NCBI GenBank assembly: GCA_945907755.1
Contig: CAMDTN010000010.1
Coordinates: forward strand, 1 to 61,656
Origin: Singulisphaera sp. GP187
Lineage (GTDB): Bacteria; Planctomycetota; GCA-002687715
Length of the DNA: 61,656 nucleotides
Direction of reading: 5' to 3'
Under the pieces are notes generated by a model. That model saw only the letters and a list, made by a program, of their open reading frames with translations, had not been told where the DNA came from and made no database searches. Below, piece after piece: positions 1-61,656 of the stretch (its first letter is position 1; every line of letters begins with the position of its first letter). The position numbers and the translations under genes are program-made.

Positions 1-1641
1 ACCAAGGGCATGAACAACCGCGACCGCCGCCAATTCACGATGGACCTCGTCGATGAGCAGATTGATGCCACCTCGCAAGCGATGCTCGGGCTGACGGTTT
101 CCTGCGCGCGCTGCCACGACCACAAGTTCGACCCCATCCCGCAAGAGGACTACTACGCGCTCGCTGGCATCTTCATGTCCACTGAAACTTGCTACGGCAC
201 ATTCCGCAGCTTGGGCAACAACCACCCTTCGCAATTGATGACCCTGCCTGAACGGGCACATGTCAGCAACGGCCCCGACATGCCGACGCGCACGCGAGCC
301 GCGTTGAATGCGCTGAAAGAAACCGCGCAGGCGCTGCTGGATGGCCGCACCCCTTTCGTCGCCCGCAACGGGAAACCTGAAGCCGCGCCGATCGATCCGA
401 AAGACGCAGCCGCCACTGCGAAAACAACAAAGCCGGTGCAGCCCGACCCCATCCGCGCAGTGCAGTTGTTGCAAGCCCGCGCCACCATCGCCATCGCGAA
501 TGATGTCGAAAAACGCTACGACGCGCAGGGCAAGGCCACCGACGCGAACCGCCTCGCCATGGGCGTGCGCGATGCACGGCGCGCGCAAGACGCACGCGTG
601 TTGGAGCGCGGCGAACCTGACCGGCCCGGAAAAACGGTGCACCGCGGCTTCGTGCAAGTGCTGTCCACCAACGATCCGACAGCGATCACCCGCGGCAGCG
701 GCCGCTTGGAACTGGCGGAGTGGATCGCGTCGGAAGCCAACCCTCTTACCGCTCGCGTTGCGGTGAATCGCATGTGGGCGCACCTCTTTGGCAAAGGCCT
801 CGTCGCCACCACTGACAACTTCGGTGTGAATGGATCGGCGCCCACACACCCAGAATTGTTAGACAATCTCGCCCTGCAATTCATGCGCGACGGCTGGTCC
901 ACCAAGAAGTTCCTCCGCAGCATGGTGCTGTCGCATGCCTATCGCATGACCGCGCAGGAATCGGCCAAGGCGCAGGACACAGACCCAGACAACGACTGGC
1001 TATCGCACATGCCGCGCAAACGCCTGGAAGGCGAGTGCATCCGCGACGCCGTGCTGGCCTGCGCAGGAACACTGGACCTAACGCGCCCGGTCGGCTCGCC
1101 CTCCGCACTCATCGAAGGCCAAGCGCGCGGCCGTCGCAACGAGCGCATCGACTTGGATGTTGGCCCGGTGCGCTCGGTCTACATGCCAGTGATGCGCGAC
1201 CAATTGCCTGAAGAACTGGACTTGTTCGATTTCGCAGATCCGTCGTTTGTTACCGGCACGCGAGAGACCACCAATGTGGCGTCGCAAGCGCTGCTGCTGA
1301 TGAACAACGAACGCGTCATCGCCTGCGCCGAGCGCTTCGCCAGCCGCGTGTTGCAAGGCGCGAAGGACGACGCAGAACGCATCAACTTGGCCTTCCGTCT
1401 CGCCTTGGGGCGCGCGCCCCGCAGCGCGGAAATGGCGGCAGCCAAGCGCTTCCTGGTGGATTTCGCCAAGGCCGAGCAAAGCGCGACGGCAACGCCCCGC
1501 AGCGCTTCGCGCCGCACACCGAATCGCGGCCGCAACCGCGACGAAACAGGTGCCCCATCAAAGGCCACCGCTGTCGACGAGAAGTGGGTGGCGCTGTGCC
1601 AGAGTTTGTTCCTCACCGCGGAGTTCCGCTATGTCGATTGA
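1..1641 (+). CDS. DUF1549/DUF1553 (planctomycete cytochrome-type) protein, 5'-truncated
   Basis: The frame is open from the first base, so the N-terminus lies outside the window. The visible part begins with the end of DUF1549, including the haem-like motif [12 protein letters not shown] (near nt 100-140). It continues into DUF1553, seen in [20 protein letters not shown] and the [18 protein letters not shown] stretch. A basic, Ser/Thr/Arg-rich low-complexity insert lies close to the C-terminus. Such proteins are abundant secreted or periplasmic proteins of Planctomycetota and are usually paired with a DUF1501 protein, as here. They are thought to act in degradation of complex substrates, but the reaction is not established. 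The last 11 nt overlap the start of the DUF1501 gene, which suggests an operon. Confidence 0.9.
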
Positions 1642-3079
1642 GCACAAATCCTGCAAGTGCCCCGTGCCAGCCGAAACGACCACACGCCGCGAAGTGCTGC
1701 GCACATTTTCTGGCGGTTTCGGTTTGCTGGCCTTGGGCGCGCTGGGCGGCTTCGGCGAACTTGGCCGCACGCACTGGATGCAAGATGCCGCTGCCAACCC
1801 TCTGGCTGCGCGTGCGCCGCACTTTGCAGCCCGGGCCAAACGCGTCATTTGGTTGAACATGGCCGGCGCGCCCAGCCATGTCGACACCTTCGATTACAAG
1901 CCGAAACTGAACGCAGCGGATGGTCAGCCCGCCACTGCGGCTCGCCGTGGCGGCGGCAAGTGGCTAGGGTCGCCTTGGAAATTCGAGCAGCACGGCAAGA
2001 GCGGCCAGTGGATCAGCGAGTTGTTCCCACAAGTTGCGAAGCATGCAGACAAACTGTGCATCCTGAATGGATTGTCCACCGATGTGCCCGCGCATCAGCA
2101 GGCCACCTTGAAGCTGCACACAGGCAACTTTCAGTTCGTACGCCCGTCCGTCGGTAGTTGGTCGTTGTATGGTTTGGGTACAGAAAACCGCAATCTTCCC
2201 GGCTTCGTTGCCTTCAGCCCACCGGCAGGCCAAGGCGGCGGCGGCATCCACGGCAGCGCATTCTTGCCCGCGATTTTCCAAGGGCAGCGTGTTGGTGTGT
2301 CGCGCGGCGGCGGACTCTTCAGAGGCAATAGTGAAGACGCCGTTCCAAACATCGATAACGAGCACTACTCGCAGACTGGCCAGCGCGAGCAGCTCGACTT
2401 CGTGCAAGAGTTGAACAAGGAACGCTTACGCCAAAGCGGCAATGAAGCGGGCACTGAAGGCGTCATCGAAGCAGCGGAGCTGGCTTTCCGCATGCAAGCA
2501 GAAGTTCCAGAGCTGCTGGATCTGACGAAAGAAACGCGCCAGACCCAGGACGCCTACGGCATCAGTCGCAACGAAACATCCGGCTTCGGACGGCAGTGCT
2601 TGTTGGCGCGGCGCTTCGCCGAGAAGGGCGTGCGCTTCATCCAGTTGTCGCAAGGCGGCTGGGACCACCACCGCAATCTGCGTACAGACCTCGCACGCTC
2701 CGCCGATTCGGTCGATCAGCCCATCGCGGCGTTGCTCGGCGACCTTGCCCAGCGCGACATGTTGAAAGACACGCTGGTCCTTTGGGGCGGCGAGTTTGGC
2801 CGCACGCCATACGCCCAAGGCGAAGACGGTCGCGACCACAACCACAAAGGCTTCACCATGTGGATGGCGGGTGGCGGCGTGAAAGGTGGACTGCGTTACG
2901 GCGCCACCGACGACTACGGCATGGAAGCGGTGGATGGGCAGATGTCCATTCACGACTTGCACGCCACCATCCTGCACTTGCTGGGGCTGGATCACACCAA
3001 GTTGACGCACCGCTACGCGGGCCGTGATTTCCGACTCACAGATGTGCACGGCGAAGTGGCCAAGGCGATCTTCGCCTGA
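1631..3079 (+). CDS. DUF1501 domain-containing protein with Tat-type signal
   Basis: A 482-residue protein. The chosen ATG lies inside the 3' end of the preceding gene; the open frame extends further upstream but only through that gene. Residues 17-45 look like a twin-arginine signal (TTRREVLR followed by a hydrophobic Gly/Leu stretch), so export in folded form is likely. The C-terminal half carries the DUF1501 hallmarks [20 protein letters not shown] and a [14 protein letters not shown] segment. DUF1501 has an alkaline-phosphatase/sulfatase-like fold, and its activity is unproven. The gene follows a DUF1549/1553 gene, the standard pairing in planctomycetes. Its last 67 nt overlap the 3' end of the convergent methyltransferase gene. 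Confidence 0.92.
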
Positions 3080-4935
3080 GCGCCGAACACTCGCCGCACT
3101 AACGAAGCAGGCAGTGGCAGCGCACGCAAGAAATCTGGTCGCAATGAAATGTTGCCGCCAGATAGCGCGTTGGCACCGAGGCTGCGGCGTAAGTGCTCCG
3201 CCGCCGCCCCACTATTCAGCCACTCACATAGCTCTTCCAGCGCGGCCACGGCGCCACGCTGCGCGGGCAGCCCTGCAGCGCACTTGCGCTGCGCTATCCG
3301 CGTCAGTGCCGCGTCGCGAGGCGTGATCATGAAGGTTTGGATGGCTCCCACCAAAGCGCCCTCGCGGTCCAGCAGTGCCTCCACGCGCCGCGCGAGGCCC
3401 GCCACAAGAATCTTTGGCACTAATTGGCGTTCGACCTTGCGGCGCAAGCTCGCGTCCATGTGCTCCAGCACCAAGCGCGGGTGCAGGCGATCTTGTTTGG
3501 CATAGCGGCATGGCGCCTTGCCCCACAAGCTCTCGCCTGGCTCGATCAGACCAGTGGTGATCAACGCGGGGCCTGTGCCTGCACGCGCATCTTCCAGGTG
3601 CTCGCGCAGCGCGTAGAAATCGTGCACGAAGAATGTGGTGGTGACATCGAACAGTGCATCCAGCCGCACCGAACCTCGCGCAGCGTTGGCACGGGGAGCA
3701 CGCATGTCTTGCAGTTCCGCCCACCAGTTTTCGCTGCGCACGCTGCCGCGGCAACGCACCGCCTGCGGCGTGCCCGTGCCAAACTCCACTTCGGTGATTG
3801 GTGCGCATTCAACACTGTGCTCGCGGCCAAGGGTGAGCAAGCACACATGCACATCGGCGCCACCAAACAAATCGCAACGCTCCGGCAGGCGCACCTTCAA
3901 CAACCCTGAGACTTGCAGCACCGCGCGCCGCACCCCGGCGGCCCCTTCAGCACTCAACGTGCTGCGCGGCAACACGAAGCCCACGCGCCCGCCCTGGCGT
4001 ACCAAACGCAACGCTCGCACCACGAATGCGTGAGAAAGATCTGACGTTGCGGTGAGCTCCGGGTAATGCCGCACGCGCAACGCGGCAGACAATGCGCGCT
4101 TGCCGTGTTCCATCGCGTTGGCGAAGGGCGGATTGCCCAGCACCAAGTCGAACCCGCCACTCGCAGCCACATCAGGGAAATGCGCCGTGAGCAATGCGTC
4201 GCCACAAACAAGCTGCGGCACAGGCCAGCCCACCGCGCTGAAACGCACCTGCGCTGCCTGCAACGCGAGTGCGTCGATGTCGATGCCACAAAGTGCCTGC
4301 ACAGCCAGCGCGCGCGCGGCGTTTTCGTCCAGCCCTGCATGCTGCGCTGCCTGACACACACGCTGCGCCGCTGCCCACAGGAATGCGCCGCTACCGCACG
4401 CAGGATCGACGATCCGCAACGCGCGCAACACTGTCAGCGCGTCGCTGCTGGCCGCAGCCCGTTCCAACAATGGGTCCAGTGCATCTTGCAGCAACAATTC
4501 CACCAGCGCACTTGGCGTGTAATACGCGCCCTGCGTGCGGCGCGCCGCACGAGTGGATCCGTGGCCCGATGCGCCCGGGTCCAACGCCAAGAGTTGGTCC
4601 AAATGCGCGGCGACCAATTCTGGACGCAGCGCTTGGCGCTGCGAGATGTCTGCGTCAACACCGAACACCTGCGCGCTCCCATCCAATCCCAACAGTGCGC
4701 GCACGAGTTGCACTGAACTCACGCTGCTGCCGCACGCGCTGCGCAAGAGCGCGAAGGCCGCGAGGGTTGGGTCGGCAGACTGTGCACTGCGGCGACGACG
4801 CTCCGACGCTCCGACACGCAGTGCCGCAACCTTCGCACGCACCCCACCCGCAGCACCGCTTGCTCTCGTTCCGTCGCCCGCCCGGGCAATAGTGCGAGAA
4901 ACCGCCGCAGTGCGCCGCAAGTTTCCCAGCCCCAT
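3013..4935 (-). CDS. Solitary Eco57I-like N6-adenine DNA methyltransferase
   Basis: A 640-residue protein. Motifs in order are GAYYTP (residues 136-141), the SAM-binding DPACGSGAFL (177-186) and the catalytic LGNPPF (266-271), the N-P-P-[FYW] signature of adenine-N6 methyltransferases. The C-terminal third resembles a target-recognition region. The first 130 residues are Arg/Ala-rich and show no PD-(D/E)xK nuclease motif that I can see, and no restriction or specificity subunit is adjacent. It may be an orphan methyltransferase or a type IIG remnant. The open frame continues 51 codons upstream, but that part would overlap the divergent gene, so I use the ATG at 4935. It ends 67 nt inside the convergent DUF1501 gene. 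Confidence 0.82.
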   Translation of the reverse strand: MGLGNLRRTAAVSRTIARAGDGTRASGAAGGVRAKVAALRVGASERRRRSAQSADPTLAAFALLRSACGSSVSSVQLVRALLGLDGSAQVFGVDADISQRQALRPELVAAHLDQLLALDPGASGHGSTRAARRTQGAYYTPSALVELLLQDALDPLLERAAASSDALTVLRALRIVDPACGSGAFLWAAAQRVCQAAQHAGLDENAARALAVQALCGIDIDALALQAAQVRFSAVGWPVPQLVCGDALLTAHFPDVAASGGFDLVLGNPPFANAMEHGKRALSAALRVRHYPELTATSDLSHAFVVRALRLVRQGGRVGFVLPRSTLSAEGAAGVRRAVLQVSGLLKVRLPERCDLFGGADVHVCLLTLGREHSVECAPITEVEFGTGTPQAVRCRGSVRSENWWAELQDMRAPRANAARGSVRLDALFDVTTTFFVHDFYALREHLEDARAGTGPALITTGLIEPGESLWGKAPCRYAKQDRLHPRLVLEHMDASLRRKVERQLVPKILVAGLARRVEALLDREGALVGAIQTFMITPRDAALTRIAQRKCAAGLPAQRGAVAALEELCEWLNSGAAAEHLRRSLGANALSGGNISLRPDFLRALPLPASLVRRVFGAQAKIALATSPCTSVSRKSRPA

Positions 4936-5035
4936 GGGTTTTATTTTTGCCGCTGCGCTGCACCTTGTCCAGTGCCGCCGTCCAGCCGCTTGCGCCGGTG
5001 CCCATAGAATCCTGTTTCCCCAAAGGCAGGCACAA

Positions 5036-8000
5036 ATGCGCCCTTCCATAGCAATGCTCCATTCGGTTCTTGTCATGTGCACTTTCACCTGCGTTGTGAC
5101 CGCACAAGAACACCGCCTGTTGCGCTTCGAAGCACAGCGCCTCGATCAACGCTTCATGGCCGAAGGTGCTGCCTTGGTGGACATTGATGGCGACAGCATC
5201 AAAGACGCTGTGAATGCCGACCGCTGGTGGCGCGGGCCCAAGTTCACGGACTCGTTCGTGTTCAGCAATGCAGCCCCCTTCGATCCAGCGCGCTACTCAG
5301 AAACGTTTTTCATCTGGGGCGACGATCTCGATTCCGACGGCGACAACGACCTGCTGGTGGTTGGCTTCCCCGGCAAAGAACTGCGCTGGCACGAGAACCC
5401 GCGGCTCGGTGCCGCACAAGCGCCAAGCGCAGACGCCCCTTGGCGGCGCCACACCGTGTTCACTGGCGTCGACAACGAATCGCCAGCCTACGAAGACCTC
5501 GTTGGCGATGAGCACCGCGAAGTGGTGGCCATGCACGACGGACGCATGGGTTGGATCGCGCCCACCAGCCGCGGTGCTGTACACGCCGCGTGGGCCTTCC
5601 ACCCGATCTCCGCGCCGGACCTCGGGGGTGCCTTCACGCACGGCCTTGGCGTGGGCGACCTCAACGACGACCAGCGGCCCGATGTTCTGTGGAAACAGGG
5701 GTTTTGGTTGCAGCCCGCCGCCGGTGCCAGCAGTGCAGATTGGAGTTACACCGCGTGGCCTTTCGCTGGGCTTGGCGGCGCACAGATGTTGGTTTTCGAT
5801 GCCGACGGTGATGGGCGCGCCGATGTCATTAGTGCCGAAGCGGCTCACGGCTACGGATTAGTGGCGCACTTGCAACGCAGCGGGCGCGAAGGTGGCATGG
5901 GTTTTGCTGCGCAGCGTCTGATGGGTTCGGTGCCGCGCCAAAACCTTTTTGGCTGCTGCGTCGGCGGGCTGCACGCAGCGGCCCTCGCAGACCTCAGCGG
6001 CGACGGCATCCCCGATGTGCTCACAGGCAATCGCCCTTGGGCGCACAACGGGCACGACGCTGCCGATAAAGGTGCCGCGACGCTGCTGTGGTTTGAAACT
6101 GTGCGTGGGCCCGCGATAGGCGCAGTGCAGTTTGTGCCGCATGTCATCGACGACACCACTGGCGTCGGCACGCAAGTGTGCAGCGACGACATCGAAGGCG
6201 ATGGCGTTGCAGACATCGTGGTATCGAACAAGCGTGGCTTCAGTGTGCTGCACGGCACGGCGCAACAAGTGGACCGCAGCACATGGCAAGCCGCAGGGCC
6301 TACAGCCATCGGCGATTTCGACCCCGAAGCCAGCGCGCACCAAGACTGGGCCAGCATTGGCACGGCGCCCCGCAACAGCGACGGTACGCCCATGCCTTTC
6401 GATTTCGAAGACGGCACGCTGCGAGGTTGGAGTGTTGAGGGCAATGCGTTCGCGGGCCAACCCGTGCGCGGCGATGTGGTGCACCAGCGCCGCAGCGACA
6501 TGCACAGCTATCACCTCGGTGATTATTGGATCGGCACATATGAATCGCCGATGCGCGACGCGAGCATGGGGCGCATGGTTTCAGCGCCATTCGTGCTGGA
6601 CCAACCTTGGCTGAGCTTTTTGGTGGCGGGCGGGCCGTGGCCTGAAACCCGCGTCGAAATTGTGCGCTGCGACAACGGCACCGTGCTTGCCAAGGCACAC
6701 GGCCATGAGAGCGAAGAGCTTGCGCCTGTGGCGTTCGACCTCAGTGCTGCCCTGGGCGCCAGCGTGCAAGTGCGCGTCATCGACGAGCGTGAAGGCCATT
6801 GGGGGCACATCAACTTCGATCATCTGCGCCTACACGCAGCCGAACCGAAATTCACCGCGCGCGCGGCCGCGCTTGGAAATGATGTGCAAAGCAGCGGATT
6901 CCCCGCAGCGGTGGCGGCAGCGCGCATGCAAGTGCCTGCTGGATTCGAAGTGGATGCGTTGGCATCTGAACCGACTATCCACCAACCCATCGCCATGACC
7001 ATCGACCCGCGCGGACGCATTTGGATTGCCGAGGCCTACGCCTATCCGCAGCGCCAGGCCGAAGGTCAGGGCCGCGACCGCATCCTTGTGCTGGAAGACC
7101 GCGACCACGACAGTGCCTTCGAAACAACCACCGTGTTCGCCACAGGCTTGAACTTGGTGAGCGGACTCGAAGTCGGGCACGGCGGTGTCTTCGTCGGCGC
7201 CGCTCCCTACTTCATGTTCATTGCCGACGCCAACGACGATCTGATTCCCGACGCCGCGCCGGAAGTGCTGCTGGACGGCTTCGGCTTTCAAGACACTCAT
7301 GAAACGCTGAACGCCTTCACCTTTGGGCCTGACGGTTGGCTGTATGGCTGCCACGGAGTGTTCACACACAGTCGCGTGGGGCCGCCCGGCACGGCAGACA
7401 AAGATCGGGTGCGCATGAACGCTGCGGTGTGGCGCTGGCATCCGACGCGCCGCATCTTTGAAACCTTCGCGGAAGGCACATCCAACCCATGGGGCGTGGA
7501 TTTCGACGAGCACGGCGAAGCCTTCGTCAGCGCCTGCGTGATTCCGCACTTATTCCACATCGTCCCCGGCGGCCGCTACCAACGCCAAGCAGGCGCGCAT
7601 TTTGAACCGTGGTTGCGCGAAGACATCCAGACCATCGCAGACCACCGCCACTATGTCGGCGACTCGCCGCATGACGGCAACAATACCTCTGATGCTGCCG
7701 GTGGCGGCCACGCTCACTGCGGCTTGCTCTGCTATCTCGGCGACAGCTTCCCCGCAGAATGGCGCGGCACTTTGCTGATGGACAACATCCACGGCAATCG
7801 CGTCAACAGCGATCGCCTGCGTACAGAACACGCCAGCTTCAACGCCGGGCATGGGCCCGATGTGCTGTTGTCAAATGACAAGTTTTTCCGCGCTATTGCT
7901 TTCCGCGCCGCGCCCGACGGCGGCGTCGTTTTCACGGACTGGTACGACCGTCAAGCCTGCCACCGCAACGAACCAGCCATTTGGGACCGCACCAATGGCC

Positions 8001-10309
8001 GGCTGTATCGCCTGCGTTACGGCGCAGCGAAAGCGTGGACAGAAGACCTCACTCGCCTCGACAACCCCGCGCTGATGGCCATGCTGGCGCACCGCGATGT
8101 GTGGCACGAACGCAAGGCGCGCGAAGTCCTCTCCACGCGCGTGCTGGGGCCAGCAGATGTCGCCTTGCTGGAAACGCAATTCCGCGGCGCCGACGCGTTG
8201 CTGCGGCTGCGCTCGCTGTGGGCCCTAGCTTGCACGCGCACCCTCACGCGGCAGCACCTAGCGCAGGCACTGCACGACAGCGCTGCATCGGTGCGTGCGT
8301 GGGGCGTGCGCTTGGCAGCAGAAGGCCGCGCTCTCTCCGCTGCCGAACTGGCGCGTTGCCTTGAATTGGCACAAACCGACCAGTCTGCCGTGGTGCGTCG
8401 CGAACTGGCCTCCGCTTTGCAACGCATCGCTCCAGCACAGCGTCTGCACATCCTTGCGGCACTCGCGCAGCACACAGCAGATGCAGATGATCCTCAGATC
8501 CCGGTGTTGCTGTGGATGGCGTTAGCCCCCACGCTTGCGGAGCAACCCGCAGCAGGATTGGAATTAGTGCTGCAAGGCCACAGCCCCAAACTGACGCAGT
8601 GGTGCATCGAGCACCTCGCGCTGCTGGCTGCCAACGCGACGGACGCGCTCGCCCGAGCTGCCCTTGCAAACGCGGCCTTGCAAGCATCCGTGCTCGCCGC
8701 CTTCGAGCGCGCCGTCGCCAATGGCCAGCACTTGCACTTGAGCGCAACCTTTCGCCAGTTGCTGGAAACTGCGTCGAGCGAAGCCGCGCACAGGCCCGCA
8801 GTGATGCGCTTGGGCGGGCTCCTCGGAATGGAACAGCAACGCAAACTCCTGCGCCTTGCTGTGGAAGATGTTGCTTTGGAAGGCGCAACGCGCTTAGCTG
8901 CGTTGCGCACACTCGCCGTGCATCCGCAAGAGGAAGACCTCGCCTGCCTGAAGGCCGCGCTCACGCACGCGGCACTTGCAGATGCGGCGGTCGGCGCCAT
9001 CGCCGCCATGGATGCAGCGTCTGCGCGCACGACGTTGTTGGAGGCCGCAGCATCACTAGGTGCGGCAGCGCGCGCGCGCTGCATCGCAGCGCTAGCGGCC
9101 CGCCCCGACAGCGCATTGGCGTTGTTGGATTTGGTTGGGCAACAAACATTGCCTCGCGACATCTTGGACGCACCAACGCGGCGCACGCTGGCCTTGCACA
9201 AGGACAGCCGTGTGAACAGCGCGCTGGAGCGTGTGTGGGGGCGCGTCCGCGACAGCGGCAACGCCACAGAGCGCATCGATGCCATGCTCAAACGCTTCCC
9301 TGCCGCGGCACTCGCACAAGCCGACCTGCCCCGAGGCCGCGCACTTTTCGCGCGCACATGCCGCAATTGCCACAAACTGTTCGACGATGGCCGCACTGTG
9401 GGTCCGGAACTGACCGGCGCCAACCGCAGCGATCTGCGCTATCTGCTGACCAACATTCTCGATCCATCGGGCGAAGTTCCCAACGAATATCGCTTGCTGA
9501 ACATGCGACTCGAAGATGGACGCTTGCTGTCAGGCGTGCTGGGGCAGAGTAATGAATCTTCGCTGGAACTGCTGGCGCAAGATGCCACGCACCGCGTGTT
9601 GCGCGCGGACATCGCCATGGGTGCCGATGGCACACCCGATCTGTGGCAAGGCGAAGCATCAATGATGCCCGATGACCAACTGACAGGGTTTGCACCCGAG
9701 GAAATCCGCGACTTGCTCGCCTACCTGCGTGCGCCAGCGCAAGTGCCACTGCGCGCCGATGAACGCACCTTGCCGCTGTTCTTCGACGGGGCCACGCTCT
9801 CGCTTTTCAGTGGCGACCCTGCGGTGTGGAGCGTTGTGAACGGCAGCATCGTGGGCAAGACGACTGGCCTCGAGCGCAACAGTTTTTTGCTGTCTGCTCT
9901 GCAAATTGCGGACTTCCGATTAACTCTTGACGTAGAGCTGCATGACAACCTCGGCAACAGCGGCATCCAATTCCGCAGCGTCCCTCAAGGCATCGAGGAC
10001 GTCGCGGGATACCAAGCCGACATCGGCCCGGGCTGGTGGGGCAAACTTTATGAAGAGCACGGCCGCGGTGTGCTCTCGTCGCCACCGCCACTCGGCGGGC
10101 CCGGCGTGCACCACTACGAAATTGTTGCTGTGGGCAGCCGCATCATGATGGCCATCGATGGCATCCAGTGTTGCGATCTCGACGACCCCGTTGGGCGCCG
10201 TGAAGGGCGCATCGCATTCCAAGTGCATTCCGGTGGCCCCACAGAAGTGCGCTTCTCCAACATCAGGCTCGCGTTCGCCACCACGGCACGGTTGCAATCG
10301 CTGAAGTGA
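5036..10309 (+). CDS. Giant secreted FG-GAP / PVC-type dehydrogenase / HEAT / cytochrome c / DUF1080 protein
   Basis: A 1757-residue exported protein with a hydrophobic signal peptide ending near residue 24 (VVTAQ). Domains in order: an FG-GAP/VCBS beta-propeller (about 30-420) with repeated calcium-type loops such as DIDGDSIKD, DLDSDGDND and DADGDGRAD; a lamin-type region; a PVC-type 'membrane-bound dehydrogenase' propeller starting near 631 (VPAGFEVDALASEP); HEAT-like helical repeats (about 1010-1400); a c-type haem site CRNCH at 1442 in the context typical of TIGR02603; and a C-terminal DUF1080 (3-keto-disaccharide hydrolase-like) domain from about 1578. It is probably a periplasmic sugar-oxidising or polysaccharide-degrading redox enzyme. 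The substrate cannot be read from sequence. The ATG at 5036 is chosen because the signal peptide follows it. Confidence 0.9.
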   Translation: MRPSIAMLHSVLVMCTFTCVVTAQEHRLLRFEAQRLDQRFMAEGAALVDIDGDSIKDAVNADRWWRGPKFTDSFVFSNAAPFDPARYSETFFIWGDDLDSDGDNDLLVVGFPGKELRWHENPRLGAAQAPSADAPWRRHTVFTGVDNESPAYEDLVGDEHREVVAMHDGRMGWIAPTSRGAVHAAWAFHPISAPDLGGAFTHGLGVGDLNDDQRPDVLWKQGFWLQPAAGASSADWSYTAWPFAGLGGAQMLVFDADGDGRADVISAEAAHGYGLVAHLQRSGREGGMGFAAQRLMGSVPRQNLFGCCVGGLHAAALADLSGDGIPDVLTGNRPWAHNGHDAADKGAATLLWFETVRGPAIGAVQFVPHVIDDTTGVGTQVCSDDIEGDGVADIVVSNKRGFSVLHGTAQQVDRSTWQAAGPTAIGDFDPEASAHQDWASIGTAPRNSDGTPMPFDFEDGTLRGWSVEGNAFAGQPVRGDVVHQRRSDMHSYHLGDYWIGTYESPMRDASMGRMVSAPFVLDQPWLSFLVAGGPWPETRVEIVRCDNGTVLAKAHGHESEELAPVAFDLSAALGASVQVRVIDEREGHWGHINFDHLRLHAAEPKFTARAAALGNDVQSSGFPAAVAAARMQVPAGFEVDALASEPTIHQPIAMTIDPRGRIWIAEAYAYPQRQAEGQGRDRILVLEDRDHDSAFETTTVFATGLNLVSGLEVGHGGVFVGAAPYFMFIADANDDLIPDAAPEVLLDGFGFQDTHETLNAFTFGPDGWLYGCHGVFTHSRVGPPGTADKDRVRMNAAVWRWHPTRRIFETFAEGTSNPWGVDFDEHGEAFVSACVIPHLFHIVPGGRYQRQAGAHFEPWLREDIQTIADHRHYVGDSPHDGNNTSDAAGGGHAHCGLLCYLGDSFPAEWRGTLLMDNIHGNRVNSDRLRTEHASFNAGHGPDVLLSNDKFFRAIAFRAAPDGGVVFTDWYDRQACHRNEPAIWDRTNGRLYRLRYGAAKAWTEDLTRLDNPALMAMLAHRDVWHERKAREVLSTRVLGPADVALLETQFRGADALLRLRSLWALACTRTLTRQHLAQALHDSAASVRAWGVRLAAEGRALSAAELARCLELAQTDQSAVVRRELASALQRIAPAQRLHILAALAQHTADADDPQIPVLLWMALAPTLAEQPAAGLELVLQGHSPKLTQWCIEHLALLAANATDALARAALANAALQASVLAAFERAVANGQHLHLSATFRQLLETASSEAAHRPAVMRLGGLLGMEQQRKLLRLAVEDVALEGATRLAALRTLAVHPQEEDLACLKAALTHAALADAAVGAIAAMDAASARTTLLEAAASLGAAARARCIAALAARPDSALALLDLVGQQTLPRDILDAPTRRTLALHKDSRVNSALERVWGRVRDSGNATERIDAMLKRFPAAALAQADLPRGRALFARTCRNCHKLFDDGRTVGPELTGANRSDLRYLLTNILDPSGEVPNEYRLLNMRLEDGRLLSGVLGQSNESSLELLAQDATHRVLRADIAMGADGTPDLWQGEASMMPDDQLTGFAPEEIRDLLAYLRAPAQVPLRADERTLPLFFDGATLSLFSGDPAVWSVVNGSIVGKTTGLERNSFLLSALQIADFRLTLDVELHDNLGNSGIQFRSVPQGIEDVAGYQADIGPGWWGKLYEEHGRGVLSSPPPLGGPGVHHYEIVAVGSRIMMAIDGIQCCDLDDPVGRREGRIAFQVHSGGPTEVRFSNIRLAFATTARLQSLK

Positions 10310-10348
10310 CACTCCCGTGCACGCTGCGGCTCACCCAGAAGCCAGCGC

Positions 10349-10383
10349 AAAAGAAGCGGGCCCAGCACCGAAGCGCTGGACCC
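10349..10383 (-). terminator. Rho-independent terminator after tRNA-Met
   Basis: On the minus strand the 3' end of the tRNA is followed at once by an imperfect inverted repeat (GGGTCCAGC / GCTGGGCCC, 8 of 9 pairs, 8-nt loop). After three more bases comes a T-rich run, TTCTTTTG. The position directly after the tRNA supports termination of the tRNA transcript. Confidence 0.7.
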
Positions 10384-10385
10384 GA

Positions 10386-10458
10386 TAGCGGCGATAGGAT
10401 TTGAACCTACGACCCGCGGCTTATGAGTCCGCTGCTCTACCAACTGAGCTACGCCGCC
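10386..10458 (-). tRNA. tRNA-Met (anticodon CAT)
   Basis: A 73-nt cloverleaf can be drawn by eye: acceptor GGCGGCG/CGCCGCT (first pair G-U), D arm GCTC/GAGC, anticodon loop CTCATAA, a 5-nt variable region, and T arm GTAGG-TTCAAAT-CCTAT. The discriminator is A and CCA is not encoded. The anticodon stem GCGGA/GCCGC has an A-G mismatch next to the loop. CAT fits elongator methionine; a lysidine-modified tRNA-Ile cannot be excluded by sequence. An initiator is unlikely because the three G-C pairs typical of the initiator anticodon stem are absent next to the loop. Confidence 0.93.
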
Positions 10459-10489
10459 ATGGCGCAAGGCGGTGATATCAGCGGGCCCC

Positions 10490-11288
10490 CTACCGGACAA
10501 GGCGCGCACCGGGCATCAGCCCGCTGATACCGCTGGCGATCCATGCAGGATTGGCGCGGGAATCTGCCACGCACAGCAGGGCCGCGCCGTCGGGGCCCAC
10601 AAGCTTGCCACCGCAAGCGCGCACGATGGCGTCACCGGCCGCGGTGTCCCACACTTTTGTGCCACCCGCGCTTACTGATGCGTGTGCGCGCGCATCGGCA
10701 ACATGCGCAATCTTCAGCGCCGCCCCGCGCGACGCAGTGCGGTGCGGCGGCAGGCAATCCAACAACGACTGCAAGCGCCGTGAACGGTGCCAACGCGAAG
10801 TCAGCACCAACATTTCTTCGTCTGCACTCCACGGCAGCATGCCGCGCAGAGGACGCTGCGCACCACCTGCTTCCACCAGCCACGCACCCGCGCCGTGCTG
10901 CCCCACGAAACTGCACTGCTCAGCCGGATGATGCACGACGCCGAAATGTGGCAAGCCATCGACAACCAAGCCGATGTTGACGCAATACTCGCTGCCTCCT
11001 TGCACAAACTCTTGTGTCCCGTCGAGCGGATCGACCGCCCAAAACGTCGTTGCGCCTGTCGCTTCGAACGCGGCTTCGTCCTCTTCGGACAGCACAGGAA
11101 TGGCAGGCGTCAAACGCGCGAGCGCTGCCGCGATCAAGTCGTGCGCTGCAAGATCTGCATCTGTGACCGCCGAATTATCTGGCTTGCGGCGCACGCCAAA
11201 ATCTGCGCGCGCAGCAACAGCAAGGATCGCCTTGCCGGCCGCACGCGCGATGGCTTCAATCTCTGAGGGCAGCTCGATCAGGACGCCG

Positions 11289-11296
<8 letters not shown>
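10490..11296 (-). CDS. cysQ: Inositol monophosphatase family protein, CysQ-like 3'(2'),5'-bisphosphate nucleotidase
   Basis: A 268-residue member of the FIG/IMPase superfamily of Mg2+-dependent phosphatases. The metal and phosphate motifs are present: [18 protein letters not shown] and [10 protein letters not shown]. The DPLDGTxEF spelling is that of CysQ-type enzymes, which remove the 3' phosphate from PAP in sulfur assimilation; activity on inositol phosphates remains possible. The start appears to be TTG and overlaps the last codons of the aldolase gene by 8 nt, which suggests coupled translation. No sulfur genes are adjacent, so the assignment rests on motifs only. Confidence 0.82.
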
Positions 11297-12350
<1,054 letters not shown>

Positions 12351-12402
12351 GGTGTCTCCGTGCAGCGGGCTCCGCTGCCGTTTGTTGTGTGCCAGCCTAA
12401 CC

Positions 12403-12432
12403 CGTGGCTCAACGCGTGGCTCAACGCGTGGC
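12403..12432. repeat. 12-bp tandem repeat at the cytochrome 3' end
   Basis: The unit cgtggctcaacg occurs two and a half times in direct tandem. The cytochrome stop codon (TGA on the minus strand) lies in one unit. Because the unit is four codons long, another in-frame TGA occurs one unit later. It looks like a local slippage expansion with no obvious function. Confidence 0.75.
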
Positions 12433-13434
12433 CTCGCACTCGGCAATAGCTTGAATGATGGCCGCATCACGCCCCGGCACCTTGGGCAATTCCTGCTCCA
12501 AGGTCAACTGCGCTTTCTGCGCTGCGCCCGCCGGAAAACTGATGGTGACAGGCCCAGTCGCGGGCAAGGCGTCTGCCCCGTGGCGCCATGCGCGATAGGC
12601 CTCGCCAACGCTGACGCCGGCAGCATCCCTGAAGCCAATCTTCAACCGCACGGTGCGACCTTCCGTTGCTGGCAGCGCGTGGCCTGTGAGCGCAGTCAGC
12701 ACCACTTCCAGTTGATCGCTTTTGAACGCCGCGATCATGCTCGCAGCCCCGCGCACCACTTCGCCACGCCGCGCGCCGCTGAACGAATGCACGCGGCAAG
12801 CCTGCTCGCCGATGGTGTACTTCTCTTTGATCGTGGGCGAAGTCACCAGCTTGCGCTGCGCCGCAGGCATGTGGCAGCTCTGACAAGTCTGACCATCTTT
12901 CGCGGCCGTGCCGACGAGATAAGAGCTGCCTTGATCGTGTTCGGCCCGCGCTTCAGGCTGCCCGTGGCACGACAAACACAAGTCGGCTTTGCGATATGAC
13001 GCATCCGCATCCACGCCTCCGTGGCCCGTGCTGTCGAAGGGACCGAAGTAACGGTTGCCTTTCATGTGACAGCTAACGCAGTTCACTCCGACTTCGCGGT
13101 CGGACTTGCGCGCCAACGGCAATTTCCCGAAACCGGTGAGCATCAATTCTTGCGGTGCATGGCACGGCGCGCAGGATTCGCCTTTGTCGGGTCGGTCTGC
13201 GATTGCCGCCTGAAAAACGGGGTCCGTCCAACTCTGCGCATGCAAAGTGCCCTTCCACTCCGTGCACACATCTTCGTGGCACTTGGTGCACGTGGCCACT
13301 AGGCGTGCAAGGCCTTCGCGTTCCGCTGGCTGTTCCTGCGGCGCGAAGCAGGAATCCGTTGAACCCACTAATGAAAAGGCACCAATGAAGAGCAGGCAGG
13401 CGAAAAGTGGCAGGCGCATGGTGCCAGAAATCAT
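12421..13434 (-). CDS. Secreted multihaem cytochrome c (five CxxCH)
   Basis: A signal peptide ([19 protein letters not shown]) is followed by five c-type haem motifs: CTKCH, CAPCH, CVSCH, CLSCH and CQSCH. Their spacing resembles the cytochrome c554-like family. The C-terminal third lacks cysteines and looks like a beta-rich domain. It probably carries electrons in the periplasm. The chosen ATG overlaps the stop codon of the DAHP synthase gene (ATGA), which suggests coupled translation. A second ATG five codons later is equally possible. Confidence 0.85.
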
Positions 13435-14444
13435 ACGCAGCGGCCGATAGCCGTTGCGATGGCACGTGCGGTCTGCACAAGTGCTTGGAACTCTGCGCAA
13501 CGCAAAGCCTGGCGCCCGTCCGACAGAGCTTTTTCGGGCTCGTCGTGCACCTCTACGATCAGGCCGTCAGCGCCGGCGGCCACTGCCGCGTAGGCCGCGG
13601 GTGCCACCAACTCGCTGCGCCCCGTGGCATGGCTTGGGTCGACCACAACCGGCAAGTGCGTCAGACCCTTCAGCAGCGGCACTGCCATCACATCCAGCAA
13701 GTTCCGTGTGTGCTTGTCGAAACTGCGCACGCCGCGTTCGCACAGCACCACTTGTTGGTTGCCACGCGCAAGGATGTATTCCGCCGATGCCAAGAACTCG
13801 TCCAGTTCCGACATCATGCCGCGCTTCAGCAGCACCGGCTTGCCCGTGCGCGCTGCGGCTTCCAGCAGCGGGAAATTCTGCACGCTGCGCGAACCGATTT
13901 GCAACATGTCGGCGTACTGCGCGACCAACACCGCTTGCTCGGGGGCCATTACCTCCGTGACCACCGCGAGCTCGAATTCATCGGCAACTTTGCGCAGCAA
14001 TTCCAAGCCACGCTCACCCAAGCCTTGGAATGCGTAGGGCGAGGTGCGCGGTTTGAAGGCCCCGCCACGCAGCATGCGCGCGCCAGCCTTGGCCACAGCT
14101 TCCGCGGCAGTGCGCAACTGGCTTTCGGTTTCCACGGCGCAAGGCCCGCCGATGAACTCCACCCGCGTGCCACCGAAGAGCGCGCGACCCACGGCCACTT
14201 CGGTGCTGCAACCTTGAGTGGCGCGAGCGGCCAACACATAGGGCGCATCAGAAGGCAGCACTCGTTCAACCCCCGCGAGGCGTTCATATCGAACCGCCTG
14301 TTCCGCGGCGCCGCCCTTTACGCGCACCATGGTGCGCTTGCCGGCGCGGGTGACGCTGGCTTCAGAAACGCCAAGAGCCTCCGCGGAGTCGAGGACTCCA
14401 CGGACTTCGCTTTCGGTGACGCCTTCTTTCAAGAGCACAAACAT
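13431..14444 (-). CDS. aroF: 3-deoxy-7-phosphoheptulonate (DAHP) synthase, type I-beta with regulatory domain
   Basis: A 337-residue enzyme for the first step of the shikimate pathway: phosphoenolpyruvate plus erythrose 4-phosphate to DAHP. A small ferredoxin-like/ACT-like domain (about 1-70, starting MFVLLKEG) precedes the barrel, as in Thermotoga-type enzymes. Barrel motifs are IGGPCAVE, FKPRTSPYAFQG, LQIGSRSVQNFPLL, LLKRGM and DPSHATGR. The ATG at 14444 starts the regulatory domain; the upstream 30 codons are not protein-like. It overlaps the cytochrome gene by 4 nt. No other aromatic biosynthesis gene is adjacent. Confidence 0.93.
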   Translation of the reverse strand: MFVLLKEGVTESEVRGVLDSAEALGVSEASVTRAGKRTMVRVKGGAAEQAVRYERLAGVERVLPSDAPYVLAARATQGCSTEVAVGRALFGGTRVEFIGGPCAVETESQLRTAAEAVAKAGARMLRGGAFKPRTSPYAFQGLGERGLELLRKVADEFELAVVTEVMAPEQAVLVAQYADMLQIGSRSVQNFPLLEAAARTGKPVLLKRGMMSELDEFLASAEYILARGNQQVVLCERGVRSFDKHTRNLLDVMAVPLLKGLTHLPVVVDPSHATGRSELVAPAAYAAVAAGADGLIVEVHDEPEKALSDGRQALRCAEFQALVQTARAIATAIGRCV

Positions 14445-14672
14445 GGTGGTGGCGGATGGGCATAGCCCAAGCGCAGACGAAAATACCAGCCGCTGCCCAT
14501 ATTCCAACATAGGCGCAAGTCGTTGCTGGGCCACTGGCTCGGATTAGTGCTCAGCCCATCATGGTGCGCTCGATCTCAACTTGCGGCTGGGTAGCAATTT
14601 GCGCCCACTTGTGCGTTGCGTTGTTGGCGCGCCGTGAGCAGCCGCATTCATTTCGATGCTGAACTCACGCTC

Positions 14673-16745
14673 TCAACGCGTAGCTGGCACTAATTGGATC
14701 ACATGCCCGGCGTGCTCCACCAGCACTGTCGGGCCTAACGCGAACACGGCCGCCAGCGCAATGTCCTCGCGCAACAACTCTTCCCAGCGCGCTGATTCTT
14801 CTTCGACGCGCTCCAGCCGCGCGGCCCATGACGACTGCGGCGCCAAAGCCAACGACAATTGAACCCAACCAGAATCCCGTCGCAGCAAGATGCGCCCGCC
14901 CAAGTTCTTCACTTCGTCGGATGCAGCGCCACTCTCGCCGGTGTTCGTACGCATTTGCTGCAAGTGCGTGGACGCGGCCATGGCAGTGCTGGCCCACGCT
15001 GCACGCCCGGCTGGCACTGCTGACGCCGGAGCAGCCGGTGTCATCCATGCAGCGGTCCAAGGCGTCAGCAAACCGAAGCGCTGGCTGAGCGCGCGTGCTT
15101 CCGCCAGCAACTCTGGCGTCTCGCCGCGCAAACGCATAGCGTCCAGCAACACGCCCAAGCGTCGCGTGGCATGCAAGCGCGGCACGATGGCCGTAAGCTG
15201 CGCGCCCGACTCAAAGTCCACTGCCTCGGAAGTGCGAACCACGCCATGCGCCGATGTGGCGCTGATGCTCAAGCGCGCCTGAGGGGCGCCGTCCCAGCGG
15301 CCAGTCAGCAACACCTGTGACCCGCGGAATATGTCTGGCATCTTTTCTGGCGTCATCTGCGACAAAGTGACGCCTTCGGCTTGCACCGTTAGCTGCGTCA
15401 ACACGGGTTCCGCGATGCGGCCGAAAAAACGCTCCAGCGCAGGGGCCATGTTCTCGCCCGCCGCCACATACGAGCACTCGCCGCCGCTGCGCTCTGCGAG
15501 CAAATCCAACAACTCGACATGCAATTCGTTGCCGATGCCGAAGGCGAACAAACGCGCACCCGTAGTGTTGGCTGCCGCTACGCGTTGCAAGATGTTGGCG
15601 CTGGACGTGACGCCCACGGTAGGCGCGCCATCGGCGAATAACACCACAAACTGCGGTCGGCGTGCATCCACAAGCGTTTCAAGACCTGCAGCGAGGCCTG
15701 CACACAAGTTCGTTCCGCCTTCTGCGTGCAACGCAGCCACCGCCGTGAGCGCCTCTTGGCTGTGCTGCGCATCAGCAGCAACAAGCCCATGGTGGACACG
15801 CGCGCTGGAAGCAAACGTCACCAAAGAGAAACGATCGCCACTGCGCAGCGAGCGGATGCCATGGCTCAGCGCACGCATCAGTTGCTGCAAGCGCTCGCCC
15901 TGCATGGATCCAGAAGTGTCCGCCACAAACACCACATCCTTCGCAAGCGGTTCCGCCTGTGAAATCCCTGCCGGGACACCCACCAACAATGCAAAACTCC
16001 CGCCCTGCGCATCCTCGCGATGCCCCAACAGTTGCACGGCGGGCGCTCCGTCACCACTCGTGAAATAAACTCGCGGTGGGTTTGCCGTGTTGGCCAAGTG
16101 CCAGCGCACCTTGGCTTCGTTGGTACCGATGCGCTCGACTGTGGCGTTACCACCGGGCGCATACACCACACCCAGCGCGGTGCTGGTGCGCAACTCTGCT
16201 GTGAATTGCAACGGCACGCCGGCAAGAGCGGCCACGAACGGCAGCGCGCATGAAGTCTGGTTGCCGATGCGCGGCAGCAACTGATCGAAACGCAGTTCCA
16301 CCACGGAGTCGGCCGCCGCCGGCAACAAAGGCAAGGTCGCGCTGAACAGTTGCTGGCCCGACAACGCCAACAGCGCTGCACCGTTGCCCGAGCGCACCGC
16401 TGCACGCAGCAGCGCCCCACCAGCGTCGGCTGCGACCACACGACCTTCAAAATGAACGGCGCCTGCGCGCAGCGAGCAAGTGTCGGCGATCAACCCTGCT
16501 GGCAGCGCGCACACAAACTGACCAGTGACGGCAGATCCGTTGGGGTTGCGCAGGCGCACAGACAATTGCACGCGCCCAACTTGATCAAGCACTTCCAGCC
16601 GTCCGTCCAACGCCACAACTTGAACAGGCAGCAATTGCAGCACTGCGCCCTTGCTCGGGCTGGGACAACGCACATCCAAAACCGCCTGGGCACTTAGCCC
16701 CCACGACAACAGCGGTAACAGAAAAGCAAGGAAAGTACGGCGCAT
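14673..16745 (-). CDS. Secreted VIT/von Willebrand factor A domain protein
   Basis: A 690-residue protein. A signal peptide (MRRTFLAFLLPLLSWGLSAQA) is followed by a VIT-like beta domain (about 30-190) and a VWA domain whose metal site starts at residue 276 (DTSGSMQG), continues with GGTN and ends with FADG. This is a complete MIDAS and predicts Mg2+-dependent adhesion or ligand binding outside the cytoplasmic membrane. The C-terminal 250 residues hold no domain I recognise. An ATG six codons upstream (16763) is an alternative start. Confidence 0.88.
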   Translation of the reverse strand: MRRTFLAFLLPLLSWGLSAQAVLDVRCPSPSKGAVLQLLPVQVVALDGRLEVLDQVGRVQLSVRLRNPNGSAVTGQFVCALPAGLIADTCSLRAGAVHFEGRVVAADAGGALLRAAVRSGNGAALLALSGQQLFSATLPLLPAAADSVVELRFDQLLPRIGNQTSCALPFVAALAGVPLQFTAELRTSTALGVVYAPGGNATVERIGTNEAKVRWHLANTANPPRVYFTSGDGAPAVQLLGHREDAQGGSFALLVGVPAGISQAEPLAKDVVFVADTSGSMQGERLQQLMRALSHGIRSLRSGDRFSLVTFASSARVHHGLVAADAQHSQEALTAVAALHAEGGTNLCAGLAAGLETLVDARRPQFVVLFADGAPTVGVTSSANILQRVAAANTTGARLFAFGIGNELHVELLDLLAERSGGECSYVAAGENMAPALERFFGRIAEPVLTQLTVQAEGVTLSQMTPEKMPDIFRGSQVLLTGRWDGAPQARLSISATSAHGVVRTSEAVDFESGAQLTAIVPRLHATRRLGVLLDAMRLRGETPELLAEARALSQRFGLLTPWTAAWMTPAAPASAVPAGRAAWASTAMAASTHLQQMRTNTGESGAASDEVKNLGGRILLRRDSGWVQLSLALAPQSSWAARLERVEEESARWEELLREDIALAAVFALGPTVLVEHAGHVIQLVPATR

Positions 16746-16853
16746 CGCAGGCTCAGGGGGCATGCTACCCCGTGCACTCAGACGCCACCGCCAACCGTCG
16801 GTTCCATAATCACCGAGCAGCCGCGCCCTCGCGCCGCGCAGCCGCCCGCAGGC

Positions 16854-18128
16854 CTAGCGCCCTTTGTCGCAGTCCCCACACTCGCCAGGCTTGATCCACT
16901 GCACCCGCAAGCGGTAAGTGGCGGGCTGCGCCCGCAAGCTCACTATCCCGGAAATGTCCACCAGAGTGCCGTTGCCGGTACTGATGACAAAGCGCGGTTG
17001 GTTCAATTGGAACATCATGACGGGGCTGAGCACAGGGTCGTTCTTGAAGCGTTCCTTGTAGTCCGCTGGCAGTTGAAATGCCTCGCCATCCAGCATGATG
17101 TTGGCCGATGCCGCCACCTCGCCGCTGCGGCGCAAGCATTCGGCTTCCATGTAGCGCGCAAGCTGTTCCAAGCGCGAGGAACGCGGTGGTTCCAAGGCTT
17201 GCAAGCGCTGCTCACGTAGCTGCGCGAAGCCTGCACGTGCTTCAGCGAGGCGAGCTTGCAACAGTTGTGCGTGCGCCTGAAGGAAGCAATGAACATCTTG
17301 CGTCGCTCCGCAGGGTTGCATGCTGCCTTGCGTGCTCCCTTGCGAAGGGTCGGCACAGGCGGCGTGTAGCGCCGCACGGCCTTCGTTCGAAGAGAACCAC
17401 ATGCCAGACGGCACCGCAGCGGTCATCGTCGCCACTGGGTGTGCGGCGCGCCAGAAGGTGCTGCGCCCGACCACTTGTTGCAAGTTGCCCACCATGTGGC
17501 CAGGTTGCTGCAGTTGCAATTGCAACGCAGCCGAACAGGCGCGCCACTCGCGCAGGTATTCCTGTACCGCACGAGCCGCATTTTTTTCGCGGCACCATGG
17601 GTCGGCCTTCGCCTGAGCTTCCAATGCTGCGCCGTCCAAGAGCTGCAACTGGCGCTCTACCAACATCTCAGCTTCCTCGCCCGCTTCAGGCGGCATGGTC
17701 AGCACTTGGCGGCCCAACATCTGCGTAGCGTCGATGTGATCCTTCAATCGCTGTGGGAAAAGGCTGGCGGCCAACACCTGCGGTGCGCCACCGGCGCTGA
17801 GCCCATCTGCGGGGCGCGAATCACGGCCCAATTGGAACGCCGCCAGACTGCACAGAACCAGCACCATTGCCGCGGCCGCCACGCTGCGCCAATCTGCGAT
17901 GCGGCGCGCGGGACGCACGGCTGGCACGAGGAACGCGGGCACGGCAATATCCGCCGCCAGCGTAAGTCGCGCCGTCTGCTGCACCGCAACGAAGACTTTC
18001 ATGCGCGCAGCGCAATCAGGACACAGGGCCAAGTGCGCCTTCAATACATGCTGCGACATGGTGTCGAGGCGCGCGTCCAGATCTTCAGAAAAAAAGCTTT
18101 GAGCTTGGACACAAGTGATGCTGCTCAT
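16854..18128 (-). CDS. Membrane zinc-finger anti-sigma factor
   Basis: A 424-residue protein. The N-terminus carries HLALCPDC (residues 32-39), the H-x3-C-x2-C signature of zinc-binding anti-sigma factors, followed by one membrane segment (about 82-100). The long C-terminal region is probably extracytoplasmic and helical, with several Cys residues. The start overlaps the sigma gene stop as TGATG, so the two proteins are probably made together. It is expected to hold the sigma factor inactive at the membrane until an unknown envelope signal arrives. The open frame extends far upstream only through the sigma gene on another frame. Confidence 0.85.
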   Translation of the reverse strand: MSSITCVQAQSFFSEDLDARLDTMSQHVLKAHLALCPDCAARMKVFVAVQQTARLTLAADIAVPAFLVPAVRPARRIADWRSVAAAAMVLVLCSLAAFQLGRDSRPADGLSAGGAPQVLAASLFPQRLKDHIDATQMLGRQVLTMPPEAGEEAEMLVERQLQLLDGAALEAQAKADPWCREKNAARAVQEYLREWRACSAALQLQLQQPGHMVGNLQQVVGRSTFWRAAHPVATMTAAVPSGMWFSSNEGRAALHAACADPSQGSTQGSMQPCGATQDVHCFLQAHAQLLQARLAEARAGFAQLREQRLQALEPPRSSRLEQLARYMEAECLRRSGEVAASANIMLDGEAFQLPADYKERFKNDPVLSPVMMFQLNQPRFVISTGNGTLVDISGIVSLRAQPATYRLRVQWIKPGECGDCDKGR

Positions 18129-18760
18129 CACGCCTCCACTCCTGGTTCTTCCAAATGCTGCTTCATGCGCTTGTAGATTTGTTCCCGCGCACGCGACAAT
18201 CGAGAAGAAACCGTTTTGACTGGGCAACCAATAATTTTCGATGCAGCCTCGTACGAGAGTTCCTGCACGGCACACAGCAAGAACACCACGCGCAACTTTG
18301 GCGATAGCAGCGCGACCTCGGCTTCGAGGAGCACCGAGAACTCGTTGGACTGGGCTTCGTTTCCTGGCACAGGCGACGCGGGGTCCGCCACCTGCACTTC
18401 GTCGGATTCGACATCGCCATAGTCGCCTCCGATAGCCACCGAGGGCAAGCGGCGACGGCGCAGGTGGTCGATGCACGCGTTGCGGGCGATGGTGAACAGC
18501 CAAGTTGAGAGGTGGGCTTTAGGGTCGAATGTTTCTGACTTGCGGTAGACCTTCAGGAACACCTCTTGCAGTAGGTCGTCACCGCTGTCCTTGTCACCGA
18601 CGTAGCGCGAAATGAAGGCGCGAACCCTTGGCGCAAAATGCAAATAAATCTGGTCGAAGGCGTGGCGTTGCCCGGCCACAAATGCAGCCATCCACTCCTC
18701 GGGACTTGGGTCCTTCGATTGGGTTGGGGAGATCACTACGGGCTCTTGAATGGTCAACAT
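18128..18760 (-). CDS. ECF RNA polymerase sigma factor
   Basis: A 210-residue sigma-70 family factor of ECF type. Region 2 is seen in YLHFAPRVRAFI to DDLLQEVFLKVYR with the STWLFTIARNACIDHLRR segment. Region 4 is LSPKLRVVFLLCAVQELSYEAASKIIGCPVKTV in parts, ending in SRLSRAREQIYKRM. The region between is acidic. ATG at 18760 gives a typical N-terminus; an ATG at 18781 with an AGGGGG stretch just upstream is an alternative. It is translationally coupled to a zinc-finger anti-sigma factor. Confidence 0.92.
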   Translation of the reverse strand: MLTIQEPVVISPTQSKDPSPEEWMAAFVAGQRHAFDQIYLHFAPRVRAFISRYVGDKDSGDDLLQEVFLKVYRKSETFDPKAHLSTWLFTIARNACIDHLRRRRLPSVAIGGDYGDVESDEVQVADPASPVPGNEAQSNEFSVLLEAEVALLSPKLRVVFLLCAVQELSYEAASKIIGCPVKTVSSRLSRAREQIYKRMKQHLEEPGVEA

Positions 18761-18851
18761 GAAGGCACGTCCGGCCGACATGCCCCCTACGAACCGGACG
18801 CACATCCTACTCCCTTGAAGCCTGCTGGCACCGGAGCCGGAAAGCCGCGCG

Positions 18852-19973
18852 CTACAGCAACTTGGATATTGCGGCGACCACCTCAGCTTGCTCGGATTCG
18901 CGTAGGCCCGGGGCAATCGGAAGCGCTAGCACTTCACGCGCCATCCGCTCTGCCACGGGAAAATCGCCCGCTTTGTGGCCCAGAAACGCGCAGCAAGGCT
19001 GCAATGAAAGCGGTAACGGGTAGTAGACCGCAGCACCGATGCCAGCGCGCTTCAGGCCGGCCAAGACCGCATCGCGCCGCTCGGGAATTCGCACCACGAA
19101 TTGGTGGACAGTATGGCGCGCGCCGCCGCCCACTCCATCTTCAATGCGTGGCAGCACCACCCGGCCCTCCACGCCAGCGGCGGCAAACAGTGCCGCGTAA
19201 CGCCGGGCGTTGGCGTGGCGCTGCGCTTGCGCCGCGTCAAGGAACGGCAGCGACGCCAGCAGCACCGCCGCTTGCAGTGTGTCCATGCGGAAGTTGCCGC
19301 CAATTTCCGAGTGTTCGTAAGGCGCGGACTGTCCGTGGATGCGCAGGCGGCGCAACCGCCCGGCCAGTGCAGCGTCGCGAGTAACGACCATCCCCGCGTC
19401 GCCTGCGGCGCCCAAGTTCTTGGTGGGAAAAAACGAGAAACACCCGATGCGCCCGCGGGTGCCTGCAAAGTGGCCTTCCGCATCGCGGCTATCCAGCGCT
19501 TGCGCTGCGTCTTCGACAATAGGCAGATTGGGCAAGGCATGTTGCCACGGGCCCAAGTTCAGGCAGCCGCCAAAAAGATGCACTGGCAACAACGCGCGCG
19601 CAGCGGCGCAGTGACGCAGGTCTGCGGCACGCAAGTCCATGCCGAAATCACTGGCGTCGATGTCGACAAAGATTGGGCGCGCACCCAAACGCAGCACCGC
19701 CCCAACCGTGGCAAAGAACGAGTACGGTGTAGTCACCACGCTGTCGCCCCGTTGCACATCGCAGGCTTGCAGAGCCAGCAACAGAGCGTCGGTGCCGCTG
19801 GAAACGCCTACGCAATGAACGCCGCCCAAGCGCTGCCCTAGTGCGGCCTCGAAGGCGGCCACCTCCTCGCCTAGGATGAAACGCTTATGTTCCAACACGC
19901 GCAGAACAGCTTCGCGAATGGCTTGAGTTTGCTCTGCAGGGAGGCGCTGAAAATCGACGAGGGGGACGCTCAT
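18852..19973 (-). CDS. DegT/DnrJ/EryC1 sugar aminotransferase, WbpE/WlbC-like
   Basis: A 373-residue PLP-dependent aminotransferase. PLP-site features are SSGTDALLLAL, EDAAQALDS and SFFPTKNLGAAGDAG, where the lysine forms the Schiff base. Context decides the substrate: it follows an oxidoreductase and an N-acetyltransferase in the order of the WbpB-WbpD-WbpE cassette. In that pathway the enzyme aminates C3 of UDP-2-acetamido-2-deoxy-3-oxo-glucuronate. Residues EHSEIGGNFRMDTLQAAVL are typical of the family. It lies 12 nt after the acetyltransferase gene. The product sugar would go into a surface polysaccharide. Confidence 0.88.
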   Translation of the reverse strand: MSVPLVDFQRLPAEQTQAIREAVLRVLEHKRFILGEEVAAFEAALGQRLGGVHCVGVSSGTDALLLALQACDVQRGDSVVTTPYSFFATVGAVLRLGARPIFVDIDASDFGMDLRAADLRHCAAARALLPVHLFGGCLNLGPWQHALPNLPIVEDAAQALDSRDAEGHFAGTRGRIGCFSFFPTKNLGAAGDAGMVVTRDAALAGRLRRLRIHGQSAPYEHSEIGGNFRMDTLQAAVLLASLPFLDAAQAQRHANARRYAALFAAAGVEGRVVLPRIEDGVGGGARHTVHQFVVRIPERRDAVLAGLKRAGIGAAVYYPLPLSLQPCCAFLGHKAGDFPVAERMAREVLALPIAPGLRESEQAEVVAAISKLL

Positions 19974-19985
19974 GAGGAAGTGCGT

Positions 19986-20561
19986 CTAAGGTTCCGATTC
20001 CACGCGCAGGCCGTCGCCGTCGTGCAGGTAGGTGCGCGAGCAGGCTGCGCACGCCAACGACAAATCGAGAGCCTCTCCGCAGCGGCACACGAAACCGTGG
20101 GCACGCGCCGGCACGCCGGCCACCACTACGAAAGGCGCAACGGAGTGCGTCACCACTGCGCCGGCTGCGATGAACGCGCCTTCACCGATGCTATTGCCGC
20201 AAAGGACCGTGGCGTTGGCGCCAATGCTCGCGCCGCGTGCCACCAGTGTGGTTTCGAAACGGTCGCGCCGCGAAAATGCCGCGCGTGGCCGTGTGACGTT
20301 GGTGAACACTGCGGAAGGGCCCACGAACACTTCGTCTGCAAGAACAACTCCGTCGAACAAACTGACATTGTTTTGAATGCGACAACCGCGCCCGATGCGC
20401 ACACTGGCCGCCACAAACACCCCTTGCCCCAGCACGCAGTCTTCGCCGATCAAAGCGCCGCTCATGACATGGCAGTGACGCCAGATGCGCGTGCCGTTGC
20501 CCACTTGCGCCCCGGCTTCAACTTCAGCTGATGCATGCACGAAAGCCGCGGCCTTGATCAT
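19986..20561 (-). CDS. Left-handed beta-helix N-acetyltransferase, WbpD/WlbB-like
   Basis: A 191-residue hexapeptide-repeat acyltransferase. The repeats run through most of the protein (for example IGEDCVLGQGVFVAASV and GASIGANATVLCG). They include the FVGPSAVFTNVTRPRA segment shared with UDP-2-acetamido-3-amino-glucuronate N-acetyltransferases. The last 35 residues hold a CRC...CAAC pattern that looks like a small zinc ribbon. The start overlaps the upstream oxidoreductase stop (ATGA). In the pathway it acetylates the 3-amino group after the aminotransferase step. Confidence 0.88.
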   Translation of the reverse strand: MIKAAAFVHASAEVEAGAQVGNGTRIWRHCHVMSGALIGEDCVLGQGVFVAASVRIGRGCRIQNNVSLFDGVVLADEVFVGPSAVFTNVTRPRAAFSRRDRFETTLVARGASIGANATVLCGNSIGEGAFIAAGAVVTHSVAPFVVVAGVPARAHGFVCRCGEALDLSLACAACSRTYLHDGDGLRVESEP

Positions 20562-21556
20562 GGGCCCACCGCTCCAACGGTCGCACAATCCAGCGCCACG
20601 CCGCCTTCCAGCAGACTCTGACGCGCTGTTTCCAACACGCGCAGCACTTCCAGCCCGTGACGCGCACCGGTGAGTGGCTCGCTGCGCGCGCTGATGCACG
20701 CAGCGAAATGTTCCAGTTCGCAAGCCAGTGGCTCTGCGCTTCCGGTGACGATGACGCGGCCTTGATCGCGCGCCGCAACATTCAGCACACCACCTGAAGC
20801 GGCACCCGCATCGAACAGAGTCAGGCTGCCTCCGGCGGGGCCGTCGGTGAACTGCGCCATGCGCCTTTCACCCACCACCACCAAACGGTGCTCCTTGGTG
20901 GGGTGCAACCAACTGACAAAGATGTGCCCGCGAATGCCGTCGGGGAATTCGAGGTGTGTCACCGTGACATCCGCGCGGCCTTCGCGCAGATAGCTCCCGC
21001 CATAGGCGCCCACGCGACAAGGCCACTGGCCAGTGAGGTCTAAGAATGCGGCGATGTCATGGGGTGCGAAAGACCAGAGGATGTCTTCGCTTTCGCGCAC
21101 GGTGCCGAGGTTGAGTCGGTTGGAGTATAGATAGCGAATGCGCCCCAATTCCCCTGCGCGCAAGAGACGCTTCAGTTCCACCAACGCGGGGTGATACAGC
21201 GTGATGTGTCCAACCATCAGCACCCGCTTCAAGGAGCAGCTAAGCCGCGCGAGTTCCTCGCCCTCGGCTTCGTCCAGCGTGAGCGGCTTTTCAACCAACA
21301 CGTCTTTGCCCGCCAGCAAGGCAGCGCGGGCAACTTCAAAATGAGTGCGCGCTGGAGTGGCCACCACCACGCCGCTGATGTTGGGGTCTTCCAAGACGGC
21401 CGCTAGGGAGGCGCGCCTGCGAGCTTCAGGCGCGTAGGCCAGCGCTGCGGCGTCCGTGTCGAATGCGGCTGCGAGCCAGCCCTTGGCTTCGAGGACGCGA
21501 CAGTGGTTGCGCCCCCAAGGGCCGACACCAACAACTGCAAGGAATGAGGCCGCCAT
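20558..21556 (-). CDS. Gfo/Idh/MocA oxidoreductase, WbpB/WlbA-like
   Basis: A 332-residue NAD(P)-dependent dehydrogenase. The Rossmann motif is VGVGPWGRNHCRVL at the N-terminus and the catalytic-loop motif is VEKPLTLDEAE. It heads the cassette and would oxidise C3 of UDP-N-acetylglucosaminuronate. The UDP-GlcNAc 6-dehydrogenase (WbpA) needed before it is not in the window. Gene order and overlaps (ATGA to the acetyltransferase, 12 nt to the aminotransferase) indicate one transcript. Confidence 0.88.
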   Translation of the reverse strand: MAASFLAVVGVGPWGRNHCRVLEAKGWLAAAFDTDAAALAYAPEARRRASLAAVLEDPNISGVVVATPARTHFEVARAALLAGKDVLVEKPLTLDEAEGEELARLSCSLKRVLMVGHITLYHPALVELKRLLRAGELGRIRYLYSNRLNLGTVRESEDILWSFAPHDIAAFLDLTGQWPCRVGAYGGSYLREGRADVTVTHLEFPDGIRGHIFVSWLHPTKEHRLVVVGERRMAQFTDGPAGGSLTLFDAGAASGGVLNVAARDQGRVIVTGSAEPLACELEHFAACISARSEPLTGARHGLEVLRVLETARQSLLEGGVALDCATVGAVGP

Positions 21557-21611
21557 GGGCCGACACTATAGGACGCCGCGAGGCTTTTCGCACGGGGCGC
21601 AGCCGCTCAGA

Positions 21612-22295
21612 TCACTTGTCGCCGTCGCCACGACGGCGCGGCTCCCCGCCCTGCCGGGCCTTTTGCATGGCGTCCATGAAAACCTTCACTTGGGCCGCAT
21701 CGAGGATGCCAGCCAGCTCCACATGCCGTGCCTTCTCCATGCCTTGCAAGGCAGCGCGCACTTCTTCTTTGGTCAGCACGCCGTCCTTCACTTGGGCGAA
21801 AAGTTCCTGCGTCTTGACGCGCTGCTCCTCAAACACGGCTTTCACTTTGGCCTCTTGCTCGGGGGTCAGATTCGCCGCCTTGGCAGCAGTTGCGAACATG
21901 TTTTCCAAGGACTCGGCAGGGCGACGATTCTCAAAACCGCCTTCGCCCTTGGGGGTGCGGCGCTGCTGCTCCATTCGAGCCAGCAGTTCCTTCGCTGCCT
22001 TGGCGCGGCCCTCATCTGGGCCGCCTGCAGCAGCCTTCAATTGCGTCTGCGCCAACTTGCCCAAACGCAGCAGCGCTTCCTGTGCTGAACTGCGTATGGC
22101 TTCGTTCTGGTGCGCCATACGCTCGATCAGCACCCGAGCCCAGGCGTCGACTTCAGGGTCTGCCGGGCGTTCTTTGGCCTGCTGCGCATCAGGGCGCTGG
22201 GCCGCAGGCACCGGCTTCAGCGCTACGCCCTCCGTCTGTGCCATCACAGAGCCGCTAAAAAAGGCCAACACTAGCAGTAGGTAAGCAGCTTTCAT
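21612..22295 (-). CDS. Secreted helical protein with Spy/LTxxQ-like segment
   Basis: A 227-residue protein with a signal peptide (MKAAYLLLVLAFFSGSVMAQ) and an otherwise helical, charged sequence rich in Ala, Glu, Lys and Arg. The segment LTPEQEAKVKAVFEEQRVKTQ resembles LTxxQ-type periplasmic proteins (Spy/CpxP/heavy-metal resistor), but the match is weak and no metal ligands stand out. The start codon follows a GGAG box that lies in a hairpin (see the regulatory feature). The function is unknown; a periplasmic chaperone or sensor role is a guess. Confidence 0.7.
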   Translation of the reverse strand: MKAAYLLLVLAFFSGSVMAQTEGVALKPVPAAQRPDAQQAKERPADPEVDAWARVLIERMAHQNEAIRSSAQEALLRLGKLAQTQLKAAAGGPDEGRAKAAKELLARMEQQRRTPKGEGGFENRRPAESLENMFATAAKAANLTPEQEAKVKAVFEEQRVKTQELFAQVKDGVLTKEEVRAALQGMEKARHVELAGILDAAQVKVFMDAMQKARQGGEPRRRGDGDK

Positions 22296-22301
22296 AAGAA
22301 A

Positions 22302-22332
22302 ACTCCGTGGCACGCGAGTTGCGCCACGGAGT
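22302..22332 (-). promoter_or_regulatory. Terminator-like hairpin that contains the ribosome binding site of the next gene
   Basis: On the minus strand a perfect 10-bp inverted repeat (ACTCCGTGGC / GCCACGGAGT, 11-nt loop) is followed by TTTTCTT and then the ATG of the secreted-protein gene. The GGAG Shine-Dalgarno box is in the 3' arm. The element can therefore end the transcript of the upstream GAF/Fis gene, and if it is transcribed it can also hide the ribosome binding site. It may be a plain terminator or an attenuator-like switch. Confidence 0.75.
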
Positions 22333-22362
22333 CTACGGCCTTCCTCGGGCAGTCTTTCGATG

Positions 22363-23088
22363 TCAGTTACGGGCAGCTTTGTATTGGCGCTTGTCCACCG
22401 CGTACTTCTTCAGCAAGCGGGAGAGCTGGCCGCGGTCCATGTTCAAGGAGCGGGCCGCCAAGGCGATATTGCCGCGAGCCTCACGGAGCCGAGCCCGGAT
22501 GAGGCGGCGTTCGTAATTGCACTTGGATTCGCACAACGAGAGCGTGCCATGGAGCGATTCCTCTCCATCGACATCCCCCATTGTCTTGAGCTCGTGGAAG
22601 TGGCTGGCGTTGTCGAGCGCGATGCCCAGATGCCGGCCGACTAGGCCCACCATATCGATGGCAGCGCTGCCGTAGCGGCGCTCAAGGTCGCCCAAGAGAA
22701 GCAGCAAGCTGCCGTGCACACGGGCACCCATGGCCAAGGGCACAGCCAAGGCACGGGTGGCTCCTTGGCCATCCAGAATAGCGTTCAGACTAGTCATGGA
22801 TTTTTGGGTCAGCAACTGCAAATGCGCCGGAGCGATGGCTTCGACCCCCTTGCCGCCGAACGGATATTGCCGATCGGCCCCGTCTTCGCGGGTGATGATG
22901 ACTCCGGCAACGTGCCCGAACACGCTGCGGATGCACTCAACCGCCATGGGCAGCAACCGCTCCGCCTCTTGGACTTGGTGCAGCTTCAGAGTTGCGTCCA
23001 CAAGCTGGCGATAGGCCCCACTTCGAGCGTCTGGCTCACGCAGGCGCTCAGGTTGGATCAAGCTCTGTGTTGCGTGAAAGGCTTCCAA
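22363..23088 (-). CDS. GAF domain / Fis-type HTH regulator
   Basis: A 241-residue protein. Residues about 25-165 have the pattern of a GAF sensor domain. The C-terminus is a Fis-like helix-turn-helix (about 195-241: ALREARGNIALAARSLNMDRGQLSRLLKKY in parts). There is no sigma-54 AAA+ domain between them, so it is not a classical enhancer-binding protein. The start appears to be TTG with a GAGGTG box nine bases upstream. It is followed by a strong hairpin and preceded by a structured 344-bp intergenic region. The ligand and target genes are unknown. Confidence 0.8.
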   Translation of the reverse strand: MEAFHATQSLIQPERLREPDARSGAYRQLVDATLKLHQVQEAERLLPMAVECIRSVFGHVAGVIITREDGADRQYPFGGKGVEAIAPAHLQLLTQKSMTSLNAILDGQGATRALAVPLAMGARVHGSLLLLLGDLERRYGSAAIDMVGLVGRHLGIALDNASHFHELKTMGDVDGEESLHGTLSLCESKCNYERRLIRARLREARGNIALAARSLNMDRGQLSRLLKKYAVDKRQYKAARN

Positions 23089-23276
23089 GGTGACACCTCA
23101 GTTCTTCGTTGGCGAGCGTGCGAACAAGTCTTCATTTCCAGAGACGGGCTTGAGCTTCCTCAGGTTTCCGTCCCCTACAGAGAAAGGCGACTTCAAATGA
23201 CGCACGGCTTGCCACTTTTGCCACGTGGACATTCTCGGCCGTCATGATCGGCTGTATCAAGCTAATCTGCACGGTT

Positions 23277-23365
23277 TTCCATATTTTCCCATATATGCTC
23301 TTGGCACAAGTACTTAGGCGCGACACAGACGCTCCTGTTTTCCGCGGGGCCGTGAAAATATGGAA
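23277..23365. repeat. 12-bp inverted repeat with 65-nt spacer
   Basis: TTCCATATTTTC at 23277-23288 and its exact reverse complement GAAAATATGGAA at 23354-23365. The arms are AT-rich within a GC-rich genome and lie upstream of the GAF/Fis regulator gene. They could be paired operator sites, for example for autoregulation. Confidence 0.7.
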
Positions 23366-23398
23366 CGAGCCGCCGACCGACTAGGGTCTGCGGCTCGT
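23365..23398. terminator. Long hairpin, possible second terminator
   Basis: ACGAGCCGC pairs with GCGGCTCGT, and inside it GACC pairs with GGTC around a 6-nt loop: 13 pairs with one mismatch. On the minus strand it is followed by the T-rich TTCCATATTTTC. It lies behind the first terminator of the thioredoxin-like gene, so it may be a back-up terminator or a structured RNA. Confidence 0.5.
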
Positions 23399-23402
23399 GA
23401 CT

Positions 23403-23420
23403 AAAAGGCCACTTATGGCC
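23403..23420 (-). terminator. Rho-independent terminator of the thioredoxin-like gene
   Basis: On the minus strand a short stem GGCCA-TAAG-TGGCC is followed by TTTT, 13 nt past the stop codon of the thioredoxin-like gene. Confidence 0.6.
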
Positions 23421-23432
23421 AGTGAAGGGGGC

Positions 23433-24185
23433 TCAAATACCCGCGGATGCTGCAGCCGGTGCGCTTGTAGGCACAACGGGCTTTAGCATCTCAGCCTCCT
23501 CAGCCATGACTTTTTCGCGCTCCTTCTCGAGCTTCGCTATGTCCTCGCGGGTCTCGACAAGTTCACGGCGCCCGCGCTCGCAATCATGCTTCGCGAGATG
23601 GTCTTCCGTGTCTTTCATTTCCTGCTTGAGGTCTTCCATGCTCCAGTGGATGCGATCGAGGCTCTGGAGGATGCGCGCTTCCTTCTCCACGACCGCAGCA
23701 AGCAGCTTGCCCGTGTGGTTCTTGAACGCGACTTCCATGCCTTTGAAGACATCTGCTGCGTCGGTGTCCCAACCCTTCAGACGCTTCAGCTCTTTACCGG
23801 CGCTGTCGAGCACAACCACAGTTGGCGTCACGCCACCGTAGGACTCGCGCACGCCAGCATCGCGAATGTCATCCAGCGAGATCTTCACACAATTGAAGAA
23901 ACGACTGGAAAACCCGACGCGTTCGTCGAGGAAAACAGTTCCCTCGTAGCTCATGAGCTTGTCGTCGTTGCGGCCACTGTAGAAATACACCAGCACAGGC
24001 AGGCCTACGCGGAAGCCGCCGGGGCGATGGCCTTCTTCCGTTAGTGCAGAGAGCGGTAGCACCGTGGCTCCATACTCGCCGCCGCCGCCAGTGGCCAGTT
24101 CTCCTGGCAACCAACGCATAGAAACGCGCGCTGCGCGTTCAGGACTGGGGGTTGTTGCTGCACCACCACCACCGGCAACTTTCAT
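23433..24185 (-). CDS. Thioredoxin-fold-like protein with C-terminal coiled coil; start uncertain
   Basis: A 250-residue reading from ATG 24185. After a Gly/Ala/Pro-rich N-terminus comes a region that resembles a thioredoxin fold (VGLPVLVYFYSGRND, then GGVTPTVVVLDSAGKEL with a cis-proline-like TPT). The CxxC motif is absent, so it is unlikely to be a redox enzyme. The last 90 residues are charged and predicted coiled coil, ending in an Ala/Pro tail. The start has no clear ribosome binding site. A perfect GGAGG box and a good signal peptide lie 162 nt upstream in the same frame but are separated by two TGA codons (see that entry). The protein may therefore be secreted by a route I cannot resolve, or the gene may be damaged. 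Confidence 0.65.
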   Translation of the reverse strand: MKVAGGGGAATTPSPERAARVSMRWLPGELATGGGGEYGATVLPLSALTEEGHRPGGFRVGLPVLVYFYSGRNDDKLMSYEGTVFLDERVGFSSRFFNCVKISLDDIRDAGVRESYGGVTPTVVVLDSAGKELKRLKGWDTDAADVFKGMEVAFKNHTGKLLAAVVEKEARILQSLDRIHWSMEDLKQEMKDTEDHLAKHDCERGRRELVETREDIAKLEKEREKVMAEEAEMLKPVVPTSAPAAASAGI

Positions 24186-24266
24186 GCCTGCGGCGGGTGT
24201 CGCACGGCCTGCTGTTGGGCGCGCTGCAGGTGCTGCACGAGCACGAGCGCGGCCCCCACGGGCTCA

Positions 24267-24347
24267 TCACTGCCCCAAAAGTAAATCTGGCATGGCTGCA
24301 ACCAGCAGCAGCGCCAGCAACGAGAACTTCAGCGAATTCTTGAGCAT
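24267..24347 (-). CDS. 26-residue signal-peptide ORF ended by tandem TGA, in frame with the thioredoxin-like gene
   Basis: The ATG at 24347 has a GGAGG box eight bases upstream, the best in this region. It encodes a classical signal peptide (MLKNSLKFSLLALLLVAAM...LLLGQ). The frame then meets TGA TGA (24264-24269). After the stops the same frame is open through an Ala/Arg/Pro-rich stretch into the thioredoxin-like protein. In the +1 frame a GC3-rich stretch (QIYFWGSDEPVGAAL...) runs to a TGA that overlaps ATG 24185. This may be a leader peptide, a frameshift or nonsense error, or decay of a secretion signal. I cannot decide between them. Confidence 0.5.
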   Translation of the reverse strand: MLKNSLKFSLLALLLVAAMPDLLLGQ

Positions 24348-24409
24348 ATTCCACCTCCACAGCAAAGCGGGACGGGGTTCAGTTCCTGCGCCTACTATAG
24401 GCCCAAGTC

Positions 24410-26998
24410 ATGAATAACGACAAGCCATTCTTTCAGCCTATTCGCCAGATTTACTGCCTTCTCTTGATCGCCGCCGCGCTCTTCGGCCAAGACACCGCGG
24501 TGCCTTCGCCCCGCGAGCACTTCGGTTTCGACCTCGGCAGCGACCGCCGCCTGCTGTCTTGGGCAGAACTATCGGGGTACTACCAGCGGCTTGCTGACAC
24601 TTCGCCCTATGTGCGCTGCGAATCCATCGGCACCACGACTGAAGGCCGCCCGATGCTGCTGTTGACGGTTTCGTCGCGCAGCGATGAACAGTTGCGATCC
24701 ATAGAAATTCAACAACGGCGCATGCTTGCACCAACTGACGCTGGGATTCTCAACGCCGACGAATTGGCGGCCATGCCAGCCGTGGTCTACATCCAAGGGA
24801 CATTGCACAGCACCGAGATCGCGGCCTCGTTGCTGTTTCCAGACTTGCTCTATCGCATCGCCACGGGTGCCGATCCGATGGCGCAGCGCATCCGCGATGA
24901 AGTGGTGCTGCTCGTTGCCCCCAGCGCCAATCCCGACGGCATCGACCTCGTCAACACGTGGCACACGCAGACTCTGGGCACGCCCTGGGAAGGCACCACA
25001 CCACCCGATCTGTATCAGACCTACGCCGGCCACGACAACAACCGCGACTGGTTCATGCTGAGCCTGCAAGAGACGCGCTTAGTGACCAAGCTGCTGTACC
25101 AACGCTGGCTCCCGGAAGTGGTGCTGGACATTCACCAGATGGGCGCGAATGGCGCGCGCATGTTTGTGCCGCCGTGCAGCGATCCGCTGAATGACAACAT
25201 TCCCGCAATGGTGACGCGGCAGATCGACCTCGTTGGCGCGCACATGGCGTGGGCATTACAGCAAGCGGGCTGCTCCGGCGTGGTTCAAGATGTGGTGTAC
25301 GACAATTACTGGGCGGGTGGCGCGCGCAACACGCCTTGCCGTCACAACATGGTTGGCATCATCACGGAAACCGCCAGCGCGCGCCTCGCGTCACCCATGG
25401 TTGTCGAGCGCAAGGATTTGCGCGGCCACGGTGGCGGCTTGCCGGAGTACCGCCGCCAAGGCAATTTCCCCGACCCGTGGCCGGGCGGCACATGGCGCAT
25501 GCAGGACATCCTGCGCTACCAAACCGTAAGCACGCTCGCGATGTTGGACCTCGTAGCCCGTTTTCGCGAGAGTTTCGTTATGGATTTCTTTGCGCTGAAT
25601 CGCGAGGCTGTGCGCCGTGGCAATGTAGAAGCGCCTGGCGCGTTTGTGTTGCCCACCAAGCATGTCGACCCTGCAGCAGTGACGCGTTTGGTCAACATCC
25701 TGCTGGAGAGTGGCGTCACCGTGCATCAGATTCAAGACACCACTACTGCTGCAAGCAGCACGCGCACAGATGGCGACATCGTGGTGCTCATGGCGCAGCC
25801 TTTCCGCAATCACGCGAAAGACCTGCTGGAACCACAGCAGTTTCCCGAGGTGCGTTTCACGCGTAATGGAGATGTGACGCGGCCATACGACACCGCTGGT
25901 TGGTGCCTGCCGCAACAGTTTGGCCTGCCATGTGTGGCCTTGGACAAAGCTCCTGCGGGCGTGACACTGCGGCAATTGCGCGCACCGTGGACGCTTCCCA
26001 GCAGCGCGAGCGGCACGGGCAATGTGCTGCGCTGGAGCAGCGAATCCAATGCTGCATTTGTGTTTGCCAATCGGCTGCGCCACACAGGCTTCGAAGTGCG
26101 CCGCGAGATCGGTGGCGAATTTGTGGCGCAAGATGTCCCTAGTGCGACACTCGCAACAGCCGTCAATAATCTTGGCCTGCATGTCAGTCAGCTCTCCGAG
26201 CCGCTAACGCGCGCGCTGCCGACGCAGCCGCTGCAACGGCGCGTCGCGATTTTCCAATCGTGGCCCGCATCCATGGATGGCGGCTGGACGCGCTTGGTTC
26301 TGGAAGAGCACGGCTACAAACCACGCATGCTGACCGCAACAGAAATCAATGGCGGCGCACTGTTCGACGCCGCGCTTCACGCAGGCCGCAGCATCGACAC
26401 GCTGATCATTCCAGACATCAGCCCGCGCAATCTTGCGAAGGGTGCCGACAAAGACCGTCTTCCGCCGGCGTGGCTGGGCGGACTCGAAGGCGTCGGCACC
26501 GAAGCACTGCAGCGCTTCGCGAAATCTGGTGGACGCGTAGTGGCGATGGGCTCCTCGGTGGAGTGGCTCATCCAAGCCTTGGAACTGCCTCTCGAAAACG
26601 GCCTCGCTCAAGCGCCTCGCGAAGGCCCAGCCGCATTTGCATGCCCGGGTTCGCTGCTGCAAACCAACGACACTGTGCTGCGTCCAGACGCCTTGCGCTC
26701 GCAGTCCCACTGGCTGACGCGCAGCACATCCACAGCGCCCATCGTGTATTTCGAAGGCACTTACGCCATGCGCAGCATCGGGAACGCCGCAACCTGCACT
26801 CCGTTGCTCAGCTTCCCTGAGAAAAATGCGTTGCGTTCCGGCTACATCGAAGGCGAAAAGCTCCTCGGTGGGCTGCACGCGCTGGTGGAATGCCGCGTTG
26901 GCGCAGGACACGCCGTGTTGTTTTCGATGCGCCCGCAGCACCGCAGCCAAACTCTCGGCACCTTCAGGCTCTTATTCGAAGCCATTGAAGGGCCCTAA
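24410..26998 (+). CDS. Secreted M14 family zinc carboxypeptidase-like protein
   Basis: An 862-residue exported protein with a signal segment at about 10-26 (IYCLLLIAAALFG). The peptidase M14 domain covers about 40-400. Zinc ligands are H133 and E136 (in GTLHSTEIA) and H242 (in LDIHQMG); the general base is probably E320 (in IITETAS). NPDGIDLVNTW and NNRDWFM are typical of the family. The C-terminal half has a Rossmann-like or glutamine-amidotransferase-like look but no motif I can name. It is likely to act on peptides in the periplasm or outside the cell. It is divergent from the signal-peptide ORF with 62 nt between them. Confidence 0.9.
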   Translation: MNNDKPFFQPIRQIYCLLLIAAALFGQDTAVPSPREHFGFDLGSDRRLLSWAELSGYYQRLADTSPYVRCESIGTTTEGRPMLLLTVSSRSDEQLRSIEIQQRRMLAPTDAGILNADELAAMPAVVYIQGTLHSTEIAASLLFPDLLYRIATGADPMAQRIRDEVVLLVAPSANPDGIDLVNTWHTQTLGTPWEGTTPPDLYQTYAGHDNNRDWFMLSLQETRLVTKLLYQRWLPEVVLDIHQMGANGARMFVPPCSDPLNDNIPAMVTRQIDLVGAHMAWALQQAGCSGVVQDVVYDNYWAGGARNTPCRHNMVGIITETASARLASPMVVERKDLRGHGGGLPEYRRQGNFPDPWPGGTWRMQDILRYQTVSTLAMLDLVARFRESFVMDFFALNREAVRRGNVEAPGAFVLPTKHVDPAAVTRLVNILLESGVTVHQIQDTTTAASSTRTDGDIVVLMAQPFRNHAKDLLEPQQFPEVRFTRNGDVTRPYDTAGWCLPQQFGLPCVALDKAPAGVTLRQLRAPWTLPSSASGTGNVLRWSSESNAAFVFANRLRHTGFEVRREIGGEFVAQDVPSATLATAVNNLGLHVSQLSEPLTRALPTQPLQRRVAIFQSWPASMDGGWTRLVLEEHGYKPRMLTATEINGGALFDAALHAGRSIDTLIIPDISPRNLAKGADKDRLPPAWLGGLEGVGTEALQRFAKSGGRVVAMGSSVEWLIQALELPLENGLAQAPREGPAAFACPGSLLQTNDTVLRPDALRSQSHWLTRSTSTAPIVYFEGTYAMRSIGNAATCTPLLSFPEKNALRSGYIEGEKLLGGLHALVECRVGAGHAVLFSMRPQHRSQTLGTFRLLFEAIEGP

Positions 26999-27011
26999 CC
27001 CTCCCGCGACA

Positions 27012-27944
27012 TCACACGCCTTCCTCCAGCCCTAACAACCCGGCGCCAACGCAGCCCGCGTCGTTGCGCAGGCGCGCTAACACCACAGGCACTCCGCGAA
27101 TCAATGGCCGCAGCGTCTGTTTCTTGAAGGCCGCGCGCACGGGGTCCAGCAGCAAGCGCCCGGCGTTGGAAAAGCCCCCGCCCACCACAATCACATCAGG
27201 AGCTACTAACGCTGCGGCAGTGGCTAGGCCCAGTCCCAGATTCGTGCCCAGCTCTCGCAATGCTGCACGCGCCGCCCGCGCACCGGCCCGTGCACGCTTC
27301 ACGATTTCGCGCGGGGTCAAATCCGCTTCGCCACCGTGCTCGGCGTGGATGCGCACTAATGCTGTGGCAGAGGTGTAGAGCTCTAAGCAACCGCGCCCAT
27401 CAGCGCCATCGTGGCGACACGCAAGACCATCCTTCACGAACACACCGTGACCGATTTCGCCGCCGGTTCCGAAGGCCCCACGCACCACGCGCCCGTGCAC
27501 GACGAGCCCACCACCGAGGCCGGTACCGACGGTCACCATCAACACGCAATTGCGACCGCGCCCCGCACCGCAGCGCGCTTCAGCCAAGGCCGCCACGGTC
27601 GCGTCGTTTTCAACCGCTGCGGGCACTTGCGCCAAGCGGCGAAGTTCCGTGGCCGTGCGCAGGCCTCGAATGCGCGGGATCTGCGGTGGCACAACAGTGA
27701 TCAGTCCATCCCGCCCACGCACAGCGCCGGGCAAACCCATACCGATGGCCACCACGCGCACGCGTTTCGCTTTGGCCGCAGCTTGCGCCGCTTGCACCGC
27801 TGTGGCTAGGCAGGCTTTCAGACCGCGCGTTCCCTTGTCCGCAATCGTCGGCACAGAACCAGTGCTCAGCGCGCGCCCGCTGCGAGTCACCAGCGCAAAC
27901 TTCAAATCCGTGCCGCCCAAGTCCAAGCCAATTCCAACATCCAT
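27012..27944 (-). CDS. ROK family sugar kinase (glucokinase-like)
   Basis: A 310-residue kinase. It shows the ATP phosphate-1 motif GLDLGGTDLKFALV near the N-terminus, the VENDATVAALAE segment, the TVGTGLGGGLV phosphate-2 motif and EIGHG, the sugar-binding Glu/His of ROK enzymes. The CRHDGADGRGCLE region stands in place of the usual zinc motif CxCGxxGC and keeps only part of the cysteines. The ATG has an AGGAG box nine bases upstream. It probably phosphorylates glucose or a related hexose. It is divergent from the TolC-like gene across 97 nt. Confidence 0.87.
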   Translation of the reverse strand: MDVGIGLDLGGTDLKFALVTRSGRALSTGSVPTIADKGTRGLKACLATAVQAAQAAAKAKRVRVVAIGMGLPGAVRGRDGLITVVPPQIPRIRGLRTATELRRLAQVPAAVENDATVAALAEARCGAGRGRNCVLMVTVGTGLGGGLVVHGRVVRGAFGTGGEIGHGVFVKDGLACRHDGADGRGCLELYTSATALVRIHAEHGGEADLTPREIVKRARAGARAARAALRELGTNLGLGLATAAALVAPDVIVVGGGFSNAGRLLLDPVRAAFKKQTLRPLIRGVPVVLARLRNDAGCVGAGLLGLEEGV

Positions 27945-28041
27945 GCGTAACTCCTGACGCAAAGCAGAACCGATGAAGCCCAGCGCGCCAAGGGCTGCCC
28001 GCAGCGACGCAAGTTTCGTATCCTCGCGGCGGGAGCTTCGC

Positions 28042-29415
28042 ATGAACCGTTCACTCCTGCTCTTGGCATTTCTTCTCGCAGCCTGCGCCAGCCCGCAGCG
28101 CGAGGCCGCATGTGGCCCGTTAGTCACTTCCCCGCGCTCACCAAGCATTGAGGCAGGCCCAGCCGATTTCGACGACAGCACCATCGAGAATCTGAGCCTC
28201 GAGCGCACGCGCGAACTCGCACTGCTACGCAGTCCGAGCGCAGCCGCAGCCTACGCAGCAGTACTGCGCGCCGAGGCACGCATCGAAGAAGCCCGCGCGC
28301 TGTTTAGGCCCACCTTCAGTTTGGGCACCACTGGCACCTTGAATGACAAAGAGGCCAGCTTCGACTTGCCTGGCGCGGGCACCGTCACCACTCGCCAGCA
28401 GTGGCAGCAGGTGTGGACAGCCTCCAGCAGCATTTCACTTTTCGATTTCGGCCGCGACCGCGCCGCGCTTGCAGCAGCACGCATGGAAGCCGACGCAGCC
28501 TCGCTAAATGCCCGCAGCGCACGCCAACGCCTCTTGCATGATGTCACCGTGGCGTGGCACCGCGTGCACGCGACCAGCGCCAACGTGATCGTCAGCGAAG
28601 AGACGCTCCGGATGGCAGAAAAACAACTCGAGGACGCGAGTGCATGGGTCGAAGCGGGCAAGCGCACGCGCGACACCATGCTCACAGCAGGTGTCGACCA
28701 ACTCGCGCGCCGTCAGGACTTGATGGTTGCGCGGAACGCGCGGCGGCAGGCGCTGCGAGTGCTGAACATCTTGCTGTGCCGCCCGCCCGACGCGAGCACC
28801 ACGCTGGCAACGACCAACGCTCCGCCCCCTGCACAGGAACAACTGCAGCACATGTTTGAAGCTGCAAGCAAGAACAACCCTGCCCTGCTGGCCCTGCGTT
28901 TTCGCCGCGCGGCCCTAACCCGTTCGAGAGAATCCAGCGAGCGGAGTGCGTGGCCTGAGTTGACCCTCAACACAACCGCCACCCGCGACAGCAGCGCCAG
29001 TTTTGGATCTTCGCCAGAATCGGCGCAGGCTGTGTTCAGCTTTAATTGGCTGGCCATTGATGGCGGACGCCGCGCCGCCCGCTCTGCGGGTTTGAGTGCT
29101 GAGCTGATGGAGTTGAGGGCGCAAGAACTGCTGCTGTTGCAGCAACTGGAAACCGACCTTTCGCGCGCAGTGTTGGACCTAGACGAAGCGCGCTCTGCGG
29201 CGCACATCGCCGACCAGAGCGTGCAGGCAGCAACCGAGAATTACCGTCTCGTCAATGAACGTGCCGAAGCCGGCACCCTCAGCGCCCGCGAAGTATTAGA
29301 AGCGCGCCGCACCTTGGCCGCCGCACGCTACGCGGGGACAGAAGCAGTGTTCCGTCAGCACACTGCCCTCGCTTGGATCGAAAGCCTCACGGGCTCGGCG
29401 CTGGCCGCGAACTAA
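28042..29415 (+). CDS. TolC-family outer-membrane efflux lipoprotein
   Basis: A 457-residue protein with a lipoprotein signal (MNRSLLLLAFLLAAC; lipobox LAAC, lipidated Cys at 15). It has two homologous helical halves typical of TolC/OEP proteins, with RTRELALLRSPS and later a similar second repeat including EAGTLSAREVLEARRTL. It would form an outer-membrane channel for a tripartite pump, but no membrane-fusion or inner-membrane pump gene is next to it. The ATG has a GGGAG box eight bases upstream. Its last 29 nt overlap the convergent glycosyltransferase gene. Confidence 0.88.
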   Translation: MNRSLLLLAFLLAACASPQREAACGPLVTSPRSPSIEAGPADFDDSTIENLSLERTRELALLRSPSAAAAYAAVLRAEARIEEARALFRPTFSLGTTGTLNDKEASFDLPGAGTVTTRQQWQQVWTASSSISLFDFGRDRAALAAARMEADAASLNARSARQRLLHDVTVAWHRVHATSANVIVSEETLRMAEKQLEDASAWVEAGKRTRDTMLTAGVDQLARRQDLMVARNARRQALRVLNILLCRPPDASTTLATTNAPPPAQEQLQHMFEAASKNNPALLALRFRRAALTRSRESSERSAWPELTLNTTATRDSSASFGSSPESAQAVFSFNWLAIDGGRRAARSAGLSAELMELRAQELLLLQQLETDLSRAVLDLDEARSAAHIADQSVQAATENYRLVNERAEAGTLSAREVLEARRTLAAARYAGTEAVFRQHTALAWIESLTGSALAAN

Positions 29416-30517
29416 GCACCTGCCGATAGACATCCGCGTGAGCGCGTGCGCTTGCCTCCCATGAATACTCCTGCGAGCGTTGCAAGGCCCGCGTGCACAG
29501 TTGCGCGCGCGCCGCATCATCGTGCAGCAAATGCTGCAGCACATGCGCAAGGTCGTTGGCATCGCCTGTACGGAAAGACCGCGCGGCGTTCCCACACACT
29601 TCGGTCAGCGCTGCGTCGTCGCTAATCACTAACGGCTTGCCCGAAGCCATGGCTTCCAATGCCGGCAACCCAAAACCCTCAAGCCTTGAAGGCACCACCA
29701 CCACTTCTGCTTCGCGATACAAGTCCGGAAGGTCTTCTCGTGCGACATAACCCGGCAGAATAAGCAAGCGATCGTCGATGCGAGCGGCGCGCAGCGGCGC
29801 GCGGATTTCGTTTTCGTCCATCAGTGCTTTGCCGCACATCACCAACTGCAAGTTGGAATTGCCTGCGGCGCGATGCATGCGCACAAAGGCTTCCACCAAG
29901 ACCAGTGGATCTTTGCGTTGCCGCAATGTGCCCACCCAAAGGAGGTATGGGCCTGGAGCAATGCCGTAGCGATCGCGACGAAGGGGCAAGCCGAAGCCCC
30001 GAAAATCTGGGTCTACCCCGTGAGCGATGACGGTGACGCGAGGGGCCACATTGGGCTCCACTGTCAGCAACGCCAACCGGGTGGCTTCGCTGGGAACAAC
30101 GATGTGCTGGGCAGCGCGCAGCGCATGCAACAAGCGCAGCCGATTGCGCGAAAGGCGCCCCGTGTGGCCCGTCTCGCCGTGCATCGGCACATCATGAATC
30201 GTCGCCACTCGCAGGGCGCTCGTGCGGAACGGCAGCGCGGCGACGGGTGCATGCAGCAGTGCAACGCCAAGGCGCTTCAGCGCACGGGGCATAGCACCTT
30301 CACGCCAAACCGCGCGAGGAAACAGCGATGGCACTTCCACGATGCGCACTTGCGGCCCAGCAGCCGGCGCCGGCCGCCCAGGGCGAATCAGCACCACGAA
30401 TTGCAAGTCCGGCGCGACTAACGGCAACTGCTCCACAAGACGGCGCGCATAGCGCTCGACGCCGGTTTCCGGCTGAATCTCGAGGCAGGACAAATCCAAT
30501 CCAATCACTGCTGTCAT
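29387..30517 (-). CDS. GT4-type glycosyltransferase
   Basis: A 376-residue GT-B enzyme of the glycosyltransferase 1/GT4 family. It shows IHDVPM and VVPSEAT in the acceptor domain, YLLWVGTLRQRKDPLVLVEAF at the start of the donor domain, and the nucleotide-sugar motif VPSRLEGFGLPALEAMASGKP with the EX7E arrangement. It probably adds a sugar to a surface glycan in the cytoplasm. The start overlaps the HAD gene stop (ATGA), so the two are likely co-translated. The donor and acceptor are unknown. Confidence 0.9.
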   Translation of the reverse strand: MTAVIGLDLSCLEIQPETGVERYARRLVEQLPLVAPDLQFVVLIRPGRPAPAAGPQVRIVEVPSLFPRAVWREGAMPRALKRLGVALLHAPVAALPFRTSALRVATIHDVPMHGETGHTGRLSRNRLRLLHALRAAQHIVVPSEATRLALLTVEPNVAPRVTVIAHGVDPDFRGFGLPLRRDRYGIAPGPYLLWVGTLRQRKDPLVLVEAFVRMHRAAGNSNLQLVMCGKALMDENEIRAPLRAARIDDRLLILPGYVAREDLPDLYREAEVVVVPSRLEGFGLPALEAMASGKPLVISDDAALTEVCGNAARSFRTGDANDLAHVLQHLLHDDAARAQLCTRALQRSQEYSWEASARAHADVYRQVLSSRPAPSP

Positions 30518-31188
30518 CCGATCACCTCCGCAACGAAGCGATCCACAGGAACGGCTGGCGCGTAAAGATGATGCGCGCCAAGCCGCACGAGTTCGGCAGC
30601 AGCGTCCGCGGCGGCGATACCCACCGCGATGATGCCGTTGTCGCGCGCAGCAAGAATGTCACTAGCGGCATCGCCGACATGACAAATCCGGTCGCGTCCA
30701 AAGCTGTGCCCTTGTTGGCTTTCCGCTCGCGCAATGGCCGAGCGCACCAAGGCGGCACGGTCATGGCTTTCGCAGCCAAACGCGCCCAGTTGAAAGTGCT
30801 CATTCAAACCTGAAGGGGCCAGCTTGATGGCAGCGGCACGGCGCACATTGCCGGTGACAAGGCCCAGCGTCACATGGTTCATGCCCGAAAGACGATGCAC
30901 GAGTTCGACCATAGCGGGCTCAGCACAATCGCCGCGTTGGTTGACCTCGCGCTCCAAGTGGGCCAAGTAGCGCTCCTCCACGGCAGGCGCGTCGGCGTTG
31001 CTGCGGCCCGCCAATTGCAGCCCTTCCCGAAAAATCTCGCGATCGGTGCGCCCAGTGAAACTGACACCGTCGAAGGTGTTGGGGCACCCAAAGAGTTCCC
31101 CAAAAGTGAGTGACAACGAACGGCGCCCGAGACCGCTAGGGCGCAGGAGCGTGCCGTCGATGTCGAAGAGCGCAAGAAACGGCTGCAT
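30514..31188 (-). CDS. HAD-superfamily phosphatase (phosphoglycolate phosphatase-like)
   Basis: A 224-residue HAD hydrolase. Motif I is FDIDGTLL (nucleophile Asp), motif II lies in LGLVTGN, and motifs III/IV are in ICHVGDAASDILAA. The cap between residues 15 and 90 is helical, as in Gph/PGPase. The substrate is uncertain. The gene is coupled to the glycosyltransferase by a 4-nt overlap, which hints at a role in sugar-phosphate metabolism. Confidence 0.85.
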   Translation of the reverse strand: MQPFLALFDIDGTLLRPSGLGRRSLSLTFGELFGCPNTFDGVSFTGRTDREIFREGLQLAGRSNADAPAVEERYLAHLEREVNQRGDCAEPAMVELVHRLSGMNHVTLGLVTGNVRRAAAIKLAPSGLNEHFQLGAFGCESHDRAALVRSAIARAESQQGHSFGRDRICHVGDAASDILAARDNGIIAVGIAAADAAAELVRLGAHHLYAPAVPVDRFVAEVIG

Positions 31189-31275
31189 CGGGTCGAGATG
31201 CTAACGCGCAAGCGCGCTTGCGGAACTCGTGCCTGTTTCCATAGCCGCAATGCGTAGAATCGTGCCCACACCGCC

Positions 31276-33639
31276 ATGCGCATCTTGTTAACCGGAGCCA
31301 CCGGATACTTGGGGAAACACTTGCTGAACCGCTTCCTTGCGGACGGGCATGAAGTGTCGGTGTTGGTGCGTCAAGCGGCCCGCCTGAGCTCTGAGCACAG
31401 CGCTGGCGTGCAGGTGATTGCCGCAGACTTGGTCGATGCCGTCCCGGCAGCCGCACTCAATGGGCTGAGCTGCGATGTGCTGGTGCACGCGGCCGCTGAA
31501 ATCCATCCCGAGGTTGGGTTAGCACGCATGATGGCCGTGAATCGAGACGGCACCATCCACGCGATCAAGGCGGCTGCCCGCATGCTGACGCGGCGCGTCG
31601 TGCTGATTTCGTCCTTAGAGGCCGCAGGCCCTCGCTTGTGGTCTGACGGCGAGGTTCATGAAGACAGCGCTCCAGCGCCTGTCAGCGAATACGGCCGCTC
31701 CAAGTTAGCCGGTGAAGCCGCCGCAGCAGATCTCACAAGACTGCTCGGGCTGGAGCTCGTGGTGCTGCGCCCAGGAAATATTTACGGCGAGGGTGCAACC
31801 GGCATCGCGCGCAGTGTCGTGGCAGCGTATGGCGCCGATCACGAGCAGCTACGCGTCGAGTGGGCCAACCACCGTTTCCAACCAGTGCATGTATTGGATG
31901 TGGTGCAGGCCTGCGTGCTCGCACTGCAACAAGGCGACGGAGTGTTCAGCATCACCGACGGACACCGACCTTCAGTCGGCGACCTCGTTGAAGACGCTTT
32001 GGAAGTGGCTTCATGGCGTTCGCTGCGTCCGCCCCCGCTGGTGCGGCCGCCAATGCCGACGCCTTCCGCGGAACGCATTCACTACCGCTACCGCTTGGAC
32101 CGTGCGTGGAATGTTCTTGGATTTGTGCCGCGCTTCTCGTTCCGTACAGGTCTTCTGGATCTCGTAGACCAATTGGGTTTCGGGCTACCCCGCTTGGATG
32201 TGTCCACAAGCGGCGGCAAGTTGTTCACACTGCTGCTGAACACGCCCTGCGAGCACATCCACCTCAATCGCGACATGGGCGGCGGAATGGGGTTTGTGCA
32301 TGGCAATGCCGACCGCTTCCCACCTCTCGACTTGCTCTACTTGGGCACCACCTTGAAACGCAAGGGTTGGCCTGTGGTGCTGGTGGATGGCGGCATCAAT
32401 CCGTTGCAGCCCACCAATGTCTGCCACCTCGTGAACAAAGAGGGCATCCGCGCCGTGGTGGCCGAAGTGAACCTGCCAACTTTCGAGCATGACTTGGTGT
32501 TCTTGCGCTCGCTGAAGCGCTTCACCTCAGCGCGCATCGTGGCCAAGACATCGCTCACCGAATTGCATTTCCACGAGCGCCTACTGCGCGAAGGTGAAGT
32601 CGATTTCGTGCTCACCGGCGAATGCGATCTGACCATTGACCAAGTGCTGTTGGGGTTGGATGAACGCGGCACCGTTCGATTGAAGCAGGGCGTTCTTCAT
32701 GCAGTGCCCGAAGAGAAGCTGACCGACCTTAGTCTGCTGCCGATTCCAGATCGCAGTCTCTTGGCGCACTCTCCGTACAGCTACAGCTTGTTGCCCACGG
32801 GCTTCACCACGGTGCAATCCAGCCGCGGTTGCCCCTATTCCTGTGGGTTCTACTGCCCCTATCCGCTAACTCAGGGACGCACCTTTCGTGCGCGCCCTGC
32901 AGCGCACGTGGTTCAAGAACTCGAAGATTGCTGCGCACGCGGACTGCACAGTGTGCTGTTCCGCGATGCCACTTTCACGCTGGACAAGGCGCGTGTGATG
33001 GAGATCTGCCGCTTAATCGTCGAGCGCAAACTGCAACTGAGCTGGTGGTGCGAGACGCGCATCAACTGCTTGGACGACAAAGTGCTTGAGGCCATGGCCG
33101 CCGCCGGATGCCGTGGCATCAGCTTCGGCATCGAAAGCGGCGACGACGAAGTGCTGGCGCGCGGTGCGAAACAGGGCGTGGATGTGCAGCGCATACGGCG
33201 CGTGCTACTGCAAACCGCTGCCGCTGGAATCCACTCACATCTGCTGGTGGTGGTGGGACTGCCGGAAGAAACCCGCGCGAGTATCGCCCAGACCTACGAT
33301 CTACTCACCGAACTGCCCGCTAGTACGCTTGGAGTCACTGGCATCACGCCGTTCCCCGGGACAGCGCTGTGGAAGACTGCCATCGAACATGGTTGGGTGC
33401 TGGATGTGAATTGGGAGCACTACGGCGGCAATCACACCGTTATGCGAACTGACAATTTGTCTCCTGAGGACATTCGCTTCGCAGGGCAGATGCTCTATGA
33501 CGGCTTTTGCATGACGCGCGCCGATAGCACTGCCGATGCGGCCGCGCGTAGCGCACACCGCGCAAAGCTGGGAGCTTGGGTGACGCAAGGGCTTACGCCC
33601 GTTGCGCCGATAGCAGGATCGGCCCCCAGCCCCGCTTAG
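31276..33639 (+). CDS. SDR epimerase / B12-type radical SAM fusion protein
   Basis: A 787-residue fusion. Residues 1-310 are an extended SDR of the NAD-dependent epimerase type, with GATGYLG (7-13) and the catalytic Y139-x3-K143 (YGRSK). Residues about 320-500 look like the cobalamin-binding-type domain of B12 radical SAM enzymes (NTPCEHIHLNRD, FPPLDLLYLGT), but the DxHxxG cobalamin ligand motif is not visible. Residues about 500-750 are a radical SAM domain with cysteines C519, C523 and C527 (CPYSCGFYC), then GISFGIESGDDEVLARGAK. I read the DNA at the motif and the CX3CX3C spacing is real in this sequence. The reaction is unknown. The neighbouring glycosyltransferase and phosphatase genes suggest a glycan or lipid modification. 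Confidence 0.85.
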   Translation: MRILLTGATGYLGKHLLNRFLADGHEVSVLVRQAARLSSEHSAGVQVIAADLVDAVPAAALNGLSCDVLVHAAAEIHPEVGLARMMAVNRDGTIHAIKAAARMLTRRVVLISSLEAAGPRLWSDGEVHEDSAPAPVSEYGRSKLAGEAAAADLTRLLGLELVVLRPGNIYGEGATGIARSVVAAYGADHEQLRVEWANHRFQPVHVLDVVQACVLALQQGDGVFSITDGHRPSVGDLVEDALEVASWRSLRPPPLVRPPMPTPSAERIHYRYRLDRAWNVLGFVPRFSFRTGLLDLVDQLGFGLPRLDVSTSGGKLFTLLLNTPCEHIHLNRDMGGGMGFVHGNADRFPPLDLLYLGTTLKRKGWPVVLVDGGINPLQPTNVCHLVNKEGIRAVVAEVNLPTFEHDLVFLRSLKRFTSARIVAKTSLTELHFHERLLREGEVDFVLTGECDLTIDQVLLGLDERGTVRLKQGVLHAVPEEKLTDLSLLPIPDRSLLAHSPYSYSLLPTGFTTVQSSRGCPYSCGFYCPYPLTQGRTFRARPAAHVVQELEDCCARGLHSVLFRDATFTLDKARVMEICRLIVERKLQLSWWCETRINCLDDKVLEAMAAAGCRGISFGIESGDDEVLARGAKQGVDVQRIRRVLLQTAAAGIHSHLLVVVGLPEETRASIAQTYDLLTELPASTLGVTGITPFPGTALWKTAIEHGWVLDVNWEHYGGNHTVMRTDNLSPEDIRFAGQMLYDGFCMTRADSTADAAARSAHRAKLGAWVTQGLTPVAPIAGSAPSPA

Positions 33640-33694
33640 AAGCCTTTCAGTCCAAGACCTGCGCTGCCGATGAGGATTTCGGAGCCATCACCCA

Positions 33695-34057
33695 ATGGAA
33701 GCCAAGCAACCCTCCCTCGAGTTGTTATCCGCACGCCGCCACCAGCGCTACAACTGCAACATTCCTGTGAGCTGGCGTTTGCTCGAGCGCAACCAGGCTG
33801 GCGAGTCGCGATTGATCAACTTGGGCCTTGGCGGTGCCTGCGTTGAACTCCCAAAGGTCGTCACTGGCCCGGAAACGCTGCAAATCACCATCCCGCTTGA
33901 GGACGGCACGATGCTCACGCTCAAAGGCAGAACCATCTGGTCCAGCGGTGACGACGAGTCGCAGCCCTGTCGCACAGGCATCCAGTTCATCCGCATGGAC
34001 GACCCCGAGCGCCGTGCTCTCGACGCGCTGTTGCGGCGCTTGATGAAGTCCGACTAA
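33695..34057 (+). CDS. PilZ domain protein
   Basis: A 120-residue single-domain protein. The RRHQRY motif matches the RxxxR part of the cyclic-di-GMP site. The second part, LINLGLGGACVEL, keeps N-x-G-x-G-G but lacks the usual serine of D/N-x-S-x-x-G. Nucleotide binding is therefore plausible but weaker evidence than usual. It follows the fusion gene by 55 nt on the same strand and may be co-transcribed. Confidence 0.85.
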   Translation: MEAKQPSLELLSARRHQRYNCNIPVSWRLLERNQAGESRLINLGLGGACVELPKVVTGPETLQITIPLEDGTMLTLKGRTIWSSGDDESQPCRTGIQFIRMDDPERRALDALLRRLMKSD

Positions 34058-34064
34058 GCGCCGT

Positions 34065-34871
34065 TCAAGAAGCTGCGCACATCGCCCCGCCCCTCGCAGC
34101 AGCGAGCAACGGCGTGGCGCGATCTTGCAAGCTCAGCCGCCGTGTGAATCTGCTGCGTTCGCCCAAGGCGGCAACCATCGCTTGGCGCACATGCTCGGTC
34201 GTGTTGTTCTCGCGTGACAGATGCGCCAACACTAGTTCTTGTAGCTGCGGCCCCGCATGCTCGGCGATGGCCCGCGCAGAATCAGCGTTATTCATGTGCC
34301 CCGTGCGGCCGCCTACGCGCGCTCGCAGCCATGGCGGATACGGGCCGCGCTCCATCACGGCAGAATCGTGGTTGGCTTCCATGATCAAAGCCGTGCAGCG
34401 CCGTAGAGCCGCCGCCACTGTCGCGTCCACATGCCCGAGGTCTGTGAAAAAACCCAGTGTCGCCGTGCCGCAGTGCACCAAGAAGCCCACCGGGTCCGCT
34501 GCGTCATGAGGCTTCGCCACGGGCTCGACCAACATCGGGCCCACGCGCACGGGTGTGGTGCCAAGTTCGCGGCAAGGCAACCCCGCCACGCGCTGTTCGC
34601 ACTTGCGCTGCGTGCCCGCATTGATCCACACCTCCGCGCCGGTGCTCTGCGCGACACGAGCCACATGCTGCACATGGTCGGCGTGTTCGTGCGTGATGAA
34701 CAGTGCCGCTGGCTTCAGCGTCACACCACAGGCCGCCATGCGTTCTGCTGTAGCGCGCGCACTCAACCCAGCGTCCAGCAACAAGCTGGTGTTGCCCGCC
34801 TGCACCAGCACACAATTGCCCGCGCTGCCGCTGCCTAACACCGAGAAGAAAAGTTGCTCGCTCGCTGACAC
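34065..34871 (-). CDS. MBL-fold metallo-hydrolase, YycJ/WalJ-like
   Basis: A 268-residue metallo-beta-lactamase-fold protein. It begins with FFSVLGSGSAGNC, which is the family N-terminus, and has ITHEHADHVQ as the metal motif. Later ligand regions are FFTDLGHV and EANHD, followed by the RTGHMNNADSA stretch typical of the YycJ group, related to exonuclease-like MBL proteins. A GTG at 34871 gives the family-like start. A GTG at 34952 would extend it into the divergent rhomboid gene. Confidence 0.85.
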   Translation of the reverse strand: MSASEQLFFSVLGSGSAGNCVLVQAGNTSLLLDAGLSARATAERMAACGVTLKPAALFITHEHADHVQHVARVAQSTGAEVWINAGTQRKCEQRVAGLPCRELGTTPVRVGPMLVEPVAKPHDAADPVGFLVHCGTATLGFFTDLGHVDATVAAALRRCTALIMEANHDSAVMERGPYPPWLRARVGGRTGHMNNADSARAIAEHAGPQLQELVLAHLSRENNTTEHVRQAMVAALGERSRFTRRLSLQDRATPLLAAARGGAMCAAS

Positions 34872-34944
34872 GCCGGCGTTGTACAAGCCTCCACTGCGAG
34901 CGTCAACGCGCACCAGCGCCTGCAACAGCAGATACAGTTGGCGC

Positions 34945-35952
34945 GTGAACACTCACGACTTCCCGCGCCTCGGACGCTTCACGCTGCGCATCCCCGCGCT
35001 CAACCTCATTCTGCTTGTCACTGGGCTGTTCTTTCTAGGTCAAGTGATGCTTGATCGCACCGTGAACGCATCTATGGCCGGCGGCGGTTTTGCCGGCAGC
35101 GAGATCAGCGGCGCCACCTGTTGGGCGCTTGGGTCCAGCAGCGTGCGTTCGTTGCAAAGCGGCGAGCCCTGGAGGTTGGTGGCCTGCGTGTTCTTGCACG
35201 GCGGTTTGCTGCACTTTTTGATGAACGCGTTTTCGCTGTGGCAACTAGGCCGGGCAGTGCAAGACCTATTCGGCGGCACCCGGCTTCTCGGCGTTTATCT
35301 GGCCACCGGCGTTGCTGCGGCCTTGGTTTCGGACGCTTGGTGCGCGCTGAGTGGCTCCAGCGCGCCGAGTGTGGGTGCGTCCGGAGCAGTGTGCGGCCTG
35401 ATGGGGCTATTGCTGGCTCACATGCGCCGTCGCAACGACATCGTGGCGCAGCACGTGGGCAAGCAACTGATTGGTTGGGCGGTTGTCAACGCTGTTATCG
35501 GAATGCTCATTCCCAACATCAACAACGCTGCCCACGCCGGCGGGTTCTTCGCTGGTTACGCAATCGACTGGCTCATCGAAGGCAAGCACTCGCGCAAGGT
35601 GGCGCGCCAAACCGTCGCGTGGACCACTGGGCTAACGGTCCTCTGCATTGCAGCGCTGCTGTGGGCCGGTGCCGGCGCGAACAGCCGTGCTCACAAAGTG
35701 CAGCGCATCGGCGCCGCGTTGCTCACTGCCGATGCGGTCTTCGGAGACGGCTACGACGCCAAGACGATGTTGCCATTGGCCCAAGAGTTGGAAGAGGCTT
35801 CTGAAGGAACGTCATTCGCAGCAGAGGGCGCGCACGCTGCCGCAGTCATTCGCCTACGCTCTCGCCAGCGCGATGTGGTGACAGCCTTGCAAAAGCTGTA
35901 CACGGCTGCATCGCAGGATTGCGCGCAAGACCTGCTCCACGACTCACGCTGA
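34945..35952 (+). CDS. Rhomboid-family intramembrane serine protease
   Basis: A 335-residue membrane protein. The catalytic serine is S146 in GASGAVCG and the catalytic histidine is H197 in AHAGGFFAGYAI. The FLHGGLLHFLMNAFSLWQLG segment is the conserved loop and helix before the active site. Several hydrophobic segments span residues 12-265. A soluble, charged C-terminal tail of about 80 residues follows. The start codon is probably GTG and has no good ribosome binding site, so it is uncertain. Confidence 0.9.
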   Translation: MNTHDFPRLGRFTLRIPALNLILLVTGLFFLGQVMLDRTVNASMAGGGFAGSEISGATCWALGSSSVRSLQSGEPWRLVACVFLHGGLLHFLMNAFSLWQLGRAVQDLFGGTRLLGVYLATGVAAALVSDAWCALSGSSAPSVGASGAVCGLMGLLLAHMRRRNDIVAQHVGKQLIGWAVVNAVIGMLIPNINNAAHAGGFFAGYAIDWLIEGKHSRKVARQTVAWTTGLTVLCIAALLWAGAGANSRAHKVQRIGAALLTADAVFGDGYDAKTMLPLAQELEEASEGTSFAAEGAHAAAVIRLRSRQRDVVTALQKLYTAASQDCAQDLLHDSR

Positions 35953-35970
35953 AGCACGCATCAAAAGGCC

Positions 35971-36002
35971 GGGCTCCGAAGGTCACATGACCATCGGAGC
36001 CC
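35971..36002. terminator. Bidirectional hairpin between convergent genes
   Basis: GGGCTCCGA pairs with TCGGAGCCC over 9 bp; inside, across an A-A mismatch, GGTC pairs with GACC around ACAT. On the minus strand a CTTTTG run follows after two bases. It separates the rhomboid gene (plus) from the zinc-finger/TPR gene (minus). Confidence 0.7.
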
Positions 36003-36106
36003 GTCCCCTCGATCTCCGCCAGACTCCCCTGCCATCAGAAACCAACCCCGTGTCAGTCCCCGATAAAGTCCAGCGGCTCTTATTCCATCTTGCCCCTGCG
36101 GGCGCT

Positions 36107-36149
36107 CCGCACCGAAGTGCGGCGGTTGTGTCCACTTAGAAATGGACAC
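36107..36149. other. Two further hairpins in the convergent intergenic region
   Basis: CCGCAC-CGAA-GTGCGG (36107-36122) and GTGTCCA-8 nt-TGGACAC (36128-36149) stand next to each other. Neither is followed by a T-run on the plus strand. They may be transcript-end structures for the minus-strand gene, whose stop codon lies 35 nt to the right. Confidence 0.5.
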
Positions 36150-36183
36150 CGGCGCAGGAAAACGGCGAAGAAAAAAGATTGGC

Positions 36184-37110
36184 TTAGACGCCCAAGCCGA
36201 GTTGCGCAGCAAGTCCCGACTGGCGCACGACTTCCAGCACTGGCTTGTTGCTGGGCAGGCCTAAGTCTTGCAGCAGGCGTGTGCGCCCACCGCCTTCTTG
36301 CAGCAAGGCTTCGGCATGGAGTGCGGCCTTGGCTGCATCGTTAGGCGCCCCGCGCAACAAGCGCATGTACAAGGCTGCGAAGCGCCCAAAGTAGGGGTCG
36401 CGCCCGTCCTCTTCGGACAGCAAGATCGAACGTTCGGCAGAGCGCACCGCACGATCCAAGTCGCCCTTGTGCTTGAACACATAGGCCAAGTTGCAGTGAG
36501 CGAAGGCGCGGGCGTGCTGGGCTCCTGAAGGGTCGCTCAGGACTTTCAAGAAGGCTGCTTCTGCTGCGGCGAACTCTTCGCGCTGGTAGTGCAGAACGCC
36601 CAGCCAGTTCCACGCCTTGTCGTGATAACGACAAGCCAAGGTAGTGATGCGCCTGAACAAAGCCATGGCCAGTTCCAGACGCCGCTCGCGGCGGTCTGCG
36701 GTGGCCATGAGTTCACTGCGCACTTCTTCGAGATCCACACCTGAGATGCGGGTAGAGCCGGTGAAATCTTCGGCATCGCCCAACAAGCCGTCACTGGCGC
36801 TCAGGTTCTCAGCAGCGGTGCCGCCGCCGGCCTCGGTGATGCGCACGTTTTCGGTTTCGCTGCTGCCGGGCTCATCACGAATCAGGGCGCGCGCTAAGTT
36901 CAGCACCGCCAACGCGAGTTCGTCGATGGTCTCGCGCAGATAAGTGGACTCTGGTAATTCGACCGTGTGAAAGAAACGCGTCAAGCGCTCGCGGCACTGC
37001 ATGCACTCACCAGCGTGCGCGCTGATCTGTTCAAGATCCATGCCGGCCTTAGAGCCCGCATCTAAGAAGGCATCTAAGTACCTTCCAACGGTGTCACACC
37101 CAACGGTCAT
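36184..37110 (-). CDS. Zinc-finger (anti-sigma-like) TPR protein
   Basis: A 308-residue protein. The N-terminus has H32-x3-C36-x2-C39 (HAGECMQC), the zinc-binding anti-sigma signature. It also has helical segments that match TPR-type repeats (about 150-260: KAWNWLGVLHYQREEFAAAEAAF in parts and AFAHCNLAYVFKHKGDLDRAVRSAE in parts). I see no membrane segment, unlike the anti-sigma factor at 16854-18128. It starts 7 nt after the sigma-like gene, with a GAGGG box in that gene's end. The likely role is as partner of the sigma-like factor. Confidence 0.75.
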   Translation of the reverse strand: MTVGCDTVGRYLDAFLDAGSKAGMDLEQISAHAGECMQCRERLTRFFHTVELPESTYLRETIDELALAVLNLARALIRDEPGSSETENVRITEAGGGTAAENLSASDGLLGDAEDFTGSTRISGVDLEEVRSELMATADRRERRLELAMALFRRITTLACRYHDKAWNWLGVLHYQREEFAAAEAAFLKVLSDPSGAQHARAFAHCNLAYVFKHKGDLDRAVRSAERSILLSEEDGRDPYFGRFAALYMRLLRGAPNDAAKAALHAEALLQEGGGRTRLLQDLGLPSNKPVLEVVRQSGLAAQLGLGV

Positions 37111-37117
37111 TCAGCCC

Positions 37118-38185
37118 TCAGGCGGAAATCCGCTCGTGACTGAGCACGAAGCGCAGCGCCACCTGCCATTTTTCCACCAGCACGCCCATGCCGCGTCCAG
37201 TGTTGTTGTCTTTCAAGCGCAGGTCTTTCTCGCGGATGGTGGCTGCCAACGAATCGAGAATGCGGCGCACGTAAGTGTTGCCAATGACGCCGGAACCGTA
37301 GACCCGTTGTGCGGACGCGCGCAAGATGCTGTGCAAGGCACTCAGGTATTCGCGCTTGGCCGTCTTTTCGTTGATGCCAAGGCGCGCTGCAATCTCCACC
37401 CAACCCAAATCGGCATCGGGCAGCGCCTCGCCAGCTTCCGCCAGCAAACGCGATAATGCGTCGGGTTCGCCAGCGGCTTCTAAGGCAGAGCGGTTCTTGG
37501 CCAAGTAAATCCAGCGCTGCACCGGCGTGAGCTCGTTGCGGAATAGACGCAACAGGAAGTCAGTGCGTTCGAACGCCGAGTCCGCTGCCGCATCTTCCAT
37601 CGGCACGGAATCCAGCACTTCGCCGCTGCGCGCATGATCGAGCGCATCGCAGCTCTCGCGGCAGTGCGCGAAGTACGCACGGCGCAGACCGTTCAGGTAG
37701 TGCCAGCTCAAGCAGAAGGCGCGGCCTTGTGCTTGACGATGCTGGGCCTTTTGCAAGATGGCCTTGAGGCCGTCGCGCGAAAGGCACTCCGCCAAGTGAT
37801 CTGCATGGATGCTGGAATAAGCCGCTGCCTGCGAGGGCCAACGGCGTTCGATCTGCTCCAATCCAAAGAAATACAAGCCGACTTGCAGGAATGACACCAC
37901 GGGCTGGCTGATGAGCCGACTGCGCCCCATGGCCTCACCCACAGCATTCAGCAAGAAGACGGGATCCAGCATGCGCTCTTGCAGGCGCGCGCGGGTTTCT
38001 TCAAGGCTGGCCTCGAAGACAGCGAGCTTGCCGCGCACGCGCTCTGGAGTCGCCGCGTTGCTCGCTTGAGCCTGAAGCGACGCCAACATTTGTGTGGCAC
38101 GCTCCAGCAGGATTTGTTTCGAAGACTGTGGGGTTGCTCCAGTGGAGGCAGCCACCACAGCATCCAGTAAGGGATGGTGTGACAT
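37118..38185 (-). CDS. Divergent sigma-70-like transcription factor
   Basis: A 355-residue protein. The C-terminal half contains a region-4-like helix-turn-helix (about 258-288: LGWVEIAARLGINEKTAKREYL). This follows a leucine-rich segment (LTPVQRWIYLAKN) that resembles the start of sigma region 4. Region 2 is not obvious. About 150 N-terminal residues are helical with no match I can name. The ATG has a GGAGG box six bases upstream. The adjacent zinc-finger partner supports a sigma-like role, but this is inference. Confidence 0.6.
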   Translation of the reverse strand: MSHHPLLDAVVAASTGATPQSSKQILLERATQMLASLQAQASNAATPERVRGKLAVFEASLEETRARLQERMLDPVFLLNAVGEAMGRSRLISQPVVSFLQVGLYFFGLEQIERRWPSQAAAYSSIHADHLAECLSRDGLKAILQKAQHRQAQGRAFCLSWHYLNGLRRAYFAHCRESCDALDHARSGEVLDSVPMEDAAADSAFERTDFLLRLFRNELTPVQRWIYLAKNRSALEAAGEPDALSRLLAEAGEALPDADLGWVEIAARLGINEKTAKREYLSALHSILRASAQRVYGSGVIGNTYVRRILDSLAATIREKDLRLKDNNTGRGMGVLVEKWQVALRFVLSHERISA

Positions 38186-38199
38186 GGTGGCCTCCGTGT

Positions 38200-38802
38200 T
38201 CAATTAACTGGAAGAACGCCTTCGATGCCGGGAACCGCAGTGGCAAAGAGCAAGCATTCAGGCATCGTGCCATTCAATGCGGTGCCCTGAATCGCTGTCC
38301 AAGTGACGGGGAACTCGGGAGTGGTCGTGTTGGGGAGCGGCAAACTGAAATTGCCACCAGCAGGCAGTGGCACGCCGGCCATGGATTCGATGCTGAAGCG
38401 GCGCATGCGCAGCCCCCAAGGAGCCGAGTGCAGTTGGCTACCATCGCTTCCCATGGTGCCGAGCATGCCTACGCAGTCGAAGGCCGGCCACTGTCCGAAG
38501 TTCGCGAGATTCGTCGACCAAGTGAAGTCGCCCGAGGCACCGAAGGCCACCGGGACATCGATGAGGAACACTTGCGTGCTGCCAAGCGCAAGCAACGCCA
38601 GCGTCACATTGCCGCTATGGCCAGCCACGCCGCTCGCGCTGATCTGCAACTGCGAGGTCGCTGCGTTAACCGACATGCTGAAGCTGATCGCCTCAGAAAC
38701 ACTGAGCAGTTTCCCGTCCCGTCCAGGAGAAAAAACACTCAGCCCTGGGATGAGCAGGAAGAATGCAAACAGCCCAACTGCAAGAAGTCGTCGCGTAGCC
38801 AT
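38200..38802 (-). CDS. Secreted beta-rich hypothetical protein
   Basis: A 200-residue protein with a signal peptide (MATRRLLAVGLFAFFLLIPGLS). The rest is rich in Ser, Thr, Gly and small hydrophobic residues and probably forms a beta-sandwich (GNFSLPLPNTTTPEF). A similar GWQFSLPLPDLRQ segment occurs in the N-terminal part of the FG-GAP protein at 40481-42235, so they may share a domain. It lies 14 nt upstream of the sigma-like gene and may be in the same operon. No known family is recognised. Confidence 0.75.
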   Translation of the reverse strand: MATRRLLAVGLFAFFLLIPGLSVFSPGRDGKLLSVSEAISFSMSVNAATSQLQISASGVAGHSGNVTLALLALGSTQVFLIDVPVAFGASGDFTWSTNLANFGQWPAFDCVGMLGTMGSDGSQLHSAPWGLRMRRFSIESMAGVPLPAGGNFSLPLPNTTTPEFPVTWTAIQGTALNGTMPECLLFATAVPGIEGVLPVN

Positions 38803-38867
38803 GGCAATGTCTCCACGGAGATTCAGAGTGCTGGAGGAAGCCCCCAGCCAACATCACAACGCACGTG

Positions 38868-38897
38868 AGTATAACGGCAGGGGTAGCAACATTGTCG
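38868..38897 (-). promoter_or_regulatory. Possible sigma-70 promoter for the secreted-protein/sigma-like operon
   Basis: On the minus strand a TATACT -10-like hexamer (38868-38873) lies 18 nt after CGACAA, a weak -35. It is about 65 nt before the ATG at 38802. Confidence 0.35.
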
Positions 38898-38946
38898 GGT
38901 GATTCTGCCCAGTTTGGGCTTGAAGTGGTGGGCCCGGGGCAGCGGG

Positions 38947-39693
38947 CTACAGCGACTTGGCGCGAGCGTTGAGGAATAGCAGCAGGATGCCGATCCAAGC
39001 CGGGAGCAGGCTTAGGACTAGCGTTTGTGGATCCACTCCGCCGACGCCGATGCCAAAAGCCGCGCCTAGGCCGGCGGCTCCGAGGGCTGCCAGCCCCAGC
39101 ACCGTGGTGCCCCTTCCACCGGTGGCCAGTCCACTCCAAGCGTGCTTATGCCGGGCTTGGGCCGCATCTCGTTCCCTGCGCGTGAGGCACAACTGTTCTT
39201 CCGCAGCAGCCAAGTCTTGCTCTAACGCGGCGCCTTCGGCCGCGATGGCGTTCGCTTGATCCGACGACAGGTCCACATTGGCTGCGAGGTCCGCGATCTC
39301 GGCGCTCATCACCTCTTCCAAGGACACAGTGGCCGCGTTGAACCTACGCTGAATCTCTTCCCACTCGTGTTCGAGATCCGTGAGGTGTTCGCTGCACAGA
39401 AGCAGTTCGCGCCTCGTAGCGTCCGTTGCCCTTTTCCCCTCAACAACCCCAACGCGCTGCGCTTGGGTTGCAATTCGCTGAGTGAGGTGCAAGGCCTCTT
39501 CGCGCGCACGGTGACAGATGCGCATTTGCGCCCGGAAGTACTCGCGCTCGCGCCCTTGAGGGGCTGCGTCTTCCCGCTTGCCCTTGCGCTCCGCCGTCAG
39601 CGACAGGCCGCAGTCAGAGCAAAAAGTGGCGTACCAACCCACCACCGCGTTGCAGTGTGCGCAAAAACGGACTCTCTCGTCGGTGGCCACCAT
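38947..39693 (-). CDS. Zinc-ribbon, coiled-coil membrane protein
   Basis: A 248-residue protein. It starts with a double zinc-ribbon (RFCAHCNAVVGWYATFCSDCG), followed by a long charged helical region that is probably a coiled coil. The C-terminus has two hydrophobic segments (about 200-220 and 225-244), so it is likely anchored in the cytoplasmic membrane. The function is unknown. An upstream extension of 46 codons overlaps the moaE gene and is rejected. Confidence 0.7.
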   Translation of the reverse strand: MVATDERVRFCAHCNAVVGWYATFCSDCGLSLTAERKGKREDAAPQGREREYFRAQMRICHRAREEALHLTQRIATQAQRVGVVEGKRATDATRRELLLCSEHLTDLEHEWEEIQRRFNAATVSLEEVMSAEIADLAANVDLSSDQANAIAAEGAALEQDLAAAEEQLCLTRRERDAAQARHKHAWSGLATGGRGTTVLGLAALGAAGLGAAFGIGVGGVDPQTLVLSLLPAWIGILLLFLNARAKSL

Positions 39694-39725
39694 CGCTGGC
39701 TGTATAGAGGTCGCTGGCTGCGCTG

Positions 39726-40151
39726 TCAACGCGGCAGCGTGCCCGCAACCCAGCGCGCTCCGTCTGGGCCGAATTCTTGCTTCCAAATGGGCACGCGTTG
39801 TTTCAACAAATCCACGAGCAGCAGTGCACACTCCATGGCTGGACGGCGATGGCGCGCGCCGACGGCAACCACGAGGCTGACGCCGCCCACCTGTAGCATG
39901 CCGAGGCGATGGAACAGTGCAACAGCGCCCACCGCGTGCGCCGCCCCGGCCTCGCGCGCCACGCTCTCCAACTCGGTCAAAGCCAGTGGCTCGTAGCCGG
40001 TGTAATCCACCGCTCCCACAGCCTTGCCTTCATGGATATCGCGCACGATGCCAAGAAACACCACCACGGCGCCGTGGCCTGGCGCGCTGACGAAATCCCG
40101 TGCCGCATCTTGGTCGAGTTCGGTGCGCAACAGTTCGACGAGCAGCTTCAT
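39726..40151 (-). CDS. moaE: Molybdopterin synthase catalytic subunit MoaE
   Basis: A 141-residue protein. The conserved HRLGMLQVGGVSLVVAV segment, the HRRPAME stretch and DLLKQRVPIWKQE are present; the two lysines of the last motif are the active-site lysines of the MoaE family. It joins sulfur from the MoaD thiocarboxylate to precursor Z (cPMP) to make molybdopterin. It overlaps the moaD gene by 4 nt. Confidence 0.93.
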   Translation of the reverse strand: MKLLVELLRTELDQDAARDFVSAPGHGAVVVFLGIVRDIHEGKAVGAVDYTGYEPLALTELESVAREAGAAHAVGAVALFHRLGMLQVGGVSLVVAVGARHRRPAMECALLLVDLLKQRVPIWKQEFGPDGARWVAGTLPR

Positions 40152-40402
40152 CCGCCGCTCACTGGAGGGATCAGCGCCACTTCGTCGCCACTAACCAAGA
40201 GCGTGGATTCAGAGCACCACATAGCGTTGCGTGCGAAGGCCATGCGCCCGCGGAACGGCTGAAGTCCAGGGAAACGCTTCTCCGCCGCTTGCAACAAATC
40301 CGCTACGGTGGCCCCCTCGGATACTTCGACGGCGGCAGCACTATCACCGACCGCATCCCGCGCTGGGCCAAACGCGAGCAAGCGAATCTGCATCAAAGCC
40401 AT
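40148..40402 (-). CDS. moaD: Molybdopterin synthase sulfur carrier subunit MoaD
   Basis: An 84-residue ubiquitin-fold protein that ends in Gly-Gly (PPVSGG), the group activated as a thiocarboxylate for molybdopterin synthesis. LLAFGPARD and VADLLQ are typical. It overlaps moaE as ATGA. The ATG at 40393 is an equally likely start. Confidence 0.9.
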   Translation of the reverse strand: MALMQIRLLAFGPARDAVGDSAAAVEVSEGATVADLLQAAEKRFPGLQPFRGRMAFARNAMWCSESTLLVSGDEVALIPPVSGG

Positions 40403-40480
40403 GGGCCAATTTATCCGCCGCGTGATGGCTCACCAATTCCGCTGCGTCCTACTCGCGAGCTGCGCTCAGGCGCGACAGGA

Positions 40481-42235
40481 TCAGCGGGCGATGTAGATGG
40501 CGCCTTCGTCGTTGTTCACATTGCCGCCGGGGGCGGACAGCGGAGCACCAAAGACCATGTCTGCGAAACCGTCACCGTTGGTGTCGCCACAGGCAACACG
40601 GCGTCCGGCGTTGGCGCCGATGTTGGCGTCCGCAGGCACCACCTTCAGCATGGAATCGAAGTGCGGCCCGAAGGCCACCCAACATTGGCCAGCATCCAGC
40701 ACACCCAGTGGATCGGCGTAGAACTCGCCAGCAATCAGGTCCACGAAACCGTCGCGGTTCACATCGCCAGCAGACACATCGCTACCAAAGCCACCGAGCA
40801 CGCTGGCTTCCGGCGATGACACCTCTGTGCTCTGGGTGAAAGTCGGCCCCCACACGAGGTGCACAGAACCACCATCCTGCGCACCGTGGTCATCAAACTC
40901 AGACCCCACTGCGAGGTCTTGGAATCCGTCCGCGTTGAAATCGGCGCGTACCACAGCATCACCGAGCACCGCACCGTTATCGAAAGGCTGAGTGTAAAAC
41001 ACGGCAGGTGTCGTCGCCGGCGCGAAGTAAATCGCCATGCCGCCCGTGTCGTCGTTCACACCGACATCGTGATAGGGCACGCAAGCCGCCACATCACCGA
41101 GCCCATCGCCGTTCATGTCGCCACCAGCAAGTGCGTAGCCGAACTTCGCGCCGAAAGCCGGCAGCGGGTTCTCCAATGTGACCACACAATTGAACGTGGC
41201 GCAGTTGAACACGAACACCTTGCCCGCTTGTACTGCCGCGCCCACGCTGGCCTTCGGGGCACCGACCACGAGATCGCCTAAACCGTCGCCATTCCAATCG
41301 GTCACGCAAATCGAATGACCGAAACGCGCGCCAGCTTCTGGAGCAGGCCCAATCACGCGGATCGGCGCTGTAAACGATGGGCCTGGATAAACATAGACCG
41401 CGCCTGCATCCACCAATCCGTTCACATCTTCTTGGCGTGCGCCCACCAACAAATCGGCGATGCCATCGCCGGTGACATCACCACAACGGACCAGTTGGCC
41501 GAACCAAGCATTGGCTTGTGGTGTCGGCGGAATGAGCGTCGTCGCGAGATTCAGCCCAGGCCCCGTGAACACGCGCACCTCACCGCAGTTGGTGACGCCC
41601 AGAGGATCTGCTTGGGGCATGCCCGCGAGCACATCAGCGAAGCCGTCGTTGTTGATGTCGGCCACTTCAGTGCCGTAGCCCATGATGGTGCTTGCTGCGT
41701 ACTGCGTGCCAGTCAACATCGATTGCGAAGTGAAGCACTCGACATCGTGGCGCACCGTGCGGCTGATGGCGAAGCCATTGGGCGCACCGCTGTCGAGGCA
41801 AAAGGCTGCGATACGCAGCGAGGGTGAACCCATCTGACGCAGGTCGGGCAATGGCAGCGAGAATTGCCAGCCCGTCGCGCCGACGGTGGTGGGCACAGAG
41901 ATCATGCCCAAGCCGAGTCCCGTGCCGTCAAGAAACACCACGAGGTTTGAACTCAGCCCGATCGCATCCACCTCGTTGGGGAGTTGCAATGACGATGCGA
42001 AGTCTGAGCGCGGACGCAGATCCAACCCCACCAGCAGTGGCGCGCTGATGTGGCTGCCGGCGGGCGATGTCACCGCGAGGTTGAGCGTGCCCGCGCCAGG
42101 CATGTACTTGGCCGCCGCACTCGGCAGGCCTTGGGCGAAAGTCGTGCTCAGCATCAAGTCGCGGTTGTTACCGACACCTTGTGCCCACGCCGTAGAGACA
42201 AGCAAAAGCGCTGCCAAAAAACTACTGATGTTCAT
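40481..42235 (-). CDS. Secreted FG-GAP (integrin-alpha-like) beta-propeller protein
   Basis: A 584-residue exported protein (signal MNISSFLAALLLVSTAWAQ). A beta-domain (about 40-170) is followed by a seven-bladed FG-GAP propeller. Calcium-binding loops are repeated, for example DINNDGFADVLAG, DVTGDGIADLLVG, DWNGDGLGDLVVG, DMNGDGLGD and DTNGDGFADMVFG. The protein ends at the last blade. Such proteins sit on the cell surface or in the periplasm and often bind ligands; no enzyme domain is seen. Confidence 0.9.
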   Translation of the reverse strand: MNISSFLAALLLVSTAWAQGVGNNRDLMLSTTFAQGLPSAAAKYMPGAGTLNLAVTSPAGSHISAPLLVGLDLRPRSDFASSLQLPNEVDAIGLSSNLVVFLDGTGLGLGMISVPTTVGATGWQFSLPLPDLRQMGSPSLRIAAFCLDSGAPNGFAISRTVRHDVECFTSQSMLTGTQYAASTIMGYGTEVADINNDGFADVLAGMPQADPLGVTNCGEVRVFTGPGLNLATTLIPPTPQANAWFGQLVRCGDVTGDGIADLLVGARQEDVNGLVDAGAVYVYPGPSFTAPIRVIGPAPEAGARFGHSICVTDWNGDGLGDLVVGAPKASVGAAVQAGKVFVFNCATFNCVVTLENPLPAFGAKFGYALAGGDMNGDGLGDVAACVPYHDVGVNDDTGGMAIYFAPATTPAVFYTQPFDNGAVLGDAVVRADFNADGFQDLAVGSEFDDHGAQDGGSVHLVWGPTFTQSTEVSSPEASVLGGFGSDVSAGDVNRDGFVDLIAGEFYADPLGVLDAGQCWVAFGPHFDSMLKVVPADANIGANAGRRVACGDTNGDGFADMVFGAPLSAPGGNVNNDEGAIYIAR

Positions 42236-42506
42236 GTGCGTCACCCCAAACCTCTCGAAGACTTCCGGGCCAAGGGAAGTTGTTGGCCTCGCGACCAACG
42301 CAGTAGGTTCCTATAGAGAACCAGCCGCTTCGAAGTGGTTTTCAACAGGATTCTTACAACGCCCACAGGCATTGTCAAAAAAATCTTGAGAAGTTTCGCG
42401 ATGACGTCATAAACGCCTCATTTGCAGCGCTTTGCAGCGGGCTGTCACAGAGGTTCGCGGTGTGGAGTTTTTGAGGATTACTTCTAAGAAGTCGCGCGGA
42501 TGGGGC

Positions 42507-43355
42507 TTAACCTGCGTCTTCTTGGCCGGATGGAGGGGCTTCGCCGCCGGCTTCTTCGGGCGCGCCGCAGGGCAAGCAGGCCATGTCGGTGCCTAAGTGC
42601 GTCGCTGGAAAAATCGCTGCGGCTTCGAGGAACATGCGCTCCAGCCGCGCCGCGTCGTAGCGCGGGTTCAAGTGAGCCAGCACAAGTGCGCCCACCTTCG
42701 CGCCTGCCGCCACGCGCGCGGCGCCTTCAGCAGAACTGTGCGCTTGCGTGTCGGGGCCGCCGCCGACTTCGTCGCTGCGGTCCATCCAGGCGTCGTGGGC
42801 CAGCAACGCCGAACCCGCTGCAAAGGCGATGCTCTCGGGCCGCTCCACTGTGTCGGTGATGTAGCAGACGTCGCGCACCCGCAAGCCTGCAGACGGATGC
42901 GTGTGCGGCTGAGCGATGACATCTACCCGCTCGCCATCCACCGTGTTGCGGCCGGGCTTCAGTTCAACGATGGAAAAACCGCCTTCGAAGCGTTTGCCCC
43001 AATGCGGCAGCGGCTCGGGCAACAGCGGCGCGCTGCCGAAGCGGGCAAGGATGTCGGCTGCGCTTTCACCACAGATTTCGCGGCCAGGGCCAGCAACGGT
43101 CACAGCCATGTGCCCCAAGAACAAAGGCAGCGCTTGCAAGCCTTCGATGTGATCGTGATGCCAGTGGCTCAAGAGCACGATGGCGCGGCGGTGCTTCTGC
43201 AGCAGCCCGCGGAACATGGGGTCGTGCAAGCGCGAAATGCCAGTGCCGCAATCCAAGAAGATCAGACTGCGACGGGTTTCCACCAAATAGCAACAGGTTT
43301 GCCGAGCCAGCGTTGGAACCCAGCCGGACGACCCGAGCACATGAAAACGAGGCAT
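42507..43355 (-). CDS. MBL-fold metallo-hydrolase, RNase Z-like
   Basis: A 282-residue protein. It begins FHVLGSSGWVPTLARQTCCYLVE and has SHWHHDHIEGL as the metal motif; LDCGTG and ITDTVE complete the active site in the manner of RNase Z and related phosphodiesterases. The C-terminus is acidic and Gly/Pro-rich. The exact substrate is unknown. It is divergent from the Mrp gene. Confidence 0.82.
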   Translation of the reverse strand: MPRFHVLGSSGWVPTLARQTCCYLVETRRSLIFLDCGTGISRLHDPMFRGLLQKHRRAIVLLSHWHHDHIEGLQALPLFLGHMAVTVAGPGREICGESAADILARFGSAPLLPEPLPHWGKRFEGGFSIVELKPGRNTVDGERVDVIAQPHTHPSAGLRVRDVCYITDTVERPESIAFAAGSALLAHDAWMDRSDEVGGGPDTQAHSSAEGAARVAAGAKVGALVLAHLNPRYDAARLERMFLEAAAIFPATHLGTDMACLPCGAPEEAGGEAPPSGQEDAG

Positions 43356-43468
43356 TTGGCAGTACTCCCCTGGAACAACCGCGGCCCCGCGAAACCGCAC
43401 TAGCGCAGCCGCAGCATGGTTCACAACCGCGCGGAATGCTAACCCGATGCTGCAGGAGCACCGCAGCC

Positions 43469-44533
43469 ATGGACACCCGCAGCACACGCACCGCAGAAAT
43501 TCTCGAAGCCTTGAAAGCCGTTCGCATCCCTCGCACGGATCGCAACTTGGTCAGCGCCAGCCTCATCCGCGGGCTCACCCATTGCGACGGCGCGGTGAAG
43601 GCCGAACTGCTGCTGGATGCCGTAGCCACTGCCGATCAGACCAAACTCGTTGACCAAGCGAAGGCCGTACTGCAAGTACTGCCTTGGGTGAAGGCCGCGA
43701 ATATCAGCATGGCCGAGAACACGGCTGCGCCAGCGGCAGCCGGCGCGCCGAAGAACATCACCAACATCATCGCGGTGGCTTCGGGCAAGGGCGGTGTGGG
43801 CAAGTCCACCATCGCAACGAATCTTGCAGCCGGGCTCGCGGCCAGCGGAGCGCGCACCGGATTGTTGGATGCCGACATCTATGGCCCATCGATTCCGCTG
43901 ATGCTCGGTGTGCGCGACGCCAAGCCGCGCCCTGTCACAGGCCCAGAAGGCAAGCAACTCTTCGGCCCCGTGGAAGCCCACGGAGTGAAGCTGATGTCCA
44001 TGGGCTTCTTGGTGGAAGAAGACAAACCAATCATTTGGCGTGGCCCCATGTTGCACGGCGCGCTGAAGCAGTTTTTCAACGATGTGGCTTGGGGCGAGTT
44101 GGATTACCTCGTGGTGGATCTGCCACCCGGCACCGGCGATGTTTCCCTGACCATGGTGCAGACCGTGCAACTGGCCGGCGTGGTCATCGTCAGTACGCCG
44201 CAGCAAGTGGCCATGCTGGACGCGCGCAAGGCGCTGAACATGTTTGGCGAGACCGGCGTGTCGGTGCTGGGCATCGTGGAGAACATGTCCGGCGCGGTTT
44301 TCGGCACTGGCGGGGCGCTGCGCTGGGCTGAAGAGCAAGGCGTTGCCGCGCTGGGAAGCATCCCCTTGGATGCACGCGTGTGCAGCAGCGGCGACGAGGG
44401 AAAACCGGCGGTGCTATCTCGCGACGCCAGCATCAGCGGCCCGCTGAAGGCCATGGTTCAGGCTGTGGTGCAAGCCGTGGAATGCCGCAACGCGCAGGCC
44501 CCGGCACGCAAACCGCTCAGCCTCAAGAAATAG
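43469..44533 (+). CDS. Mrp/NBP35-family ATPase (iron-sulfur carrier-like), CxxC missing
   Basis: A 354-residue protein. The first 80 residues are a MIP18/DUF59-like domain. Then come the deviant Walker A SGKGGVGKS, the DADIYGPSIPLML motif and VVDLPPGTGDVSLT. The family normally has a CPHC (CxxC) cluster after ENMSG; here the text reads ENMSGAVFGTGGALRWAEE, with the cysteines deleted. ATP-binding features are intact. A classical Mrp would carry a [4Fe-4S] cluster between monomers, so this protein is either altered in function or a paralogue. The ATG has an AGGAG box 13 bases upstream. Confidence 0.9.
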   Translation: MDTRSTRTAEILEALKAVRIPRTDRNLVSASLIRGLTHCDGAVKAELLLDAVATADQTKLVDQAKAVLQVLPWVKAANISMAENTAAPAAAGAPKNITNIIAVASGKGGVGKSTIATNLAAGLAASGARTGLLDADIYGPSIPLMLGVRDAKPRPVTGPEGKQLFGPVEAHGVKLMSMGFLVEEDKPIIWRGPMLHGALKQFFNDVAWGELDYLVVDLPPGTGDVSLTMVQTVQLAGVVIVSTPQQVAMLDARKALNMFGETGVSVLGIVENMSGAVFGTGGALRWAEEQGVAALGSIPLDARVCSSGDEGKPAVLSRDASISGPLKAMVQAVVQAVECRNAQAPARKPLSLKK

Positions 44534-44544
44534 TGCGCGCTACC

Positions 44545-44871
44545 ATGCTTGGCATGGGCAAACGCCGTGAAGTCGAGTGCCCCCACTGCGGGGGCTTGTT
44601 CCGCGAAGGGCGGACGGCGTGCCCTCATTGCGGCGCAGATCGAGAGACCGGCTGGTTGTCCGCTGAAGAGCAAGACGCGGCTTCGTTGGAACTACAAGAG
44701 ACTTCGTTGTCGGATGCTGACTACGACAGTTTTGTGCGGCAAAATGATTTGTCGCACAGGCGGCCAGCGCGCTCGCCGCCTAAGCGCTTGCTCGCGGAAC
44801 GCAGCCCCGCCACCGCTTTGCTGCTGTTGGCGTTGCTGCTCGCGTTCGCACTCTGGAAAGCGCTCAGGTGA
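44545..44871 (+). CDS. Zinc-ribbon membrane protein
   Basis: A 108-residue protein. Two CPHC motifs about 15 residues apart make a zinc ribbon (CPHCGG...CPHCGADRETGW). One C-terminal membrane segment (ATALLLLALLLAFALW) follows, so it is probably a tail-anchored protein. It follows the Mrp gene by 11 nt and is likely co-transcribed. Function is unknown. Confidence 0.75.
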   Translation: MLGMGKRREVECPHCGGLFREGRTACPHCGADRETGWLSAEEQDAASLELQETSLSDADYDSFVRQNDLSHRRPARSPPKRLLAERSPATALLLLALLLAFALWKALR

Positions 44872-44902
44872 ACTTCGCGCAGTGGAAAGCGCTCACTTGA
44901 AC
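44854..44902. repeat. Imperfect 20-bp direct repeat at convergent gene ends
   Basis: tggaaagcgctcaggtgaac at 44854 and tggaaagcgctcacttgaac at 44883 agree in 18 of 20 bases. The first copy ends the zinc-ribbon gene and the second spans the stop of the convergent sigma gene. It may reflect a small duplication. Confidence 0.7.
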
Positions 44903-45528
44903 CAGGACATCTCGCGCAAGATCTCGTGCAAGCGTTGCTGCGCGCGGTGGTACAGCACATTCACCGCGTTGGCATTGGTGCCCAAGGCCTCTGCAGTTTC
45001 GCGCGCGGAGCGCTCTTCGATCTGACGCAACTGGATCACTTGGCGGAAGTGCGCAGGCAACCGTGTCAGCGCACGCTCCAACATCTGATAGCCCTCGCGC
45101 TGCATCACAATTTGTGAAGGTGATGCGTCGTGGCCTTCCACCATGTCGCCGATGGCTGGGCCATTCTCGGTGGAATCCGGCGGCTTTTGATTCAAAGACA
45201 AAACGCCAGCGGTCTGGCGCTTGGCGGTTTTGAAGTAGTACTTGTCGAAGTCCTTGATCTTCCAGCCGATGACGGTGATGACCCATTTGTAGAACGAATC
45301 AGGGTCGCGGTACTCGAACTTGTGAAAGTTGCGGTACACCTCGAAGTAGATCTCCTGCACGATGTCGTCAGCCTCCACCTGGGCCTTCAACTTCTCCAAC
45401 ATGTGCAGTTTCACCAGCAGTTTGATGCGCGGGTAGTAACGCATGAACAACAAGTTGAATGCGGACTCATCGCCGCCATGAATGCGTTTGACGAGCTGCT
45501 GTGTGTTGGTTTGATCGTGGTCGGTCAT
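44893..45528 (-). CDS. ECF-type RNA polymerase sigma factor
   Basis: A 211-residue sigma-70 family protein. Region 2 is LFMRYYPRIKLLVKL to ADDIVQEIYFEVYRNF with FYKWVITVIGWKIKDFD. Region 4 includes LPAHFRQVIQLRQIEERSARETAEALGTNANAVN in parts, and RAQQRLHEIL. No anti-sigma gene follows directly. It sits between the zinc-ribbon gene (convergent) and dsbD (same strand, upstream). Confidence 0.9.
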   Translation of the reverse strand: MTDHDQTNTQQLVKRIHGGDESAFNLLFMRYYPRIKLLVKLHMLEKLKAQVEADDIVQEIYFEVYRNFHKFEYRDPDSFYKWVITVIGWKIKDFDKYYFKTAKRQTAGVLSLNQKPPDSTENGPAIGDMVEGHDASPSQIVMQREGYQMLERALTRLPAHFRQVIQLRQIEERSARETAEALGTNANAVNVLYHRAQQRLHEILREMSWFK

Positions 45529-45578
45529 GGCTGTCGCGCGAGCCTCAGTATAGGGGGCCGCGTGCTATGCGTACGCCA

Positions 45579-47534
45579 TCACTTTGCTTGGGCGTAAGCG
45601 GCCAAGGCGCGCTCCAGTTCCACGACGAAGGTGGCCGGATCGGTCACGAACTGCAGTTTGTACCCAAATTTTGCCAGCACGGTGCCGTCCCGCGGGTCAA
45701 CCACCACATAGGCCGGCAACTGGCGGCTGCCCACCAATTCCTGCTGCAACTGCGCTGTGCGCGCCTTCAGCTCATCGTTCCGTTCGTCGGCGTACAACGC
45801 CACTTGCACCAATCTGCCAAATGCCGCGCGGACCCGCGCGTCTTTGAAGGTGGATTCCTCCACGCTTCGGCAGTTGGATCATCCATAGCCTGTGAAGTCA
45901 ATGAACAACGGAACTTTCAGTTCCTTCGCGCGCGCAAGCGCCCCGTCGTAGTCGTTCTTGAAGTGCAGCGCGCTGACACGCGGCGGCCCATGATTCATCG
46001 GGCCCGATTGAGCCACCTCTTCCGTCTCCGGCGGCAAGTAGGTGGCGATGCTCCAGTCGATGGGCCCGCCGAGCAATCCACGCAATAGATAGAAGCTGAG
46101 GATCAGCAACAACATGCTGAACATCAGCCCCAACACGGGAGTGCGTTCTCTTGGTGAGTCATGCGGCAGGCGGAAGACCCCCAGCAAGTACAGCGCCATC
46201 AAAAACCCGCAGGCCACCCATGCGCACAGCACAACGGAGCGCGTGAACACGCCCCAGCCGAGCACGGCATCGCCCGCGCCAAGAAACTTGAACGCCGCCA
46301 TCACTTCCACGAAACCCATGCACACTTTGATTTCGTTCAGCCAGCCGCCAGATTTGGGCAGGGCTTTGAGGCGCGCAGGGAACACAGACAAGAAAAAGAA
46401 CGGCACGGCCAACACGCTGGAAAACACAATCATGCCCAAGAGCGGGCGGGTCCATTCGCCGCTGGTAGAAGCCGTTGCGAGGATCGTGGCCACAAATGGT
46501 GCAGTGCAAGTGAAGGTGGTCACTGCAAAGAGCATGCCCAGCATCCAAATACCCAGCGCACCGCCACGGCCACGAGCGCTGCCAGCAAGATTCGTGAGCG
46601 CCGCAGGCAATTGCAGTTCGAACATGCCGAACAAAGCCAGCGCGAAGAAGATGAACAGTGCGCCGATGCCAAGTTGCGTGGCCCAGTGCAGCGCGAAATC
46701 GCTGGCGCCACTTTCGCCCAGCGCCACTGTGAACAGTGCGCCGATGGCGGTGAAAGACACCACGATGCCCAGCGCGTAAACAGCCCCAAGCCCCACTGCA
46801 GAACCGTTGCTCTTCTCGGCTTGTTTGGTGAACACCGAAATGGTGATGGGAATCATGGGAAACACGCAGGGTGTCAGCAGCGCAACCAAAGCCGCCAATG
46901 CCGCCTGCAGCAAGAACTCCCACAGCGGGCCAGCCGCGTTGGGGTCTGCGGTGGTGCTCGTCGCACTGCCGGCCACGCTCGAAGGCGCAACCGCAATGTT
47001 CGTCGGCGGCGCCACCACGGGCGGCGCCACCACCGTGTCCACATTCACTGCGGCAGCGGCACTTGCCTCAACTAACACCTTGCCCGTGAGTTGGAGGTCT
47101 GCAGGCGGCAAACAAAACTCATCCGTGCAAGCCATGAAGCTCATCACCAAGGCGATGTTCTGTTCGCCAGCCGCATTCAGCCGCAACGGAACACTGAATG
47201 CGATAGTGCCATCGAAGTAGTCGTAGGTGTTGTGCGGGTCTTCGTGGTGCTTCGGTGCCCGCGCAGATTTCGCGGCTCCAGCTATCTCAAAACCCGTCGC
47301 GTTGGCGGCCAACGCAAATGTGGTGGGCGTTTCGTAAGCCAGCGCTTTCAGCCCATAGATGTGATAGAGCTTGTCAATGACGACGGTGACGACCGCTTCA
47401 ACAGTTGCGCCTTGCGCCGCCTTCTCCGGCAGCTTGAAGGACTGAATGCTGACGGGCTGTTCTTCGCCAAACTGCGCGGGCAGTTGCACTGCAATGCCAA
47501 GCAAGAGAAAAAGGGACACAACAATTTTCATCAT
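45579..47534 (-). CDS. dsbD: Thiol:disulfide interchange protein DsbD, predicted selenoprotein (Sec552)
   Basis: A 651-residue reading if one internal TGA (45879-45881) is read through. Parts in order: signal peptide (MKIVVSLFLLLGIAVQLPAQ); a periplasmic alpha domain with ACTDEFCLPP; eight hydrophobic segments with the two redox cysteines in LLTPCVFPMIPIT and TTFTCTAPFV; and a C-terminal thioredoxin domain. The last reads FIDFTGYG-U-SNCRSVEESTF, with the cis-proline later in LPAYVVVDP. The TGA falls exactly where the family has the first cysteine of CxxC. DsbD carries electrons from cytoplasmic thioredoxin to the periplasm, and Sec would replace the N-terminal active-site Cys. The two open pieces are in the same frame with no other interruption. 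A candidate SECIS hairpin follows. A nonsense mutation or sequencing error is the alternative. Confidence 0.8.
45846..45868 (-). promoter_or_regulatory. Candidate bacterial SECIS element in dsbD
   Basis: Ten nucleotides after the in-frame UGA the mRNA can form GAAG-C-GUGGA-GGAA-UCCAC-CUUC. This makes 9 pairs, one bulged C and a GGAA loop. The loop begins 20 nt after the UGA and starts with G, which fits the published features of bacterial SECIS elements (loop 16-37 nt from UGA, G among the first loop bases). Confidence 0.65.
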
Positions 47535-47717
47535 GCGGGGCTCATTTCGATGCGGAGTCTATCCAACGGATGGAAATACCACTGGCCCCGCAGGGATTAG
47601 TGCCCTCAGCAGAAAATGTGAGCACGCGAATTGGCAAACAACCTCAGGTCGCCCGTATAGGTGCATGAAGAGTCGCTTCTGTGCCGCATCTGCTTTGGTG
47701 CAGGGGTACTCTCCTTG

Positions 47718-47747
47718 GTCGCGAGGTTCTTAGTCGAGACCTGCGAC
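47718..47747 (+). other. Hairpin upstream of the 47762 gene
   Basis: GTCGC and AGGT pair with ACCT and GCGAC (9 pairs, one bulged G), just before the GAGGTG ribosome binding site. Its role is unknown. No T-run follows on the plus strand. Confidence 0.4.
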
Positions 47748-47761
47748 GCCAGAGGTGCCTC

Positions 47762-48097
47762 ATGGAACTACTCGCACGCTACGAACTCATCCTGACCCAA
47801 GCCTTGGCCGAGCTCGGCCCGGTGACGCGCCCCAAGAGCGCTGAGAAAGCGTTCGAAGCGGACGCCATCGCGGCCCCAGACTTGGGCGACATTCTTTACC
47901 GACTTTGTATTGAACACGGCGTGGCCTACACGCCCTTTCGCGAAACCGTCATCAAGCTCATCTCTGATCCTGCTCCTACAGCGCGCGTTTCAAAGTCCGG
48001 GCAGACGCGAACCAAGCCGTTCGGGGATGCCATGCTCGCGGACCACGCCTTGATTCTGCTGGCGCTGGAGATGATGCCCCCAGATCTGCCCTTCTAA
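47762..48097 (+). CDS. Hypothetical protein, 111 residues
   Basis: The ATG has a GAGGTG box six bases upstream. The product is a small, soluble, mostly helical protein (MELLARYELILTQALAE) with no signal peptide, membrane segment or motif I recognise. It ends 2 nt from the stop codon of the convergent ParA gene. Good start signals and the tight convergent spacing support it as a gene. Confidence 0.65.
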   Translation: MELLARYELILTQALAELGPVTRPKSAEKAFEADAIAAPDLGDILYRLCIEHGVAYTPFRETVIKLISDPAPTARVSKSGQTRTKPFGDAMLADHALILLALEMMPPDLPF

Positions 48098-48099
48098 GC

Positions 48100-49161
48100 T
48101 CAGGCTTCTGGAGCGCTGCGGTTGGCTGGCTTAGCTGCGCGGCGCGCGGCAGTGCGCGCCACCGTAGGGGCCTTGCGCGGCGTTGCATCGCTGGCTGCGG
48201 GCTGTGTGTTCGCAGGCTTGGATTGTTGGCGCTGCACCGGAGCAACCGGCTCAATCACCGCGTCATCTACCGGCTTTGCAGCCCGCGCCGCTTTCGCCAT
48301 GGCGCGCGCCACAGAATTGGAAGCCGCCTTCTGCTCTTTCACTAACGCTTCCAGCGCTTCACTGGCGACAGCCTTCGCATCCACGCCATGCAAGCGCTGG
48401 AGGTATTCCACAGCGAGGTCCATGTAATCCGCCGCCCCGTTGCTGTCCGCTGCATAACGGAACACTGACTTGCCATGGCTGGTGGCCTCGGACAGTTTCA
48501 CGTTGGGGCGGATGTTGGTTTCGAAATAACTCTCGCCGGCCCACTTGCGCACTTCGGCGATGACCTCGTGAGTGAAGCGCGCGCGGCGATCCACTTTGCA
48601 GGCCACGATGCCACCTAAAACCAACTTGGGGTTCAAGCGGCGCTGCACCAACGCGATGACTTCCATCAGGCGCGCATAGCCCTGCAGGCCGAAGAACTCC
48701 GCTTGCAGCGGCAAAAGCACGCGCTCCGAAGCGCCCAGAGCGTTCAGCGACAGCAGCCCTAACGAAGGTGGGCAGTCGATCAGCACATCATCGAATTGGT
48801 GCTTGCCGGACTTCTCCATGGCTTCGAGAGCGTCGCGCAAACGCGTCTCGCGTCCCATGGCCGCCACGAGTTCCAGTTCGGCACCGGCAAGGTCGCGCGT
48901 GGAAGGCACGATCCAAACATTGCGCTCTTCGGTGGCCACGATGGCCTTGTCCAGCGGCGCTTCGTCCACCAAAACATCGTAGGTCGTGCTCTGTTTGCTG
49001 TCGTGATCGAAGAAGCCGAGGTGCGCACTGAGATTGGCTTGCGGGTCGAGGTCCAGCAGCAGCACTCTGCGACCGCAGAGGCCGAGGGCTACGCCGAGGT
49101 TTGCCACCGTAGTGGTTTTCCCTACTCCGCCCTTCTGGTTGATAACCGCCGTGGTTTTCAT
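48100..49161 (-). CDS. ParA/Soj-family ATPase with Ala/Pro-rich tail
   Basis: A 353-residue protein. It has the Walker-type motif NQKGGVGKTTT, LDLDPQAN, VLIDCPPSLGLLSLNAL and the later FETNIRPNVKLSEA segment, all typical of ParA. About 100 C-terminal residues form a low-complexity tail rich in Ala, Lys and Pro, possibly DNA-binding. No ParB gene is adjacent, so it may position something other than the chromosome. ATG at 49161 or 49170; both lack a strong ribosome binding site. Confidence 0.88.
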   Translation of the reverse strand: MKTTAVINQKGGVGKTTTVANLGVALGLCGRRVLLLDLDPQANLSAHLGFFDHDSKQSTTYDVLVDEAPLDKAIVATEERNVWIVPSTRDLAGAELELVAAMGRETRLRDALEAMEKSGKHQFDDVLIDCPPSLGLLSLNALGASERVLLPLQAEFFGLQGYARLMEVIALVQRRLNPKLVLGGIVACKVDRRARFTHEVIAEVRKWAGESYFETNIRPNVKLSEATSHGKSVFRYAADSNGAADYMDLAVEYLQRLHGVDAKAVASEALEALVKEQKAASNSVARAMAKAARAAKPVDDAVIEPVAPVQRQQSKPANTQPAASDATPRKAPTVARTAARRAAKPANRSAPEA

Positions 49162-49286
49162 CGCGTGCATGCTGACGGCAGTCACCGTGCAGGCCGCACG
49201 GTGCAGTCCTAAACCGCCGGTCGCATGGTAGGTCGCTGGTCCCGGGGGTGTCAACCTTCTATCCTCCGGCGGAGGCGCGACGCGTC

Positions 49287-49979
49287 GTGAAGAAGGCCAT
49301 CATCCTCTTGTCTGGCGGGCTCGATTCCACGGTGGCGGCTTGGTTGCTGCGTCCAGAGGTCGAACCGGTTTTGGCGCTCACGGTGGACTATGGCCAGAAG
49401 GCTGCCCGCCGTGAACTAGCCGCGGCCTACAAGATTGCGCTGCAACTAGGGGTGCCGCACCGCACGGTGTTCATCCCTTTCTTGCGCGAAGCCGCCCGCG
49501 GGGCGCTGACCGACCCTCGGGCCGAAATCCCGCGCCCAAGCCTAGCGGACCTCGACGACACACTCGGCGCCGGCGCCCGCAACGCCGCCCAGGTCTGGGT
49601 GCCTAACCGCAACGGCGCGCTGATCGCCATGGCCGCCACTTGGGCCGAGTCCAACGACGTCGAGCATGTGGTTTGCGGTTTCAACCGCGAAGAAGCAGCG
49701 ACCTTTCCGGACAATTCGCAGGCCTTCATCGACGCGACCAACGCTGCGCTGGCCTTTTCCACCCGCAACCATGTCAGCGTGCTGGCGCCAACCATCGCGA
49801 TGGACAAGAGCGCCATCGTGGCCGCCGGCCGCGCCGCTGGGGCCCCGCTGGACATGTGTTGGTCCTGCTATCTGGCAGGAGACACCCCCTGCGGCCGCTG
49901 TGAATCCTGCTTGCGTTTTCGGCGCGCGCTTGCCGCCAATGGCATCCGCTGCGAAAGTCCCTCGGGAGAGAAATCATGA
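49287..49979 (+). CDS. queC: 7-cyano-7-deazaguanine synthase QueC
   Basis: A 230-residue PP-loop ATPase. The PP-loop is LLSGGLDSTVAAW and the zinc site is CWSCYLAGDTPCGRCESC. It converts carboxy-deazaguanine to preQ0 for queuosine and related 7-deazaguanine nucleosides. The GTG at 49287 is chosen because the conserved strand KKAIILLSGG follows. A GTG at 49248 adds a 13-residue leader. It overlaps the lipoprotein gene by 4 nt. Confidence 0.92.
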   Translation: MKKAIILLSGGLDSTVAAWLLRPEVEPVLALTVDYGQKAARRELAAAYKIALQLGVPHRTVFIPFLREAARGALTDPRAEIPRPSLADLDDTLGAGARNAAQVWVPNRNGALIAMAATWAESNDVEHVVCGFNREEAATFPDNSQAFIDATNAALAFSTRNHVSVLAPTIAMDKSAIVAAGRAAGAPLDMCWSCYLAGDTPCGRCESCLRFRRALAANGIRCESPSGEKS

Positions 49980-50542
49980 TCCGCACCGCCACCTTGCTTT
50001 GCGCTTTGGCCATCCTTGCTGCTTGCAGCGCCGCACCTGAACGCGCTCCGGTTGATGAGACCAGCACGGCACCTGGGTTTGCCGCAGCCGCCATTGTGGA
50101 CATCGCTGTAGTGCGCGCTGTCTGCCCTGAAGGCAGCGACGAATTGCTGGGGCCAGATCTGCGCGCAGCCGCACGCAAAGCGCTCATCAACGATAAGAGC
50201 TATGCGGTGCCGGTGGATTCGTTTGTCGATGGTGTGATCGCACAAAAAAATGTGGAACCCGCGCGCGCAGCGGAAGCCATGGGTTCTGATGGCGTGTTGG
50301 CCATTCGCCTCGAACAGTGGGACGCGGGCGCATTCATGGGCAGCGGCCGCATCACGGCCAGCGCCACCGCCACGCTGTACGGCAAGAACGGCGTGGAACT
50401 GTGGAAGCACACGCTCAAAGATCGCGCGGTGCTTTATGGCGGCACCGTGAACGGCAGCAATTACCGCGAAGCCATCGTGGCGGTGACGCGCACCTTCGCC
50501 ACAGAAGTGCTCGCGACGTTACCTCGGAAGATCGCGCGCTAA
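49976..50542 (+). CDS. Small predicted lipoprotein
   Basis: A 188-residue protein with a lipoprotein signal (MIRTATLLCALAILAAC; Cys at 17). The mature part resembles the LpoB/GNA1162-like lipoprotein style (a beta-alpha core with VLAIRLEQWD, then a conserved ALYGGTVNG-like turn), but I cannot name the family with confidence. The ATG overlaps the queC stop (ATGA), which suggests co-translation without telling a shared role. Confidence 0.75.
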   Translation: MIRTATLLCALAILAACSAAPERAPVDETSTAPGFAAAAIVDIAVVRAVCPEGSDELLGPDLRAAARKALINDKSYAVPVDSFVDGVIAQKNVEPARAAEAMGSDGVLAIRLEQWDAGAFMGSGRITASATATLYGKNGVELWKHTLKDRAVLYGGTVNGSNYREAIVAVTRTFATEVLATLPRKIAR

Positions 50543-50558
50543 GCGCGCGGGCGGCGCG

Positions 50559-52034
50559 TCACTGCGGCTTCATCAGCGGGAACAGCACGACATCGCGCAA
50601 GTTCTCTTGGTTGGTTAGCAAGCACACCAAGCGATCGATGCCCATGCCGAAGCCTGAAATCGGCGGCATGCCACCTTCCATAGTCTCGAGGTAGTCCTCG
50701 TCCATCTCCATAGCCTCGGCATCACCGCCAGCTTTCAATTGTGCTTGCGATTCCAAGCGCGCGCGCTGATCCAGCGGATCTACCAATTCGCTGTAGGCGT
50801 TAACGATTTCCCAACCGCGCACCACCAATTGGAAACGGTCGGTAAGCGCAGGGTCGCGATCGCTGCGCCGCGCCAAAGGCGAAAGATCAATGGGGTGGTC
50901 CACTAAGAAAATCGGGCCATCCATCTGCGGGCGCGAGACTTTCTTGTAGAGCTGGTCCACGAGGTTTCCGTAGCCCAAGTCTTTGATTTCCGCTTCCGGC
51001 AGCGGCAAACCCTTGGCGCGGATGGCCGCGCGCAACGCGTTGGCATCTGTCACAGCAGCGATGTCAATGCCGCAGTCCTTCAGAATCAAATCGCGGAACG
51101 AAACGCGCGGCCACTCGCCGCTGAAATCCACACGGTGTCCGCGCAGTTCCAAATCCAGTTTGCCGAGGGTGCTCTGCAACACATGTTGAATGAGCGCTTG
51201 TGTGAAGCGCATGTTGTCTTCGTAGTTCCACCACGAGGAGTACCACTCCAGCATGGTGAAGTCCTGCAAGTGCGAAGGGTCCATGCCTTCGTTGCGAAAG
51301 CAGCGCGCAAATTCATAGACGCGATCGAAGCCGCCGGCGATGAGGCGCTTCAGCCAAGTTTCCGGCGCGATGCGCAGGAACACTTCCATGTCCAAGGCGT
51401 TGTGATGGCTGTTGAAGGGCTTGGCCGCTGCACCTGAAGCCTTGGTCTGCAGCACCGGAGTGTCCACTTCGACAAAGCCATGCTGTTCCAAGTAGGCGCG
51501 CGTGGCGGACACCACCTTGGAGCGGAACAAAAACCTGTCCATGGACTCGCGGTTCATCAGCAAATCCAAATGCCGCTGGCGATAGCAAGTTTCTTGGTCG
51601 GTGACGCCGTGCCATTTTTCCGGCAGCGGGCGCAGTGTCTTGCCAAGGAACACGAAGCTGCTGGCGGCCACCGTGGGCTCGCCCGTTTTGGTAAGCATGG
51701 TGGTGCCGGTCACGCCGATGAAGTCGCCGATATCCACCAGTTTCTTCCAGACTTCACGGTAAAGCTCTTCCCCCACCGCGTCGCACTGCACTGAAATCTG
51801 GCAGCGGCCGCTCTGGTCTTGCAGCGTGGCGAAACTCATGCGCCCCATAACGCGCATGGTCATCAGCCGCCCGGCGACGCGCACGCCTTCAGTGCCTACG
51901 GGCAGGCCCCGCGCCTCCGCCAGAGTGTGCGTTCGTTCGTAGCGCTCGGGGTACGGGTTCACCCCCGCAGCGCGCAGGCGCTCGAGCTTAGAGATGCGCA
52001 CCTCCCGCTGTTCGTTGCCGCTTCCAGTACTCAT
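50559..52034 (-). CDS. lysS: Class II lysyl-tRNA synthetase
   Basis: A 491-residue enzyme that charges tRNA-Lys. The N-terminal OB fold is followed by class II motifs: motif 2 in EFARCFRNEGMDPSHLQDFTMLEW and motif 3 at the C-terminus in GFGMGIDRLVCLLT. FLRIAPETWLKRLIAGGFDR is typical. It ends 16 nt from the convergent lipoprotein gene. Confidence 0.96.
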   Translation of the reverse strand: MSTGSGNEQREVRISKLERLRAAGVNPYPERYERTHTLAEARGLPVGTEGVRVAGRLMTMRVMGRMSFATLQDQSGRCQISVQCDAVGEELYREVWKKLVDIGDFIGVTGTTMLTKTGEPTVAASSFVFLGKTLRPLPEKWHGVTDQETCYRQRHLDLLMNRESMDRFLFRSKVVSATRAYLEQHGFVEVDTPVLQTKASGAAAKPFNSHHNALDMEVFLRIAPETWLKRLIAGGFDRVYEFARCFRNEGMDPSHLQDFTMLEWYSSWWNYEDNMRFTQALIQHVLQSTLGKLDLELRGHRVDFSGEWPRVSFRDLILKDCGIDIAAVTDANALRAAIRAKGLPLPEAEIKDLGYGNLVDQLYKKVSRPQMDGPIFLVDHPIDLSPLARRSDRDPALTDRFQLVVRGWEIVNAYSELVDPLDQRARLESQAQLKAGGDAEAMEMDEDYLETMEGGMPPISGFGMGIDRLVCLLTNQENLRDVVLFPLMKPQ

Positions 52035-52166
52035 GCTTGACCTCGCGCAGGGTTATAGCCACTCGCCGCACCTCGCGGCAGGCCCGCTGCCCCAACACCT
52101 TCTTCGAGGCTTCGGGCTGATAGACTCGCCACACTCCAGCCAAGGGAAAAGTCGAGGAATATCACC

Positions 52167-53762
52167 GTGCGCAATCTCATTTGCTTGTGTCTTTTCTCGT
52201 TGCTCACCTGCCACACGCTGTTCGCTCAGGCGGATGTGATCGCCAAAGCGGAAGGCCATCGCACCAAGGGCGAACACCAGGAAGCCGCAGACCTGTTGAG
52301 CGCCAACTACGAGGCCATCAGCAAGGACGCTAAGGCCCTATGGATGCTAGCGGACAGCCACTATCAACTTGGCGACAACGACCGCGCGATGCAGAGCATC
52401 GTGAAGGCCACCGACCTCGCGCCAACGGAGAAGCAGTACCAGAAGACCGCGGCGCAGGTGTTCTATGCGCGTGCCGAAGAGTTCAAGACATCGCCCAACG
52501 CTTCGCAAGGCAAGATCGATTCCTACTTCGAAGAAGCGCTGAACTTCGTGCGCGCAGCCATCAAATTGGATGGCAAAGACCTGGATGCGCTGACTCTCGC
52601 TGGCGAAATTGCGTGGAACTTGAACAAGCCAGCAGATTCCGCTGGCTTCTACGAACAAGCCGCCGTGGTGGAGCCAACGGAGTCCAACCACATGTTCTTT
52701 GCCGCCCGCGGGCACCGCGCTGCGAAGAACTATGGCGTAGCGCTGGAGTACTTGAACAAGGGGTTGAAGCTGAAGCCAGCAGCCGCGTGGTTCCATCGCG
52801 AGAAGGGCCATGTGCTGATGGAGAGCGGCGGGGCCTTGGGTTTGGAGCAAGCGGCACAGGCGTATCAAGATGCGCTGTGTTCGAAGGAACTTGATTCGCA
52901 ATCGGAATCTGAAGCGGCCCAAGGCATTTGGGCGGCGCGCGGCGCGTTGGGCGATTTCGCCGGCGGGCAGAAAGCCATGGAAGCTTGGGCGGCCGCGAAC
53001 ACGCGCATGCCTCGCGCCAAATGGTGGGTGGGCTACTACCTCGCGCAGCAAAAGAAGTACAAAGAAGCACTCGCTGCCTACGCTGCTGCCTTCGAAATTG
53101 CATCAGGACAGTACGCGGAAGCTGCGCTGGAAGCCGGTAACTGCGCCAAGGAATGCGGCGACTTGGACGCGGCCTCCGAGTGGTGGGGCAAGGCGCAGAA
53201 GTTGGCAGACCCTGCCAGCGGCGATCAGCGCGGCAGTTTCAATGTGCTGGTTGCGGTGGGCCCGCACTTCGAAGGCAATCAGTTCGAAAAAGCCATCGGC
53301 ATGCTGGAGAAATATTCGCGCCACGCTCCGGCCAACTACTCGGTCTACAACAATCTCGGCTTCGCCTATCGCGAACTGGGCAGCGCGCGCGTGCGCGAAT
53401 CCAAAGCCAGCGCCAAAGAACTCTGGGGCAAATCTCGCGACTGGTACGAAAAGGCCTCCGCTGAAGTCTTGAAACTGGACAATGTCGAAGGCAAGACCAA
53501 GGCCCAGACCCTGAATGACACCGGGCTCATCTACCACTATCACCTAGAGGATGTGGCCAAGGGCATCGGCTTTTACAAACGCGCTCTGGAATGCGACGCC
53601 ACATTTGGTGATGCACTGGAGAACTTGGCCATGTGCTTCAACATCCAAGGCCGCTACGAAGAAGCCGTACCGCTGCTGGAGAAGCTATTGAAAGCTGAAC
53701 CCGCGCGCCTCGTCGCCCGGCGCGAGATGGAAAAGGCCCGCAAGGGCCTCGAGAAGAAGTGA
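52167..53762 (+). CDS. Secreted TPR protein
   Basis: A 531-residue protein. The GTG start has a GAGG box nine bases upstream. A signal peptide (MRNLICLCLFSLLTCHTLFAQ) is followed by about ten TPR-type helical repeats (for example ALWMLADSHYQLGDNDRAMQS and YNNLGFAYRELGSARVRES). It is likely to act as a periplasmic scaffold. The partner is unknown. Confidence 0.85.
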   Translation: MRNLICLCLFSLLTCHTLFAQADVIAKAEGHRTKGEHQEAADLLSANYEAISKDAKALWMLADSHYQLGDNDRAMQSIVKATDLAPTEKQYQKTAAQVFYARAEEFKTSPNASQGKIDSYFEEALNFVRAAIKLDGKDLDALTLAGEIAWNLNKPADSAGFYEQAAVVEPTESNHMFFAARGHRAAKNYGVALEYLNKGLKLKPAAAWFHREKGHVLMESGGALGLEQAAQAYQDALCSKELDSQSESEAAQGIWAARGALGDFAGGQKAMEAWAAANTRMPRAKWWVGYYLAQQKKYKEALAAYAAAFEIASGQYAEAALEAGNCAKECGDLDAASEWWGKAQKLADPASGDQRGSFNVLVAVGPHFEGNQFEKAIGMLEKYSRHAPANYSVYNNLGFAYRELGSARVRESKASAKELWGKSRDWYEKASAEVLKLDNVEGKTKAQTLNDTGLIYHYHLEDVAKGIGFYKRALECDATFGDALENLAMCFNIQGRYEEAVPLLEKLLKAEPARLVARREMEKARKGLEKK

Positions 53763-53805
53763 TCCGCGGACCTCGTTGTTCAAGCGATGTCAACTGACAT
53801 CGCGT

Positions 53806-54369
53806 TCAGGCGATGTCGATGTGGTCTTTCCTGCAGCGCTGTTCTAATGCCGATTGCAGCAGCGGATGGTGGCAGCGGAAAGCCACACCGCTGCGTCGCA
53901 GCGAGAAGCGTGCTTGCAAAGCTGTGTCGCAGATCCACAGCGTGCGACCTGGGCCTCCTGCCGCGAGCAGCGCGTGCAGCAGCGTTTCAATCTCGCCGAC
54001 ATCGCAAGCCAACGCCAGTCTGCAGGGTGCAAGTGCCAGCAAACACTGCGCCGCATGTGTTGCATCCGCTGCAAGTAGCGTTTGTTCCGCCTGTTGCCGC
54101 GCTGCACCCAACGCCGCCAGTGTGCTCAGTTCATCCGGGCTATCGCCATAGGCTGCATACCAGCCAGCGACGCCCGTGCGTTTGCTCAAAGCGCGCGCAA
54201 GGCCAGCAACAACTCCAGCGGCGCTCTGCGCGCGTTGTGCCGAAGAGCTGACCTCTGTAGGCAGCGTGCTGAGCAACAAGCGCGCTTCGCCTTCCGCGAG
54301 GAAGGCGCTGCTCCTCGCGGCGGCATTGCGCGCGAGGCCCACGATTTCCTCGCGGCCGACTAAGCGCAA
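53806..54369 (-). CDS. Hypothetical protein, Ala/Leu-rich
   Basis: A 187-residue reading that starts with TTG 8 nt after the glycosyltransferase stop codon, with a GAGG box 8 nt upstream. The sequence is Ala- and Leu-rich with scattered Cys and no motif I recognise. The frame is open further upstream but that part lies inside the glycosyltransferase gene. It is probably the last gene of a two-gene transcript. Confidence 0.55.
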   Translation of the reverse strand: MRLVGREEIVGLARNAAARSSAFLAEGEARLLLSTLPTEVSSSAQRAQSAAGVVAGLARALSKRTGVAGWYAAYGDSPDELSTLAALGAARQQAEQTLLAADATHAAQCLLALAPCRLALACDVGEIETLLHALLAAGGPGRTLWICDTALQARFSLRRSGVAFRCHHPLLQSALEQRCRKDHIDIA

Positions 54370-54377
54370 CGGCGGCC

Positions 54378-55898
54378 TCAGCGCACCAAGCGAGCGATGC
54401 GGTCCACAGCTTCTTGTGCAGCAGTAGGCTTGCGGCACTGCTGCGCGGTGTCTTGCATCTGCTGCAACGCACGACGATTGCGCAGCAATTCGCCGAGCAA
54501 GTCTTCGAGGTCTTCGGTGCAAGTGGCCTTCACGGCCACGCCGCGCGCCAGCAACCGGTCCGCCATGCGGTCTTCAGTGCCGCTTGCGGGACGCAACAGC
54601 AGCATGGGCACACCCGCAGCCATAGCCTCTGCCGCTGCGTGCAAATTGGCCCGGCTAACGATGATGTCCATCGCCGCGATGACATCACGGAAGGCTTCAG
54701 GTCCTTCGCAGACGCGCACTTTGCAGCCGTTCAGATTGTCCAAGGCTTCCAACTCGCGCGCGCAAGCATCGCCACGCGCCACTGCGAACACGAAGCAAGT
54801 CTGAGCATGACCATCCACCAAGCTCTTAGCGAAGCGCACCGTACGCGCGCCACCGCCGGTGCCTTCGATGCGCACGCCCACGACGGCGCCGCGCAGGCCG
54901 AGAGCCGCACGCTGGTGGTCGCGATCTGGCAGCCCTGCGAATGACGGCGACACTGGCACGCCGCACACAGTGACGGCATCTTCCGCCACGCCGCGGCGCA
55001 GCAAACGCGCCTTCACATAGTCGTTGGCCACGATGTAATGGCTAACCGCTGGCGACACCCAGTGCGCATGAACATCGGGCTCGGGGATCACCAAGGTGAC
55101 CGCTGCAGCCAAGCGCCCAGCCTCTTTCAATTCCTGCAATCGTGACAAAGCCAGCCAGTGCGTGAGCACCACATGATCCGGGCGCTTTTCCACCACGCTG
55201 TGATCGAAGCGATCTGAAAACAAACTCTTGCACAGTTGCTTCACGCGCTGCGCGGCATCCGGGCCTTCAGGGGCAGGGCCGTCGCTGAACGGCGTGCCGT
55301 AGAGGTCTGCCTGCTGGCCAATTTCATCCAGTTCGTAACGCACTTCAGAAGCGTTGCGCTCTGGGTCCAACAAGTCCAGCATGTCGGCTTCGCGCACGAT
55401 CAGGTTGCGATCTAAGCCGCGGAATGCCTCGGCCAAAGCGCCGGCAACGCGGCCATGCCCGCAGCCTGTCGTAGCGCCCAAGAGCAGCACCGTGCGTGGC
55501 GGGCGCAGGAAGGGCAACAAGTCGCCCAGTGAAAGTCCCGGAGTAGGAGCACCGGGGCGACGGGTGCGGCGCGGCTCCAAAACATCGATGCCGGATGATG
55601 CACCCAGTTCTTCAACTTGCTGATTGCCTGCAAAGCCTGGCCGACCTCGTGGACGCCGATCGCGCCCACCGCGGTCGCGGCCGTAGTCGCGGCGCTGTTC
55701 ATGCTGCTGCGGACGCGGCACATCGTGCGCTTCGGCCGGTTCTTCAACACGAGGCACGCCCACATCGCTATCGGGGTCGAAACGCAAACCGCCTTCGTAA
55801 GGGGTGTCGTCCTCTCCGCCCTCATGTGGACCGTTCGTCTCTGGCCCTTGGGGGCGCAGGTTGTCTTCTGGCATGTCTTGATTCTGGCGTTCCTGCAT
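54378..55898 (-). CDS. MGDG-synthase-like GT28 glycosyltransferase with disordered N-terminus
   Basis: A 506-residue protein. The first 110 residues are charged, Arg/Asp/Pro-rich and probably disordered. The catalytic part starts at about 133 (VLLLGATTGCGHGRVAGALAEAF) and has the N-domain pattern of monogalactosyldiacylglycerol/diacylglycerol glycosyltransferases, including EPDVHAHWVSPAVSHYIVAN. The C-domain nucleotide-sugar loop is IVSRANLHAAAEAMAAGVP, whereas typical members have KPGG(LT) at this place, so the donor site may be altered. The ATG has a GAGGAG box ten bases upstream. It probably adds a sugar to a membrane lipid. Confidence 0.82.
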   Translation of the reverse strand: MQERQNQDMPEDNLRPQGPETNGPHEGGEDDTPYEGGLRFDPDSDVGVPRVEEPAEAHDVPRPQQHEQRRDYGRDRGGRDRRPRGRPGFAGNQQVEELGASSGIDVLEPRRTRRPGAPTPGLSLGDLLPFLRPPRTVLLLGATTGCGHGRVAGALAEAFRGLDRNLIVREADMLDLLDPERNASEVRYELDEIGQQADLYGTPFSDGPAPEGPDAAQRVKQLCKSLFSDRFDHSVVEKRPDHVVLTHWLALSRLQELKEAGRLAAAVTLVIPEPDVHAHWVSPAVSHYIVANDYVKARLLRRGVAEDAVTVCGVPVSPSFAGLPDRDHQRAALGLRGAVVGVRIEGTGGGARTVRFAKSLVDGHAQTCFVFAVARGDACARELEALDNLNGCKVRVCEGPEAFRDVIAAMDIIVSRANLHAAAEAMAAGVPMLLLRPASGTEDRMADRLLARGVAVKATCTEDLEDLLGELLRNRRALQQMQDTAQQCRKPTAAQEAVDRIARLVR

Positions 55899-56022
55899 GA
55901 CTTCTCCTCGGGCCCGCGCAACTCGGGCTACGAACCAAACCTTGGCACCTATGGCGGCACCCGAACGGGTCAGAACTTAGCACCAGCGCGCGCCCGCGGC
56001 ATGCCCCCGTAGAATCGCGGGC

Positions 56023-57327
56023 ATGAAGTGGTCGCCGCTGCTTGTGCTCGCCTGCGCCGCCGCCCTGAGCGGGCAGGTAAGTGCAGACGCGCTGGCAAGC
56101 CTCATCCGCGCGCTGGCCTCTTCCGACTATGCGGTACGCGAGGCCGCGCACCGCGACTTACTGGCGCTTGGGCCCGCAGCCAAAGATGCACTCATTGCAG
56201 CCCGCAGCAGCCAGACTCTGGAAGCCCGCCTGCGCATCGACGCCTTGCTGGCCGCGCAGCACAGCGTGACAGGCACGGCAACTGCGCCGCTGGCAGGCGT
56301 GCGTGTCACCGAGGATTTCCGCGGCAAGACCCTCGCTGTAGCGGTGGCCCGCCTCGAGCAGCTTTGCGCTGCCAAAATAATTTTGGGCGAGCCGCCACCC
56401 CTTGGAGGCGCACCGGATGTGGAGCGCGAAGCCCAGCCCGACAACACGCCACCAGTCACCAGCCCAGATCAATCATGGCAGCAGCGCGTGCTGAGCCTCG
56501 CTTGGGCCAACACGCCGTTGTTGCAAGTGCTGGATGAACTGTGCCTCGAAGCTGGGTTGTTGGCTCGTCGCGGCAATAACGGCGAAATCATCTTGAACCC
56601 CGGGCAAGGCGTGCGCGGGTTGGCGGCTTACGATGGGCCGCTGAAGCTGGGAATAACTAATGTCAGCATCACGCGCAGTGTCAGCCCTGGCGCGGCGGCC
56701 TACGCGTCCATGCATGTGCAACTGCAATTGGAAGTGGAGCCCGGAGCAACTCCGCTGGGCGTGCTGTTGCCGTTGGGCTCGTGCAGTGCCACTGACGATC
56801 AGCAGCGCACCATTAAGGTCGTGGCTCAAGGCGGCATGCGCCCGCAAGTGAGCCAGATGGGCCCGCAGCGCCAGCAATGGATGAACGCAACCTTCGAACC
56901 GCCAGAGCGCGATGCGAAGCTCATCGCCGAACTATTGGTGCCGTTGCGTTTGTTGGTGCCCGAGGAGATGCAGCACTTTGAGCTGGCGCCTGCTGCGGCA
57001 AACCCTGCGCGCGCGCCCAGCGCGGAAGATCACGAAACAGCGCGTGCGTGGTTCGACGCGCAAGGACGCTTAGAGATCAGCCTGCCAGCGGCCGAATCCA
57101 GCGCGCCTCCAGAGGCCGGAACGGTGCGACGGAGTGATCAAGTGACGCTGCTGGATGGCGCAGGAAAGCCACTGAACGCGCGTTTGGTGCGCGCCAGCGA
57201 AAGCGCGAGCGGGTTGCAACAAACCTATGAAGGCGCAGCAGGCGCCACATTGGTGCGCGTCAGCGTGGTGCGCAAATGGCGCGTCGAAGCACGCACGCTG
57301 CGCTTCACGGACATCAAGCTCCCTTGA
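56023..57327 (+). CDS. Secreted hypothetical protein with HEAT-like N-terminus
   Basis: A 434-residue protein with a signal peptide (MKWSPLLVLACAAALSGQ). Residues about 20-85 are helical and HEAT-like. The rest is a mixture of strands and Pro/Ala-rich linkers with no recognised domain. A TAGAAT element and a G+C-rich stretch lie directly before the ATG. Function is unknown. Confidence 0.75.
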   Translation: MKWSPLLVLACAAALSGQVSADALASLIRALASSDYAVREAAHRDLLALGPAAKDALIAARSSQTLEARLRIDALLAAQHSVTGTATAPLAGVRVTEDFRGKTLAVAVARLEQLCAAKIILGEPPPLGGAPDVEREAQPDNTPPVTSPDQSWQQRVLSLAWANTPLLQVLDELCLEAGLLARRGNNGEIILNPGQGVRGLAAYDGPLKLGITNVSITRSVSPGAAAYASMHVQLQLEVEPGATPLGVLLPLGSCSATDDQQRTIKVVAQGGMRPQVSQMGPQRQQWMNATFEPPERDAKLIAELLVPLRLLVPEEMQHFELAPAAANPARAPSAEDHETARAWFDAQGRLEISLPAAESSAPPEAGTVRRSDQVTLLDGAGKPLNARLVRASESASGLQQTYEGAAGATLVRVSVVRKWRVEARTLRFTDIKLP

Positions 57328-57374
57328 GCCACCTCCCCAAGTGCGCGCTCCGCTGCGATGACAATGAGTCGGCT

Positions 57375-57403
57375 TTGACACTATTGCCTATCGTGCGCAC
57401 AAT
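57375..57403 (+). promoter_or_regulatory. Sigma-70-type promoter for the amino-acid dehydrogenase gene
   Basis: TTGACA (57375-57380) and CACAAT (57398-57403) are separated by 17 nt, and the ATG follows nine bases later. The -35 is perfect; the -10 is moderate. Confidence 0.5.
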
Positions 57404-57411
57404 CTCGGCCC

Positions 57412-58677
57412 ATGCTTGAGGACGGGCTTTTTGATCGGATGTCACAGCGCAACTGCGAACGCTTGCGCTGGAAGCGCGAAAGCGGCGCGGTGCGCGTACT
57501 GTGCGCTCAGCCCGACGGCGACTGGGATCAGGCCAGCACCATCTTTCGCGAAGTCGAACTGGCCCCGGTAACCCTGGCTTTTGCACGCGGCGGCCATGAA
57601 CGCTTGGATTTCGTGTGGCGCGCAGAAACTGGCATGCGCTTGGTGTGCGCCGTGCACAGCACAGAATTGGGCCCCGGTTCAGGAGGCTTGCGCCGCCACG
57701 ACCTTGTGGTGCCCGAGCGCGAACTCGTGCGCGACGCGCTGAACTTGTCCCGCGCCATGACATGCAAGCAAGCAGCCGCGGGCCTCAAACGCGGTGGATC
57801 GAAGTTGTGTTTGCAATCGCCGGGTGTGCCGGAGTACGGGCGCGATCGCTACCTCAGCGTGTTGGCAGAAGAGATCGATCTTTCTGGCACTTTGACCGGC
57901 CCCGACACCGGCTTGCCACCATCTGTGTTTGAAGCTCTGGCCGTGCGCAGCCCCAATGTCACTTGCTGCGGCAGCGGCGTGCAAGCCGCTTCGCACGGCG
58001 TGCGCGCTGCCATCGGCGCTACCGCCGCGGCACTCGGCGCACCGTTGTCCGAACTGCATTTGGGCTTGCAGGGTTTGGGCGCACTCGGCTTGCCGCTGGC
58101 GCGCAAGCTCATCACTGAAGTGAGCAAGCTGAGCGTCACCGACACCAACCACCACCGCATCGACTTGCTGACGAGTTCGCTCAATCCCGATGAACGCGAG
58201 CGTCTGCAAATAGTGCCGCCGTACCAAATCGGCGAACTGGCTCTGGACATCTTTGTGCCCTGCGCGTTGGGCGCACTGATCACCGAAGAGCGCATTCCTA
58301 AACTGCGCGTGCGCGCCATCTGCGGCGGGGCCAACAACATCCTCGCGGCAGATTCACTGGGCGAAGAATTGACGCTGGCGCGCTGGCTGTTGGAAGCAGG
58401 CATTTTGTTTGTTCCCGATTGGCTCAGCTCTGCGGGCGCCGCCATCCATGCGGCCACGCAGTTAGCCGAAGGCGTGAACTTTGACGAAAGTCATGCGCGG
58501 GCCAAAGTTCTGCGGCACTGCGGCGGCACCGTGGATCAGATTTTGAGTGAAGCACGGCAGACGGCCCACGCCCCGCTGGAAATCGCGGTGCGCGAATTGC
58601 TGCTGCCACGCGGCCTGCGTTGCGCCCGCGAAGCCTTGGGCAGCGCGCGCACTTCCGAAGCTGGGCCTGCCCGATAA
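57412..58677 (+). CDS. Glu/Leu/Phe/Val dehydrogenase family protein
   Basis: A 421-residue protein of the amino-acid dehydrogenase superfamily. The substrate half has GPGSGGLR and MTCKQAAAGLKRGGSKL, where the family usually reads GGGK; the lysines for catalysis remain. The NAD half has GLQGLGALGLPLA and ICGGANNIL. The first 60 residues are not typical and may be an added domain. It probably deaminates a branched-chain or aromatic amino acid. The gene precedes the sdh operon. Confidence 0.82.
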   Translation: MLEDGLFDRMSQRNCERLRWKRESGAVRVLCAQPDGDWDQASTIFREVELAPVTLAFARGGHERLDFVWRAETGMRLVCAVHSTELGPGSGGLRRHDLVVPERELVRDALNLSRAMTCKQAAAGLKRGGSKLCLQSPGVPEYGRDRYLSVLAEEIDLSGTLTGPDTGLPPSVFEALAVRSPNVTCCGSGVQAASHGVRAAIGATAAALGAPLSELHLGLQGLGALGLPLARKLITEVSKLSVTDTNHHRIDLLTSSLNPDERERLQIVPPYQIGELALDIFVPCALGALITEERIPKLRVRAICGGANNILAADSLGEELTLARWLLEAGILFVPDWLSSAGAAIHAATQLAEGVNFDESHARAKVLRHCGGTVDQILSEARQTAHAPLEIAVRELLLPRGLRCAREALGSARTSEAGPAR

Positions 58678-58737
58678 CATCGGCAAACCCGGGCCGTCGC
58701 GCATTCCGTGTGATGCGAGCTCGCGGGGAGAATCCGC

Positions 58738-59421
58738 ATGATTCGCCTGTGCGACGGGCTGAAATCGTCCATCGGAACCAAGTTCCTGATGGCGGCCAGT
58801 GGTGTGCTGCTTCTTGGCTTTGTCCTGGCCCACATGCTGGGCAATTTGCAGCTTTTCCTCGGCGCTGAGGCCTTAGATGGCTACGCACAGAAGTTGCAAG
58901 ACATGGGCCCGCTGCTTTGGGTGGCGCGCGCCGGGCTCTTGGGCCTGCTGCTGCTGCATGTGTTCAGCGCGTTGAAGTTGACGCGCCAAAACCGCGCCGC
59001 GCGCCCTGTGCCTTATGCCATGCACCGCCCGTTCCAAGCCAGCTACGCCTCGCGCACCATGGTGATGACCGGCGTCATCGCGTTGGCTTTCATCGGCTAT
59101 CACCTGCTGCACTTCACTTTCGGCGCGGTGGATTCGGATTCCTATGCGTTGGCTCATGCGGGAAGTGGCTTGCATGTGCACGCCATGATGGTGCATGCGT
59201 TCCAACAACCGCTCGTGGCCATTGCGTACATGCTGGCGAACGCGCTGTTAGCGCTGCACATCGCGCACGGCGTGGGCAGCTTGTTCCAAAGCCTCGGGCT
59301 GAACTCGGCACGCACGCGCGGTTGCGCCACTTGCCTCGGCAAGGGCGTTGGCGCGCTGGTATTCATCGGCAATGTTTCGATGCCACTGGCCGTGCTGGCC
59401 GGTTGGGTGGGAGGAAACTGA
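58738..59421 (+). CDS. sdhC: Succinate dehydrogenase cytochrome b subunit SdhC
   Basis: A 227-residue membrane protein of the B. subtilis/Bacteroides type with five hydrophobic segments. Histidines likely to bind the two haems b are seen in [28 protein letters not shown] and [18 protein letters not shown] box lies eight bases before the ATG. It anchors SdhA/SdhB and passes electrons to quinone. The next gene starts 1 nt after its stop. Confidence 0.94.
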
Positions 59422-59422
59422 G

Positions 59423-61336
59423 ATGAAACTCGACGCACGCATTCCTTCCGGGCCCCTTGCGCAGAAGTGGAGCAACTTCAAGAACTCCATGAAGCTGGTG
59501 AACCCCGCCAACAAGCGCAAGTACCGCGTCATTGTTGTCGGCACCGGACTCGCCGGCGCTTCCGCCGCCGCGACCCTCGCAGAACTCGGCTATTCCGTCG
59601 ACGCGTTCTGCTTCCAAGACAGCCCGCGCCGCGCACACTCCATCGCCGCCCAAGGCGGCATCAACGCCGCCAAGAATTATCCGAACGATGGCGATTCTGT
59701 GTGGCGCTTGTTCTACGACACCATCAAAGGTGGCGATTTCCGCGCGCGCGAATCCAATGTGCATCGCTTGGCTGAATGCAGCACCGCCATCATCGATCAA
59801 TGCGTGGCGCAGGGCGTGCCCTTCGCCCGCGAGTACGGCGGCTTGCTGGACAACCGCTCGTTCGGTGGTGCGCAAGTGTCGCGCACTTTTTATGCGCGCG
59901 GGCAAACGGGCCAACAACTCTTGCTGGGCGCATATTCCGCATTGGAACGCCAAGTGGGTTTGGGCCGCGTGCGCATGCATGCGCGCACCGAAATGCTGGA
60001 TGTGGTGGTGCAAGATGGCCGCGCCGTCGGCATTGTCACTCGCGACCTCGTCACGGGCGCCATCGAAACCCACGCGGCCGACGCCGTGGTGCTTGGCACC
60101 GGCGGCTATAGCAATGTGTTTTTCTTGTCCACCAATGCCAAGGGCTGCAATGTCACGGCCACATGGCGCGCGCACAAACGCGGCGCGGGCTTCGCAAACC
60201 CTTGCTACACGCAAATCCACCCGACTTGCATTCCCGCGAGCGGCGATCACCAAAGCAAGCTCACTCTGATGAGCGAATCGCTGCGCAACGATGGGCGCGT
60301 GTGGGTGCCGCGCAAAGGTGGCGACGCGCGCAGCCCCGCGCAGGTGCCCGAAGCCGAGCGCGACTATTACTTGGAGCGCCGCTATCCGAGCTTTGGCAAT
60401 CTCGCCCCGCGCGACATTGCTTCGCGCGCGGCCAAGGTTGTTTGCGATGAAGGCAGCGGCGTCGGCCCCGGTGGCCGTGGCGTGTACCTCGATTTCGCCG
60501 ACTCCATCCAGCGCCTCGGGCAGAAGGCCATCCAAGAGCGCTACGGCAATCTCTTCGCCATGTACGAGAAGATCACCGACGAAAACCCCTACAAGATGCC
60601 CATGCGCATCTATCCCGCGCCTCACTACACCATGGGCGGACTGTGGGTGGATTACTCGCTGATGTCCACGGTGCCGGGGCTGTTCGTGATTGGCGAAGCC
60701 AATTTCTCGGACCATGGCGCGAATCGCTTGGGTGCCAGCGCGCTGATGCAAGGCTTGGCCGACGGCTACTTCGTGCTGCCGCTGACGCTGGGCGATTACT
60801 TGGCGCAAGCGGGGCCGAGCGGCGCGTCAACGGGAACCGCGCCTTTCACAGCCACCGTGCAACAGGTGAACGAGTTCAATGCCAAGTTGTTGGCGGTGCG
60901 CGGACAGCGCTCACCAGAATCGCTGCATCGCGAGCTGGGGCAAATTATGTGGAACAAGTGCGGCATGGGCCGCACCGCAGCGGGCCTGAAAGAAGCCATG
61001 CGCGAAGTCCGCGACTTGCGCGGGCGCTTCTGGCAAGAACTGCGCGTCACCGGCGATGGCGCTTGCATGAACACGCAGTTGGAATACGCAGGCAGGCTGG
61101 CAGATTGGATGGAGTTCGCAGAACTCATGTGCCGCGACGCATTGGAGCGCGAAGAATCCTGCGGTGGGCATTTCCGTGAGGAATACCAAACCTCTGAAGG
61201 CGAAGCGCAACGCAATGACGACGCCTTTTGCCACGCCGGAGTTTGGGAACACCGCGGCGAGCCTGCGGCTGCCATTCGTCACAAAGAAGAGTTGGCATTT
61301 GAAAATGTGCACCTGGCGACGAGGAGCTACAAGTGA
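59423..61336 (+). CDS. sdhA: Succinate dehydrogenase/fumarate reductase flavoprotein subunit SdhA
   Basis: A 637-residue flavoprotein. It has the FAD-binding [15 protein letters not shown], the His-FAD attachment region [12 protein letters not shown], the catalytic-site segments [11 protein letters not shown] and [10 protein letters not shown], and the [16 protein letters not shown] segment. It oxidises succinate to fumarate at the cytoplasmic face. A GAGG box lies eight bases before the ATG. It overlaps sdhB by 1 nt (TGATG). Confidence 0.96.
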
Positions 61337-61656
61337 TGAAGGTCACGCTGAAAGTGTGGCGGCAAAAATCCGCCTCTGCGGTTGGGCGCTTTGAGAGCTA
61401 TGAAGCCAAAGATGTCTCGCCTGATATGTCGCTGCTGGAATTGCTGGACATTGTGAATGAGCAGTTGGTGACCAAGGGCGAAGAGCCCATCGCTTTCGAT
61501 CACGATTGCCGCGAAGGCATTTGCGGCGCGTGCAGCATGGTCGTCAACGGCCATGCTCACGGCAGCGACCGTGGCACCACCACTTGCCAGATTCACATGC
61601 GCCGTTTCGCCGATGGCGACACGCTGGTGCTGGAACCGTGGCGCGCCAAACCCTTC
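61336..61656 (+). CDS. sdhB: Succinate dehydrogenase iron-sulfur subunit SdhB, 3'-truncated
   Basis: The first 107 codons are present and the frame runs off the window. The plant-type [2Fe-2S] motif is visible: [11 protein letters not shown] followed by the fourth cysteine in TTTCQIHMR. The [4Fe-4S] and [3Fe-4S] motifs would lie outside the window. It completes the sdhCAB order. Confidence 0.94.

Follow-up and report, generated by a model that had tools for sequence, protein, structure and literature searches.

A planctomycete dsbD gene with an in-frame TGA at its gamma-domain active site is very probably a selenoprotein gene

Does the TGA that interrupts the dsbD gene of this planctomycete contig end the protein, mark a damaged or misread gene, or encode selenocysteine? 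The window, by which we mean the whole stretch of 61,656 nucleotides analysed, is contig C10 of a planctomycete assembly (G000) of 2.68 Mb that is 97% complete. The dsbD gene occupies 45579..47534 on the minus strand, with 652 codons running from an ATG start at 47534 to a terminal TGA at 45581..45579. Translated from this ATG with table 11, the open reading frame ends after 551 amino acids at the TGA at 45881..45879. The read-through frame contains only this one internal TGA, codon 552, in the local sequence FIDFTGYG-U-SNCRSVEESTF, where it forms the first residue of a UxxC motif. The initial annotation had described a single in-frame TGA in an otherwise complete dsbD, predicted as selenocysteine; the description was confirmed, and in our view the gene very probably encodes a genuine selenoprotein. 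Immediately downstream of dsbD, and likewise on the minus strand, is a gene for an ECF sigma factor (44893-45528).

The read-through protein scored above the Pfam cut-offs for three domains, all encoded on the minus strand: DsbD_N (alpha; residues 36-145, 47100..47429) with ACTDEFC, the membrane domain DsbD_TM (beta; residues 207-415, 46290..46916) with LLTPCVFP and TTFTCTAP, and the DsbD gamma-like Thioredoxin_7 (residues 526-614, 45693..45959), within which codon 552 (45879..45881) lies. One chain thus combines the domain set by which we judged a DsbD (Pfam): alpha, a membrane beta and a thioredoxin-like gamma domain. The redox cysteines in the three motifs and the cis-proline stretch, RQLPAY, are intact, as had been described from the letters. 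The initial annotation had also placed a cysteine of DsbD proteins at exactly this point, and in the solved relative PDB 3f9u, FTGYGC-VNCR aligns to FTGYGU-SNCR; Sec552 therefore corresponds to the leading cysteine of the CxxC in the gamma domain. When the TGAs of the window with 50 open codons on either side were compared (n = 162), the dsbD TGA had the best codon-usage score of all on each side. A window-wide scan found no second TGA with coding flanks and a redox motif.

To see what relatives carry at this codon, we searched the protein against 99, then 392 Planctomycetota genomes and retrieved the regions, with residue 552 readable in 141 genomes. As had been predicted, column 552 held only TGA (97 of 141) or Cys (TGC or TGT, 44 of 141), a sample picked by similarity to the DsbD query, so that 97/141 is not a phylum-wide fraction and 97/392 is a lower bound for TGA dsbD among the sampled genomes. 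Cysteine at the matching position of homologues, a criterion for a bacterial selenoprotein, was thus found, and the second cysteine of the UxxC or CxxC was kept in 143 of 143 domains. The nearest relatives, G001 (79% protein identity) and G002 (64%; F1-140-MAGs146, SXUL01000018), both retain the TGA and have no second disruption. Between G000 and G001, we found dN 0.157 and dS 1.32 upstream of the TGA (dN/dS ~0.12), and dN 0.129 and dS 1.14 downstream (dN/dS ~0.11). Purifying selection is as strong after the TGA as before it, in agreement with the earlier view that the gene looks functional.

These results bear directly on the reading of the locus as a pseudogene, or as a sequencing or assembly error that converted a Cys codon to TGA. 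Such a conversion requires only one substitution in TGC or TGT, and the window comes from a draft metagenome assembly. Yet the identical TGA occupies the same codon in 96 other planctomycete genomes, the 99 codons past it are under selection matching that before it, and dsbD shows no other disruption. Independent assemblies, with the protein identities given above, contain the TGA too, so it is not a sequencing error. We rule out this explanation on the shared TGA and the dN/dS after it, and consider it very improbable.

The genome was also searched for the means to insert selenocysteine, and selA, selB, selD and tRNA-Sec, the machinery expected for a bacterial selenoprotein, were all found. 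With NCBIfam models, scored on the matched stretch, SelB reached 324.6 bits (cut-off 242); SelA reached 498 bits (cut-off 268). SelD gave 242 bits for its first part at a contig end, with the remainder on another contig. The tRNA-Sec (78 bits) has the anticodon TCA (UCA) and adjoins selA on contig C67. The two genes share a strand, the tRNA gene following selA after a gap of 69 bases (G000:C67:7864-9364). Further selenoproteins of the host genome were sampled family by family. An in-frame TGA lies at the catalytic site of SelD itself, GGG-U-ASKI (L010, G000:C26), and four AhpC-TSA-family proteins have one active-site TGA each: a peroxiredoxin with TPT-U-SVE (L166, G000:C6:36528-36905) and three TlpA-like proteins with FW-U-GPC (L167 on C38, L170 on C22 and L171 on C28). 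From the machinery, the SelD TGA and the four AhpC-TSA TGAs, it follows that the organism uses selenocysteine and that its candidate selenoproteins number at least six.

The candidate SECIS hairpin of the initial annotation was recovered just downstream of the TGA. The 34 nt after the codon fold into a single hairpin of -12.0 kcal/mol (z -2.5 against shuffles), GAAG-c-GUGGA[GGAA]UCCAC-CUUC, at 45846..45868 on the minus strand. Its stem has 5 bp plus 4 bp, and its apical GGAA loop (45855..45858) lies 20 nt after the TGA; loop and distance satisfy the published bacterial SECIS rules (PMC13188914). Both genus relatives have the same stem and loop, within a block of identical nucleotides, despite a gene-wide dS above 1. 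In the TGA genes, the 48 nt after codon 552 folded more stably than synonymous-codon shuffles (mean z -1.22, n = 97), and to a greater degree than in the Cys genes (mean z -0.39, n = 44), with p = 1.9e-5, a value that is optimistic given the relatedness of the genomes. A simple search found a hairpin obeying the G rule in 69% of TGA genes versus 50% of Cys genes. No Rfam SECIS family matched around dsbD; bacterial SECIS elements have little sequence in common.

Could the TGA nevertheless be a true stop? The product would then be 551 residues long, without the gamma active site, and the rest might be a separate protein or the result of low-level read-through; in E. coli, some termination at a selenocysteine UGA is usual, which counts in favour of this reading. 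A true stop would be expected to drift to TAA or TAG, but neither was seen at column 552 in the 141 genomes. The UxxC is conserved with no codon other than TGA or Cys, the cysteine after the TGA is kept, and the hairpin and complete machinery likewise speak against termination. We therefore reject a true stop as highly unlikely. A changed genetic code, with TGA read as another amino acid such as Trp, is the least plausible explanation of all and is rejected, for although in-frame TGAs occur in several genes of the host genome, dsbD itself still terminates at TGA, the in-frame TGAs examined sit at selenocysteine sites of known selenoprotein families and not at Trp or Gly positions, and the genome has the selenocysteine machinery.

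The interpretation that we consider very probable is that of a functional dsbD whose in-frame UGA would be read as selenocysteine. We infer that UGA 552 is decoded by SelA, SelB, SelD and tRNA-Sec, with the SECIS hairpin just downstream assisting. Sec552 would then stand in place of the first CxxC cysteine of the C-terminal (gamma) thioredoxin domain. The matching residue of E. coli DsbD is Cys461, the exposed nucleophile that relays from the membrane domain to the alpha domain. By analogy with that protein, the electrons of cytoplasmic thioredoxin would first reach the membrane (beta) domain, from there gamma, and finally alpha and periplasmic substrates. A selenenylsulfide between Sec552 and Cys555 would replace the disulfide in this relay.

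To explore how the two forms are distributed, we built a FastTree tree of the 141 sequences with column 552 masked, from which the direction of the Sec/Cys changes cannot be read. It required 11 changes between Sec and Cys, of which at least six are imposed by well supported branches, versus ~38 with shuffled labels; the state is therefore inherited, yet has switched repeatedly. Tandem thioredoxin domains, each with a UxxC and its own TGA (EYUTAC and PAUKDC), were observed in DsbD-like genes of one planctomycete family, f24 (L096, L097 and L122). We found selA in 92 of 97 TGA genomes versus 35 of 44 Cys genomes (Fisher p = 0.012), an association on which we do not rely; it is weak because most genomes with Cys-DsbD also use selenocysteine and because the genomes are related. 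The five TGA genomes without a strong selA match are all draft assemblies, three of them at 67-87% completeness, and the missing gene is likely explained by incomplete assembly. The TGA dsbD genes concerned are L038 (G069), L164 (G279), L116 (G211), L136 (G213) and L111 (G263).

Taken broadly, we regard the chances as evenly balanced that DsbD in a large part of Planctomycetota commonly carries selenocysteine, that the main periplasmic reducing route there depends on selenium, that Sec and Cys have replaced one another many times, and that some lineages possess a tandem pair of Sec gamma domains. In many planctomycete genomes, standard annotation would end DsbD prematurely, at the active site. 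The data suggest that the thiol-reducing route of the planctomycete periplasm is often selenium-dependent. What advantage Sec has over Cys in a membrane-crossing thiol relay could be examined in these proteins, whose numerous related versions with one or the other residue form a natural test set.

We take cd02953 to be the DsbD-gamma class. Selenocysteine in the UxxC of thiol:disulfide interchange proteins is already catalogued: a predicted selenoprotein family of that name and motif was listed in 2006 (PMC1794560), Table 1 of PMC13188914 gives it as PF13098 with UxxC, and a marine survey of 2008 lists 22 UxxC sequences of "Trx-like 2 (Thiol disulfide interchange protein)", cd02953 (PMC2398784). 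The present protein resembles this family in its thioredoxin fold and in having Sec as the first UxxC residue. It differs in that the listed examples come from Deltaproteobacteria and marine metagenome reads, whereas ours is from Planctomycetota, and in being a full alpha-beta-gamma DsbD, full length not being stated for the listed examples. PF13098 matched it at E 2.6e-4 and 21.7 bits, below the cut-off of 27, and PF13899 is the better model. Selenoproteins of two planctomycetes were reported in a 2016 paper (PMC4807772). In the literature searched, we found no description of full-length Sec-DsbD or its spread in Planctomycetota, nor of tandem Sec domains in one family together with repeated Sec/Cys exchange; the distribution of Sec-DsbD in the phylum appears undescribed in those sources.

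NCBIfam holds no model for a Sec DsbD. TsoB (NF045694), a rhodanese/DsbD fusion-like selenoprotein, has a DsbD-like membrane domain in common with our protein (133 bits over residues 204-420, against a cut-off of 805), but is listed with UxxxxU and two Sec, while the present DsbD has one Sec in UxxC and no UxxxxU, and does not belong to that family. The Trx7/PDZ selenoprotein (NF041199) has the same Thioredoxin_7 type of domain but is listed as CxxU, and its match to the present DsbD is slight (E 0.086, 11.7 bits versus a cut-off of 300). Against the curated DsbD model NF001419 the protein scored 146.6 bits, below the cut-off of 330, and by sequence it is classed as a divergent DsbD outside that subfamily. 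With DsbD (NF001419, PRK00293; E. coli DsbD) it nevertheless shares the three-domain layout and the redox cysteine pairs, the difference being that selenocysteine is predicted to replace the first gamma cysteine.
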